Positions 1 to 46,365 of a DNA stretch of 46,365 nt are shown piece after piece. The position numbers and the translations under genes were made by a program. The stretch is taken from positions 1 to 46,365 of the forward strand of contig VHDH01000016.1 of NCBI GenBank assembly GCA_016871445.1. Direction: 5' to 3'. Positions within the stretch are counted from its first letter, which is position 1. Each line of letters starts with the position of its first letter. The notes under the pieces are model-generated. The model was not told the DNA's origin. It worked only from the letters and a program-made list of their open reading frames with translations, and made no database searches. Source of the stretch: Verrucomicrobiota bacterium (GTDB taxonomy: Bacteria; Verrucomicrobiota; Verrucomicrobiia; Limisphaerales; SXTU01).

Positions 1-229
1 AGCGCAGCACACGGTGTTCTCGCTGGCCCCCGAGCCGCTGGCGTAGTAACCGCGCAGTTGGCTCAGTGAGGATGACGCGCTTGTGCCGCGCGATGTGGTC
101 GGCGTGCGCGTGGGTGACGACGGCCCACTCGCCCGCGCCGCGTGGGGCGTGCGCGTCGAGCCACAAAGCTAGCTCAGGAAAGTACACCGCGCCGCGCTCG
201 AAGCGGAAGGGACGGGGGCGCGAAGTCAT
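1..229 (-). CDS. Metallo-beta-lactamase-fold exonuclease, N-terminal part (truncated by window edge)
   Basis: The reading frame opens at an ATG at 229 on the minus strand and runs off the left edge, so only about 76 residues are visible. They contain THAHADH (His40, His42, Asp44, His45), the HxHxDH metal-binding motif of the metallo-beta-lactamase fold, preceded by a short beta-rich segment (AVYFPELALWLDAH). The context of this motif is like the 'ligase-associated' or mRNA-processing-type nucleases of the fold, which cut DNA or RNA with two zinc ions, rather than like beta-lactamases. That subfamily call is inference, because the beta-CASP and C-terminal motifs lie outside the window. It is divergently oriented to the large secreted protein that starts at 323, with a 93-bp gap that must hold both promoters. 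Confidence 0.72.
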   Translation of the reverse strand, partial: MTSRPRPFRFERGAVYFPELALWLDAHAPRGAGEWAVVTHAHADHIARHKRVILTEPTARLLRQRLGGQREHRVLR

Positions 230-322
230 CGCCGAGATGCTGTCGTGCGGCGGGGGAAGGTTCAATGCTGCACACGCGCGCGGCGCTTGGCGGGAAGGGC
301 GGGTAGCGGCTATATTGCCGCC

Positions 323-3300
323 ATGTCAATTTGCCGCCTGCTGGCCGTCCTCGCTGTGGTGTCGCATTTGCCGTCCGCATTCAGCGCCGGGCCCTCCGCT
401 CCACTCGATGTCATCTGCGGCCAAGTCGCGGGCGTGCCGGCGACGACGCTGCCGCTCAAGCTCGAGCGCGGAGCACGGATCGCGTTCATCGGCAACGGGC
501 TATTTGAACGGATGCAGGAGCATGGCTGGTTCGAGGCAATGGTGCTGCAACGCTTCGCCAAAGAGGAACTCATCCTCCGCACGCTGGCCTGGCCGGGGGA
601 TGAACTCACCGTGCAGCCGCGCCCGGAGGCGTTTGGCGACCTGCATCAACACCTCGCGACGCAGAAGGCGGATGTGATCTTCGCGGCTTACGGGTTTAAC
701 GAATCCTTTCGCGGCGCAGAGGCGCTGCCGCAGTTCGAGCGCGATCTGGCCCAGTTCATCGTCGGGCTGAAGCTGCGCCGGTTCAACGGCAAGACACCGC
801 CGCAGGTCGTGCTGGTCTCGCCCATCGCACACGAGAACTTACAGAACCCCAACTGGCCCGACGGCCAAGCGAACAACGTGCGGCTGAAACTTTACTCCGA
901 TGCGATGGCCCGCGTGGCGACGCGCTGCGGCGCGGCGTTCGTGGATGTGTTCACGCCGACACGCGTGGCGATGGAGGCTGCGGCCAAACGGGTTCCGCTC
1001 ACGGACAACGGCATCCACCTTAACGCGGCTGGCTACCGGCTTTTCGCTGAGCAGCTTTTTCGCGGCCTCTTTGACGAATCTGCACCCGCGCCCGCGCCCG
1101 CGCTGAAAGTCACCGTCGAGGACCGCAACTTGCAATTCCTCCGGCGCTATCGCGCGCTCAATGGCTTCTACATTACGGGCGGACGCAAGGAACCTTACGG
1201 CGTGGTGAACTTCCCCGGCGAGTTCGAGAAGTTTGACCGCATGATTGCCCACCGCGACCGCCGCGCGTGGGACCTCGCGCAGGGCAAGGCCGTCCCGCCG
1301 CAGGTGGACGACAGCAACCTCCCGCCGCTCCCCACCATCACCGGCAACCGACCCATCAACGAGTGGATGACGCCCGCCGATGAGTTAAAAGCGTTCACCG
1401 TGGACCCGCGCTTCGAGGTGAGCGTATTTGCGTCCGAGGCGATGTTCCCCGACCTCGCCAAGCCCATCCAGATGCGCTGGGACACGCGTGGCCGACTGTG
1501 GGTTTCGTGCTCCACGACCTATCCGCAAGTCATCCCCGGCGAAGAGCCAAACGATAAAATCATTGTTCTCGAGGACACAAACCAGGACGGCCGCGCAGAC
1601 AAGTGCAGCGTGTTCGCCACGAACCTGCACATCCCGCTCTCGTTTGAGTTCGGCGACGGCGGGCTCTACGTGAGTGAGCAGCCGCACCTCACGTTCATCA
1701 AGGACACCGACGGCGACGGCCGCGCAGACTTGCGGAAGCTGATTTACACCGGCTTTGGCACGGAGGATTCGCATCATTCGCTGCACGACTTTACGTGGTC
1801 GCCGGACGGCGATTTGCTGTTCCGCGAAAGCATCTTTCACCATAGCTCGGTCGAGACGCCCTACGGCCCGGTGCGCGCGCGGGACAGCTCGTTCTTCCGC
1901 TTCACGCCGCGCACGCGGCGGCTCACGGCGTTCGGCAGTTACATGAGCACAAACCCGTGGGGGCTGACGTTTGATGAATGGGGCTGGCATCTCGGCAGCC
2001 ATCCGGTCTTCGCGAGCGCGGTGCACGCGCTGAACGCGCCGTTCCCCGAGCAGCACGTGCCGGCGGGGAATTTCTTCCCGGCCTACAGTGGCACGTGCGG
2101 GCAAGAGTTCATCTACAGCCGGCACTTCCCCGACGAGCTGCAAGGCAGCTTCGTCCGCGTGCGCTATAAGCCGGTCAACACCGTCGAGCTGCACCGCTGG
2201 GTGGAGCGGGATACCCACTTCGAGGAGCAGCGCATCGGCCACATCATCCAGTCGGCGAACCTCTCTTTCATTCCGGTGGACGTGCGCTTCGGCCCGCGCG
2301 GCGACCTCTTCATCTGCGACTGGTATAACCCGGTGAAGGGCCACATGCAGTATTCCCTCCGCGACACGCGACGCGACAAGACCAGCGGCCGCATCTGGCG
2401 CGTGACAGCGAAGAACCGCCCGCTGCAAGCCGCGCCCAAAATCGCCGGCGAACCCATCCCGCAACTGCTCGATCTGCTCAAGTCGCCTGACTACCGCACG
2501 CGCTACACCGCCAAGCTCGAACTCCGCGAACGCGATGCGCAACAGGTGAAGACTGCGTTGAGCCAATGGCTCGCCGGCCTCGACGCCAAGGCCCCGCGCC
2601 ATTTGCATCACCAACTCGAAGCGCTCTGGCTCACGCGCAGTCTGGGTGCGGAGAATCCTTCGCTCCTCGCCAAGCTCCTCGAAGCCCCGAACCACCATGT
2701 CCGCGCCGCCGCCACGCACCAGTTGCGCTGGACCGCGCCGTCGGCCACGACGCACGCGCAGCTCCGCGCCCGCGCCAACGACACCAACGGCCTCGTGCGC
2801 CTCGAAGCCGCCATCACCGCCAGCTACGTCGGCACCGCCGAGGCCCGCCGCGCCGCGCTCGACCTGCTCGCGCATCCGATGGACAGCTACCTCAACTACG
2901 CCCTCCGCACCGCGCTCGACTCCGAGCCGCTGCGGAAGTTCGGCCCTGCGGGAGGCAAGCTGGAGACGGAGCATCCGAAGCTGCCCGCTTTCGTCGCGCT
3001 GACAAATCCGAAGGCCAAAGCCAACGCGAAGAAAGAAGCGCCCGACCCGTTCGACAAGTTAAACCCGACCGTCGTGCGCATGAGCACCGTGCCGGAGCGC
3101 ATGCTCTTCACCGTGCTGGAGTTCAAGGTGAAAGCCGGCGCGCCGGTAAAGCTGACGTTTGAGAATCCCGACGCCACCCCGCACAATCTGCTCATCGTCC
3201 AGCCCGGCACCGAGGACGCGATCGGTAACGCCGCCAACGAAATGGCAAAGCTGCCCGATGCGTTTGAGAAAATGGACTTCATCCCCAAGTCCGACGCCAT

Positions 3301-3442
3301 CCTGCACGCCACGAAAATGCTAAAGCAAAACCAGTCCGAGACGCTGCGTTTCCATGCGCCGAAGCAGCCCGGCAAATATCCCTACATTTGCTCCTTCCCC
3401 GGCCACTACCTCGTCATGCGCGGCATGATGGTGGTGGAATAA
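323..3442 (+). CDS. Secreted SGNH hydrolase / PVC-type beta-propeller dehydrogenase / cupredoxin fusion
   Basis: An exported protein of 1039 residues. The ATG at 323 is preferred over the in-frame start at 245 because it opens directly on a signal peptide (MSICRLLAVLAVVSHLPSAFSA). Domains in order: an SGNH/GDSL-like hydrolase (about 45-255; IAFIGNGLFERM block and GIHLNAAGY near the catalytic Asp-His end); an APAPAPA linker; a PVC-type membrane-bound dehydrogenase beta-propeller (about 365-720) with two Ca-binding-like loops (DTNQDGRAD, DTDGDGRAD); HEAT-like helices (about 730-880); and a C-terminal cupredoxin (about 930-1039) with His in TPHNLL, Cys and His in YICSFPGH, and Met in RGMM, the usual type-1 copper ligands. 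No CxxCH heme site was found, unlike the relative at 33232-36327. It probably oxidises a sugar or alcohol in the periplasm and passes electrons to copper; the substrate is unknown. The DUF1549 gene follows after 46 bp. Confidence 0.85.
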   Translation: MSICRLLAVLAVVSHLPSAFSAGPSAPLDVICGQVAGVPATTLPLKLERGARIAFIGNGLFERMQEHGWFEAMVLQRFAKEELILRTLAWPGDELTVQPRPEAFGDLHQHLATQKADVIFAAYGFNESFRGAEALPQFERDLAQFIVGLKLRRFNGKTPPQVVLVSPIAHENLQNPNWPDGQANNVRLKLYSDAMARVATRCGAAFVDVFTPTRVAMEAAAKRVPLTDNGIHLNAAGYRLFAEQLFRGLFDESAPAPAPALKVTVEDRNLQFLRRYRALNGFYITGGRKEPYGVVNFPGEFEKFDRMIAHRDRRAWDLAQGKAVPPQVDDSNLPPLPTITGNRPINEWMTPADELKAFTVDPRFEVSVFASEAMFPDLAKPIQMRWDTRGRLWVSCSTTYPQVIPGEEPNDKIIVLEDTNQDGRADKCSVFATNLHIPLSFEFGDGGLYVSEQPHLTFIKDTDGDGRADLRKLIYTGFGTEDSHHSLHDFTWSPDGDLLFRESIFHHSSVETPYGPVRARDSSFFRFTPRTRRLTAFGSYMSTNPWGLTFDEWGWHLGSHPVFASAVHALNAPFPEQHVPAGNFFPAYSGTCGQEFIYSRHFPDELQGSFVRVRYKPVNTVELHRWVERDTHFEEQRIGHIIQSANLSFIPVDVRFGPRGDLFICDWYNPVKGHMQYSLRDTRRDKTSGRIWRVTAKNRPLQAAPKIAGEPIPQLLDLLKSPDYRTRYTAKLELRERDAQQVKTALSQWLAGLDAKAPRHLHHQLEALWLTRSLGAENPSLLAKLLEAPNHHVRAAATHQLRWTAPSATTHAQLRARANDTNGLVRLEAAITASYVGTAEARRAALDLLAHPMDSYLNYALRTALDSEPLRKFGPAGGKLETEHPKLPAFVALTNPKAKANAKKEAPDPFDKLNPTVVRMSTVPERMLFTVLEFKVKAGAPVKLTFENPDATPHNLLIVQPGTEDAIGNAANEMAKLPDAFEKMDFIPKSDAILHATKMLKQNQSETLRFHAPKQPGKYPYICSFPGHYLVMRGMMVVE

Positions 3443-3488
3443 TGCACATTGATGAATCGTCAGCCTGGGCCAGTCCAACTCGCGCTGC

Positions 3489-6400
3489 ATGAAATTGTCC
3501 AGTTCCCTGGCCTTATTTGCGCTAGCGCTGCCCGCCCTTGCCGCCGAGAAGGTGGATTACCTGCGCGACGTAAAGCCCGTGCTGGCCGCGCGCTGCTTCG
3601 CCTGTCACGGCGCGCTCAAGCAAGAAGGCAAGCTGCGGCTCGACACGGCAGAGTTCATCCGCAAGGGGGGCAAGCATGGCCCCGCCATCGTCGTAAGCAA
3701 ACCCGCTGCAAGTTTGCTGCTGAAGAAGGTTTCTGCCGCCTCCCTCGACGACCGCATGCCCCCCGAGGGCGAACCGCTGCACGCGCCCCAACTAGCCGCG
3801 TTACGCGAATGGATTGCCGCCGGCGCGCCGGCACCACGAGACGAGCAGCCAGAGAGCGATCCGCGGGAGCATTGGGCGTTCAAGGCCCCAGTGAAGGCCA
3901 CACTTCCAAAAACCGCCAATCGCCAATCGTCAATCGCCGATCCGGTTGACGCCTTCCTCGAAGCCCAGCGGCGCGCGCAGAAGCTCACCGCCCAGCCGCC
4001 CGCCGAACGTTCCGTCTGGCTCCGGCGCGTGACGCTCGACCTCACCGGCCTGCCGCCCACGCTCGCGGAAACCCGCACGTTTGAGGCCGACACTTCACCG
4101 CAAGCACGCGAGCGCGTCGTCGAGCGTCTCCTCACCAGCCCGCATTATGGCGAACGTTGGGGCCGGCACTTCATGGACATCTGGCGTTACAGCGATTGGT
4201 GGGGGCTAGGCGCGCAGCTTCGTTACAGTCAGAAGCACATCTGGCACTGGCGCGACTGGATTGTGGAATCCCTCAACGCGGACAAGGGCTATGACCGGAT
4301 GATTGTCGAGCAGCTCGCCGGCGACGAACTTGCTCCTACCGACCCCGCCACGCTTCGCGCCACCGGCTTCTTGGCGCGGAACTATTATCTCTTCAATCGC
4401 ACGACTTGGATGGACGACGTCGTGGAACACACGAGCAAGGCATTCCTTGGCCTCACGATGAATTGCGCAAAGTGCCACGATCACAAATACGACCCGCTCT
4501 CGCACACCGACTACTATGCCATGCGCGCCATCTTTGAGCCGCACCATGCGCGGCTCGACGAACTGCCCGGTACGACGGACCTGGAAAAGGATGGCCTGCC
4601 GCGCGCCTACGATTTGCACCTCGACCGCCCCACTTACATCCACACGAAGGGCGATGAGAAGAGGCCTGAGACCAACCAAGTCATCCGCGCCGCCATTCCG
4701 GTCGCGCTTGCGTTCAAGCCGCTCGACATTCAACCAGTGAAGCTCCCACCGCCCGCGCATCAACCCGCACTTCAGCCGTGGGTGCTCACCAACCACCTCG
4801 CCGCCGCGCAGGAGCAAATTACTGCCGCGCACCAAGCCGTCGAAGCTGCGAAGAAGAAGCTCGCTGAAGCGGAGGCCAAGCAAGCGATCCATCCGACGAA
4901 CTTGTCGGGGCAGGTGTCTCGCCTGCCTAGTCCCGCGGGCGTCTCGCCCGCCGCTCAGAAAGCTGACGTGGGTGTCCGGGCTCCAACCAACTCGCCCGTC
5001 GCCGCCCCCAAGCCGCTCTTCACCGACACCTTCGCCACTGCGAACCCGCAACTCTGGGAACTGCTCGACGGCGAGTGGAGCTACGCAAGCGGCGTGCTCC
5101 GCCAATCGGCAGTAAAGCCCGCCCGCAGCGCCGCCCGCAGCCGCGCCGACCATCCCGCCGACTTCCTCGCCACCTTCAAGTTCCGGCCCACCGGCGGCGC
5201 GACCTACAAATCCGTCGGCTTCACCTTCGACACCACGGATGCCCGCGAATCACTCGTGTATCTCAGCGCGCACGCGCCCGGCCCGAAGCTGCAAATCGCC
5301 TACGGCCGGGCCAACCAATACACCTACCCACCCGCCGGCACGCAGGCCCGCGCCGTGAAGCTTGGGGAAATTTACGAAGTGACCATCCGCGTGCGCGGCC
5401 CGCTCATCAACGTGGCCGTCAACGGCGAGCACGCGCTGGCCTTCACGCTGCCCGAGCGCACACCAGGCAAATTCCAGCTCATCACCTACGACGCCACGGC
5501 GGACTTTCTCGCCTTCGAGTTGAGTGCGCTGCCCGCCGACGCGCTGCTCGTGAAATCCAGCGCGCCCACCGCCGCACCCACGGCCTTAACCTCGCCTGAG
5601 CAAGCTCGCCTCGCGCTCAAGGCCGCCGAACTCGCACTTGCCGCCGCCGAACTGCGGCCCGCGATGGTCCGCGCCGGGTGGGAAGCCGATTCAAAACGCG
5701 ACCAAACCAACCTGCTCGCCGCCGCCGCGCTGACCGAAGCCAAGTTCAAGCTCGCGCAAGGCGAGGCCGACCTTGCAAAGGCGGAACTGGAAATGCTCTC
5801 CCCCACCGGCGATCCCAAGAAGAAGGAGCCCGATGCCGAGAAGAAATTGAAGGCTGCGCAAGACGCGATGGCAAAGGCGCAGAAAGCCATCGCGTCGCCG
5901 GGCACGAACTACACGTCGCTCCGCGCCACGCTGAAGGCCTTCGAGGGGCCGGACGAAACCGAAGCGCATCGCCTGCTTCCGTATCCCACCATCAGCACGG
6001 GCCGGCGACTCGCGTTCGCCAACTGGCTCGCCGACCGCCAAAACCCGCTGACGGCGCGCGTGCTCGTGAACCACGTCTGGACCCGCCACTTCGGCCAGCC
6101 ACTGGTCGCGAATGTCACCGATTTTGGCCGCCGGGCCACGCAACCCGTTCACGCTGACCTGCTGGACTGGCTCGCCGTGGATTTCATGGAGCACGGCTGG
6201 AGCCTGAAACGGCTACATCGGCAGATGGTGTTGTCCGAGGCGTATCGGATGAGCAGCAGCCAGTCTTCAGTGAGCGCGAAGTCACAGGGGCGCGCGAAGA
6301 CAGGCTCGGAACTCAATACTGAATCACTGAACACTGAATACTCCGCCAGCTTCAGCCGCGACCCCGAGAACAAATTCTTCTGGCGCATGAACCCGCAGCG

Positions 6401-6908
6401 CATGGACGCCAACGTCCTCCGCGACAGTCTGCTCCACCTCGCCGGCACGCTTGATCTCAAGCTCGGCGGACCGACGATTGATCCAAAGCGCGAGGACTCG
6501 GTGCGGCGAAGCTTTTACTTCACTCAGTCACCGGAGGACTTGAACAAGTTCTTGGAGATGTTCGACAACGCGAACACGAAGGAATGCTACCGGCGCGACG
6601 AGAGCATCCTGCCGCAGCAAGCGCTCGCCCTCGCCAACAGCCGGCTGGTCAACACCGCCGCCGCGAAGCTTGCCGAGCGGCTGGTGCAGGACGCCGAGAG
6701 TGCCTCCGATGACGCCTTCATCCGTCGCACGTTCACCACGCTGCTCGCCACCGCGCCTACGCCCGCCGAGCACGCGCTGTGCGTGGAAAGCCTCGCCCAG
6801 TTCCTCGCTGCCGCGAAAGAACGCAAAGCCGCCCAACCCGAAGCAAAAGCCCGCGCCGCCTTTGTCCACACGCTCCTAAACCACAACGATTTTATCACGA
6901 TTCGTTGA
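3489..6908 (+). CDS. Planctomycete cytochrome c / DUF1549 / LamG-like / DUF1553 exported protein
   Basis: An 1139-residue exported protein with signal peptide MKLSSSLALFALALPALA. A planctomycete-type cytochrome domain follows, with heme site CFACH (Cys36, Cys39, His40) and MPPEGEPL further on. DUF1549 (about 155-360) carries LTLDLTGLPPT-type sequence and a second heme-like site CAKCH (Cys326-His330) followed by DHKYDP. Then come a helical linker, a concanavalin-like (LamG/DUF1080-type) beta-sandwich (about 510-684), a coiled coil rich in Ala, Lys and Glu (about 700-820), and DUF1553 (about 830-1139; ANWLADRQNPLTARVLVNHVW and the ESILPQQALALANS motif). The family is abundant in PVC bacteria and usually sits near dehydrogenases or DUF1501 proteins; no DUF1501 partner is present here. 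It is probably an electron-transfer or sugar-oxidising envelope protein cotranscribed with the upstream gene. Linkers contain heptamer and palindromic repeats, annotated separately. Confidence 0.87.
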   Translation: MKLSSSLALFALALPALAAEKVDYLRDVKPVLAARCFACHGALKQEGKLRLDTAEFIRKGGKHGPAIVVSKPAASLLLKKVSAASLDDRMPPEGEPLHAPQLAALREWIAAGAPAPRDEQPESDPREHWAFKAPVKATLPKTANRQSSIADPVDAFLEAQRRAQKLTAQPPAERSVWLRRVTLDLTGLPPTLAETRTFEADTSPQARERVVERLLTSPHYGERWGRHFMDIWRYSDWWGLGAQLRYSQKHIWHWRDWIVESLNADKGYDRMIVEQLAGDELAPTDPATLRATGFLARNYYLFNRTTWMDDVVEHTSKAFLGLTMNCAKCHDHKYDPLSHTDYYAMRAIFEPHHARLDELPGTTDLEKDGLPRAYDLHLDRPTYIHTKGDEKRPETNQVIRAAIPVALAFKPLDIQPVKLPPPAHQPALQPWVLTNHLAAAQEQITAAHQAVEAAKKKLAEAEAKQAIHPTNLSGQVSRLPSPAGVSPAAQKADVGVRAPTNSPVAAPKPLFTDTFATANPQLWELLDGEWSYASGVLRQSAVKPARSAARSRADHPADFLATFKFRPTGGATYKSVGFTFDTTDARESLVYLSAHAPGPKLQIAYGRANQYTYPPAGTQARAVKLGEIYEVTIRVRGPLINVAVNGEHALAFTLPERTPGKFQLITYDATADFLAFELSALPADALLVKSSAPTAAPTALTSPEQARLALKAAELALAAAELRPAMVRAGWEADSKRDQTNLLAAAALTEAKFKLAQGEADLAKAELEMLSPTGDPKKKEPDAEKKLKAAQDAMAKAQKAIASPGTNYTSLRATLKAFEGPDETEAHRLLPYPTISTGRRLAFANWLADRQNPLTARVLVNHVWTRHFGQPLVANVTDFGRRATQPVHADLLDWLAVDFMEHGWSLKRLHRQMVLSEAYRMSSSQSSVSAKSQGRAKTGSELNTESLNTEYSASFSRDPENKFFWRMNPQRMDANVLRDSLLHLAGTLDLKLGGPTIDPKREDSVRRSFYFTQSPEDLNKFLEMFDNANTKECYRRDESILPQQALALANSRLVNTAAAKLAERLVQDAESASDDAFIRRTFTTLLATAPTPAEHALCVESLAQFLAAAKERKAAQPEAKARAAFVHTLLNHNDFITIR
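3915..3942. repeat. Four heptanucleotide tandem units inside the DUF1549 gene
   Basis: Four consecutive 7-bp units based on GCCAATC (two exact copies, then copies with one substitution each) lie in frame in the linker between the cytochrome domain and DUF1549 (about residues 143-152). They encode a low-complexity stretch, RQSSIAD. Confidence 0.75.
4909..4984. repeat. Three REP-like palindromic units inside the DUF1549 gene
   Basis: Three related units lie back to back in frame at about residues 474-499. Unit 1, 4909-4927, is a 6-bp stem (GGCAGG/CCTGCC) around TGTCTCG. Unit 2, 4935-4951, is a perfect 6-bp stem (GCGGGC/GCCCGC) around GTCTC. Unit 3, about 4968-4984, is decayed (GTGGGTGTCC then GGGCTCC). 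The protein reads through them as a Pro/Ser/Ala-rich linker just before the LamG-like domain. A palindrome of the same style lies between genes at 28850-28868. Confidence 0.65.
6311..6346. repeat. Heptanucleotide repeats (ACTGAAT type) inside the DUF1553 domain
   Basis: Units ACTCAAT (6311-6317), ACTGAAT (6318-6324), a single extra C, ACTGAAC (6326-6332), ACTGAAT (6333-6339) and a decayed unit follow one another. They encode LNTESLNTEYS in a loop after SEAYRMSS, where other DUF1553 proteins usually pass straight to the D-P-[ED]-N motif. The run is therefore an in-frame expansion in a surface loop. Confidence 0.72.
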
Positions 6909-7252
6909 GCCAGACGAAAGCCCCGTCATTAAAAATGCCATTGAGCGTGTCCGACCGATCACTCGGGCCAGCCAATGACGGGCTTCATCATAGCGGCCAC
7001 CATGCGCTGCCCAATCGGCTCACCAAGAGCTTCATTTTGTTCCATTGCGCGCCTGCACTCTGTTTGAAACGCAAGTGGATTGGATTAGCCTTCTGACAAT
7101 GGTGGACAACGAGGATCAGGGATCTATCTGCAGCTTCGATTGAAAGCTACGAGTTACTAGTCTCGGCAGGAAAATTGCTTGAGCTAGGAGTTTAGTCTGA
7201 CTCAGATGTTTCATCTGAGAATATCGCTGAGTAAATTACCGCCCAGCTCGCC
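6909..7252. other. Gene-free stretch between convergent genes
   Basis: These 344 bp separate the DUF1553 gene (+) from the glucokinase gene (-). The base composition is visibly lower in GC than in the flanking genes. I see no convincing reading frame with codon use like the neighbours. The only structure is the hairpin at 7201-7219. Confidence 0.5.
7201..7219. terminator. Perfect 8-bp inverted repeat between convergent genes, possible bidirectional terminator
   Basis: CTCAGATG and CATCTGAG are separated by three T residues, giving an 8-bp perfect stem. It lies 34 bp past the glucokinase stop codon on the minus strand. Neither side has a run of T longer than three, so factor-independent termination is uncertain. 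Confidence 0.35.
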
Positions 7253-8044
7253 TCACTCCTTGGCCCGCCGCCGCTTCCGCGCCAGCGCCTTGACGCCGTG
7301 CACAGCGAAGAGCGCGGCGCCCACGATGCCCGCGTCGTTGCCCATCGTGGCAGGGACGATCTTGGCCTCGACGTTCTCCAGGTAGCGGAAGAATTGCTCG
7401 GGGTCGCTGCTGACGCCGCCGCCGATGATGAAGAGGTCGGGCGCAAGCATATATTCCAGCGTGGTGAGGTAACGGTCCACGTTCCGGCCCCACTGTTCCC
7501 ATGCCCATTTGTTGCGCTCGCGGGCGACGGTGGAGGCAAACGTCTCTGCGTCCTGTCCACCGATTTCAAGGTGGCCCAGTTCAGTGTCGGGCAACAAGGA
7601 GCCGTTGTGCAACACGGCGGAACCGATGCCGGTGCCCAGCGTGACGAGGACCACGGTGCCGCGCACCCCGCGCCCCGCGCCAAAGCGGGCCTCGGCTAAC
7701 CCTGCAGCGTCGGCGTCGTTGCCCACGGCGACGAAGGGCACGCTGAGCGCACGCCGCAGGTGATCCACGATTTCGTGACGCACCCATGCGGCATCGAGAT
7801 TGGGCGCGCGACGGACCACGCCCTGCTTGATGAGGCCAGGGAAGCCGACGCCCACGGGGCCATGCCACTTGAGTTTCTTCGCCAAGTCGGCGATGGCGGC
7901 AACGACGGACTTGGGCGTAGCAGGCTGCGGCGTCGAGGCACGAAAAACGTCGGTAGTCAGGGTGCCTTTACGAGTGTCTACCACGGCGACCTTAATGCTG
8001 GTGCCACCGATGTCCACGCCGAGAATGAGATGCGGTTCGTTCAT
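7253..8044 (-). CDS. ppgK: ROK-family polyphosphate-type glucokinase
   Basis: A cytoplasmic sugar kinase of 263 residues that phosphorylates glucose, probably with polyphosphate and/or ATP. The phosphate-binding motif DIGGTSIKVAVVD is at about 11-23, the sugar-binding and catalytic region contains VAVGNDADAAGLAEARFG, the second nucleotide-binding loop is VTLGTGIGSA, and ELGHLEIGGQDAE matches the ELGH signature typical of the polyphosphate glucokinase branch of ROK. STPQPATPKSVV near the N-terminus is also typical of that branch. The length fits (about 250-270). The ATG at 8044 is preferred over the TTG at 8050. The lysine- and arginine-rich C-terminus (ARKRRRAKE) is unusual. Polyphosphate use is inferred from subfamily resemblance only. 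Confidence 0.85.
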   Translation of the reverse strand: MNEPHLILGVDIGGTSIKVAVVDTRKGTLTTDVFRASTPQPATPKSVVAAIADLAKKLKWHGPVGVGFPGLIKQGVVRRAPNLDAAWVRHEIVDHLRRALSVPFVAVGNDADAAGLAEARFGAGRGVRGTVVLVTLGTGIGSAVLHNGSLLPDTELGHLEIGGQDAETFASTVARERNKWAWEQWGRNVDRYLTTLEYMLAPDLFIIGGGVSSDPEQFFRYLENVEAKIVPATMGNDAGIVGAALFAVHGVKALARKRRRAKE

Positions 8045-8109
8045 AAGCAAAGCGGTTTTGCCGGGGGACTTATACGTATTTCGGCGGGAGGCTCAAGCCC
8101 GGGCGTAAC

Positions 8110-9027
8110 TCATTTAGAGAGCGCCACGATGTAACGTTGAAAGCGGGTGGTTTCCTCCGCGAGGCCAAGGTCGCTGTAAATGTGATGCAAATTCGCGCAA
8201 ATGCGCTGAAGGATGCGGCGCGGTGTGACCGGAGCAAGGAAGCCGTCGTGGAAATCGTGGCCGGAATTGCTAAGGAACTTGATGCAATCGCCCTTGGTCA
8301 TCAGCTTGCCTTTGCGGAAGGGATCAATATAGACCTCACCCCTCGTGGTTTGCAGCCGGCAGACGAAATGCCCCGGCATGCCAATGCCCGTGATGGGCAA
8401 CCGCAGCCGACGTGCGACGGCCAGGTAAACGACGCAAAGGCTGATGGGATTACCCGTGCGGCGATCCACCACGCGGCTGAGGTAACTGTTGTCAGGGTCG
8501 TAATAGGCGGACTCGTTGCCGGTGAAGCCCAGCTGATTGAAGAGGTAAAAATTGATCGTGCCGATGATGCGGTCCAGCGGTGCACCGAAGTCTATTCGCG
8601 CCCGCAGGTCGGCCGCGTAGGTGTCAAAGAGGGCAGTGTAAGCCAGCGGATTGATGTTGGGATATTGCGTCTGACAAAGCAGCCAGACGGCCTGTTCCAA
8701 GTCCATGTCCTCGCCTTGGCTAAGGCAAAACGCGAGAAAACGGTTATCCGCAGCACCGCGCTCAAAGTGGTCAACAATTTCCTGCGCACGCCGACGCAGC
8801 AAGGGATCGCTGCTCAAAGTGTAACCGCGCAGCCAGTCACGTGCAGGCTGGCCCAACTCAATCATCTTGGCACGAATGAGTTGGTAGATGGCGGGATCAT
8901 CATCGGTAAGCAGGGTGAGAAAGGCGTTGCGCTGGCCCTCAGTGAGGGCTGCCGGGGCACATGCGCTGGTGGCAGCTGAATTCACGCCTGACAGAGAGAG
9001 GGTGGCGAACACTCCTGCCAAGTTCAA
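8110..9027 (-). CDS. SirB1 family transglutaminase-like protein
   Basis: A protein of about 305 residues with the SirB1 N-terminal domain (formerly transglutaminase-like). The core motif RRTGNPISLCVVYLAVARRL, followed by LPITGIGMPGHFVCR and the conserved YIDPFRKG segment, is diagnostic. It keeps a Cys-His-Asp-like set (Cys in SLCVVY, His in PGHFVC, Asp in YIDPF), so a cysteine-protease or transglutaminase-like activity is possible, but no substrate is established for the family. The start is uncertain: there is no ATG in the N-terminal part, and the listed start is a TTG at 9027. A GTG at 9012 is an alternative. The first 25 residues are mildly hydrophobic but do not make a clean signal peptide. 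The gene is divergent from the dUTPase gene. Confidence 0.8.
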   Translation of the reverse strand: MNLAGVFATLSLSGVNSAATSACAPAALTEGQRNAFLTLLTDDDPAIYQLIRAKMIELGQPARDWLRGYTLSSDPLLRRRAQEIVDHFERGAADNRFLAFCLSQGEDMDLEQAVWLLCQTQYPNINPLAYTALFDTYAADLRARIDFGAPLDRIIGTINFYLFNQLGFTGNESAYYDPDNSYLSRVVDRRTGNPISLCVVYLAVARRLRLPITGIGMPGHFVCRLQTTRGEVYIDPFRKGKLMTKGDCIKFLSNSGHDFHDGFLAPVTPRRILQRICANLHHIYSDLGLAEETTRFQRYIVALSK

Positions 9028-9091
9028 TGCAGAAACCGACCCGCGGGCAGCGGGCTACCTCACGGCGGTAGACACACCGTGGGAGTTGCTA

Positions 9092-9112
9092 CTTTGAACC
9101 TTGAAGTTTGAA
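9092..9112. repeat. Three heptanucleotide units (xTTTGAA) between divergent genes
   Basis: CTTTGAA, CCTTGAA and GTTTGAA are contiguous, three 7-bp units ending in TTGAA. They lie in the 107-bp region between the start codons of the SirB1-like gene (-) and the dUTPase gene (+), 22 bp before the dUTPase ATG, where they could affect promoter or leader function of either gene. Confidence 0.65.
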
Positions 9113-9134
9113 CCCGCCCCGCCACCCTTCCCCC

Positions 9135-9515
9135 ATGGAAACACCCGACCAATTGCGCGAACTCTTTCGGATGCAGCAGGCCCTTAACCAACGGATCGGC
9201 GTCAAGACCGAGGGTATGAGCGAGGCGGAGAAGACCAAGTGGCTGCTAAACTACACCCGTGCCATGCAGCAGGAACTGGCCGAATTGACCGATAGCGTAC
9301 CGTGGAAGTGGTGGGCCAAATACCAGAAGTTCGACGAGCAGAACGCGCGGGTGGAGGTCGTGGACCTGTTCCACTTCCTCATCAGCATGGCGCAGGTGCT
9401 CGGGATGAGTGCGGACGACGTTTTTGCCGCCTATGTGAAGAAGAACGCGGTGAACTTCCAACGCCAAGAGTCAGGCTACACGCAGAAAGACCACGGCGAC
9501 TCAAAGCACATCTGA
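9135..9515 (+). CDS. All-alpha dUTPase-like nucleotide pyrophosphohydrolase
   Basis: A 126-residue protein. The ATG at 9135 is chosen over 9108 because the added residues would be encoded next to the heptamer repeat and look non-conserved. The sequence MQQELAELTDSVPWKWW, followed by VEVVDLFHFLISMAQVLGMS, matches the all-alpha NTP-pyrophosphatase superfamily (dimeric dUTPase / MazG-like). ExxE (QELAE) and ExxD (EVVD) supply the magnesium-binding acidic residues, and PWKWW is typical of the dimeric dUTPase branch. It probably hydrolyses dUTP to dUMP and PPi, keeping uracil out of DNA and feeding dTMP synthesis. The family is common in phages as well as bacteria, but nothing else phage-like is nearby. 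Confidence 0.78.
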   Translation: METPDQLRELFRMQQALNQRIGVKTEGMSEAEKTKWLLNYTRAMQQELAELTDSVPWKWWAKYQKFDEQNARVEVVDLFHFLISMAQVLGMSADDVFAAYVKKNAVNFQRQESGYTQKDHGDSKHI

Positions 9516-9620
9516 CGCCCAGGCCGGGGAGTAGGTGAGGAAAAAAGAGGTGGTGGACCGGAGTTTTTAACACTCTGTTATTACCGCGCTCATCACCCTC
9601 TTCGCCGTGCGGGAGCGCCG

Positions 9621-10502
9621 CTATTTCTTTTCCGCCTTTTTCGCCGGGGGCTGGCCGACGAACGGCTTAGCGGAGGGCGGAATGGGATCGGCGGGCGTGG
9701 GCTTCAGGTAGGTGTCGTTTAGCTTATCGCACGACCAAAGCAGCCCGCGCGTGACCATGTCGAGGTAACGGGGGTCGCCCACAGTGCCGTTGTTGTGGCC
9801 CAGCGTGCTGCTGAAGACGCGGGCCTTGCCGTATTGGTTCACCCAGGTGACGACGGCCTCGGCTTCCTTATCGCTGCCGTCTTTTTGCTTGATGACTTGC
9901 TTGCCCTTCATGAGCGGCGTGGCGGACGGGAAAATCTGAGCGTTGTTGTAAAGCTCCTCGTTCACGGTGGTCCAGTTGGCGAGGGGCTTGGTGATGGGAT
10001 GATTCTTGTCGAGCACGGTCACAGCGATGGGCATCTGGGGACCGTGGTTAAAAGACTGGAGGCCGAGATAATCAAACCACAGAGCGTCGGCGGAGCCGGG
10101 TTGCACGTTTTCACGAAACTGGCCCACGCGGTAGCTGTGCATGGCGCAGTGGAGGTTGACGCCCGCCACGCCGGCGCGGTGCGCGGCGAGAATGTTCTTC
10201 ACGTAGTCCATGTCTTTCACGTCCGCCGAGCATTCATCGTGGATGATCACGTCGTAGCCCTTGGCCCAGTCGGGCTTCTCATACTTTTCAAACCTGGCCT
10301 TGGTGCTGCGGTCGGGAGAATGGATAGTTTCCACCTCAACGTGAGCGCGCGCCTCGATGCCCTCCTTCAGGATGACGTGCTGGATGGCGTAGTCATGGCA
10401 GCAGCCGCCGGCGATCACGAGGGCGCGCAGGGGTTTGGGCGCGGCAGCTTGGCTGGCAGCAAAGGCGGTGAAGACGAGGAGGCTAGCGAGAATTGGTTTC
10501 AT
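9621..10502 (-). CDS. Secreted ThuA-domain protein
   Basis: A 293-residue exported protein. The ATG at 10502 opens a signal peptide (MKPILASLLVFTAFAASQAAA); the TTG at 10511 would add only three residues. The ThuA domain (class I glutamine-amidotransferase-like fold) covers about 28-265, with ALVIAGGCCHDYAIQ at the first strand, YDVIIHDECSADV, VAGVNLHCAMHSYR, the HPITKPL block and a final GKARVFSSTLGHNN segment. ThuA was first linked to trehalose utilisation in rhizobia, but in PVC bacteria many exported copies exist and their activity is not known. The C-terminus is a Pro/Lys-rich tail. It stands alone, convergent with the dUTPase gene. Confidence 0.87.
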   Translation of the reverse strand: MKPILASLLVFTAFAASQAAAPKPLRALVIAGGCCHDYAIQHVILKEGIEARAHVEVETIHSPDRSTKARFEKYEKPDWAKGYDVIIHDECSADVKDMDYVKNILAAHRAGVAGVNLHCAMHSYRVGQFRENVQPGSADALWFDYLGLQSFNHGPQMPIAVTVLDKNHPITKPLANWTTVNEELYNNAQIFPSATPLMKGKQVIKQKDGSDKEAEAVVTWVNQYGKARVFSSTLGHNNGTVGDPRYLDMVTRGLLWSCDKLNDTYLKPTPADPIPPSAKPFVGQPPAKKAEKK

Positions 10503-10597
10503 ATTGGGCAATTACAACAGAGTGGACGCGTGCAAGGAACGAAGAAATTCAACCGCTGCGACGCAACAACTTCATTTTCACGCCAATTCAGCAGTTG

Positions 10598-10612
10598 ACG
10601 CATTAGATGCGT
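10598..10612. repeat. Perfect 6-bp inverted repeat upstream of tRNA-Asp
   Basis: ACGCAT and ATGCGT flank TAG and are followed by three T on the + strand. The hairpin overlaps a TTGACG sequence at 10595-10600 that could be a -35 box for the tRNA, though the -10 candidate downstream (TAATTC) is poor. No + strand gene upstream needs a terminator here. Confidence 0.3.
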
Positions 10613-10638
10613 TTTCCTAATTCTTTGCTCCCCTTTAT

Positions 10639-10715
10639 GGGGGCGTAGCTCAATTGGTTAGAGCGCTGCCCTGTCACGGCAGAGGTTGCGGGTTCGAGCC
10701 CCGTCGCTCCCGCCA
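10639..10715 (+). tRNA. tRNA-Asp (anticodon GTC)
   Basis: A full cloverleaf can be drawn by eye. The acceptor stem is GGGGGCG with CGCTCCC (one G-T pair). The D arm is GCTC...GAGC with GGTTA in the loop. The anticodon arm is CTGCC-CTGTCAC-GGCAG with anticodon GTC, the variable loop is AGGTT, and the T arm is GCGGG-TTCGAGC-CCCGT. The discriminator is G73 and CCA is encoded (10713-10715). G73 and GTC are the main aspartate identity elements. A GG CTGG-type hairpin begins within the CCA (10713-10730) and is followed by TTT, a possible short terminator. Confidence 0.95.
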
Positions 10716-10842
10716 GCCCTCAATGGCTGGTTTCCGGGCTGATCCACAAACGCAATGGCCTCAGCCGGTGCCTGCCCAGCCGGGTTGGCGCGATTGACTT
10801 TCTCCTTCCCGCCGCTGGCGGCGCCGATATTCTGCGCGCCCT

Positions 10843-11994
10843 ATGTTGACGAAATTTACGATCGCCGCACTCGCTGGCGACGGCATCGGTCCGGAGGTCA
10901 TGCGCGAAGCCATCAAGGTGCTGCGCGCGATCGAGAAGAAGTTTTCCCTGACCGTCCAGATCACCGAGGCCCCGGTGGGCTGGGCGGGCATTGACGCCGC
11001 CGGCAAGGCGCTGCCGGACGCCACGCTCGCGGTGTGCAAGCAGGCGGATGCCATCCTGTTCGGCTCCGTGGGCCTGCCGGACCGCGATCCGACCATCCCG
11101 AAGGAGGAGCGCCCCGAACGCGCCGCGTTGCTGCGCATCCGCAAGGAGTTCGGTCTCTATGCGAACCTGCGCCCAGTGCAACTCCCGAAAGCGCTGGCGC
11201 ACGCGTGCCCGCTGCGGCCAGAGCGGCAGGGCGACGGCATTGACATTCTCGTTGTGCGGGAGCTGACGGGCGGCATGTATTTCGGCCAGCCAAAGAAAAC
11301 CGAGGATTACTTCCACGAGGAGCCACAGGCGGACGAGGGCGCAACCGTGATCATGAAACGCGCGCAGCGGGCAACTGACACGATGGTTTACACTACCCCC
11401 GAAATCGAGCGTATCGCGCACGTCGCCTTCAAAGCGGCGTCGCTCCGGCGCAAGAAGGTCACGAGCATTGACAAGGCAAACGTGCTCGAAAATGGCGTAC
11501 TATGGCGTGACGTGGTCACGAGGGTTGCGCGGGCATACCCGAATGTGACGCTCGAACACATGTTCGTCGACAATGCCGCAATGCAGCTCGTACTCAAGCC
11601 CACGCAGTTCGACGTTCTCCTTTGCGAAAACATGTTTGGCGACATCCTCAGTGACGAGGCGGCAGCGCTCGCCGGTTCGTTGGGCATGCTCCCCAGCGCC
11701 AGTCTGGGCAAGGTCAGCGGCGAACTCACCTTTGGGTTTTATGAGCCCGCCGGCGGCACCGCGCCGGACATCGCGGGCAAGAATCTCGCAAACCCCATCG
11801 CACAAATCCTCTCCGTCGCGCTCATGCTCCGCTATAGCTTCGGCTTGAATGACGCGGCCAGTTCCATTGAAGCCGCCGTGGCTAAAGCCATCGGCTCGGG
11901 ATTACGCACCGGCGACATCTTTTCACCACACGACACTGGTGCAAAGAAGGTCGGCACGCGCGAGATGGGCGACGCCATCGCGGCGGCCATTTAG
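10843..11994 (+). CDS. leuB: 3-isopropylmalate dehydrogenase
   Basis: A 383-residue cytoplasmic enzyme of leucine biosynthesis that oxidises and decarboxylates 3-isopropylmalate with NAD+ to 2-oxoisocaproate. It starts at ATG 10843 and shows the isocitrate/isopropylmalate dehydrogenase signatures: AALAGDGIGPEV at the N-terminus, LLRIRKEFGLYANLRP for the substrate-binding arginines, VVRELTGGMYFG, the catalytic Lys in SIDKANVL, the metal-binding aspartates in FGDILSDEAAALAGSLGMLPSAS, and EPAGGTAPDIAGKNLANPIAQ for NAD binding. The LLRIRKE arm and the EPAGGTAPDIAG motif separate it from isocitrate dehydrogenase. It is probably transcribed on its own; no other leu gene is in the window. It is followed 39 bp later by the YjbQ-family gene. 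Confidence 0.95.
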   Translation: MLTKFTIAALAGDGIGPEVMREAIKVLRAIEKKFSLTVQITEAPVGWAGIDAAGKALPDATLAVCKQADAILFGSVGLPDRDPTIPKEERPERAALLRIRKEFGLYANLRPVQLPKALAHACPLRPERQGDGIDILVVRELTGGMYFGQPKKTEDYFHEEPQADEGATVIMKRAQRATDTMVYTTPEIERIAHVAFKAASLRRKKVTSIDKANVLENGVLWRDVVTRVARAYPNVTLEHMFVDNAAMQLVLKPTQFDVLLCENMFGDILSDEAAALAGSLGMLPSASLGKVSGELTFGFYEPAGGTAPDIAGKNLANPIAQILSVALMLRYSFGLNDAASSIEAAVAKAIGSGLRTGDIFSPHDTGAKKVGTREMGDAIAAAI

Positions 11995-12033
11995 TCGCTG
12001 CGCACGCCAGTCTGCCCCGCTACAACGGCAGGC

Positions 12034-12453
<420 letters not shown>

Positions 12454-12625
12454 CTGCTTGAGACCGCCGCACTCCAAGAGACTGACATGAACGCGGATCT
12501 TATGCTGGCACCAGCTTAGCACGTCTCATTTGGCGAAAAGTTGAGGCTGACAGAAATTTCCGCCGCCGCTTTCAACATAATAATTAGACCTCGCTGGCCG
12601 GTTGCTGCTTCTGCAAGCTGATCGC

Positions 12626-14113
12626 ATGAAAATCGCCCTGCTTATGTTCGCCGTCGCAGCGCAACTCGCCCTAGCCGCCGCGCGCACGCCCAATGTTATC
12701 TTTATCATGGCCGACGACCTCGGCTACACGGACGTCGCGTGCTTTGGCAGCAAGTATTACGAGACGCCTAACCTTGACCGGCTCGCGACGCAGGGCATGA
12801 AGCTGTTGAGCCATCATCACTGCCAGAACTGCACACCCACGCGCGCAGCACTCATGAGCGGCCAATACGGCGCGCGCACCGGGGTCTACACGGTCGGCGG
12901 CATTGACCGCTTCGACTGGAGCGCGCGCCCGCTCCGGCCCGTGGATAATGTCACCGACCTCCCGCTCGACCGCGACATCATCCCCAAACAGCTCAAGGCC
13001 GCCGGCTATGCGACCGGCATGTTCGGCAAGTGGCACATCGGCGAGCGCGGCGAGTTCCATCCCGGTAAACGGGGCTTCGACGAGGCCATCAGCAGTGCCG
13101 GCCAACACTTCGATTTCGCCACCAACCCAAAGGTGGATTACCCGAAAGGCCAATACCTCGCCGACTTCCTCACCGACCGCGCAGTGGATTTCATCACGCG
13201 CCACAAGGACAAACCCTTCTTCCTCTACCTCCCGCACTTCGGCGTCCACTCGCCGCATCACGCGAAGCCGGAACTCATCGCCAAGTTCAAGAACAAGCCC
13301 GGCGTCGGCGGTCACAACAGCCCCGTCTACGCCGCGATGATTGCCAGCGTGGACGAGAGCGTGGGCCGCGTGATGAAAACGCTCGACGACCTCAAGCTCG
13401 CCGACAACACCGTGCTCATCTTTACCAGCGACAACGGCGGCGTGGGCGGCTACGGCCGGCCCGATGGCCTCATCCGCGAGCCCGGCAAGGAAGCCCAGGG
13501 CAAGAAAGCCAAAGGCGAGGACGGCGACGGGGGCGGCATCACCGACAACACGCCGCTGCGCAGCGGCAAGGGCAGCCTCTACGAAGGCGGCACGCGCGAG
13601 CCATTCATCGTGCGCTGGCCCGGCGTCATTAAGCCCGGCTCGTCCTGCGGTGTGCCCACCATCCACGTGGATATTTTTCCGACAATGCTTGAAATCGCCG
13701 CCGCGCCAAAGCCCCGACAGGTGCTGGACGGCGAAAGCCTCGTGAAGCTCTTCCGCGATCCCGCCGCGAAGCTCACGCGCGACGCCATCTTCCAGCACTT
13801 TCCCGGCTACCTCGGCTCCGGCCCGGGCCTTTGGCGCACGACGCCGGTGAGCCTCATCCAATCCGGCGACTGGAAGCTCATGGAATATCTCGAGGACGGA
13901 AAACTGGAACTCTACAACCTCCGCGACGACATCGGCGAAACCAAGAACCTCGCCAAGGAAATCCCCGACAAGGCGAAGGAACTCCACGCCCGCCTCGTCG
14001 CCTGGCGCAAGGAGGTGAAAGCCCCGATGCCTAAACCGAACCAGCCAAGCGAAACACCCGCCGCCCAACCGAAGGAGAAGAAGGGCAAGGGCAAGAAGAA
14101 GGGGAACCAGTGA
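12626..14113 (+). CDS. Exported type I sulfatase (formylglycine-dependent)
   Basis: A 495-residue exported arylsulfatase-family enzyme that hydrolyses sulfate esters, likely on polysaccharides. The ATG at 12626 opens a signal peptide (MKIALLMFAVAAQLALAAA). Metal-binding Asp residues are in FIMADDLGYTD. The cysteine converted to formylglycine lies in CTPTR (Cys69-Arg73), the sulfatase signature CxPxR. GMFGKWHIGE, FTSDNGGVGGYG and GSLYEGGTREPFIVRWPG are further conserved blocks. The C-terminus ends in a Lys/Gly/Pro-rich tail (KEKKGKGKKKGNQ), often seen in exported PVC proteins. Activation needs a formylglycine-generating enzyme or anSME, not found in this window. The gene is preceded by a 172-bp gap and stands alone. 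Confidence 0.92.
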   Translation: MKIALLMFAVAAQLALAAARTPNVIFIMADDLGYTDVACFGSKYYETPNLDRLATQGMKLLSHHHCQNCTPTRAALMSGQYGARTGVYTVGGIDRFDWSARPLRPVDNVTDLPLDRDIIPKQLKAAGYATGMFGKWHIGERGEFHPGKRGFDEAISSAGQHFDFATNPKVDYPKGQYLADFLTDRAVDFITRHKDKPFFLYLPHFGVHSPHHAKPELIAKFKNKPGVGGHNSPVYAAMIASVDESVGRVMKTLDDLKLADNTVLIFTSDNGGVGGYGRPDGLIREPGKEAQGKKAKGEDGDGGGITDNTPLRSGKGSLYEGGTREPFIVRWPGVIKPGSSCGVPTIHVDIFPTMLEIAAAPKPRQVLDGESLVKLFRDPAAKLTRDAIFQHFPGYLGSGPGLWRTTPVSLIQSGDWKLMEYLEDGKLELYNLRDDIGETKNLAKEIPDKAKELHARLVAWRKEVKAPMPKPNQPSETPAAQPKEKKGKGKKKGNQ

Positions 14114-14159
14114 GCCAGCTAAGGCAAGGCACGACCCAAGTTTATGCCGTTAGTGCGAT

Positions 14160-14705
14160 TCAGCTTAGCACGAAGTTTGTCTCCCACAGCTCGTAGAGGG
14201 TGGCCTTGAGGCCGAGCCGGGCATAGACCTCCTTCGCCTTGGTGTTGTGGGTGTCCACGTAGAGGCGCACGCCGCAAACATCCCTTCGTATGCGCACGAG
14301 TCGCTCGATGTGAGCGTGCAGCGCCTTGAAGACGCCGCGCCCGCGATGCTCCGGCGCGACGAACACGCTCTGAATCCACCAGAAGTTGCCGTTCCGCCAG
14401 TCACTCCACTCGTAGGTGATGAGGAGTTGACCGATGACCTCGCCGCCGGATTCGGCAACGAAGTAAACACCCTTGGCCGGGTCGGCGAGCAGCGCCTTCA
14501 CCCCGCGCAGCACGCGGGCCGGACTGAGCTTGCGCTGTTCGGTCTCCTGCGCCATCGCGCGGTTGAACCGGGCAATGACGGCGGCGTCGGTGGCGCGAGC
14601 GGGACGGATCAAGAGGGACTTTGGCTCCCGCTTGGCCACCGCGGCTTCGGCTGACAGCGCCCGAGCCGAAACAGCGACGCCGGACTTACTCGTCTTTCTT
14701 TTCAT
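14160..14705 (-). CDS. GNAT-family N-acetyltransferase
   Basis: A protein of 181 residues from the ATG at 14705; an in-frame start at 14768 would add 21 residues but overlaps the possible small membrane ORF more fully. The GNAT domain covers about 31-175: LLIRPARATDAAVIARFN at beta1/alpha1, GGEVIGQLLITYEWSDWRNGNFWWIQSVFV for beta4, the acetyl-CoA binding loop APEHRGRGVFKALHAHI ([RQ]xxGxG/A type) and YVDTHNTKAKEVYARLGLKATLYELWE at the end. It would transfer acetyl from acetyl-CoA to an amine on an unknown substrate. The N-terminal 30 residues are basic and Ala-rich, probably disordered. The gene is convergent with the sulfatase gene. Confidence 0.85.
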   Translation of the reverse strand: MKRKTSKSGVAVSARALSAEAAVAKREPKSLLIRPARATDAAVIARFNRAMAQETEQRKLSPARVLRGVKALLADPAKGVYFVAESGGEVIGQLLITYEWSDWRNGNFWWIQSVFVAPEHRGRGVFKALHAHIERLVRIRRDVCGVRLYVDTHNTKAKEVYARLGLKATLYELWETNFVLS

Positions 14706-14781
14706 TGTCGGACCGTGAGAAAGCAAAGAACCCGGCAATGACGAGCAGGCCCATGACGAGGAGTCCAAGTAATAAACCCAT
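14686..14781 (-). CDS. Possible 31-residue single-span membrane protein
   Basis: A short frame starts at ATG 14781 and ends with TAA at 14686-14688. It encodes MGLLLGLLVMGLLVIAGFFA, then a charged tail (FSRSDNEKKDE). One hydrophobic span followed by a hydrophilic tail is the classic shape of a small bacterial membrane protein. It overlaps the first 20 bp of the acetyltransferase gene in another frame, so the two could be translationally coupled. A weak purine-rich stretch (AAGAAG) precedes the start. The sequence could also be read as an extension of the acetyltransferase frame, so this call is tentative. Confidence 0.42.
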   Translation of the reverse strand: MGLLLGLLVMGLLVIAGFFAFSRSDNEKKDE

Positions 14782-14917
14782 AGGCAGAAAATTACTTCTT
14801 ATAGTGAGAAAGTAGAGTGTTTTCGGTTCGCTTAAGCTGCTACTGAAGCCCTACCTACCCCGGAAGGAGTTTATGACCAAGGGACCAAATCACATCGCAA
14901 ACACCACGCAGCCAGTT

Positions 14918-15766
14918 TTACGATTTGATGTCCCGCATGTGGAAATGCGTTGCCCCGATGACAAAGGCAGTCACGTTCACGCCTATTAGCACGCTGAATG
15001 ATTCAGCGATCTGCGCGGTTTGCATTGGTTTACTGAAAACAAGAATCCACGAGCGGAAATGGTGCGTGATGGCGAGATCCTTCCAGTCAGCGAAGAAAGG
15101 CATTCCTTCCATTACAACGCTCAAGAAAAGTAATGAGATCGCGAGGATAGTGGCGGCGGCGGGCTTCATGTTGAAGCAGGAGAACATGAACGCGAGGCTC
15201 AGCATCGTGCAGGCGTTGAGCGCGAGGAACGCGTGCGCCAACGTGTAATATTTTAGCCCACCGGCCGCGTCGAGGACATTGAAAATGGGCGATCCGCCGG
15301 GGATGGGGATGAAGACAAACATGCCCTTCCACTCAAACCAGCACCGGGCAAAAAACAAGGCCATCGCCCCGAGCGCTACGGTGAGGATTGCCGCAAAAAT
15401 GACGCCGGTTAGCCACTTGGTGAAGAGCAACCGAAAGCGCGAGATAGGCCGCGAGAGGATCATCCGCAGTGTGCCATCTTCGGCTTCCTTCGCCACGAGA
15501 TCACCGCCCACAAGTGTGACGTAAAGTGGCATCAGGAGTAGAATTTGCGGGATGAGCATGAGCACCGCCACCGTCAGCGCAGAGATAAACTCCGTGGCCA
15601 GATAACCATTAGACTCGAGCAAGCGGGCTGTGCCCTTCTGCCAATTGGAAAACCGGAACGCCAGCAGCATGAGGTTCTGCGCCAACAAGAAGACGCCAAA
15701 GCCGATGTAGGTGCGCTTCTTGCCAAAAAGCTTTGCCAATTCGCTGCGGAGTTGGAGGAAGAACAT
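14918..15766 (-). CDS. ABC-2 type transporter permease
   Basis: A 282-residue integral membrane protein with about six hydrophobic segments (about 21-38, 59-84, 108-133, 140-165, 180-205, 245-265). The segment LVGGDLVAKEAEDGTLRMILSRPISR is the conserved cytoplasmic coupling region of ABC-2 permeases (E-x-G-T-L-[RK]-x-x-L-[ST]-x-P-[IV]). It is the last gene of a compact minus-strand operon, starting one base after the ATPase stop codon (TGATATG), so the pair almost certainly forms one exporter. The substrate is unknown; drug, lipid and polysaccharide exporters share this architecture. Confidence 0.87.
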   Translation of the reverse strand: MFFLQLRSELAKLFGKKRTYIGFGVFLLAQNLMLLAFRFSNWQKGTARLLESNGYLATEFISALTVAVLMLIPQILLLMPLYVTLVGGDLVAKEAEDGTLRMILSRPISRFRLLFTKWLTGVIFAAILTVALGAMALFFARCWFEWKGMFVFIPIPGGSPIFNVLDAAGGLKYYTLAHAFLALNACTMLSLAFMFSCFNMKPAAATILAISLLFLSVVMEGMPFFADWKDLAITHHFRSWILVFSKPMQTAQIAESFSVLIGVNVTAFVIGATHFHMRDIKS

Positions 15767-15767
15767 A

Positions 15768-16688
15768 TCAGTGAGCGGCGGGCAAAGGTTTTTTAGCTCG
15801 GCTGTCCTGCATCAAGTTTAAGTAAAAGCTTTCTAGTGTCTCCTCTTCTTGTGCGATTTCAAAAACTGGGATGTCCAGCGCCACGAGGCGGCGGACCAAA
15901 GTGTCGGTTCTTACACCGTCAGCCAATGCGACGTGCGACTCATTACGCGTGTCAGTGATTAGTTTCTCAGTTAGGAGGCAGGCGACAGCTTTGGTAAAGT
16001 CACCGACTTTTAGCCGGATCCACTGCTTGGTCTGCTTTGCCTCGGCCAGTGTGCCCTCAAAGACTTTTCGTCCTTGGTTGACGACCGCGATGCGAGTGCA
16101 TAGCAGTTCAACCTCATTGAGCAAATGCGAGGATAGCAGAATGGTCAGGCCCAACTCTTTTTGCAGGCGCTGGATGGTAAGGCGCATTTCATGGATACCC
16201 TCTGGATCGAGGCCGTCACTAGGTTCGTCAAGGATTAGCAGCTCCGGGGCAGGCAACAATGCCTGCGCGAGTGCAAGGCGCGTCCTCATGCCATGGGAAT
16301 ATTTACTGACTTTGTCGCCGTCCCGGCCAGTGAGACCGACCCATTCGACAATCTTGCTGATGCGCTCTGGCGACGTGGGTGCGGTGTAGTGACTGAGGAT
16401 TTCCAAATTTTTTCGCCCACTAAGGTAGTCGTAAAAGACGGGCGTTTCGAAAATCGCTCCGACGCGATGGAGAGCTTTCGCGCGATCGCGCGTAATGTCA
16501 TGGCCGCAAATGCTTAACTGACCGGTGGTGGGCCAAACTTGCCCAAGCATCATGCCGATAGCAGTGCTTTTGCCGGCGCCGTTGTGGCCGAGCAACCCGA
16601 AGATCTCGCCGCGCGGCACGGAGAGATCAAGGTCGCGCACCGCCCAACGCGCACCGAATTGCTTGCTGACACCTCGCAATTCAATCAC
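15768..16688 (-). CDS. ABC transporter ATP-binding protein
   Basis: A 306-residue cytoplasmic ATPase that drives the permease encoded next to it. Walker A is GHNGAGKST (about 34-42), the signature region reads [16 protein letters not shown] (divergent from LSGGQ, as is usual for ABC-2 ATPases), Walker B is [16 protein letters not shown], and the switch His is in [14 protein letters not shown]-terminal extension (about 215-306) is typical of the CcmA/DRA-type subfamily. The GTG start at 16688 overlaps the stop codon of the pseudopilin gene (GTGA at 16685-16688) and has a strong GGAGGT ribosome-binding site at 16694-16699 lying within the end of that gene, indicating translational coupling. Confidence 0.93.
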
Positions 16689-17281
16689 CGCGTACCTCCT
16701 ACCTCGAGCAGTTTGTTGATGTGACCGTCAGCGTAGAGAAAATTCACTTCCTTGCCGGGGCCACGATCCTTGTGGAAATTATCCTTGTCGTAAAAGACGG
16801 GAATTTGGTGAGGGTTAAAGGCCATCATCATGACGATAGGGCGGTCGGCATCCTGACCGTTGAGGAGCGAGTTCCAAGCAAAGCTGGTGCCGGTCTGCCG
16901 AAAAACATCGAGGCGGTCAGACGGACACTTCCAGACATTCGAGTTGCCGCCGGTGTACCGGAGGAGAACCCGCTCTGGGGAGGGCAGCACGGTTGAGTTG
17001 GCAGGCGGGATGGAGTTAGTGCCCAACAACGCGTCGCGCATAAAAGGCAAACGGTTGTTGTTATCAGAGACGTACAGTTGAAGGCCGATGCCAAGCTGCC
17101 GGAGGTTACTGAGACAGGCAGTGCCGCGAGCAGCTTCTTTCGCCTTGCTCATTACCGGGAGAAGTAAGCCCGCGAGCACGCCAATGATAGCAATAACTAC
17201 GAGGAGTTCGATGAGGGTAAAAGCCGCAGAGAAGGTGCGGATTGCAGACTGCGAGACGCGGAGTGGTGAGCACATGGTCAC
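16685..17281 (-). CDS. Prepilin-like (type II secretion/type IV pilin-type) protein with ADGH tail
   Basis: A 198-residue pseudopilin-like protein. After a leader of about 20 residues it has the prepilin signature [22 protein letters not shown]; prepilin peptidase would cut just before the Phe. The helical stalk continues as [25 protein letters not shown], and the C-terminal globular part ends in [19 protein letters not shown], the 'ADGH' tail of the Verrucomicrobia/Planctomycete prepilin-like families. The start is either GTG 17281 (overlapping the upstream stop codon as GTGA) or ATG 17275. It probably sits in the inner membrane or a pseudopilus. Its place between a membrane-anchored protein and an ABC exporter is unusual. 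Part of the leader is encoded by heptamer repeats. Confidence 0.88.
16694..16699 (-). promoter_or_regulatory. Ribosome-binding site of the ABC ATPase within the pseudopilin gene
   Basis: GGAGGT on the minus strand sits five bases before the GTG start of the ATPase and inside the last codons of the pseudopilin gene. It fixes the start at 16688 and supports coupled translation. Confidence 0.7.
17235..17262. repeat. Four imperfect heptanucleotide units in the prepilin leader
   Basis: GTGCGGA (17235-17241), TTGCAGA, CTGCGAG and ACGCGGA (to 17262) follow each other without gaps. On the coding (minus) strand they specify residues about 7-16 of the prepilin leader, which is removed on maturation. 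Confidence 0.6.
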
Positions 17282-17895
17282 CTTACAGGCTGCATCAACC
17301 GACCGCTCTCCATCGAGCGCTGGATCTCTTCTAGTAACGGCGCGAGTTCGGCCTTTGTCTGCGCGGAGCTTTGCGAATAAAATGCGCCCAAGCCAGCAGC
17401 GGTGGCGCGCTTCTGCAATTCAGGATCAAGCGGCGGCGGCGCGTCTTTGCCCTGCCACTGGCCGGCGTTGCGCGGGTCGTTGCGGGCCTCGCGTAGGCGA
17501 CGAAGGCTGTCTTGCAGAGCCTTTTGACGTTTTTCGGGCGGAAGCTGCTCAAAAGCCGTGAGCATCTGAGAAACGCCTGACGGCATCGTCGCCTCGATGA
17601 GGTCGCCCTTTTCTTGGTCGGTCATGGCCTTGAACCACTTCTCCCACTCACGATCCATCCGTGTAGAACGGCGTTCGTCGGCGGGAAGCTGGTTCATGTA
17701 ATCGGCGAGCTTCTTGAGGGCCGCTGCTCGCTTGGCGCCTTGGAGTTTGGTTGGGTCGGTATTAGCAAGGTAAGCGCGAACCTTTTCTCCAGTGACTTTG
17801 GCGTTTTTGGCGACGACAAAACCGATCATGACAACTATCCACACACCGACGAGGACACCAACAGCTACGGCGACGGGTTTGTGGCGCGGATTCAT
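17278..17895 (-). CDS. Membrane-anchored hypothetical protein, first gene of the pseudopilin-ABC operon
   Basis: I do not recognise a named family. The 205-residue product begins [13 protein letters not shown] and has one hydrophobic span (about 8-30), followed by a long charged region predicted by eye to be helical, with repeated short acidic/basic helices ([39 protein letters not shown]). A Pro-rich bend ([11 protein letters not shown]) comes before a last helix ending in [15 protein letters not shown]. The topology suggests a short cytoplasmic N-terminus with the helical domain in the periplasm. Its stop codon overlaps the prepilin start by 4 bp (GTGA), so it is translationally coupled to the pseudopilin and, through it, to the ABC exporter. 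Confidence 0.72.
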
Positions 17896-18099
17896 TTAAA
17901 AGGAAGTTAGCAGGATCATTAAACCGCGCCAAGTTTGTTTCGCATGCCATTCGCTCTTTTACTCCCATCGGACGAACGCGCGAAAAAACCTTTTATTTGT
18001 AGTGTTTTTCTCTTGCGTGCTATGGGAACGAGGTTTTTTATGTGCGCAAGTCGCAAGACGAACTACCTAACCAAGTAACACTCAACACAAACATCAATC
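17896..18099. promoter_or_regulatory. Divergent promoter region between the ABC operon and HU gene
   Basis: The 204-bp region is AT-richer than its surroundings. Toward HU there is TTGTAG at 17997-18002 and, 18 bp on, TATGGG at 18021-18026 preceded by TGC, an extended -10-like arrangement. These are weak matches, read by eye. A long untranslated leader of about 65 bases would follow. The opposite direction must hold the promoter of the four-gene operon, which I cannot pinpoint. Confidence 0.3.
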
Positions 18100-18396
18100 A
18101 TGGCAAAAGCCCTCACCAAGTCCGCACTCGCAGGCGCCGTCGCCGAAAAGGCCGGCCTCACCCGCAAGCAGGCGTCCGGCATCCTCGCGCACCTCGCCGA
18201 GCTCGCCTACAAGAACGCCAAGAACACGTTCACCCTGCCCGGCATCGGCAAACTCGTGCTCGCCAACCGCCCCGCGCGCAAGATGATCATGCGCTTCGGC
18301 CCCAACATCGGCCAGGAGATCACCGTGCCTGCCAAGCGCGTCGTCAAGTTCCGCGTCGCCAAGGCCTGCAAGGACGCCATCCTTGGTGGGAAGTAA
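18100..18396 (+). CDS. HU-family DNA-binding protein
   Basis: A 98-residue histone-like protein, starting at ATG 18100, with MAKALTKSALAGAVAEKAGLTRKQASGILAHLAELAYK-like N-terminal helices split by the usual KAG turn, then FTLPGIGKLVLANRPARKMI, the conserved beta-arm entry (G-x-G-x-[LF]...R-x-A-R). The arm is slightly unusual: the family's usual GRNP-type sequence reads NRPARKMIMRFGPNIGQEITVPAKRVVKFR, lacking the intercalating Pro within RNP. HU dimers bend and wrap DNA and compact the nucleoid. The gene is monocistronic, ending in a strong intrinsic terminator at 18418. The codon use is very biased to C-ending codons, consistent with high expression. Confidence 0.93.
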   Translation: MAKALTKSALAGAVAEKAGLTRKQASGILAHLAELAYKNAKNTFTLPGIGKLVLANRPARKMIMRFGPNIGQEITVPAKRVVKFRVAKACKDAILGGK

Positions 18397-18417
18397 TCCG
18401 ATCTACTTTGTATTCAA

Positions 18418-18448
18418 AGCCTCCCGGCGCGAGCCGGGGGGCTTTTTT
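18418..18448 (+). terminator. Strong intrinsic terminator of the HU gene
   Basis: An 11-bp stem (AGCC-T-CCCGGC with GCCGGG-G-GGCT, one T-G pair) closes a GCGA tetraloop and runs straight into six T. It lies 22 bp past the HU stop codon. Confidence 0.93.
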
Positions 18449-18476
18449 GTTCGACCCAGTTCAGCGAGTCGAGCAA

Positions 18477-19025
18477 CTACTTAGCCAAGAGGGCCTTCTC
18501 GATGGCCTTCACCAACCCGTCTTCGTCGGGTTCGGTGCCGGTGTCAAAGCGCGCGGCGAGCTTGCCGTCCCGACCGACAAGAAACTTGGCAAAATTCCAC
18601 GTAACCGGGCCGGGCAACGGTGAACCTTTGCCCGTGAGCGCGGCGAAAAGCGGATGCTGCTCGGGGCCGGCGGCGATGCGAACTTTTTCGAACATCGGGA
18701 ACGTCACCTTGTAGTTGGCAGTGCAGAACTGTCTGATCTCCGCCGCCGTGCCCGGCTCCTGACCGCCAAAGTCATTACATGGGAAACCCATCACCACCAG
18801 GCCGCGCGCCCCGTATTTATTGTGCAATGCCTGAAGGCCGGCGTATTGCGGTGTTGCGCCACATTGCGAAGCTACATTCACAAGGAGCAGCACCTTACCG
18901 GCGAAAGGCTTAAGCGAGGTAGCCTTACCTTCGATGTCTTTTAGCGGGATGTCGGCCAGCGGCTTGGGCTGGGCGGCGACAAACTGAGTGAGGGCGGCAA
19001 ATGCAATAACAGATACAAGTTTCAT
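18477..19025 (-). CDS. Exported glutathione peroxidase family protein
   Basis: A 182-residue thiol peroxidase with an N-terminal signal peptide (MKLVSVIAFAALTQFVAAQ). The ATG at 19025 is used; the longer frame to 19121 adds a Arg/Leu-rich stretch with no signal. NVASQCGATPQYAGLQAL carries the peroxidatic Cys55 (TGT codon, so not selenocysteine), GFPCNDFGGQEPG holds the second conserved block with a possible resolving Cys, and PVTWNFAKFLVGRDG holds the catalytic Trp and Asn. The family reduces H2O2 or lipid hydroperoxides, in bacteria usually with thioredoxin rather than glutathione. With an export signal it would act in the periplasm. The gene is convergent with HU. Confidence 0.9.
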   Translation of the reverse strand: MKLVSVIAFAALTQFVAAQPKPLADIPLKDIEGKATSLKPFAGKVLLLVNVASQCGATPQYAGLQALHNKYGARGLVVMGFPCNDFGGQEPGTAAEIRQFCTANYKVTFPMFEKVRIAAGPEQHPLFAALTGKGSPLPGPVTWNFAKFLVGRDGKLAARFDTGTEPDEDGLVKAIEKALLAK

Positions 19026-19236
19026 TACGCTAGAGTAGCGCAAAGCTCGCGGGTGTCCAACCAGCGTGTGAGGCAACCTGACTCGACCGCGCGCCAGTTG
19101 GGAACCTATCCTCCCAAGCAAGCGAACCCCGTGTGGAAGAAAATATGCCGGCGGGGCGCTACGCTTCGCTTAAATTCCTTAAGCAATCCTCCCCAAACAA
19201 TTCAATCGCATCCCGGCGCATCCTCGGGATTTCCCG

Positions 19237-20418
19237 CTAGACGAGCCCGCCGTAGAACCGTTCAACCACGCGCTTGAAGTCATTGGCCTCGACCTTGACG
19301 ATGCCCATTTCACGCCGCGCGTTCTCAACGGCGTCGCTGGCATGAGCGGCGTTGACCATTATGTTCGAGCCAAACTCGCGGCGGATGGAGCCGGGCGGAG
19401 CTTTCGCGGGGTCAGTAGGACCGAGCACATCGCGGATTTTAGCGACGGCGTTTGGGCCTTCATACACCAACGCGATACACTTTTCGGTGCCCGGCTCGGC
19501 GAGTTGATCCCTCGGGCACTCGCTCTCGGCGCGACCAGACATAAAGCGAACGATGTTGTCGAACTGGTTGTCGCCAAAGACCGGCCCAAGCACCTCGCCT
19601 AACGCAGCCTCAGCTTCAGGCGGAAGGGTGAAGCCGATACTCGGATCCTTTTCGAGCACGGCTTTGGCTTTTGCGGCGATAACGCCCTTAAGCTTGCTGC
19701 GCAAAAACTCCTTTACCGGGCCGTAGAACTCCATTGCCTGTGCCGTGCTCATATGCAGCACGCGGATACCAACGATGTAGAGGCCAGTGCGCGAGAAGAA
19801 GTCGATAAGGTTACCGGGCCGGCCCGTGGCAAAACGGAAGTTGTCGGGCTTGATGAGGACCAATGTGCGCTCGACTTTGTCGCCAGGTGGATGCTCGACG
19901 CAGTCGTCGAGAACACCCCCATCCGCGTCAGAGTAACGTGCCCAGAGCTTCAACTTCACGGCAGCCTCCTCCGTGTTCGGCGCAGCGAGCACAGCCGGCT
20001 CGAAGTATCGGACCTGATCGTGCTCATCCAGCACGTAGTCGCCAAAGGTGTCGCGGATACTCTCGCCGCTGCGGCTAACGTGACTGATATTGCCCACGAC
20101 GGAGCGGACCTTGCGCACGGCGTCATCGCCCTGAAATAGCAACATCATCGAACGACGGCGGCGGCCGGTCTTAGGATCAGGGCCAAGCTCGTGAACGATG
20201 TAATCATGAATGAACTGTTGAACTTTGGTGTCCTGCGGATCAGCCGACGAAATGATTACCTTTGAGTATTCCTCTACGAGCTTTGAACACGCGCCGAACA
20301 TTCGGGCAGCGATAAGCTCCAGACCTGTTCGAGTAATAAGCCGCGCCAAGATGCCGCCGGTGCGGGACTTGGCGAGGGTGTAGGGCGTAACGATGACGTA
20401 AGCGAGTTGCTGGGCCAT
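19237..20418 (-). CDS. Tandem-domain nucleoside diphosphate kinase with degenerate first half
   Basis: A 393-residue protein about 2.7 times the usual NDP kinase length. The C-terminal half (about 183-393) has the NDPK motifs ERTLVLIKPDNF (Lys190), GSIRREFG and VNAAHASDAVENA with the phosphorylated His359 in N-x-x-H-[AS]-S-D. It carries a roughly 60-residue insertion before GAMPGTEKC-like sequence. The N-terminal half (about 1-165) is similar in layout (AYVIVTPYTLAKS, GESIRDTFGDYVL) but has VTP instead of IKP and EPAVLAAPNTEEA where the His motif should be, so it looks inactive. The enzyme would phosphorylate NDPs using ATP. It is cotranscribed with the DUF5679 gene 22 bp upstream. Confidence 0.85.
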   Translation of the reverse strand: MAQQLAYVIVTPYTLAKSRTGGILARLITRTGLELIAARMFGACSKLVEEYSKVIISSADPQDTKVQQFIHDYIVHELGPDPKTGRRRRSMMLLFQGDDAVRKVRSVVGNISHVSRSGESIRDTFGDYVLDEHDQVRYFEPAVLAAPNTEEAAVKLKLWARYSDADGGVLDDCVEHPPGDKVERTLVLIKPDNFRFATGRPGNLIDFFSRTGLYIVGIRVLHMSTAQAMEFYGPVKEFLRSKLKGVIAAKAKAVLEKDPSIGFTLPPEAEAALGEVLGPVFGDNQFDNIVRFMSGRAESECPRDQLAEPGTEKCIALVYEGPNAVAKIRDVLGPTDPAKAPPGSIRREFGSNIMVNAAHASDAVENARREMGIVKVEANDFKRVVERFYGGLV

Positions 20419-20440
20419 GAATTAGGTCGGGGAAGAGGGG

Positions 20441-20647
20441 TTAGACAACCGGCCCGGCGGGATTGCCCGGAGCGGCAGGGGTGGCAGGAACCGCCGGGGC
20501 GACCTTACCACCAAGAATCTTGAACATGACCGTGGCGCACGTTGGGCAGCGGCCCTTGATAGCCTTGCGCCCATTCTTCATCGTCTCCTCAACGGCCTCG
20601 GTGATTTCCTTCTTCGCCTTACATTTTACACAATAACCTTCGGCCAT
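20441..20647 (-). CDS. DUF5679 zinc-ribbon protein
   Basis: A 68-residue protein from the ATG at 20647 (a longer in-frame start at 20674 adds a non-conserved piece). MAEGYCVKCKAKKEI, followed by EETMKNGRKAIKGRCPTCATVMFKI, matches DUF5679: two CxxC knuckles (CVKC and CPTC) making a zinc ribbon, with the conserved T-M-K-N-G-R-x-A-x-x-G segment between them. The rest is a Pro/Ala tail. The function is unknown; the family resembles zinc-ribbon add-ons of topoisomerases and ribosome-associated proteins. It lies 22 bp upstream of the NDP kinase gene in the same direction. Confidence 0.85.
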   Translation of the reverse strand: MAEGYCVKCKAKKEITEAVEETMKNGRKAIKGRCPTCATVMFKILGGKVAPAVPATPAAPGNPAGPVV

Positions 20648-21024
20648 AGGCAATTTCTGTCGGGGCCACGACATGCGACTCCGCAGTTACTTTGTAAGAC
20701 TACGAGCCGAGCAACCGGAGTGCAACGGGGAAATCTGGCGCACGAATGCCGGGGTATATTGTGATTCTTGAAAATACTCCTATCTATCTATTTTAAAGCA
20801 TTTTATGCAGATAATTTGTTCGTCATTTTACTACCGAACGATGCATCACTTGCCCGATAGTCGTTGCAGCAGCTCGAAGGCTGGGGTCCGGTTTAAGGGA
20901 GCCTCAAATGCTGTTTGAACTGCAGCGCCAAGCCAGCGGCCAGCGCGCCCCCCCCGGAGGGCAGTTGGCGGCGGGGAAGGTCCGGATTCATTGGCAGTTT
21001 AGGACGTGGCAACATAGGGAGGGT
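20648..21024. other. AT-rich intergenic region with no gene
   Basis: About 377 bp between the DUF5679 gene and the end of the sarcosine-oxidase-like gene, both minus. Around 20760-20850 the sequence is clearly AT-rich (TTTTAAAGCATTTTATGC) and probably carries the promoter of the DUF5679-NDPK operon; I could not fix -35/-10 boxes. Beyond 20880 the sequence returns to high GC but shows no credible frame. Confidence 0.45.
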
Positions 21025-22194
21025 TCAACGCGCCCGTGCGCCTTCACCACCCATGACTTTAGGCTCACGCCAGGCAAAGCGCTTTCTCGCGGGATGTTCC
21101 TTGCCTTCAACTGCATCCGCGATGAGTTCCCCGAGCACGGGCGCGAACTTGAACGCATGCCCACTATCGCCCGCCGCAATCACAAGCCCGGGCCGCTGCG
21201 GATGGTGGTCGAGCCAGAAATTGCCGTCGAAGGTGTCACAGTAAAGGCACAACCGCGTGCCGATGAGCGGCGCGTCTGCAAGCGCGGGAAAGGTGTCACG
21301 CAGAAAGTCGCGGAAACGCGGCTCATCTTGAGGAGAAATTTCACGCGGCTCGTCGGGATGAACGCGCCGGCCGGGCCCATGGTTCGCCACCTTAAGCGTG
21401 CCGTCAGCAAGTGCAGGGAAGCCATACCAACCCGTGCGGCCAATGTCCGCTGCCCACACCGGAAAGTGTGGGGCCTGCCACTGGGTCGGATTCGCGACGC
21501 GGAAGTGCAGTACCGGCTGGCCCGTGGCCCACATCACGCCGCTCAACTCCGGCAGCAACGTTGGCGTCCACGCACCGGTCGCCAGCAGCGTGAACTCCGC
21601 TCGGAACTCACGCCCGTCCTTTGCGCGCACGCCGATGACGCGCGACTCCGTTTCCAGCAACCGCTCGAAGGCGCAGTGCTCGCACAGGCGCACGCCTTCG
21701 CGCCGCGCCCTTGCGGCCAGCCAAGCCCCAGTCTTGCTGCTCTCTGCCCAACCGCCAGTCGGATTGAGATAGCCAGCGGGATACTTATCCGCCGCCCAAG
21801 CGGGAAAGCGCTGCGCGACGGCGACGGAGTCCAGCCGTTGCAACTTTTCTCCCTGTCCCGTGAGAATTTTAAAACTCTCAAACTCAAAGCCGCCGGGCCG
21901 CATTGCCTCACGAGAGAGAACCAAGAAACCATCCTTATGAAAAAGTGTCTGCCCTGACTCCATATTCCACTCCGCCCAGCGCGCCAGAGATTTTTTACCT
22001 AAAGCAGTCCAAAAATCATCCGCCCCGTAATCCATCCGCACCACTTTACTGATGTCCGTGGACGCCGCCGTGGGCGTGGGCACCGGTCCGGGTTCGATCA
22101 CCGTCACGTCCCAGCCGCGTCGGCGCAACTCCCGCGCAGCGGTCAGGCCAAAGACCCCTGCGCCGACAATGAGGATGGAGTGGGTTGCTGCCAT
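21025..22194 (-). CDS. FAD-dependent amine oxidase, monomeric sarcosine oxidase-like
   Basis: A 389-residue flavoprotein of the DAO/MSOX family. HSILIVGAGVFGLTAARELRRRGWDVTVIE is the N-terminal FAD-binding Rossmann motif. RLCLYCDTFDGNFWLDHHP matches the region of monomeric sarcosine oxidases and N-methyltryptophan oxidase where FAD is joined to a Cys (R-x-C-x-Y). VIAAGDSGHAFKFAPVLGELIAD is the C-terminal FAD signature. It should oxidise an N-methyl or secondary amine to an imine with O2, giving H2O2. The exact substrate cannot be told from the sequence. It is the downstream gene of a minus-strand series with OYE-like and propeller genes (gaps of 64 and 71 bp). Confidence 0.87.
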   Translation of the reverse strand: MAATHSILIVGAGVFGLTAARELRRRGWDVTVIEPGPVPTPTAASTDISKVVRMDYGADDFWTALGKKSLARWAEWNMESGQTLFHKDGFLVLSREAMRPGGFEFESFKILTGQGEKLQRLDSVAVAQRFPAWAADKYPAGYLNPTGGWAESSKTGAWLAARARREGVRLCEHCAFERLLETESRVIGVRAKDGREFRAEFTLLATGAWTPTLLPELSGVMWATGQPVLHFRVANPTQWQAPHFPVWAADIGRTGWYGFPALADGTLKVANHGPGRRVHPDEPREISPQDEPRFRDFLRDTFPALADAPLIGTRLCLYCDTFDGNFWLDHHPQRPGLVIAAGDSGHAFKFAPVLGELIADAVEGKEHPARKRFAWREPKVMGGEGARAR

Positions 22195-22258
22195 ATCGAA
22201 GTGCCACTACCGTTCATCTTACTGCTTCAGGGAAAAACAACAGAGCCGCGGGATCAGT

Positions 22259-23770
22259 TTACGCTCCAACGCGTTTCTTGATTTCCTTCAACTGCGCGGC
22301 TTCGGGCTTGGCGGTGTAAAACTTGTCCAGCGGATAGCAGCCGGAAATGAGGCCGTTACGCGGGGCGGTGGTGCAGTCGCTAAAGGTGCGACATATGTGG
22401 CGTTTCTCGATTTCGCCCTTCGCCGCGGCGTCCGCGAGCATCGCCGGGTAGCTCAACACGGCGCGGCCGATGCCCACCAAGTCGGCCCAGCCGTGACGGA
22501 GTAAGTACTGCGAAACGTGCGGCAGAAATTCCTGCAAGTAACTGAGGCCGGAGCCGACCAACACCGGCGTATGGAGTTTTGGATTTTGGGTTTTGAGTTG
22601 GGCGAGGTGTCCCTTCAGCTTCCGCACGACCTGCACCTGTCGCTCCAAGTCAATCAGCGGATCGTAGGCGGGTTGGTAGCCATCGCTCGGCGGATAGGCG
22701 GCGGGTCGCTGGAGGTGCGGCGTGTAGTAGGGTGAGCCGGCAGTGGTGTTGAGAATCTTGACGCCGAGTTGCGCGCACAGCTCGGCGAACTGGAACGTCT
22801 CCGCGAGGTCAATCTGCGTCGGGTCGCTTTGGCTCACGCCGAAACCGTAGCGATACGGCAGGCACTTGCTGAAATCCTCCGGGATGCCGGGGCCGAGCTT
22901 GCCCGGCACGGACAGTGCGGGGTCGGGGCGATGCGGCACTTTGTCGAAGCAGCTCAGGCGCACCGCGAAATCAATCGGGTTCCCGCTGGCGCGGATGCCC
23001 GCGACGACCTCCCGCAGGATGCGAGTGCGGTTCTCGAAGCTGCCGCCGAACTTGCCGGGCCGCGTGTGCGCGCCGAGGAATTCGTGCAGCAGGTAGCCGT
23101 GGCAGTGCTTGATGTCCACGAAGTCCGCGCCCACGTCCCACGCGATTTTCGCCGCGCGGATGTAGTCTTGGATGAGCTGTTCAATCTCGGTGTCCGTGAA
23201 GACCTGCGCGTCGCGCGTGACCTTAAACTTGGGGTCGAGCACCGGATGACGGAAAGCAACGCGCGGCTCGTAGGTGGTCTTCGCGTTGGGTTTGCAGAAG
23301 CGCCCCGAGTGCGTGAGTTGAAAGCCGATGACCAAGTCGTCCGTCGTGCCGTAGCGCTCGGCGTGAGCCTGTTTCAAAATGCCGACCAACTCCGCGATGC
23401 CGGCTTTGTTCTGCTCGATGATGATGAGTTGGTTGGGGTTCGCGCGGCCATCAGGGCGCACGGCCATGGCTTCCGCGCCGCAAATCATCTTTGCGCCGCT
23501 CTCGCCGAAGCGCTGCCAGCGCCGACGCATTTCTTCGCTCAAGCCGCCGGTCGTCGTGCCGTCCCAGCCTTCCATCGGATGAAGCGCGATGCGGTTGCCG
23601 ACGTGCTTGCCATTGATGGTGAAATTTGGCACCGGCTCAGCGAGCGGGGAATTTTTGCTGGCAATGGCTTCTTCGCACGGCAGGTCAATGCCGAGCGTCG
23701 CACAATGTTTACGGAAGTCCTCGACAGTTTTGAGCGAGGGGATGCGGGTGAGTTTGAAGGCTTCGGTCAT
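22259..23770 (-). CDS. OYE-family NADH:flavin oxidoreductase
   Basis: A 503-residue FMN enzyme. The ATG at 23770 is used; the frame to 23845 adds an overlap with the upstream gene. The TIM barrel begins with NRIALHPMEGWDGTT and continues with GFQLTHSGRFCKPN (substrate/FMN His), DIKHCHGYLLHEFLGAHTR, a GGSFENRTRILREVV motif typical of the Old Yellow Enzyme superfamily, and VGSGLSYLQEFLPHV near the FMN-phosphate region. At about 500 residues it is longer than simple OYEs, and the C-terminus has a Cys-containing tail (HICRTFSDCTTAP), but the four-Cys cluster of the Fe-S branch (dienoyl-CoA reductase, TMA dehydrogenase) is not evident. It may act with the neighbouring amine oxidase. A heptamer run is located at about residue 390-398. 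Confidence 0.83.
   Translation of the reverse strand: MTEAFKLTRIPSLKTVEDFRKHCATLGIDLPCEEAIASKNSPLAEPVPNFTINGKHVGNRIALHPMEGWDGTTTGGLSEEMRRRWQRFGESGAKMICGAEAMAVRPDGRANPNQLIIIEQNKAGIAELVGILKQAHAERYGTTDDLVIGFQLTHSGRFCKPNAKTTYEPRVAFRHPVLDPKFKVTRDAQVFTDTEIEQLIQDYIRAAKIAWDVGADFVDIKHCHGYLLHEFLGAHTRPGKFGGSFENRTRILREVVAGIRASGNPIDFAVRLSCFDKVPHRPDPALSVPGKLGPGIPEDFSKCLPYRYGFGVSQSDPTQIDLAETFQFAELCAQLGVKILNTTAGSPYYTPHLQRPAAYPPSDGYQPAYDPLIDLERQVQVVRKLKGHLAQLKTQNPKLHTPVLVGSGLSYLQEFLPHVSQYLLRHGWADLVGIGRAVLSYPAMLADAAAKGEIEKRHICRTFSDCTTAPRNGLISGCYPLDKFYTAKPEAAQLKEIKKRVGA
22574..22601. repeat. Four heptanucleotide units inside the OYE-like gene
   Basis: GAGTTTT, GGATTTT, GGGTTTT and GAGTTGG lie end to end (7-bp period). 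On the coding (minus) strand they encode QLKTQNPKL, a hydrophilic insertion before the conserved TPVLVGSG strand. Confidence 0.7.
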
Positions 23771-23841
23771 GGGCAGTTGTCTAGTCCCTGTCCTGCACGC
23801 TCCACCACAAGGAGCCGATTGGGAGAAACGAACCGCTTGGT

Positions 23842-25170
23842 TCAACGTGCGGCGCGCGGGCCAGGCTTTTCCTGCAGCCGGTAAAGTGCCGTGTCTGTGC
23901 GGAGGAAGAGCGCGTTGTCAGCTACGGCGAGGGAGGCGAAAATCTTGCCAGGAAGCTGGTTCTTCTCCAGCACCTCGAACTGTTTGCCAGGCCGTAAGAC
24001 CGTGGTGAGGCCCTCGCGGTTATGGAGGTAGATTTTGCCGTCGGCAAAGGTAGGCGAGGCGCTGTAGTTGCCACCGAGCCGCTCGCGGTAATACTCCTTG
24101 CCGGTCTTGGCATCCAGGCAAGTCAGCAGCCCACCGGCGTCGGTGAGAAAGTAGAGTTCATCGCCGACAAGCAGCGGCGAGGGCATGGTGGGGGCGCCCT
24201 TGTCGTAGCGCCAGGCGATCTCGGGTTTTTCTAGACCCTCATATTTCAGCGCGAGAATTTGCGCCTTCATGAAGCCAGTGCTCATGTAGATCATCCCGTG
24301 CCCGACGACGGGGCGCGGTGTGAGGGAAAAGCCGAGCTGGCCGTACTTCACGCGCCAAAGTTCCTTGCCCCGTTCGTCGTAGCCGTAAATCCAGTCGGAG
24401 GCAGGGGAAACGATTTGTTCCTGACCATTGATCGTCAGGATGAGCGGTGTGCCATAGGATTTCTTGAGCTGCGGGTTCTTGTTCATCTCGCCAGAACGCG
24501 TCGTCTTCCACGCGAGTTTGCCGGTGCGCTTGTCCAGCGCGGCGATGAACTGCTGGTCGCTACCGTCGAGGTGGAAGACCATGAGGTTCTTCCAAATGAC
24601 GGGCGTGCTACCCGGGCCGTTCTCGTGCATAACCACGAGGTCGGTATTGGTCCAGAGCACTTTGCCCGTGCGGGTGTCGAGGCAGGCATTGCCCAGCGCC
24701 CCGAAATGGCAGTAAAGCTTCCCTTCCTCGATGACCGGCGTGCCGGAGGCGTAGCTATTGAGAGTGTGAACCCATTGCGGCTCGCGCAACGACAGGAGTG
24801 GAATGTTTTGCGTGAGCTTGCCGGTGTCACGATCCACGCAAAGCGCGCGGAGTTCCACCTTCTCCAAGAGGGTCAGGGCTTGGTCGCCCGTGTTGGCCTT
24901 TAGCCGGCGCGCGACGTCTTCGGGCTTCGCGGCGGTCTCAAGAGCGGTGGTGAGCCAGATGTTTTTTCCCTCGATGACCGGCGAGGACCACGCGCGGCCG
25001 GGCAACTCGGATTTCCAAGCGACGTTCTTTGTTTCGCTCCACTCGGCGGGCAATCCTTTGCCGACGGCAAGGCCTTGGCCGGTGGGGCCGCGCCATTCGG
25101 GCCATTCGGCGGCGGCGAGGAGTTGGGCGGCGGACAGGGCAAGGGCGGCTACGGCGCAGGAAGTTTTCAT
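23842..25170 (-). CDS. Exported PQQ-like beta-propeller protein
   Basis: A 442-residue protein with a signal peptide (MKTSCAVAALALSAAQLLAAA) and at least six repeats of the PQQ-propeller kind (BamB/alcohol-dehydrogenase type), e.g. PEWRGPTGQGLAVGKGLP at the start, TRTGKVLWTNTDLV, KRTGKLAWKTTRSG, ERGKELWRVKYG, AKTGKEYYRERLGG. Such propellers with WPxWRGP at the front are frequent exported PVC proteins and are thought to act as scaffolds or sugar/alcohol-binding proteins; many do not bind PQQ. It precedes the OYE-like gene by 71 bp in the same direction. Confidence 0.87.
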   Translation of the reverse strand: MKTSCAVAALALSAAQLLAAAEWPEWRGPTGQGLAVGKGLPAEWSETKNVAWKSELPGRAWSSPVIEGKNIWLTTALETAAKPEDVARRLKANTGDQALTLLEKVELRALCVDRDTGKLTQNIPLLSLREPQWVHTLNSYASGTPVIEEGKLYCHFGALGNACLDTRTGKVLWTNTDLVVMHENGPGSTPVIWKNLMVFHLDGSDQQFIAALDKRTGKLAWKTTRSGEMNKNPQLKKSYGTPLILTINGQEQIVSPASDWIYGYDERGKELWRVKYGQLGFSLTPRPVVGHGMIYMSTGFMKAQILALKYEGLEKPEIAWRYDKGAPTMPSPLLVGDELYFLTDAGGLLTCLDAKTGKEYYRERLGGNYSASPTFADGKIYLHNREGLTTVLRPGKQFEVLEKNQLPGKIFASLAVADNALFLRTDTALYRLQEKPGPRAAR

Positions 25171-25278
25171 GAGATAAGCTGGCTTAGAAAAGAGAAACGC
25201 GGGCAGAAGTCAATCCCAGCATCACCAAAGCAACTGGGTGGCTGGCCTCAGGGGGCCTCCTTGACCGACCGCGTCGGC

Positions 25279-26664
<1,386 letters not shown>

Positions 26665-26728
26665 GGTTGGCTTTCAGGCTTCAACAGTCAGCCTTTGAGG
26701 GCCGAGACTGAAACGCTTTGCCGGTGGC

Positions 26729-27196
26729 TCAAAGCGGACGGATCTTGAACAATGGCTGGCCAAACTCGACCGGCTTGGAGCTTTCGGCGACGACAGCCGT
26801 GACGACACCCCGCATCTCGGCCTTGATCTCGTTCATGACTTTCATGGCCTCGATGATGCAAACCACGGTGTCGGGGCCGACCTCGCTGCCCACATCCACG
26901 TAGGGAGCAGCTTCGGGAGACGGGGTACGATAAAACGTCCCGATCATCGGCGATTTGATTTCAGAATCCCCCGGCAAGCTGGCGGCGGCAGCGGGGGCCA
27001 ACGTTGGTGCGGATAACGCCGCCACCGGAGCGGGGCTGGCGAACTGCTGAACCACGGGGGCATCCTCGTAAGTAACCGACCCACCAAGGTTGCCGCGTTT
27101 AAGCCGGATTTTGAACTCCTGCTTTTCCAACTCGAACTCCGCTATGGAGTTCTTCTTCATCAAATCAATGATGGCTTTGATGTCTTTTAGGTCCAC
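26729..27196 (-). CDS. accB: Biotin carboxyl carrier protein of acetyl-CoA carboxylase
   Basis: A 155-residue carrier. The GTG at 27196 is chosen because a strong GGAGGA ribosome-binding site (27201-27206) lies four bases upstream and the protein then begins MDLKDIKAIIDLM, as in AccB; a TTG at 27208 would put the ribosome-binding site inside the gene. An N-terminal helical segment is followed by an Ala/Pro linker (about 50-75), then the biotinyl domain (about 80-155) with GTFYRTPSPEAAPYVDVG ('thumb') and EAMKVMNEI, in which Lys119 is biotinylated (the more usual sequence is EAMKMMNEI). Partner: AccC, next gene. Confidence 0.94.
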   Translation of the reverse strand: MDLKDIKAIIDLMKKNSIAEFELEKQEFKIRLKRGNLGGSVTYEDAPVVQQFASPAPVAALSAPTLAPAAAASLPGDSEIKSPMIGTFYRTPSPEAAPYVDVGSEVGPDTVVCIIEAMKVMNEIKAEMRGVVTAVVAESSKPVEFGQPLFKIRPL

Positions 27197-27200
27197 AGAG

Positions 27201-27206
27201 TCCTCC
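27201..27206 (-). promoter_or_regulatory. Ribosome-binding site deciding the accB start
   Basis: GGAGGA four bases before the GTG at 27196. It supports that start over the TTG at 27208. Confidence 0.7.
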
Positions 27207-27408
27207 AAGTTGGGAGATGCGAGACGTTATGAGAGCAATTGCTCATTCGCTGGGAAAGGCGAGGCGGGCAAGCCGAACCGCGCTTTCTCGTTTCAATGGG
27301 AATGAAGGTTAAAGAGGGGGAGCACAGGGCGTCAAGCAGACTTTCCAGCAGGCAATCTCCATGAGGCCTACCCACAAAACCGATAGTTTCTTTTAAAAAA
27401 TCCACCAC

Positions 27409-27843
27409 TTATGGGGACGTTAACTGTAAAGCTGCCTGAAATCCCAAATAGTATGATTGTTCTCCGAATCCGGCGATTTGCCCGCGACACACAGCGGCGA
27501 TCATCGACCGGTGCCGAAACTCCTCGCGGGCATGGATGTTGGAAAGATGAATTTCAATGGTAGGCACCCCGGCTGCAGCGATGGCATCCCGCAATGCCAC
27601 ACTGGTGTGGGTGTAAGCCGCCGCGTTAACAACGATAACGGACGCGTTACCCCGGGCTTCCTGCACCCAAGTGACCAATTCCCCCTCATGGTTCGACTGG
27701 CGGAAATCGACTGAAACACCAGCCTTGGCCGCCATTTCTCGCAACTTCAGCTCAATATCCGCCAGCGTGGTGCGCCCATAAATCTCTGGTTGGCGCTGAC
27801 CCAAGAGATTTAGGTTCGGACCGTTTAGGAACAGGATATGCAT
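27409..27843 (-). CDS. aroQ: Type II 3-dehydroquinate dehydratase
   Basis: A 144-residue shikimate-pathway enzyme that dehydrates 3-dehydroquinate to 3-dehydroshikimate. MHILFLNGPNLNLLGQRQPEIYG opens the protein with the family signature and catalytic Tyr22. FRQSNHEGELVTWVQEA, VVNAAAYTHTSVALRDA, TIEIHLSNIHAREEFRHRS (catalytic His and nearby Arg) follow. The size is typical (about 145). The start is ATG 27843. It lies upstream of accB-accC on the same strand; the 212-bp gap to the accB start could hold another promoter, but I saw no clear one. Confidence 0.95.
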   Translation of the reverse strand: MHILFLNGPNLNLLGQRQPEIYGRTTLADIELKLREMAAKAGVSVDFRQSNHEGELVTWVQEARGNASVIVVNAAAYTHTSVALRDAIAAAGVPTIEIHLSNIHAREEFRHRSMIAAVCRGQIAGFGEQSYYLGFQAALQLTSP

Positions 27844-27932
27844 CGCGGCTGGACGTTAGGGTAATGCCCTAACGGTGTCGAACTGGAAGTTCCGCTCGAA
27901 TTTTCTACCCCGAGGCGCCACCGACACCGGCC

Positions 27933-28814
27933 TTACTTCACATACAGTGCCTGCTGGAGCTGGGCCACCAGCACGTGCGCGTTGGGGAAGCGCTTCTCGG
28001 GATCGCGTTCGAGGCACTTGAGGAGGATGCGCTCGACAGCGATGGGGATGTCCTCATTGATCTCGCGGGGCGGGGTGATGGGATGCTTCTGGTCGAGTTG
28101 CTTGCGCAGCACCGCCTCGGGAGTCTCGCCGATGAAGGGCTTGCGGAAGGTCAAGACCTCGTATGCCATCACGCCGAACGAGAAGATGTCCGCCCGCTGG
28201 TCGAGCGGCTCGTGGCGGATATGCTCCGGAGCCATGTAGGCGGGCGTGCCGGCGTTGCTGGGCATCCGCGTCGGCTTCTTCGGCAGCGGCTGGGCGAGGT
28301 CGAAGTCCACCAGCCGGATGTCACCGGCCTGCGTCACGAGGATGTTCTCGGGCTTGAGATCGAGGTGGATGAAGCCCTTCTCGTGCATGTGTTCGAGGGC
28401 GATGGCCGAGTCAATGAGGATGTTCCCGACGAACTCGCCGAGAACCGGGTCGTTCCGCATGATGAGGTGCTTGAGGTTCCAGCCGATCACTCGCTCCAGC
28501 AGCGTGTAATCCACCCCGTCCAGCTTCCCGTGCCGGTGGAAGCCGATGATGTATTGGTGGCCATGGATCTTCTCCAGCACCTTGCACCCGTGGAGGAACT
28601 GCTTGCGCGCGGTCTTGTCCACCGTGCCGTTGCCCAGCAGGCGGCGAAGCGCGTAGGTGTTGCCTTCCTGGTCGGTCGCGGTCCAGATCTCCGCCGTGCC
28701 GCCCCGGTTGATCAACTCATGCAGGGAGTAGGGGCCGAAAAGGTGCGGCGCGTTCGGATCTTGAACCGTTGGCTTGTTTTTTTTGCCGAGAAAACCCAAT
28801 GGAAGAAATCGCAT
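27933..28814 (-). CDS. Hanks-type protein kinase with altered catalytic motifs
   Basis: A 293-residue soluble kinase-fold protein without a membrane span or sensor domain. The Gly loop is LINRGGTAEIW (35-44), the alpha-C helix includes KVLEKI, and the catalytic loop is HLDLKPEN (His150-Asn157), so Asp152 and Asn157 are present but the Arg of HRD is Leu. The beta3 lysine is replaced by Arg (YALRRL, Arg57, for VAIK), and the metal motif is DFD (170-172) instead of DFG. YMAPEHI (APE) and DIFSFGVMAYEVLTF are normal. Known Hanks kinases need the Lys and the DFG Asp; the Asp remains. It could be a weakly active kinase or a regulatory pseudokinase. It lies 89 bp downstream-adjacent to aroQ on the minus strand but may have its own promoter. 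Confidence 0.85.
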   Translation of the reverse strand: MRFLPLGFLGKKNKPTVQDPNAPHLFGPYSLHELINRGGTAEIWTATDQEGNTYALRRLLGNGTVDKTARKQFLHGCKVLEKIHGHQYIIGFHRHGKLDGVDYTLLERVIGWNLKHLIMRNDPVLGEFVGNILIDSAIALEHMHEKGFIHLDLKPENILVTQAGDIRLVDFDLAQPLPKKPTRMPSNAGTPAYMAPEHIRHEPLDQRADIFSFGVMAYEVLTFRKPFIGETPEAVLRKQLDQKHPITPPREINEDIPIAVERILLKCLERDPEKRFPNAHVLVAQLQQALYVK

Positions 28815-28849
28815 TCGTCGCCGGTCAGTTGGTTGTGTTAATGTTTTTC

Positions 28850-28868
28850 GGGCAGGCCTTGCCTGCCC
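28850..28868. repeat. REP-like palindrome between the kinase and CPBP genes
   Basis: GGGCAGGC and GCCTGCCC around CTT form a perfect 8-bp stem. It is of the same style as the first palindromic unit at 4909-4927 and lies in the 155-bp divergent promoter region, about 36 bp upstream of the kinase start. Confidence 0.55.
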
Positions 28869-28969
28869 TTAAATAATGCCCCACGTGGGAGCCAATCGTG
28901 CGCCAGTCGCACGAGGTGTGAAGACACTATACGCTTGGCGGCCTGCAGACAAGGCCGCTAAATCTGCAC

Positions 28970-29884
28970 GTGCGCACCACCGGAATCTTGCTCTGTTATG
29001 TGGCCAGCGTGTTCCTCCTGGCGGCGCTGCTCGCCCCGGGGCTCTTCCTCCTAGGCCAGTCGGCTGCCGCCGAGTTCGCCCAGTTTCAACCTCTTGCTAG
29101 CCAGCCCTTCCACCGCTACGTCAACCGTTGTCTGCTTGTCATCGCCGTGCTTGGTCTGTGGCCGCTCCTGCGCGCGCTGGGCCTTGCCGACCGGCGCGCG
29201 TTAGGCCTGACCAGCCCGTTGGCGGCGCGGCGGGAACTCGGCCTTGGTCTAGCGCTGGGTTTCGGCTCACTGCTGCTCGCAGTACTCGCACTAACCGGCG
29301 CGGGTGTACGCGGGTTCAACTTTACCCTGCCGCAAGCGGGCATGCTCCAGTTGCTCGGCACCGCCACGCTTAGCGCTGTTGCGGTGGCGCTATTGGAGGA
29401 AATCCTGTTTCGCGGCGTCATCTTTAGCACGCTGCGAAGCGTCTGGCCGCTCTGGGCGGCGCTGCTGGCGAGCGCGGTGGTGTACTCCGTCCTGCACTTT
29501 CTCGCACGGGTGGAGCACACAGGGCCGGTAGGCTGGGACGCCGGGTTTGCGCTACTGCCACGCATGATGCGCGGTATTGCCGCGCCCGAAAACCTTTTGC
29601 CCATGCTCACGCTCACCGTAGCTGGCGTCGCGCTCGGCTTGGCTTACTTACGCACAGGCAACCTCTGGTTCGCCATTGGCCTGCACGCGGGCTGGGTCTT
29701 CTGGCTTAAGGTATTTAAGACCTTGACCACCGCTGGCACGCCAGCCGGAGCGTTCTGGGGCACGGAGAAGTTGCTGGATGGCTGGCTCGCCTGCCTCGTG
29801 ATGGCCGGTGTGCTCGCGGTAATTACGCGCCTGCCGCAATCACCTCCGCTTATCCGGCCCGATGAAATACCGCCCCGCGATTGA
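28970..29884 (+). CDS. CPBP family intramembrane metalloprotease
   Basis: A 304-residue integral membrane protein with about seven or eight hydrophobic segments. The CPBP (Abi/CAAX protease, Rce1-like) motif LLEEILFRGVIF contains Glu143, Glu144 and Arg148 (EExxxR), followed by SVLHFL (His176) and AIGLHAGW (His239), the putative zinc-binding or catalytic residues. The GTG at 28970 gives MRTTGILLCYVASVFLL at the N-terminus. In bacteria such proteins act in prenyl-CAAX-like proteolysis, bacteriocin immunity or protein secretion; the substrate is unknown. It is followed 48 bp later by comF-like. Confidence 0.87.
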   Translation: MRTTGILLCYVASVFLLAALLAPGLFLLGQSAAAEFAQFQPLASQPFHRYVNRCLLVIAVLGLWPLLRALGLADRRALGLTSPLAARRELGLGLALGFGSLLLAVLALTGAGVRGFNFTLPQAGMLQLLGTATLSAVAVALLEEILFRGVIFSTLRSVWPLWAALLASAVVYSVLHFLARVEHTGPVGWDAGFALLPRMMRGIAAPENLLPMLTLTVAGVALGLAYLRTGNLWFAIGLHAGWVFWLKVFKTLTTAGTPAGAFWGTEKLLDGWLACLVMAGVLAVITRLPQSPPLIRPDEIPPRD

Positions 29885-29932
29885 AATCACGAAAGATGCC
29901 AAGGGGTAAACGCCGCAAATAACCGGCACAAT

Positions 29933-30685
29933 TTGCACCTGAACCCAGTTTCCCCCAGCCCCGTTCGTGACTGGCTCGATGCCGGGCTGAACTTTCTTTT
30001 CCCCGCCGTATGCCAGCTTTGCGGCGACGCCCGCGCCACCGCCGCCGAGGGTTACGTTTGCCCCAGCTGCTGGCAGAACGTCCGGTTCATCGCCCCGCCG
30101 TGGTGTGACCGTTGCGGCCTGCCGTATCCGGGCGACATCACCACCGCCTTCGAGTGCGCCAACTGCCGCGACCTCGACCTCCACTTTCGCTGGGCGCGCG
30201 CTTCGGTTGTTGCGAACAATTTCCTGCGCGGCGTAATCCACCGCTACAAATACAACCGCGAACTGTGGCTCGAGCCGTTCCTCGCCGACCTGCTGGTGCG
30301 TCAGGCCGCACCCGCGCTGCGCGAGGAAAAGCTGGCTGGCATCGTTCCCGTCCCACTACACCCAGTGAAGCAGCGCGAACGCGAGTTCAACCAAGCCGAA
30401 CGCCTCGCCCGCCCGCTGGCCGAATGTTTGGGTATTCCCGTGCGAACTGACTTGGTGAAGCGCATTCAGCCCACGCGCACACAGACTCAGCTGGACAAAC
30501 ATGCTCGCGCCGACAATGTCCGCCACGCCTTTGCGCCGGTGGACCCCCAGTCGCTCCAAGGCGAGCGTCTTCTTGTCATTGACGACGTGTTAACCACGGG
30601 TGCGACCACCAGCGCCCTTGCTCGCGTGCTGCACGAGAATGGCGCGGGCGAGGTCCTCGTATGGACGCTAGCGCGCGGGCTGTGA
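29933..30685 (+). CDS. ComF family phosphoribosyltransferase-like protein
   Basis: A 250-residue protein with a double zinc-ribbon N-terminus (Cys27/30, Cys43/46, Cys58/61, Cys75/78) and a phosphoribosyltransferase domain: VVPVPLHPVKQREREFNQAERLARPLA is the ComF signature (P-x-x-x-x-R-x-R-[GE]-F-N-Q), and LLVIDDVLTTGATTSALARVL is the PRPP loop. The listed start is TTG 29933; there is no nearby ATG. ComF proteins are ATP-dependent helicase partners in competence or recombination in some bacteria and gluconeogenic-type PRTases in others; the role here is not determinable. It is codirectional with the CPBP gene. It ends 17 bp from the convergent DUF6807 gene. Confidence 0.88.
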   Translation: MHLNPVSPSPVRDWLDAGLNFLFPAVCQLCGDARATAAEGYVCPSCWQNVRFIAPPWCDRCGLPYPGDITTAFECANCRDLDLHFRWARASVVANNFLRGVIHRYKYNRELWLEPFLADLLVRQAAPALREEKLAGIVPVPLHPVKQREREFNQAERLARPLAECLGIPVRTDLVKRIQPTRTQTQLDKHARADNVRHAFAPVDPQSLQGERLLVIDDVLTTGATTSALARVLHENGAGEVLVWTLARGL

Positions 30686-30701
30686 GCGCGACGAGTTAAC
30701 G

Positions 30702-31682
30702 CTATTTCTTTGTATCCTTGGGCTTTGCCGCGGTTTTCGCCTCGGCGGGCACCTTGGTGATCTTCGTGACGGGCGCACTTACGCCTGCGAACTCGGCATA
30801 AAGCGGGCTGATTGTCGCCCCGTCCGGCAACTCGCCGTTGGTAATGAGAAACCGATAATTGAAGGTAAACGAACCGCCCTGCTTGATTTCCGCCACGGGA
30901 AAAGCACCGAAACGCCCGTAATTTCGGTAGGCAGACCAGCGCGTGCCCGAGGGGTTTTTGGGATGGCTCATGTGAACGACGCTATACGCCGCGTCGCCGA
31001 TTGTGAAAGTGCCGCCCACCCACGGATAATCCTTGTCATTTTTAGCGTCAGGCTTTTCCGCCGGAAATGCATACATAGTCTTTTGCAAGTCTAGTTCGCC
31101 CGCCGGCCGGAAGTGGACGCCCGCGTGCTCGGGGTCGCCGTCGAGCTTTACGTCGCCGCGCGGGGCGGCCAGCTTCGCGCTGAAGTCAATCAGCGTACCA
31201 CCTGCTGCTCGACGCACGGTGAAGGTGCGCTCCTCGATGATAAACGCTTCCTTCGCCGCATCGTTCCAGTGGACGAGCGACGTAAACGTGGCCCGCTCCG
31301 GCCCGGCCTCTTGCCGGAGAAACTTTTGGTGGACCTGCTCACCCCCGGTCATGTGCCAGCGGTCGTAGCTCTTGCCGTTATACGTGATTTTGTTCCAACC
31401 GATGAAAATGCCGCGATGGTGCGTGAACTGCCCACCCGGTCCCTTGGTAATGAGCTTCCCGCCGGTCGCATCAAAGACATGTAGGTAAGGCTTGTAAGTG
31501 TCATGGAGTGACTCCTTGGTGGCCGGATCGTAGGCATGCATGAAGCGCACGACCGGCCGGTCACCAAAGCGAACCTCAAGCTGCTTGCCCGGCGTTTCGG
31601 CCAGGCTGAAACCTTCCGCCGCAAGGGCGGAAACGGAGGCGGCCAACAGGCAAAACACAAGCGGAACCGATTTCAATTTCAT
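30702..31682 (-). CDS. Exported DUF6807 (PmoA-like) protein
   Basis: A 326-residue exported protein with a signal peptide (MKLKSVPLVFCLLAASVSALA). It fits the DUF6807 family (often annotated 'PmoA', not the methane monooxygenase): VRFMHAYDPATKESLHDTYKPYLHVFD, then GGQFTHHRGIFIGWNKIT, EHAGVHFRPAGELD and VVHMSHPKNPSGTRWSAYRNYGRFGAFP are the conserved His-rich blocks. The family is widespread in PVC bacteria beside sugar dehydrogenases and its activity is unknown. The C-terminus is Lys/Ala-rich. It may be cotranscribed with the exported gene at 31749-33029, which lies 66 bp upstream. Confidence 0.86.
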   Translation of the reverse strand: MKLKSVPLVFCLLAASVSALAAEGFSLAETPGKQLEVRFGDRPVVRFMHAYDPATKESLHDTYKPYLHVFDATGGKLITKGPGGQFTHHRGIFIGWNKITYNGKSYDRWHMTGGEQVHQKFLRQEAGPERATFTSLVHWNDAAKEAFIIEERTFTVRRAAGGTLIDFSAKLAAPRGDVKLDGDPEHAGVHFRPAGELDLQKTMYAFPAEKPDAKNDKDYPWVGGTFTIGDAAYSVVHMSHPKNPSGTRWSAYRNYGRFGAFPVAEIKQGGSFTFNYRFLITNGELPDGATISPLYAEFAGVSAPVTKITKVPAEAKTAAKPKDTKK

Positions 31683-31748
31683 GGCTGGTTATGACACCAA
31701 TTTTTAGCGATTGCGTCGAGCGGTGATTTCGCAAGACGGTGACTAACG

Positions 31749-33029
31749 CTACGCTCCTTGCAGAGGTCGGCCCGTGGGCGGCGGACCCGGGTCGCGCCAC
31801 GTGAAAGTCGGCTTATAGGTAACATTTAGGTGCGGCGTCTCCAGTCGCTTGCCGCCCTGCCGCCGGGACTCAAAGATGCCCGCAAGCACGCCCGTGACCA
31901 GCAACGTGCGCTCGACCGGCCAGGTTGGCTTACCGGTGTAAATCATCTTCTCAACTCCTTGTAACAGGTAACCAAAGTGCCCGAACGGGCGCGCTTCCTG
32001 CGTCCAGAAGGCCGTCGCCGGCAAATCCTTTCGCCCCTTCTCACGCCACGCCACCACCCACTCGCGCAGCCCGTGGATCAGCGTGGCCTTGAAGCCATCA
32101 CGATACTCGATGAAAAACGCCGCTGGGTTTTTGACCTGCTCCTCGGGCGGCTTCTTGAGCCAAGCCTTATTCTCGCACGCGTCGAGCGCAGCTTGGAAGA
32201 CCTCGCGGCTGAAGCGGCCCTTCTTCATCTCTTCCCATACCGCCGGGCCTTCCATGAACTGCACCGCCGCCACGCCGGTCTCACCGCCTGTGCGCCGCTC
32301 GACGAGGCACTGCAGCGCTTCCAACCCATGATAACCGTAACCCTCAAGCGGGCCGTAGGAGAGCGCCACCGCTTCGGTCGCGCGCGCGCCCAGCTGCATC
32401 TCAAGAGCGGGCCGCCGCCAGAGGCCGGGCACCGACGAGCCGGCCATCATCGGAAAGTTTAACTCGCGCGAAGTGTCATACATCCACTTCGCGTCGGCCC
32501 AATTCCATGAAAGGTGTTTGTCTGAAAACACCGGCACGCTGCGACCCGTCCGGCGGAAGACCGCCGCCGTCTCCTCGAAGAACCGCCGGCGCGGATACAT
32601 TGTCTGACCCGTCTCAGAGAGCGGGTACTTGCCGTGCTCGCCAATGAGCAGCACGCCGTCCACCGCAAGCGACTTGCCCCCGAGCGTCAATGCCTCCTCG
32701 ATAGTCTTCACCAGCGGCACGCCGTGCTCAGCCGCGAGTTGCTTGCCGATGTCCTTCTCATGATCCTGGTCAATGAAAAGGCTCACCAGCTTGAGCTTTG
32801 GCCAGCCCGCGCCCGGCGGCCAAGTGCCCTTTCCGTCCAGCGTGTGGCTCTGGAGAATGCGGCTGACGATCACGTCGGCATGCGAGTTGTGGTGGTAGAC
32901 CGTGACGATGGCCGCAACACGCTTAGGCGGGGCATCGGCAGCAAACGCGCCGGTGGTCAGCAACAGGCCGCCTGCGAAGGCGCGGCGGGAAAGGGAACTG
33001 GGGAGCAGAGGTTGGACTTGCACGGGCAA
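31749..33029 (-). CDS. Exported protein with twin-arginine-like leader, family not recognised
   Basis: A 426-residue protein beginning with a leader that has SRRAFAGGLLLTTGAFAAD, a twin-Arg pattern followed by a hydrophobic stretch, so Tat export is likely. The body shows AAIVTVYHHNSHADVIVSRIL (a Rossmann-like first strand), VDGVLLIGEHGKYPLSETGQTMYPR, and VFSDKHLSWNWADAKWMYD. A long central region follows, with GARATEAVALSYGPLEGYGYHGLEALQ, and the C-terminus reads VERTLLVTGVLAGIFESRRQGGKRLETPHLNVTY. I do not recognise a named family with confidence; the general layout recalls oxidoreductase-like exported proteins of PVC bacteria. The start is uncertain: TTG 33029 or GTG 33023. It is followed by the DUF6807 gene. 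Confidence 0.68.
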   Translation of the reverse strand: MPVQVQPLLPSSLSRRAFAGGLLLTTGAFAADAPPKRVAAIVTVYHHNSHADVIVSRILQSHTLDGKGTWPPGAGWPKLKLVSLFIDQDHEKDIGKQLAAEHGVPLVKTIEEALTLGGKSLAVDGVLLIGEHGKYPLSETGQTMYPRRRFFEETAAVFRRTGRSVPVFSDKHLSWNWADAKWMYDTSRELNFPMMAGSSVPGLWRRPALEMQLGARATEAVALSYGPLEGYGYHGLEALQCLVERRTGGETGVAAVQFMEGPAVWEEMKKGRFSREVFQAALDACENKAWLKKPPEEQVKNPAAFFIEYRDGFKATLIHGLREWVVAWREKGRKDLPATAFWTQEARPFGHFGYLLQGVEKMIYTGKPTWPVERTLLVTGVLAGIFESRRQGGKRLETPHLNVTYKPTFTWRDPGPPPTGRPLQGA

Positions 33030-33231
33030 TGGACGCCCGCAGGGTGATCTGTCTTGAACGAAAGTTAACAGCCACCCTCATGGAGCAGCCCAGCGGCTTT
33101 AGCACCATATTTCGAGAACCAACTCGGCCACCAACGAACTGGTTTATAATCCAGATTGGCGATCAGTTGCTTAGCCGACTAGTAGTCGACGCGGCGGGAC
33201 GCGCTGGGCAAAGGCCTACCGCCGGCCTGCT

Positions 33232-36200
33232 TCACTTCGCAAATGCCGAGTGCTGTCGGCGACCGGCGCTTTCAATAAAAGCCAACAGGTCGAGAAGCTC
33301 TTCGCGGCTGAGTCCGTCAGCGAGGTTCGCAGGCATTGGGGAGATTTTCGAAAAAGCGCGCTTAGTCACGTCGTTTTTCTTCACCGTGATCTTGCTGTCC
33401 GGTTGGAGCTGGTTCGGGACGAGCACGAGCGTGTCGCCTGATTCGCTCATCAATCGGCCCGTGTAATCCTCCCCGTTCTTGAGCCACACAGTGGTGTTCT
33501 GGAACTGCTCGGAAACCACCTTGCTGGGCTCGAGGATGGCTTCGAGCACATCGCGCCGGCTGAAGCGTGAGCTCACCGCCGTCAGGTCGGGACCAATGCC
33601 GCCACCCTCGACCACGAAGCGATGGCAAGCGAGGCACTGCGCGTCCACAAAGGCTTGGCGGCCCTTCTCATAGTTGCGGCCCTTGCCCACGGCGTGGAGG
33701 TCGGCGAAGTCCGCCATCGTCCACGCCTTCACAAAGCTGCGCGGCTGCGGCTTGGGAAATTCGCTTGCGCCCTTCCGTCCGGACGGCGCGCCAGCGGGCA
33801 GGCTGGCCAGCAACTGCCCCAGCTCCCCCTTCTCGCCATCGCTCAGGTTGGCCGTGGCCTCCTTGAGGAAGTTCTTGAAGAAATTGTTGTAGCTGCTGCC
33901 GTTGCCGTAGGGACGACCGGCTTCTTGAAACCACTTCACCGTGTCACCCTGATGCGTGGCCGGGGAGCGATTCTGGGCCCAGTAACCGAAATACTCCTTG
34001 CGCTGGTCAAGCGTCCAGTTCTTCGCAGTGCGGAGGTGGAAGAGGTAATGCACCATGTCCTCTTGCGAGGGCGCGCCAGCCATGAGGGTGAGCGTCTTGT
34101 CTACCACGCCGGGCGCGCCGAGGGCGATGAGCACCTGGGACAACTCGCGGTTCACGAGGGTGCTCTTATTAGGGTAACTGGTGGAGAGCTTCTCGGTCGC
34201 AAGCTTCACCACGTCGGCGGAGGGCAGGCCATTGCGGGCGATAGAGACTTGAATGACACGCAGTTTGTCGAGTTGCTGGCGCTCGGAGAGCGTGGCCATT
34301 GGCCACTTGCCCAAGCCGCGTAGCGCTTCGTCCTGCGCAGTCTTGCCGCCGAGGCGCGCAAGCGCGAGCAACGCAGTGAGGCCGCCGTCAGCAGCTTTCT
34401 CTTCCAGCGCGCGCGTCTGCCAAGTCGTGATGGGCTGCGCCTCCAGGGCGATGCGGGCCGCGTAGCGGATGGCGCGGTCGGGGCTGTTCAAGTGCGGCCA
34501 GATGAAGTCGAGCGCCTTGGGGTCGGCCTTGCCGTGGAAGGCTTCTAACTGGCGCCGCAATGCGCGGGCCTCGGCGCCGTCCTTGTTCGGCTCCCACGCG
34601 GCGGCGGTGGATTCCTTGCCGGTGTAGGTCACGCGATAGAGGCCGGCGGCGGTGCCGCGCCCGCCAATGGTGAAATACATCGCGCCGTCGTTGCCGATGA
34701 TAAGGTCGGTTACGTTGAGCGGTGGCTTTGGTTCCCCGGGCTTAACCAGACCCGCAGGGGCGACGAAGTTCTCCCAAGTCGCCGTGTAGCTGGCGCCCTC
34801 GGGCTTGAGGTGGACGGCCATGAGGCGGCCGTAGGTCCAATCCATGATGTAAAGGGCGCGCTGATACTTCGCGGGGAACTTCGCGCCCTTGCCGCTACCC
34901 ATGCCCGTGGGGCAGCCAATGCCGATGTCCACCACGGTGCCCAAGCTGTCAGCGTAATAGTCCGGCCACTTGCCAGTGCCGTAGCGCCAGCCAAACTCCG
35001 AGCCGCTGGTGGCGTGGTTCACGCGCGTGGCGCGATACCACGGCATGCCCCAGTCCCATTCCATGTCTGCGTCCCACACGAAGAGTTCGCCGTCCGGGTT
35101 GAAGGCGAAATCAAACTGGTTGCGGTAACCGGCGCTAAAGAAATCCCATTTCTTCCCGTCCGGGCTGACGCGGCAAACGTAACCGCCCGGCGCCATCACG
35201 CCCGTGGCGTGGCCGTTGCCATCGGGCTGGCGCGGAAGAACGTGGTCCTCGGCCCAATTCTTGTGCGGTGAAGTCGAAGCGAGGTCGGCCGGCGGCCTGG
35301 TGTGGTTGCCGGCCATCACATAGAGATTGCCGTCGGGGCCAAGCTCGACCGCGTGCGGGCCGTGCTCGCCGCCGCCGGGCAGCGCCTTGATGAGTTCAAT
35401 CTTTGACCATGTGTCGCTGCCGTCGTCCGTGATGCGATAAAGGCCAGAAACGAACGTGGTCGAGTATTTGTTGACCACGACCCAAAGCGCACCGTTGACA
35501 AAGGTCATGCCCTGCGCGTCGTAGAGCGGCTTGGCGATGAACTCGCGCTTGGCGACCTTTCCGTCCTTGCCGAGCGTCACGCGCAGCAGGCCGCCGTCGG
35601 GATTAGCCGCGCGATACTGCGGGCTAAGAATGAGCCGTCCCTTGTCGTCCTTGCACAGGTTGACCCAGGAGCCTTCCTCGGGCTCAGCGCTGACGAGCAA
35701 CTCCGTCTTGAAGCCCGGCAATGTGTAGAGGGATTCAGCAGGCGTTGCCTCACGTTTGCCGGCCGCCTTGGGCGCACCCTTCGCACCCTTCGCGCCACCG
35801 CCGCTGAGGATGTCGCCCCACGGCTGCGCGCCGAGCTTGGCGACGGAGATGGGCTTCTCCCAGCCCTCCTTCTTGTAGTCCGTCGTCTGCCAGCCAACGA
35901 TGTCTTCGCTGTGTGCCAGCCAGGTCAGGTCGGTGACGATGCTTTGCTTCTTGCCGTCGGCGAAGGTCATCTCCAGCCGCGCGACCGCGCCCGCCGCACC
36001 GCCGTGGTTGATGCCGCGCAGCGCGAGGATGTTCTCGCCGGTCTTGAGGTCAGCCGTTACGTCCACGGCGACGGCTTGCTCCCACGAGACGATGGTGGCG
36101 ACGGACTTGGCATTAAGAAAGGCAGTACCCTCATCATCTACGGAGGCGGCGAGCGTGGCCTTGGTAGGCTTGGCCTCAAGCGTAAACGTCTTACGGAAGA

Positions 36201-36327
36201 AGCGGCGTTCGTTGTTGCCGGGGGCTTTGCCGCCGTTGGCGTGCCAGATCCACTCGGGGGTTTGGGCGACTGTGATCTGAGCGAGCGTCAACCAGCTAGC
36301 GAAGGTGCGGAGGGAAAGAAGGTTCAT
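33232..36327 (-). CDS. Exported PVC-type dehydrogenase with C-terminal cytochrome c
   Basis: A 1031-residue exported protein. The N-terminus (about 25-175) looks like a galactose-binding-type beta-sandwich (TPEWIWHANGG...RRFFRKTFTL). After an Ala/Gly/Lys linker (about 177-200) comes a PVC-type beta-propeller (about 215-600) with GLYRITDDGSDTW, GGEHGPHAVELGPDGNLYVMAGNHT and AMYFTIGGRGTAAGLYRV. HEAT-like helices (about 610-880) are next. The C-terminal domain has the heme site CLACH (Cys898-His902) and SPMPANL, in which Met998 is a likely axial ligand. This is the classic 'PVC-type heme-binding CxxCH' family, thought to be periplasmic sugar or alcohol dehydrogenases; the substrate is unknown. 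It is divergent from the LptD-like gene. Confidence 0.9.
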   Translation of the reverse strand: MNLLSLRTFASWLTLAQITVAQTPEWIWHANGGKAPGNNERRFFRKTFTLEAKPTKATLAASVDDEGTAFLNAKSVATIVSWEQAVAVDVTADLKTGENILALRGINHGGAAGAVARLEMTFADGKKQSIVTDLTWLAHSEDIVGWQTTDYKKEGWEKPISVAKLGAQPWGDILSGGGAKGAKGAPKAAGKREATPAESLYTLPGFKTELLVSAEPEEGSWVNLCKDDKGRLILSPQYRAANPDGGLLRVTLGKDGKVAKREFIAKPLYDAQGMTFVNGALWVVVNKYSTTFVSGLYRITDDGSDTWSKIELIKALPGGGEHGPHAVELGPDGNLYVMAGNHTRPPADLASTSPHKNWAEDHVLPRQPDGNGHATGVMAPGGYVCRVSPDGKKWDFFSAGYRNQFDFAFNPDGELFVWDADMEWDWGMPWYRATRVNHATSGSEFGWRYGTGKWPDYYADSLGTVVDIGIGCPTGMGSGKGAKFPAKYQRALYIMDWTYGRLMAVHLKPEGASYTATWENFVAPAGLVKPGEPKPPLNVTDLIIGNDGAMYFTIGGRGTAAGLYRVTYTGKESTAAAWEPNKDGAEARALRRQLEAFHGKADPKALDFIWPHLNSPDRAIRYAARIALEAQPITTWQTRALEEKAADGGLTALLALARLGGKTAQDEALRGLGKWPMATLSERQQLDKLRVIQVSIARNGLPSADVVKLATEKLSTSYPNKSTLVNRELSQVLIALGAPGVVDKTLTLMAGAPSQEDMVHYLFHLRTAKNWTLDQRKEYFGYWAQNRSPATHQGDTVKWFQEAGRPYGNGSSYNNFFKNFLKEATANLSDGEKGELGQLLASLPAGAPSGRKGASEFPKPQPRSFVKAWTMADFADLHAVGKGRNYEKGRQAFVDAQCLACHRFVVEGGGIGPDLTAVSSRFSRRDVLEAILEPSKVVSEQFQNTTVWLKNGEDYTGRLMSESGDTLVLVPNQLQPDSKITVKKNDVTKRAFSKISPMPANLADGLSREELLDLLAFIESAGRRQHSAFAK

Positions 36328-36437
36328 ATTTTGAAAAATGCTATGAACGGACGGTGCTTTGAAAGTGGGAATTCAGCAACGCGCCGGTGGTGAAACGGCT
36401 TGGCAGGGGGAAGAGGCTTTGGTTGACTGCCGCCCGA

Positions 36438-38633
36438 ATGAATCGTCCCTTCGGTCTTGCTTGGCTAAGCCTTGCTTGGGTTCTGTCAATTAACCCGGCA
36501 CAGGCGGCTGAGCAGCAGGAACGCTGGAGTTTGGAAACGCTTACTAAGGACGGGCGTGTGACCATGGCTCAAGGCGGCCTCATGCAAGGCAGCGGCGGCG
36601 TGCTGGTGAGGTATTGGAGCAAGGAAGGCAAAGAAGCTGAACTATCTGCCAACCAGATACAGTTGAATCAAACCACGGGAGACATTCGCGCCGAGGGGTC
36701 CGTTTTTCTTCGCGGTGAGGGGCATGCCTGGCAGAGCGAGCGTTTAGATTACAACTTTAAAACCAAGGTCATTCGGGCGGCGGAGTTCAAGACCGGCAAC
36801 GCGCCATTTTATGTGGGCGGCTTCGGCCTTGAGGCGGCAAGGACAAACAACCTTTACACCGCCACCAATGCCTTTTTTACCTCGGACGACTTCGCTGCCC
36901 CCGGCTACCGGGTGCGAGCTCGCAAGCTAACCATCATCCCGGGCGAAAGCTTGGTGGCTGAGGACGCGACAATCCTAATTGGCGATGTGCCAGTGCTTTA
37001 TTGGCCCAAGTTGAAGCGGAACTTCAAATCGCACGAAGACTTCTGGGTGGTGAACCCAGGTTTCCGGGGACTTTATGGCCCCTATGTGCTGGGCACCTAC
37101 CACCGTGCTTTTACTACGAATTTCATCACGGACTTCCACCTCGACTACCGGCAACGGCGCGGCCTCGGTTTGGGGCCGGACGTTAACTACGACGCGGGCA
37201 AATGGGGCACGGGCGAGCTGAAGTTCTATTACCTCAATGACGACGCGCCGCAACTCAATAGCGCGGGACGGGTGATTGACGGCGACCGCCACCGCCTAAG
37301 CTTCTCGCATCGCGTGGAAATCCGCACGAACTTGACGGCGAAGGCGGTGATCCGTGCGCAGAGCGATCCCTTTGTCACCCGTGACTTCCTCGAGGGTGAG
37401 TATCAGCGCAACATCCAGCCGAACTCCTTCGTCGAGGTTAACCAACTCTGGTCCAATTGGAGCCTGAACATCCTCGCACAGCCGCGCCTCAATGATTTCT
37501 TCGAGCTGGTCGAACGCCTGCCTGACGTGAAGCTAACTGGCCTTCGCCAACAAGTTGGCGTGACGCCGCTCTACTACGAAAGCGAAAGCACGGCCGGCTA
37601 CTACCGGCGCGAGTTCGCAGACAACGTTCTGCCCAGCTTCGCTGCGTTCCGCGGCGACACCTACCATCAGGTCGTGCTGCCGTGGAACTTCTTTGGCTGG
37701 CTCAACGTCACGCCGCGCATAGGCGGGCGCTTCACGCATTACGGAGAAACCGACGGCTTTGGTGCAACCACCACCGAGGCGAACCGTGGCGTATTCAACA
37801 CCGGCGTGGAGGCCACCTTTAAAATCCACCGCACCGAGCCAAACCGCGAAATTCCCTGGCTCCAAGTCAAAGGCTTGCGGCATATCATGGAGCCAGGCAT
37901 CAACTACGCCTTCGTCCCCTCGCCCAACCGCCTGCCGCCCACGCTGCCGCAGTTCGACTACGAAGTGCCCACGCTACGCTTACTGCCGCTGGAGTTCCCT
38001 GACTATAACGCGATTGATGCCGTGGACAGCCAGAACGTCTTGCGCTTAAGCCTACGAAACCTCGTCCAAACCAAGCGTAATGACCGTGTTGACACGCTGC
38101 TGAATTGGGCGCTTTACACCGACTGGCGGCTTAAGCCCCGAGCCGGTCAGGGCACCTACGCCGACGTCTTTTCCGATCTCGATTTCAAGCCGCGCGACTG
38201 GCTCACGCTTTCGTCCGAGATCCGTTACGACTTAAACAGCGGACACGTGCGCCTTGCCGACCACCGCACCGTCATCACGCCGGAAGACCATTGGAGCGTC
38301 GCGCTTGGGCATCGTTATATCCGCAACGACCCGCTCTTTCTCGGCGGACCGGGTAACAACCTGTTTAACTCCAGCTTCTACTACCGCTTCAACGAGAACT
38401 ACGCGATTCGCACGCAACACTTCTTCGAAGGCCGCGACGGCCGGATCGAACAGCAATTCTACACCCTCTACCGCGACATGCGAAGCTGGGTGGTCGCGCT
38501 TACCTTCCGCGTGCGCGACCTGCGCAACGGCTCGCAGGACTACACCGTTGGCGTGACTTTCAGCCTCAAGGCCTTCCCCCGCTACAAGCTGAATCAGGAT
38601 CGCGATATTCCCGCACTGCTGCTGGGCGGCTAG
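36438..38633 (+). CDS. LptD-like LPS-assembly outer membrane protein
   Basis: A 731-residue protein with signal peptide MNRPFGLAWLSLAWVLSINPAQA; the ATG at 36438 is used because the in-frame start at 36387 would put 17 charged residues before the signal. The N-terminal part (about 40-210) is an OstA/LptA-like beta-jellyroll: LSANQIQLNQTTGDIRAEGSVFLRGEGHAWQSERLDYNFKT is typical. The rest is beta-barrel-like, with alternating polar/aromatic strands (e.g. FHLDYRQRRGLGLGPDVNYD), and ends in FSLKAFPRYKLN. LptD with LptE inserts LPS into the outer leaflet. The four conserved Cys of Proteobacterial LptD are not seen, so it is a distant homologue. It starts 111 bp from the divergent dehydrogenase gene. 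Confidence 0.85.
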   Translation: MNRPFGLAWLSLAWVLSINPAQAAEQQERWSLETLTKDGRVTMAQGGLMQGSGGVLVRYWSKEGKEAELSANQIQLNQTTGDIRAEGSVFLRGEGHAWQSERLDYNFKTKVIRAAEFKTGNAPFYVGGFGLEAARTNNLYTATNAFFTSDDFAAPGYRVRARKLTIIPGESLVAEDATILIGDVPVLYWPKLKRNFKSHEDFWVVNPGFRGLYGPYVLGTYHRAFTTNFITDFHLDYRQRRGLGLGPDVNYDAGKWGTGELKFYYLNDDAPQLNSAGRVIDGDRHRLSFSHRVEIRTNLTAKAVIRAQSDPFVTRDFLEGEYQRNIQPNSFVEVNQLWSNWSLNILAQPRLNDFFELVERLPDVKLTGLRQQVGVTPLYYESESTAGYYRREFADNVLPSFAAFRGDTYHQVVLPWNFFGWLNVTPRIGGRFTHYGETDGFGATTTEANRGVFNTGVEATFKIHRTEPNREIPWLQVKGLRHIMEPGINYAFVPSPNRLPPTLPQFDYEVPTLRLLPLEFPDYNAIDAVDSQNVLRLSLRNLVQTKRNDRVDTLLNWALYTDWRLKPRAGQGTYADVFSDLDFKPRDWLTLSSEIRYDLNSGHVRLADHRTVITPEDHWSVALGHRYIRNDPLFLGGPGNNLFNSSFYYRFNENYAIRTQHFFEGRDGRIEQQFYTLYRDMRSWVVALTFRVRDLRNGSQDYTVGVTFSLKAFPRYKLNQDRDIPALLLGG

Positions 38634-38653
38634 ACTCGGTCTCTCAAATTCAA

Positions 38654-38687
38654 GTTTGCCAGCACCGGGATTCTCGTGCTGGCAAAC
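38654..38687 (+). terminator. Perfect 12-bp hairpin after the LptD-like gene
   Basis: GTTTGCCAGCAC (38654-38665) and GTGCTGGCAAAC (38676-38687) pair perfectly around a 10-base loop, 21 bp past the stop codon. There is no adjacent T run (a T6 tract occurs only at about 38704), so it may be a Rho-assisted terminator or an RNA-stability hairpin. The next gene starts at 38713, so read-through would place it in that gene's leader. Confidence 0.6.
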
Positions 38688-38712
38688 CTCCAAAAGCATT
38701 CCATTTTTTGCC

Positions 38713-39588
38713 ATGCGCGTGTTGATCGTGGGTTGTGGTTATGTGGGACTGCCACTCGGCGCGGAGCTGGTAAAGCGCGGCCACGCGGTCTTCGGGCTGC
38801 GACGCACGGCCGAAGGCGCGGAGGAATTGCAAGCGGCGGGCCTGACGCCGTTGGTGGGCGATGTGACGCGCCCTGAGACGCTGCGCGCACTACCAGGACC
38901 GTTCGACTGGGTAGTGAACACGGTGTCCTCCTCGAAGGGTGGCGCAGAGGTTTATCGCGCGGTGTACGTGGACGGCACGCGCCACCTGATCGAATGGCTC
39001 ACCGCAACACCGCCGCGTAAGTTCGTGCACACAAGCAGCACAAGTGTCTATGCGCAAACCGACGGAAGTGAAGTGACCGAGACGAGCTCGGCACAGCCCA
39101 CCACAGATACCAGTCAGCTGCTGGTTGAGGCGGAAGACCTACTGAGGAAGGCGGCGCGAGAGGAAGGCTTCCCAGCGGTGGTGCTGCGCGTTGCGGGCAT
39201 TTATGGGCCGGAGCGCGGCTTCCTATTCCAACAGTTTCTCCGCGAAGAGGCGCGCCTGTCGGGCGACGGCTCCCGACTGCTCAACATGATCCACCGTGAC
39301 GACGTGGTGAGCGCGATCATCGCGGCCCTGGAGCGTGGCAAGCCGGGGCGCACTTATAACGTGACGGATAACGAGCCAGTGTCGCAACGGGCGTTCTTCG
39401 AGTGGCTTACCGATAAGCTGCATAAGCCAATGCCGCCGTCCGCCGATGAGTCTGGTGCTACCCGCCGTAAACGTGCCGTAACGAACAAGCGCGTGTCTAA
39501 CCGGCGACTGAGGGAGGAACTGGCGTGGACACCAAGCTATCCGACTTTCCGAGAGGGATATGCGGAAGACGTGAGGCGCAATGCCTGA
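38713..39588 (+). CDS. SDR-family NAD-dependent epimerase/dehydratase (YeeZ-like)
   Basis: A 291-residue protein starting at ATG 38713 (MRVLIVGCGYVGLPLGAELVKRGH; the in-frame start at 38656 runs through the hairpin and is rejected). GCGYVGLPLG is the Rossmann NAD-binding loop. FVHTSSTSVYA, then ATYGP-like LRVAGIYGPERG and MIHRDDVVSAI fit the extended atypical SDR group (SDR_a5, YeeZ type). The Tyr-Lys pair is not in the usual YxxxK spacing, so it may be an atypical, non-epimerase member. The TYNVTDNEPVSQRAFFEWL block near the C-terminus is conserved in that group. No functional link to the neighbours is visible. Confidence 0.85.
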   Translation: MRVLIVGCGYVGLPLGAELVKRGHAVFGLRRTAEGAEELQAAGLTPLVGDVTRPETLRALPGPFDWVVNTVSSSKGGAEVYRAVYVDGTRHLIEWLTATPPRKFVHTSSTSVYAQTDGSEVTETSSAQPTTDTSQLLVEAEDLLRKAAREEGFPAVVLRVAGIYGPERGFLFQQFLREEARLSGDGSRLLNMIHRDDVVSAIIAALERGKPGRTYNVTDNEPVSQRAFFEWLTDKLHKPMPPSADESGATRRKRAVTNKRVSNRRLREELAWTPSYPTFREGYAEDVRRNA

Positions 39589-39658
39589 TGAGTCACCAAA
39601 ACGCTACCGGAGCTTGTAATCTTGGCTTGCGCGTTGCGTGTTCGGCATCAGGCCTCAC
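39571..39658. repeat. Inverted repeat plus weak heptamer run between convergent genes
   Basis: GTGAG with GCCTGATG (39571-39590, interrupted by a 7-base insert GCGCAAT) is the inverse of CATCAGGCCTCAC at 39646-39658. Between them TTGCGCG and TTGCGTG (39627-39640) are two 7-bp units, with a weaker third. The gap between the convergent SDR and DUF721 genes is 66 bp; this region may serve as a bidirectional terminator. Confidence 0.4.
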
Positions 39659-40065
39659 CCGACGCGGAAAGAAATCCGCTTCACCATCTCTTTGCCGAAG
39701 CTGTGTTGCAGCCGATCGAGAATCTCTTTTCGCCGGTAGCGAACGATCTCATCGAGCCAAGCGCTGCTATCCACGCTGACAAAGAGCGTTCCCTTATTTA
39801 GCCCGGTGGGCTGTGCATGCGCAGCCACGCTTGGGTCTACGAGATGGTTCCACACCTTGACGATCTCCGCCTCGGCTCGACGGCGTTCGAGGCCAAGGCC
39901 GCCCATCACTTCGGGCAGGAGTTTCGCAAGGGAGCGTCCGTGGTTTTTCCCGGCGCTCTCGAGCGCGGATATATCCACGCCACGCCAAGCGGCCAAGACA
40001 CGTTCGCGGGGCGTGGTGGCAGCGTGCTTAGCGCCGGGGCGCTCAGGCCGGGGTAACTTGCTCAT
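39655..40065 (-). CDS. DUF721 / DciA-like protein
   Basis: A 136-residue protein from the ATG at 40065 (the longer frame to 40173 extends deep into the GH42-like gene). SLAKLLPEVMGGLGLERRRAEAEIVKVWNHLVDPSVAAHAQPTGLNKGTLFVSVDSSAWLDEIVRYRRKEILDRL is the DUF721 pattern: a KH-like fold with a conserved W-x-x-x-V and [LV]-x-[IV]-x-x-x-S-x-x-W. DciA is the widespread bacterial partner of the DnaB helicase at initiation; DUF721 members in this phylum are often annotated so, but the link is inferred. The start codon overlaps the end of the GH42-like gene by 23 bp. Confidence 0.85.
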   Translation of the reverse strand: MSKLPRPERPGAKHAATTPRERVLAAWRGVDISALESAGKNHGRSLAKLLPEVMGGLGLERRRAEAEIVKVWNHLVDPSVAAHAQPTGLNKGTLFVSVDSSAWLDEIVRYRRKEILDRLQHSFGKEMVKRISFRVG

Positions 40066-42085
40066 CCAATACGAGGATGTCCTTGGGCGGAATGTCGTAA
40101 CCACCCGTGATGATATTGCCGGTGAGGCAATCGCGCATGGGCTTGAAAAACTGCACATGGATGCTCTGCGCATTATGGTTTAACAAAAAGTAAATCCGAT
40201 AATCGCCGCGCACGCGCATGGATACCTCAATCTGGTCAGGCACGCGCAACAACGAGCTAATGCCGCATATCTGGCGCAGCCAAGTGATGAGGTCGTGGTA
40301 GAACGGCAGGCTGGACATGGTGCCGACGTAAATCGCGCGGCCCTCGCCAAATGAGTTCATGGTGACGGCCGGCTTGCCCGCATAGAAATCCTTGGCATAC
40401 GTGCCCAGCACTTGACAGCCCTCCAACGGCTCGATGATGTCGCACCACAGCCGGGTGTTGTGCAGGCCCGAGGTAGGGAAGCTGCCTTTGATCGTGATGT
40501 GGTTTTCCTCCCCCGGCGGCAGCGGATCAAACTCCAGCACCTTCAGGCCGAACAGGTCGCTCATCTCGTAGGGCGGATCGGTTGCGGCAATATGGTTTTC
40601 GTCCACTAGGCCGGTGTTGAAGGTGCCAACCAGCGTGCCGCCGTTATGAACGTAGAGCCGCAGCATATCCGCCTCGCCGCCGGCAACCATGTGCAGCGAG
40701 GGCGCGATCACGAGCTTGTATTTCGATAGGTCGTCGGTGGGCCGCGCGAAGTCGACGGGGATGTTCCGGTCGTGCAACGCGTTGTAAAAGAGCTGCACAT
40801 GCTCGCGCTGGCTGAAGAATTTGTTTGGGCGCATGGGCTGGTTGAGCGCCCAGTCGCTTGGCGGGCTGACGAGAATGGCGACCTCAGGTTTGACCTGCGT
40901 GCCGGTGATCAACGGGATAAGCTTTTGCAACTCCGTGCCTAGTTGCATGACTTCCTGAAACATTCGGTTCTTCGCCAGCCCGTCGTGAGTCAAAACACCG
41001 CCGTAGAATTTTTCCGGGCCAATGCGGGGCATCCGCCAATAAAAATAAAGCAGGCCAGTCGCACCGCGGGAGAGGATCTGGTAGCTAAAGAGCCGCACCA
41101 CGCCGGGGCGCACGAGCGAGTTAGCCTCGGCCCAGGCCGCATTACCGGCTTTTTGTTCCATCACCCAAAAACCCTCGGCCTCACCGTTCTTTTTGAGGGA
41201 GCGGGCGAGGTCAATGGGCATCGCGTTCTCCCCCGACTTGTGGCCGACCGCCACGTCACTGTCGATTGCCACGAAGTCTATCGCATCAGCGAGGTCGAAA
41301 TGGTCAATCTGCACCGCATAGGGGCGGAGCGTGGTGGTGACCGGGATCTTGGGGGTCAGTTCGCGGAGGATTTCCGCCTGCATGCGGATGAAGGCAACAC
41401 AGGTGTCGCTGGAAAAGCGCCGCCAATCCGTGAGTAGTGCGGGGTTGTGGACTGCCGGAGCAACCATGGGCATGGGCACATCAGCGAAGTCGGTCACGAC
41501 CTGGCTCCAGAAGCGCAAGCCCATGCGCTCGTTGAGCAGGTCCACCGTCTCGTATTTGGACTTGAGCCAGGCGTGCCAGTCGCGCTTGGTCTCGGGGTTG
41601 AAGGCGTATTCCGTGTTGTGCCGGCCCACGCCGTTGTCAATCTGCCACGCGACGAGGTCAGGGTGGTCGCCCAGCGCCCGGGCCATCGCGCGGACGACTT
41701 TCTTCGCGTGCTCCCAATACACGTCGCTATTCATGCAGTAAGCGCGACGGGTACCCTCGCGGCGCAGCTGGCCGTTCTCATCCAATGGCAGGATCTCCGG
41801 GTATTTCTTCGCTAACCAGACCGGAGGGGCGGCGGTGGGGGTGCCGAGGACGATTTTGATACCATGTTGGGCAAAGGCATCCATAGCCCGCCGCAACCAA
41901 GCGAAGTCGTATTTGCCCTCCTCCTGTTCGCACAAACCCCAAGAAAATTCCCCCATGCGTACCACGTTCATGCCCGCTTCGGCCATGAGTTGAGCGTCTT
42001 GCTCCCAACGGGATTCCGGTTTCTCAGCCGTCCCGTCAAAGGGATACACCCAGTGCTCCGGGTAATAATCAGCTCCGAAATACAT
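40043..42085 (-). CDS. GH42 beta-galactosidase-like protein lacking the usual acid/base residue
   Basis: A 680-residue protein, length typical of GH42. The ATG at 42085 (MYFGADYYPEHW) is used; the in-frame start at 42208 has no similarity upstream. The A domain TIM barrel is clear: EAGMNVVRMGEFSWG, LGTPTAAPPVWLAKKYPEILP, AYCMNSDVYWEHAKKVV, and FWVMEQKAG with nucleophile Glu310, the position of E312 in known GH42 enzymes. The acid/base Glu of the W-Q-[IT]-D-N-E motif is missing: the frame reads WQIDNGVGRHN, with Gly152. Domains B and C follow (AILVSPPSDWAL, GGTLVGTFNTGLVDENHIA). No signal peptide: it is cytoplasmic. Either a catalytic role has been lost or a nearby Glu (E159) substitutes. Confidence 0.86.
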   Translation of the reverse strand: MYFGADYYPEHWVYPFDGTAEKPESRWEQDAQLMAEAGMNVVRMGEFSWGLCEQEEGKYDFAWLRRAMDAFAQHGIKIVLGTPTAAPPVWLAKKYPEILPLDENGQLRREGTRRAYCMNSDVYWEHAKKVVRAMARALGDHPDLVAWQIDNGVGRHNTEYAFNPETKRDWHAWLKSKYETVDLLNERMGLRFWSQVVTDFADVPMPMVAPAVHNPALLTDWRRFSSDTCVAFIRMQAEILRELTPKIPVTTTLRPYAVQIDHFDLADAIDFVAIDSDVAVGHKSGENAMPIDLARSLKKNGEAEGFWVMEQKAGNAAWAEANSLVRPGVVRLFSYQILSRGATGLLYFYWRMPRIGPEKFYGGVLTHDGLAKNRMFQEVMQLGTELQKLIPLITGTQVKPEVAILVSPPSDWALNQPMRPNKFFSQREHVQLFYNALHDRNIPVDFARPTDDLSKYKLVIAPSLHMVAGGEADMLRLYVHNGGTLVGTFNTGLVDENHIAATDPPYEMSDLFGLKVLEFDPLPPGEENHITIKGSFPTSGLHNTRLWCDIIEPLEGCQVLGTYAKDFYAGKPAVTMNSFGEGRAIYVGTMSSLPFYHDLITWLRQICGISSLLRVPDQIEVSMRVRGDYRIYFLLNHNAQSIHVQFFKPMRDCLTGNIITGGYDIPPKDILVLDEQVTPA

Positions 42086-42234
42086 GGTTGAGTTAGTTGA
42101 TGACGATAGGAAGCTAGGCGTAATAATGTGCGCGTAGCAATACCATTTTTGGCTGGGTCTCGGCCCTGTCCGCCACTCGACGAGATGATTAACCGCACTG
42201 ATGTCCAAGCGGAAAAGCGCCGTCCAATCAGGGC

Positions 42235-44265
42235 ATGAACTCTTATTGCCGCTTCCTCGCCGCTACCCTTCTCGTTTCCGCGCATCTGGCTTCCGCCGCC
42301 GCCTACCGGAACAACTACGGTAAGCTCCCTGTGAACGCCACCGCGGGCGACCGGATGTTCGCGGAGCATTTCCGCGCGGAAACGCGGGCGCTCGAGGAGC
42401 GGAGCCTCGCGGACATCCACTCGCTCGACGACTGGAACAAGTCGAAGGACACGTTCCGCAAGCAACTCCACGAAATGCTCGGGCTCGACCCGTTGCCGCC
42501 GAGGACGGACCTCAAGGCAACCATCACCGGCAAGCTCGACCATCCCGATTTCACCGTCGAGAAGCTGCACTTCCAATCCATGCCGCGCCTTTACGTGACG
42601 GCGAATCTCTACGTCCCGAAGAATCTCTCGAAGCCCGCGCCGACCATCCTCTACGTCTGCGGTCACGCGAACATCAAGACCAACGGCGTCAGCTACGGCA
42701 ACAAGGCCGGCTACCAGCATTGGGGCGCGTGGTTTGCGCGCAACGGCTACGTCGCGCTGCTCATTGACACGGTGCAACTCGGCGAGATCGAGGGCATCCA
42801 CCACGGCACGTATCGCGAGAACATGTGGTGGTGGAACTCGCGCGGTTATTCCAGCGCGGCCGCCGAGGCGTGGAATTGCATCCGCGCGCTCGACTATCTC
42901 GAGACGCGCCCCGAGGTGGACAAGTCGAAGTTCGGCGTCACCGGCCGCAGCGGCGGCGGCGCCTACTCGTGGTGGATCGCCGCGCTCGACGAGCGCATCA
43001 AGGCTGCGTGCCCGACCGCGGGCATCGCCGACTTGCGCAATCACGTCGTGGACGGCTGCGTCGAGGGCCACTGCGATTGCATGTTCATGGTGAACACCTA
43101 CCGCTGGGATTACGCACAGGTGGCCGCGCTCGTCGCGCCGCGCCCGCTCCTCATCTGCAACACGGACAAGGACACCATCTTCCCGCTTGACGGCGTGGTG
43201 CGCCTGCACGAGCGCGTGCGCAACATCTATGATTTACACAATAAACCGGAACAACTCGGCCTCATCGTCACCGAAGGCCCGCACAAGGACACGCAGGAGC
43301 TGCAGGTGCCCGTGATGCGCTGGTTCAACAAGTGGCTGAAGCAGAGCGAAGCCCCCGTGCCCAACTACGCGGAGAAGCTCTTCACGCCGCAGCAACTGAA
43401 AGTCTTCGACAAGCTGCCCGCCGACGAAATCACCAGCAAGTGCCACGAGACGTTCACGCAACTGGCGATTGACTCCGCGAGCTTCGAGCCGAAGAAGGCG
43501 CTCGCTGAACTACAGCTCAAGACCTTCGGGGGCTGGCCCGCCGCCAACGCCGCGCTTCCGGCGAACGTGCGCGAAGTCGCCAGCACCATCACCAACAGCG
43601 TGCGCCTGTCCGTGCACGAGTTCGACAGCGAGAGCGGCGTCCGGCTGCGCTTCTATCTCGCCGCATCGTGCCTGCTCGCGCCCAAGGCCCTGCACCTCGA
43701 GACCGTGGACGATGCGAACTGGAAACAGCAGTTGCAGCTCGCGAAGGTTGGCTTCGCGGGCGCGTTCAGCGAGGAGTTCGCGCGCGCGGGCATTGATCCG
43801 CAGACGCCCGTTGCGCCGGAGTTGCAGAAGCAGTTCGCCGGCTGGATGCGCTATATCCATGAGCACGGCGCGGCCTACATCACCTTCGCGCCGCGCGGCG
43901 TCGGCCCGACTGCGCTCGGCGGCGACAAGCGCTACCAGACCCAGGTGCGCCGCCGCTTCATGCTGCTGGGCGGGACGCTCGCCAGCTCACAGGTGTGGGA
44001 CGTGCATCGCGCATCCGAGGCCGCGCGGGCCTTGCCGGGAATGGCTGACTTGCCGTTGCACTTCCACGCCAGCGCGGAGATGACCGAGGTCGCCACGTTC
44101 GCCGCGCTGTTCGAGCCCAAGCTCGCCTCGCTCACGCTGTCGCAGGCCCCGCGCGAGGATCAAGCCGCGCCTGACTTCCTCAACTGGCGGCGCCTCGTCA
44201 CGCCCGCGCAGTTGCTGAAGCTCGCGGAGGAGAAAACCAAGGTGAACCTGCCGAAGAAGCGGTGA
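42235..44265 (+). CDS. Exported alpha/beta-hydrolase (acetylxylan-esterase-like)
   Basis: A 676-residue exported protein with signal peptide MNSYCRFLAATLLVSAHLASA. A first alpha/beta-hydrolase domain (about 90-385) has RLYVTANLYVPKNLSKPAPTILYVCGH (CE7/AXE1-like entry), GRSGGGAYSW with nucleophile Ser239, a likely acid in CNTDKDTIFPLDG and a His in GPHKDTQ. A second, less recognisable domain of about 270 residues follows (about 400-676) with FYLAASCLLAPKALHLETVDD and YITFAPRGVGPTALGG. The family deacetylates sugars or hydrolyses glucuronyl/acetyl esters; substrate unknown. It is divergent from the GH42-like gene (149 bp). Confidence 0.84.
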   Translation: MNSYCRFLAATLLVSAHLASAAAYRNNYGKLPVNATAGDRMFAEHFRAETRALEERSLADIHSLDDWNKSKDTFRKQLHEMLGLDPLPPRTDLKATITGKLDHPDFTVEKLHFQSMPRLYVTANLYVPKNLSKPAPTILYVCGHANIKTNGVSYGNKAGYQHWGAWFARNGYVALLIDTVQLGEIEGIHHGTYRENMWWWNSRGYSSAAAEAWNCIRALDYLETRPEVDKSKFGVTGRSGGGAYSWWIAALDERIKAACPTAGIADLRNHVVDGCVEGHCDCMFMVNTYRWDYAQVAALVAPRPLLICNTDKDTIFPLDGVVRLHERVRNIYDLHNKPEQLGLIVTEGPHKDTQELQVPVMRWFNKWLKQSEAPVPNYAEKLFTPQQLKVFDKLPADEITSKCHETFTQLAIDSASFEPKKALAELQLKTFGGWPAANAALPANVREVASTITNSVRLSVHEFDSESGVRLRFYLAASCLLAPKALHLETVDDANWKQQLQLAKVGFAGAFSEEFARAGIDPQTPVAPELQKQFAGWMRYIHEHGAAYITFAPRGVGPTALGGDKRYQTQVRRRFMLLGGTLASSQVWDVHRASEAARALPGMADLPLHFHASAEMTEVATFAALFEPKLASLTLSQAPREDQAAPDFLNWRRLVTPAQLLKLAEEKTKVNLPKKR

Positions 44266-44291
44266 GCATAGACTGCTCGTTGGCGTCAAGG

Positions 44292-44942
44292 CTAGGCGGT
44301 CTTTCGCTTTCGCCACTCGCGGAGAATCTCAACCAGCATCGGCAGCACGGACACGAAGATGATGCCGAGCACCACCAACTCGAAGTTCTTCTTCACCCAG
44401 GGCAAATTGCCGAAGAACCAGCCCGCCGGCACGAGCGTTACCACCCATGCGACCGCGCCGACGACGTTGAACATCATGAAGCGCCGGTAGTCCATCGCGC
44501 CACTACCCGCCACGAACGGTGCGAAGGTCCGCACGATGGGCACGAAGCGCGCGAGGATGATGGTCTTGCCGCCGTACCGCTCGAAGAACTGGTGGGTCTT
44601 TGTCAGGTACTCCGGCTTAATCAGGCGCGGATATTTCTTTGAAAGTGCCGCGCCGGCGAACTTACCCACCGAGTAATTCACGGTGTCGCCGATGATCGCC
44701 GCAACGAGGATCACCACGCCAGCCAGATACACGTTTAGACCGCTTTCCGGATTCGCCGCGATGGCCCCCACGGCAAAAAGCAGCGAATCGCCCGGCAGGA
44801 ACGGCGTGACCACTAGCCCGGTCTCAGCGAAAATGATGAGAAACAAGATGCCATAAACCCACGCGCCGTGCTCGCGGGTCAGCGCGTGCAGGTGATCCTG
44901 CAGGTGCAGAAAGAGGTCAAGGGCTTGCTTGATGGTGTCCAT
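44292..44942 (-). CDS. DedA-family membrane protein
   Basis: A 216-residue integral membrane protein of the DedA/SNARE-associated family. The ATG at 44942 (MDTIKQALDLFLHL) is used; the same frame stays open to 45593 but that portion runs antisense through the ADH gene and is rejected. TGLVVTPFLPGDSLLFAVGAIAA and ILARFVPIVRTFAPFVAGSGAMDYRRF contain the F/E-x-[PG]-x-P-[GE]-[DE] and R-x-x-P-x-x-R-x-x-x-[PA]-x-x-A-G signatures. About five hydrophobic segments. DedA proteins are envelope flippases, e.g. of undecaprenyl phosphate (UptA) and phospholipid in related families. It is divergent from the alcohol dehydrogenase gene (144 bp). Confidence 0.93.
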   Translation of the reverse strand: MDTIKQALDLFLHLQDHLHALTREHGAWVYGILFLIIFAETGLVVTPFLPGDSLLFAVGAIAANPESGLNVYLAGVVILVAAIIGDTVNYSVGKFAGAALSKKYPRLIKPEYLTKTHQFFERYGGKTIILARFVPIVRTFAPFVAGSGAMDYRRFMMFNVVGAVAWVVTLVPAGWFFGNLPWVKKNFELVVLGIIFVSVLPMLVEILREWRKRKTA

Positions 44943-45086
44943 GCGCGCGCCGGACGCTGCGGAAAATGGCGTTGCGGGGCAAGTGCGTTGTTGCAGACTG
45001 GGCCCCGTAGCGTGTGGGCGCGGGGCGTGAAAAGACACCAACGCTTCCGCCCGCAGCCACGTTCCACGCATTACGAATCGCGCCCG

Positions 45087-46136
45087 ATGAAAGCTGCCGT
45101 CCTCCACGGGAAAGAAGATGTCCGCCTCGAAGAAGTGCCCGAACGTCCGCTCGCGCCCGGCGAGGTGCGCGTGCGCATCCGCGCGGCGTTGACGTGCGGC
45201 ACCGACCTGAAAGTCTTCAAGCGCGGTTATCACGCGAAGATGCTCGTGCCACCCACTGTTTTCGGCCACGAGCTGGCGGGTGAAATCACCGAAATGCGGG
45301 ATGCGCAAGGTGGAATGCGGACTGCGGACTGGCACGTCGGGGACCGCGTGGTGGTGGCGAACTCCGCGCCGTGCGATGTTTGTGCGCCGTGCAAACGCGG
45401 GCAGGAAAACCTTTGTGATGATTTGCTTTTCCTGAATGGCGCTTACGCGGAGTCCATCGTCGTGCCGGACCGCCTGGTGAAGAAGAACCTTCTGCGGCTC
45501 AAGCCCGGCACCACCTACCGCGACGCAGCGCTGACCGAACCGCTCGCATGCGTGGTGCAGGGCGTCGAGGATTCGCAGCTTGCCGCCGGGCAACGCGTAT
45601 TAGTCATCGGCGCGGGACCAATCGGGCTGATGTTCGTGGCTTTAGCGAAGCATCTAGGCTGCGAAGTCGCCGTGGCGGGGCGGGGCGCGGCTCGGTTGAA
45701 CGCCGCACACCGGCTCGGGGCAACTGAATTGTTTGATGTCGGCGCGGAAGGCGACGCAATAAAAACGATCACAGCCCGCCTGCCCAAGCCAGATTTCGAC
45801 GTGGTCATCGAAGCCGTCGGCAAGCCCGAGGCGTGGGAGGCGGCGGTGCGGCTCGTGCGCAAGGGCGGGCTGGTGAACTTCTTCGGCGGCTGCCCGGCGG
45901 GCACGAGCATCGCGCTGGACACAGGGCTGATCCACTACTCGAACCTTACGCTGCGGGCCAGCTTCCACCACACACCGCGCACCATCCGCCGCGCGTTGGC
46001 GTTCATCGAGTCCGGCGTCATCCGCGCCGCCGACTTCGTGGACGGCGAGTGCGGCTTGAGCGGGCTGCCGGAGCTGTTCCGCAGCATGACAGCGGGCAAC
46101 CGCGTGGTGAAAACCCTCGTGGACGTGAGCCGTTGA
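45087..46136 (+). CDS. Zinc-dependent alcohol dehydrogenase (MDR family)
   Basis: A 349-residue medium-chain dehydrogenase. MKAAVLHGKEDVRLEEVPERPL begins at ATG 45087. Catalytic zinc ligands include Cys37 (LTCGTD), His61/Glu62 of GHE; the structural zinc loop CDVCAPCKRGQENLC has Cys96, 99, 102 and 110. The NAD Rossmann loop is VLVIGAGPIGLMFVAL. FGGCPAGTSIALDTGLIHYSNLTLRASFHHTP is near the C-terminus. It resembles threonine/sorbitol-dehydrogenase-like members; the substrate is unknown. An odd point is residues 70-83 (MRDAQGGMRTADWH): this stretch, between ITE and VGDRVV, is encoded wholly by six heptanucleotide units, replacing the usual short V-G-x-x-V-x-x-[FW]-x loop. Confidence 0.92.
   Translation: MKAAVLHGKEDVRLEEVPERPLAPGEVRVRIRAALTCGTDLKVFKRGYHAKMLVPPTVFGHELAGEITEMRDAQGGMRTADWHVGDRVVVANSAPCDVCAPCKRGQENLCDDLLFLNGAYAESIVVPDRLVKKNLLRLKPGTTYRDAALTEPLACVVQGVEDSQLAAGQRVLVIGAGPIGLMFVALAKHLGCEVAVAGRGAARLNAAHRLGATELFDVGAEGDAIKTITARLPKPDFDVVIEAVGKPEAWEAAVRLVRKGGLVNFFGGCPAGTSIALDTGLIHYSNLTLRASFHHTPRTIRRALAFIESGVIRAADFVDGECGLSGLPELFRSMTAGNRVVKTLVDVSR
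45293..45334. repeat. Six imperfect heptanucleotide units inside the alcohol dehydrogenase gene
   Basis: AATGCGG (45293-45299), GATGCGC, AAGGTGG, AATGCGG (45314-45320), ACTGCGG and ACTGGCA follow end to end. Six units of 7 bp give 42 bp, or exactly 14 codons, so the frame is preserved. They encode most of the loop at residues 70-83. Confidence 0.78.
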
Positions 46137-46204
46137 CCCGGACAACTCCCAAAAATCCGCTGGCATATTCGCGGCCGTTCGCTTCCATTCGCAGGCACAT
46201 TAGC

Positions 46205-46365
46205 ATGAAACAGAATCACGTTCGCGCCAAACTCAAACGCGGCGAGCCGAGCTTTGGCACTTGGCTCGCGCTGCCCGACCCCGCCGCCGCCCGCCTCATG
46301 TCCGGCCTGGGCTTCGACTGGATGACCTGCGACATGGAGCACTCGGGTTACAACTTCGAGACAGT
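46205..46365 (+). CDS. HpcH/HpaI aldolase/citrate lyase family protein, N-terminal part (cut by window edge)
   Basis: Only about 53 residues are visible from ATG 46205. KLKRGEPSFGTWLALPDPAAARLMSGLGFDWMTCDMEHSGYN matches the N-terminus of class II pyruvate aldolases of the HpcH/HpaI group: L-x-x-G-x-x-x-x-G-[TL]-[WF], then G-[FY]-D-[WF]-x-x-x-D-x-E-H with the His that starts the reaction (DMEH). Such enzymes cleave 4-hydroxy-2-ketoacids, e.g. 2-keto-3-deoxy-sugar acids, into pyruvate and an aldehyde. It starts 68 bp after the alcohol dehydrogenase gene in the same direction, so the two may share an operon for sugar-acid breakdown. Confidence 0.85.
   Translation, partial: MKQNHVRAKLKRGEPSFGTWLALPDPAAARLMSGLGFDWMTCDMEHSGYNFET

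Follow-up and report, generated by a model that had tools for sequence, protein, structure and literature searches.

A predicted soluble Hanks-type kinase family of Verrucomicrobiota with arginine at the beta3 lysine position and DFD at the DFG position

In ordinary protein kinases a glutamate of helix alphaC holds the beta3 lysine, and this lysine touches the phosphates of ATP. Plant AGCVIII kinases retain both residues, and the KSR proteins keep the DFG motif unchanged. The DYD (pseudo)kinases of O'Boyle et al. 2025 combine a beta3 Arg, the absence of the alphaC Glu, a second Asp at the DFG position and a retained catalytic-loop Asn, and a published model places their beta3 Arg in a salt bridge with the second Asp of the motif, which makes up for the absent alphaC Glu (PMC12599244). 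The family described here shares these features and differs in having DFD and HLD, in lacking a transmembrane part, in belonging to Verrucomicrobiota and in its linkage to accA and accD; further, its changes occur in every member read, whereas about 60% of DYD proteins are described as annotated pseudokinases (PMC12599244). Metazoan KSR1 and KSR2 have a beta3 Arg, keep the catalytic Asp and Asn and are reported to bind ATP-Mg, in KSR2 with one Mg and with reported phosphorylation of MEK1; in KSR2, however, alphaC is described as being out and the Arg as close to the DFG Asp (PMC4718504). The KSR proteins have no close relation to the present family. DFD is given as the normal Mg-binding loop of plant AGCVIII kinases (PMC3499706), and a conserved beta3 Arg is also reported for the bacterial ActPs2 pseudokinases, in which the HRD Asp is Asn and DFG is mostly deleted, whereas both Asp are kept in our family (PMC12599244). 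Lastly, the PknB-type (PASTA) Hanks kinases share the fold and give the best sequence match, but our family has no PASTA or transmembrane part and is altered at the Lys, Glu, HRD, DFG and G-loop positions. A literature search returned no paper on an Arg/Asp kinase family of Verrucomicrobiota, the string 'verrucomicrob' is absent from the review PMC12599244, and a published atlas (PMC12233097), which covers 42 families of bacterial kinases, may include such sequences.

The window analysed here is the whole 46,365-nt stretch of contig VHDH01000016.1 (GCA_016871445.1) from a Verrucomicrobiota bacterium of the order Limisphaerales, and it contains the following gene:

27933..28814, minus strand: Arg/Asp-type Hanks kinase, stand-alone kinase-fold protein P0002, 293 aa (ORF, Pfam, AlphaFold2, structure match)

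The original prediction, made from the sequence alone, had placed a soluble kinase-fold protein here with exact coordinates; the strand, which it did not give, is minus, and the 293 codons start at an ATG at 28814. The Pfam Pkinase model matches residues 29-281 (E 2.7e-41, 142.1 bits against a cut-off of 31.7), whereas the NCBIfam PASTA-kinase model NF033483 scores 183.2 bits against a cut-off of 450. A single sequence gave an AlphaFold2 model with a pLDDT of only 37.3, and the model used was instead built from 16 input sequences (pLDDT 85.2, pTM 0.85). Its closest fold among solved structures was Mycobacterium tuberculosis PknB (5u94; Z 33.7, rmsd 1.6 A, 256 residues aligned, 27% identity), which was also the closest solved structure by sequence (phmmer, 1.7e-30); KSR and POMK were absent among the 50 structure matches listed by VIA-align, a result that is uninformative on relationship. 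The predicted lack of a transmembrane domain was borne out by a highest 19-residue Kyte-Doolittle mean of 1.18. Among the 74 relatives checked by hydropathy alone, from the domain start to the C-terminus, no stretch exceeded 1.6. Judged from these profiles, the protein is small, soluble, cytoplasmic and single-domain, with no sensor domain.

The active site departs from that of canonical kinases at the following positions, where members are the 85 family sequences and comparison kinases the 25 non-member sequences defined below:

28692..28709, minus strand: G-loop residues 36-41, N-R-G-G-T-A in place of G-x-G-x-x-G; residue 41 is Ala (55), Thr (23) or Ser (7) in 85/85 members, Gly in 18/25 comparison kinases
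28644..28646, minus strand: beta3 Arg57 at the VAIK Lys position; Arg in 85/85 members, Lys in 25/25 comparison kinases
28587..28589, minus strand: Gly76 at the alphaC Glu position; Gly 80, Ser 4 and Ala 1 among 85 members, Glu in 25/25 comparison kinases
28359..28367, minus strand: His150-Leu151-Asp152 at the HRD position; residue 151 is Leu in 78 and Met in 7 of 85 members, Arg in 22/25 comparison kinases; Asp152 in 85/85 members
28299..28307, minus strand: Asp170-Phe171-Asp172 at the DFG position; Asp170 and Asp172 in 85/85 members, residue 171 Phe 83, Leu 2, Tyr 0; DFG Gly in 25/25 comparison kinases

All six residues named in the original prediction (Arg57, Leu151, Asp172, Asp152, Asn157 and Asp170) are present as stated in the ORF translation; its list of three changed catalytic positions was right in what it named but incomplete, with Gly76 (alphaC Glu) and Ala41 (third G-loop Gly) overlooked. 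The concern that a Lys might stand in a shifted position was checked in the phmmer alignment to PknB, which places ALR57 opposite AVK, Gly76 opposite the alphaC Glu, HLD152 opposite HRD and DFD172 opposite DFG, and Arg57 is therefore not misassigned. A displaced WNK-like Lys was also considered and rejected, as beta2 position 42 is Glu or Asp in 56/85 members and Lys in only 6. The N-lobe has no other invariant Lys/Arg column, the runner-up being alphaC column 71 with Lys or Arg in 62/85.

The 85 members are distinct rows of one alignment (the window protein, L008-L014, L075-L114, L134-L153, L155-L160 and L203-L213). Sequences L019-L074 were read in an earlier alignment outside this count, in which all full-length rows, from more order-level genomes, carry the same Arg and DxD; L028 was left uncounted, as a contig end cuts it before the G-loop and beta3. 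In every relative read, the changes from beta3 Lys to Arg, alphaC Glu to Gly (rarely Ser or Ala), DFG Gly to Asp and HRD Arg to Leu or Met occur together with the loss of the third G-loop Gly, the G-loop being degenerate at two Gly positions, and the APE Glu does not vary. Asp152, Lys154, Asn157, Asp170, Gly189, Pro196, Glu197 and Arg275 are invariant in 85/85 members, Thr190 is found in 84/85, and the catalytic-loop signature (HLDxKPEN and GT) is of the Ser/Thr kinase type. Arg57 and Asp172 occur in 85/85 members, the window included, and in 0/25 comparison kinases, a contrast to be read with the members having been chosen by similarity to a motif-bearing query, so that the motifs are partly selected for, and with the comparison kinases being the top-scoring non-members plus hand-picked others and no random sample. 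Both residues are invariant, and covariation within the clade can thus not be shown.

Since the members were gathered in this way, the tree was rebuilt with the six motif columns blanked. The relatives formed one clade in both trees, with SH-aLRT support of 99 (all columns) and 98 (motif columns blanked), and the question of whether the changes define a clade can thus be answered with a monophyletic family. Both trees were quick searches with no bootstrap; the full-column tree left out 11 rows (10 members near others and the repeat kinase L214) and L017, which has no N-lobe, and the blanked-column tree additionally left out the canonical kinase of the window's own genome, giving 24 comparison rows.

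In the window's order the family was found in 261/293 genomes at E <=1e-50 and in 144/154 of the best-quality genomes, usually as one strong copy per genome, with identities of 78-91% within the genus and of about 41-60% between families of the order. Class-wide (188 genomes) and phylum-wide (288 genomes) searches yielded further relatives at 30-47% identity. The variant had been suggested for a search in other PVC genomes, and it was recovered in our order, class and phylum searches, which covered Verrucomicrobiota. Across the phylum the distribution is patchy (43/288 genomes, counted from the listing), and many sampled genomes of the window's class are without the family. The profile used on the 288 phylum genomes (A1) was built from 67 relatives, and its scores split with a gap between members (at least 234 bits) and the rest (at most 215 bits, with much longer reading frames). 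Viral contigs gave only three weak kinase relatives at 27-28% identity, and a scan of genome contigs with peptide patterns had a reach of close relatives only. Families f8 and f25 have two divergent family copies per genome, and the Arg/Asp set is present in both copies of G007 (L092, L063) and G075 (L094, L074). Three public MAG records (L011, L013 and L014), whose titles name Klebsiella pneumoniae, Akkermansia muciniphila and Proteobacteria, contain 80-85% identical copies with the same adjoining CPBP gene as in the window's genus, and these titles look wrong. Judged by its sequences, the family is old and carefully conserved in Verrucomicrobiota, with an active site that was probably rewired once.

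The best explanation, to which we give a probability of roughly 55%, is a soluble Hanks kinase, rewired once, in which an Arg57-Asp172 pair would replace the Lys-Glu pair and which would be active or at minimum nucleotide-binding. Under this mechanism, Arg57 would be held by Asp172 in lieu of the absent alphaC Glu and would still touch the ATP phosphates, Asn157 and Asp170 would hold Mg, and Asp152 would remain the base. The kinase would be non-RD and would escape the ordinary regulation in which the HRD Arg contacts a phosphorylated activation loop; more weakly, the gene order described below suggests that acetyl-CoA carboxylase and the cell-wall (L,D-transpeptidase) functions may be its targets or may run in step with it. 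The original prediction had offered two readings, a pseudokinase scaffold or an unusual ATP-binding mode, and the second now appears the favoured one because the base, the catalytic-loop Lys, the Asn and the Mg-binding Asp are invariant in 85/85 members and because, together with the Arg change, the partner Glu has gone and an Asp has been gained. That these residues are so strictly kept speaks for phosphotransfer, or failing that for the binding of nucleotide. Neither HLD nor DFD is an argument for inactivity, as L163, a comparison kinase canonical in all other respects, has HLD and the plant AGCVIII kinases have DFD, and by the KSR2 precedent a beta3 Lys to Arg change need not kill activity. 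A swap of Lys-Glu for Arg-Asp is the simplest and most likely reading, a working though unusual kinase appears more likely than a decayed one, and it is most likely that ATP binding, and probably phosphotransfer, has been kept.

As the beta3 Lys is absent, the protein is a pseudokinase in the strict sequence sense, by the definition given in PMC12599244. A functional version of this reading, in which ATP (or nothing) is bound as a conformational switch and the protein, transferring no phosphate, provides another kinase or acetyl-CoA carboxylase with a scaffold or an allosteric partner, is possible but in our view rather unlikely. It accords with the degenerate G-loop, with the loss in all 85 members of the beta3 Lys and alphaC Glu by which a canonical kinase is recognised, with the soluble architecture devoid of a sensor domain, and with the presence in the same genome of at least one canonical soluble kinase as a possible partner; the phylum-wide keeping of Asp152, Lys154, Asn157, Asp170 and the near-invariant Thr190, however, goes beyond the needs of a scaffold. 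One candidate partner was L002 (358 aa), a soluble Hanks kinase with canonical motifs encoded directly after accA in the window's own genome, with homologues in 72/97 order genomes, and a conserved pairing was rejected because accA adjoined 1/30 fetched copies, the own one only. On the contig concerned (C133, locus L226), accA lies at 1498-2502 and this kinase gene at 2669-3745.

The mechanism proposed here for the rewired kinase would be that of the DYD kinases, beside which the family is set by description and not by tree. One rival reading is that the sequences from Verrucomicrobiota are a branch of the DYD family already in print, with neither mechanism nor family new. The three features common to both (Arg in beta3, an alphaC without its Glu, and DxD) speak for such a branch, which we nonetheless hold to be unlikely, as DYD proteins, by their published description, associate with the membrane, come from Actinobacteria and Firmicutes and have a middle Tyr (PMC12599244), and our family has no transmembrane stretch and no Tyr at this position. 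Moreover, six plasmid-borne matches were fetched of 731 records, and the five with a readable active site were canonical at the beta3 Lys and at the Gly of DFG/DWG.

Another transferase chemistry on the kinase fold, such as the AMPylation or glutamylation for which SelO and SidJ are precedents (PMC12599244), would fit the altered G-loop and Lys/Glu pair but is very improbable, considering that SelO and SidJ are described as keeping the beta3 Lys and differing elsewhere (PMC12599244) and that the catalytic loop here is of the Ser/Thr kinase type. Chance decay in a single genome and errors of sequencing or assembly are excluded by the conservation of Arg57 and Asp172 in 85/85 against 0/25, the 85 distinct sequences coming from many genomes, with 80-91% identity within the genus and presence in 261 genomes of the order.

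The neighbourhood of the rewired kinase gene in the window is as follows:

28970..29884, plus strand: CPBP (Rce1-like) membrane protease gene, divergent from the kinase, conserved neighbour in the order (Pfam PF02517, synteny)
29933..30685, plus strand: comF-like gene, divergent, conserved neighbour (Pfam PF18912; PF00156 below its cut-off; synteny)
27409..27843, minus strand: aroQ, type II dehydroquinase, 89 bp downstream of the kinase (Pfam)
26729..27208, minus strand: accB, biotin carboxyl carrier (Pfam Biotin_lipoyl)
25279..26664, minus strand: accC, biotin carboxylase (Pfam Biotin_carb_N and _C)

The row of aroQ, accB and accC downstream was rejected as a functional clue, as it was seen in the window only and is absent from seven genus-mate loci, three of which (L009, L010 and L012) have just 2.3-2.9 kb downstream. 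A comF gene is near the kinase in 6/7 genus loci with enough flank and in 16/22 order loci, and accD follows comF in 13/22 order loci, while accA was beside the kinase in 0/27 loci of the order with enough flank. In the window's own genome, accA and accD are on contigs other than that of the kinase.

Outside the order the usual row is kinase, L,D-transpeptidase, accA. In other classes, with f113 excluded, the same-strand genes after the kinase are a LysM-domain L,D-transpeptidase (20/23) and accA (22/23), and in other families of the window's class these two genes are downstream in 10/15 and 9/13 loci, respectively. Family f113 had neither acc gene near the kinase (0/11 loci) and has an aconitase-like reading frame before it. 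Immediately ahead of the kinase gene and in its orientation, 12 loci (L153, L159 and L204-L213) share a homologous reading frame of about 660-690 aa, which Pfam identifies as an aconitase in L153. At ten others (L142, L144, L146, L149, L151, L155-L157, L160 and L203) a divergent upstream gene, rhomboid-like by Pfam in L146, stands at the place of CPBP/comF, again from a membrane protease family. A total of 54 accA loci were also viewed, of which 16 have the transpeptidase upstream, 9 with the kinase and 7 without it. These pairs lacking the kinase, like the loci of the window's order and of f113 with no accA beside it, speak against a tight bond between the kinase and the acc genes. In sampled nearly complete genomes of f64 g120 (e.g. 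G294 and G309) the accA query gave no match at E 1e-60.

The linkages are spread over the 35 family codes examined (accA in 14, accD in 15 and both in 4), and the common ancestor may thus have had accD-comF-CPBP on one flank of the kinase and transpeptidase-accA on the other. Going by this gene order, the kinase may plausibly have a role close to acetyl-CoA carboxylase and the cell envelope. Eukaryotic acetyl-CoA carboxylase (ACC) is described as being controlled by SNF1/AMPK phosphorylation (PMC5126230, PMC9704532). The more specific proposal, that an active kinase with an Arg-Asp (DFD) anchor for the ATP phosphates regulates acetyl-CoA carboxylase and peptidoglycan cross-linking as an old verrucomicrobial counterpart of AMPK/SNF1-ACC control, is doubtful at present; such a bacterial parallel would be striking if true, and its support is the gene order.

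Kinases are often judged alive or dead by their beta3 Lys. In the present family, which is mostly single-copy, near-universal in one order and conserved across the phylum, this Lys and its partner are swapped together, with the remaining catalytic machinery fixed. In the literature found here, the idea of an Arg-Asp replacement rests on a model of membrane-bound DYD kinases (PMC12599244); the protein described here is small, soluble and single-domain, and would therefore offer a clean test of Arg-Asp replacing Lys-Glu in phosphotransfer. We describe it as a predicted soluble, phylum-wide Arg-Asp kinase family with gene-order ties to fatty-acid and cell-wall genes, and the products of its neighbours accA, accD and the L,D-transpeptidase gene are the concrete first candidates for a substrate or partner.
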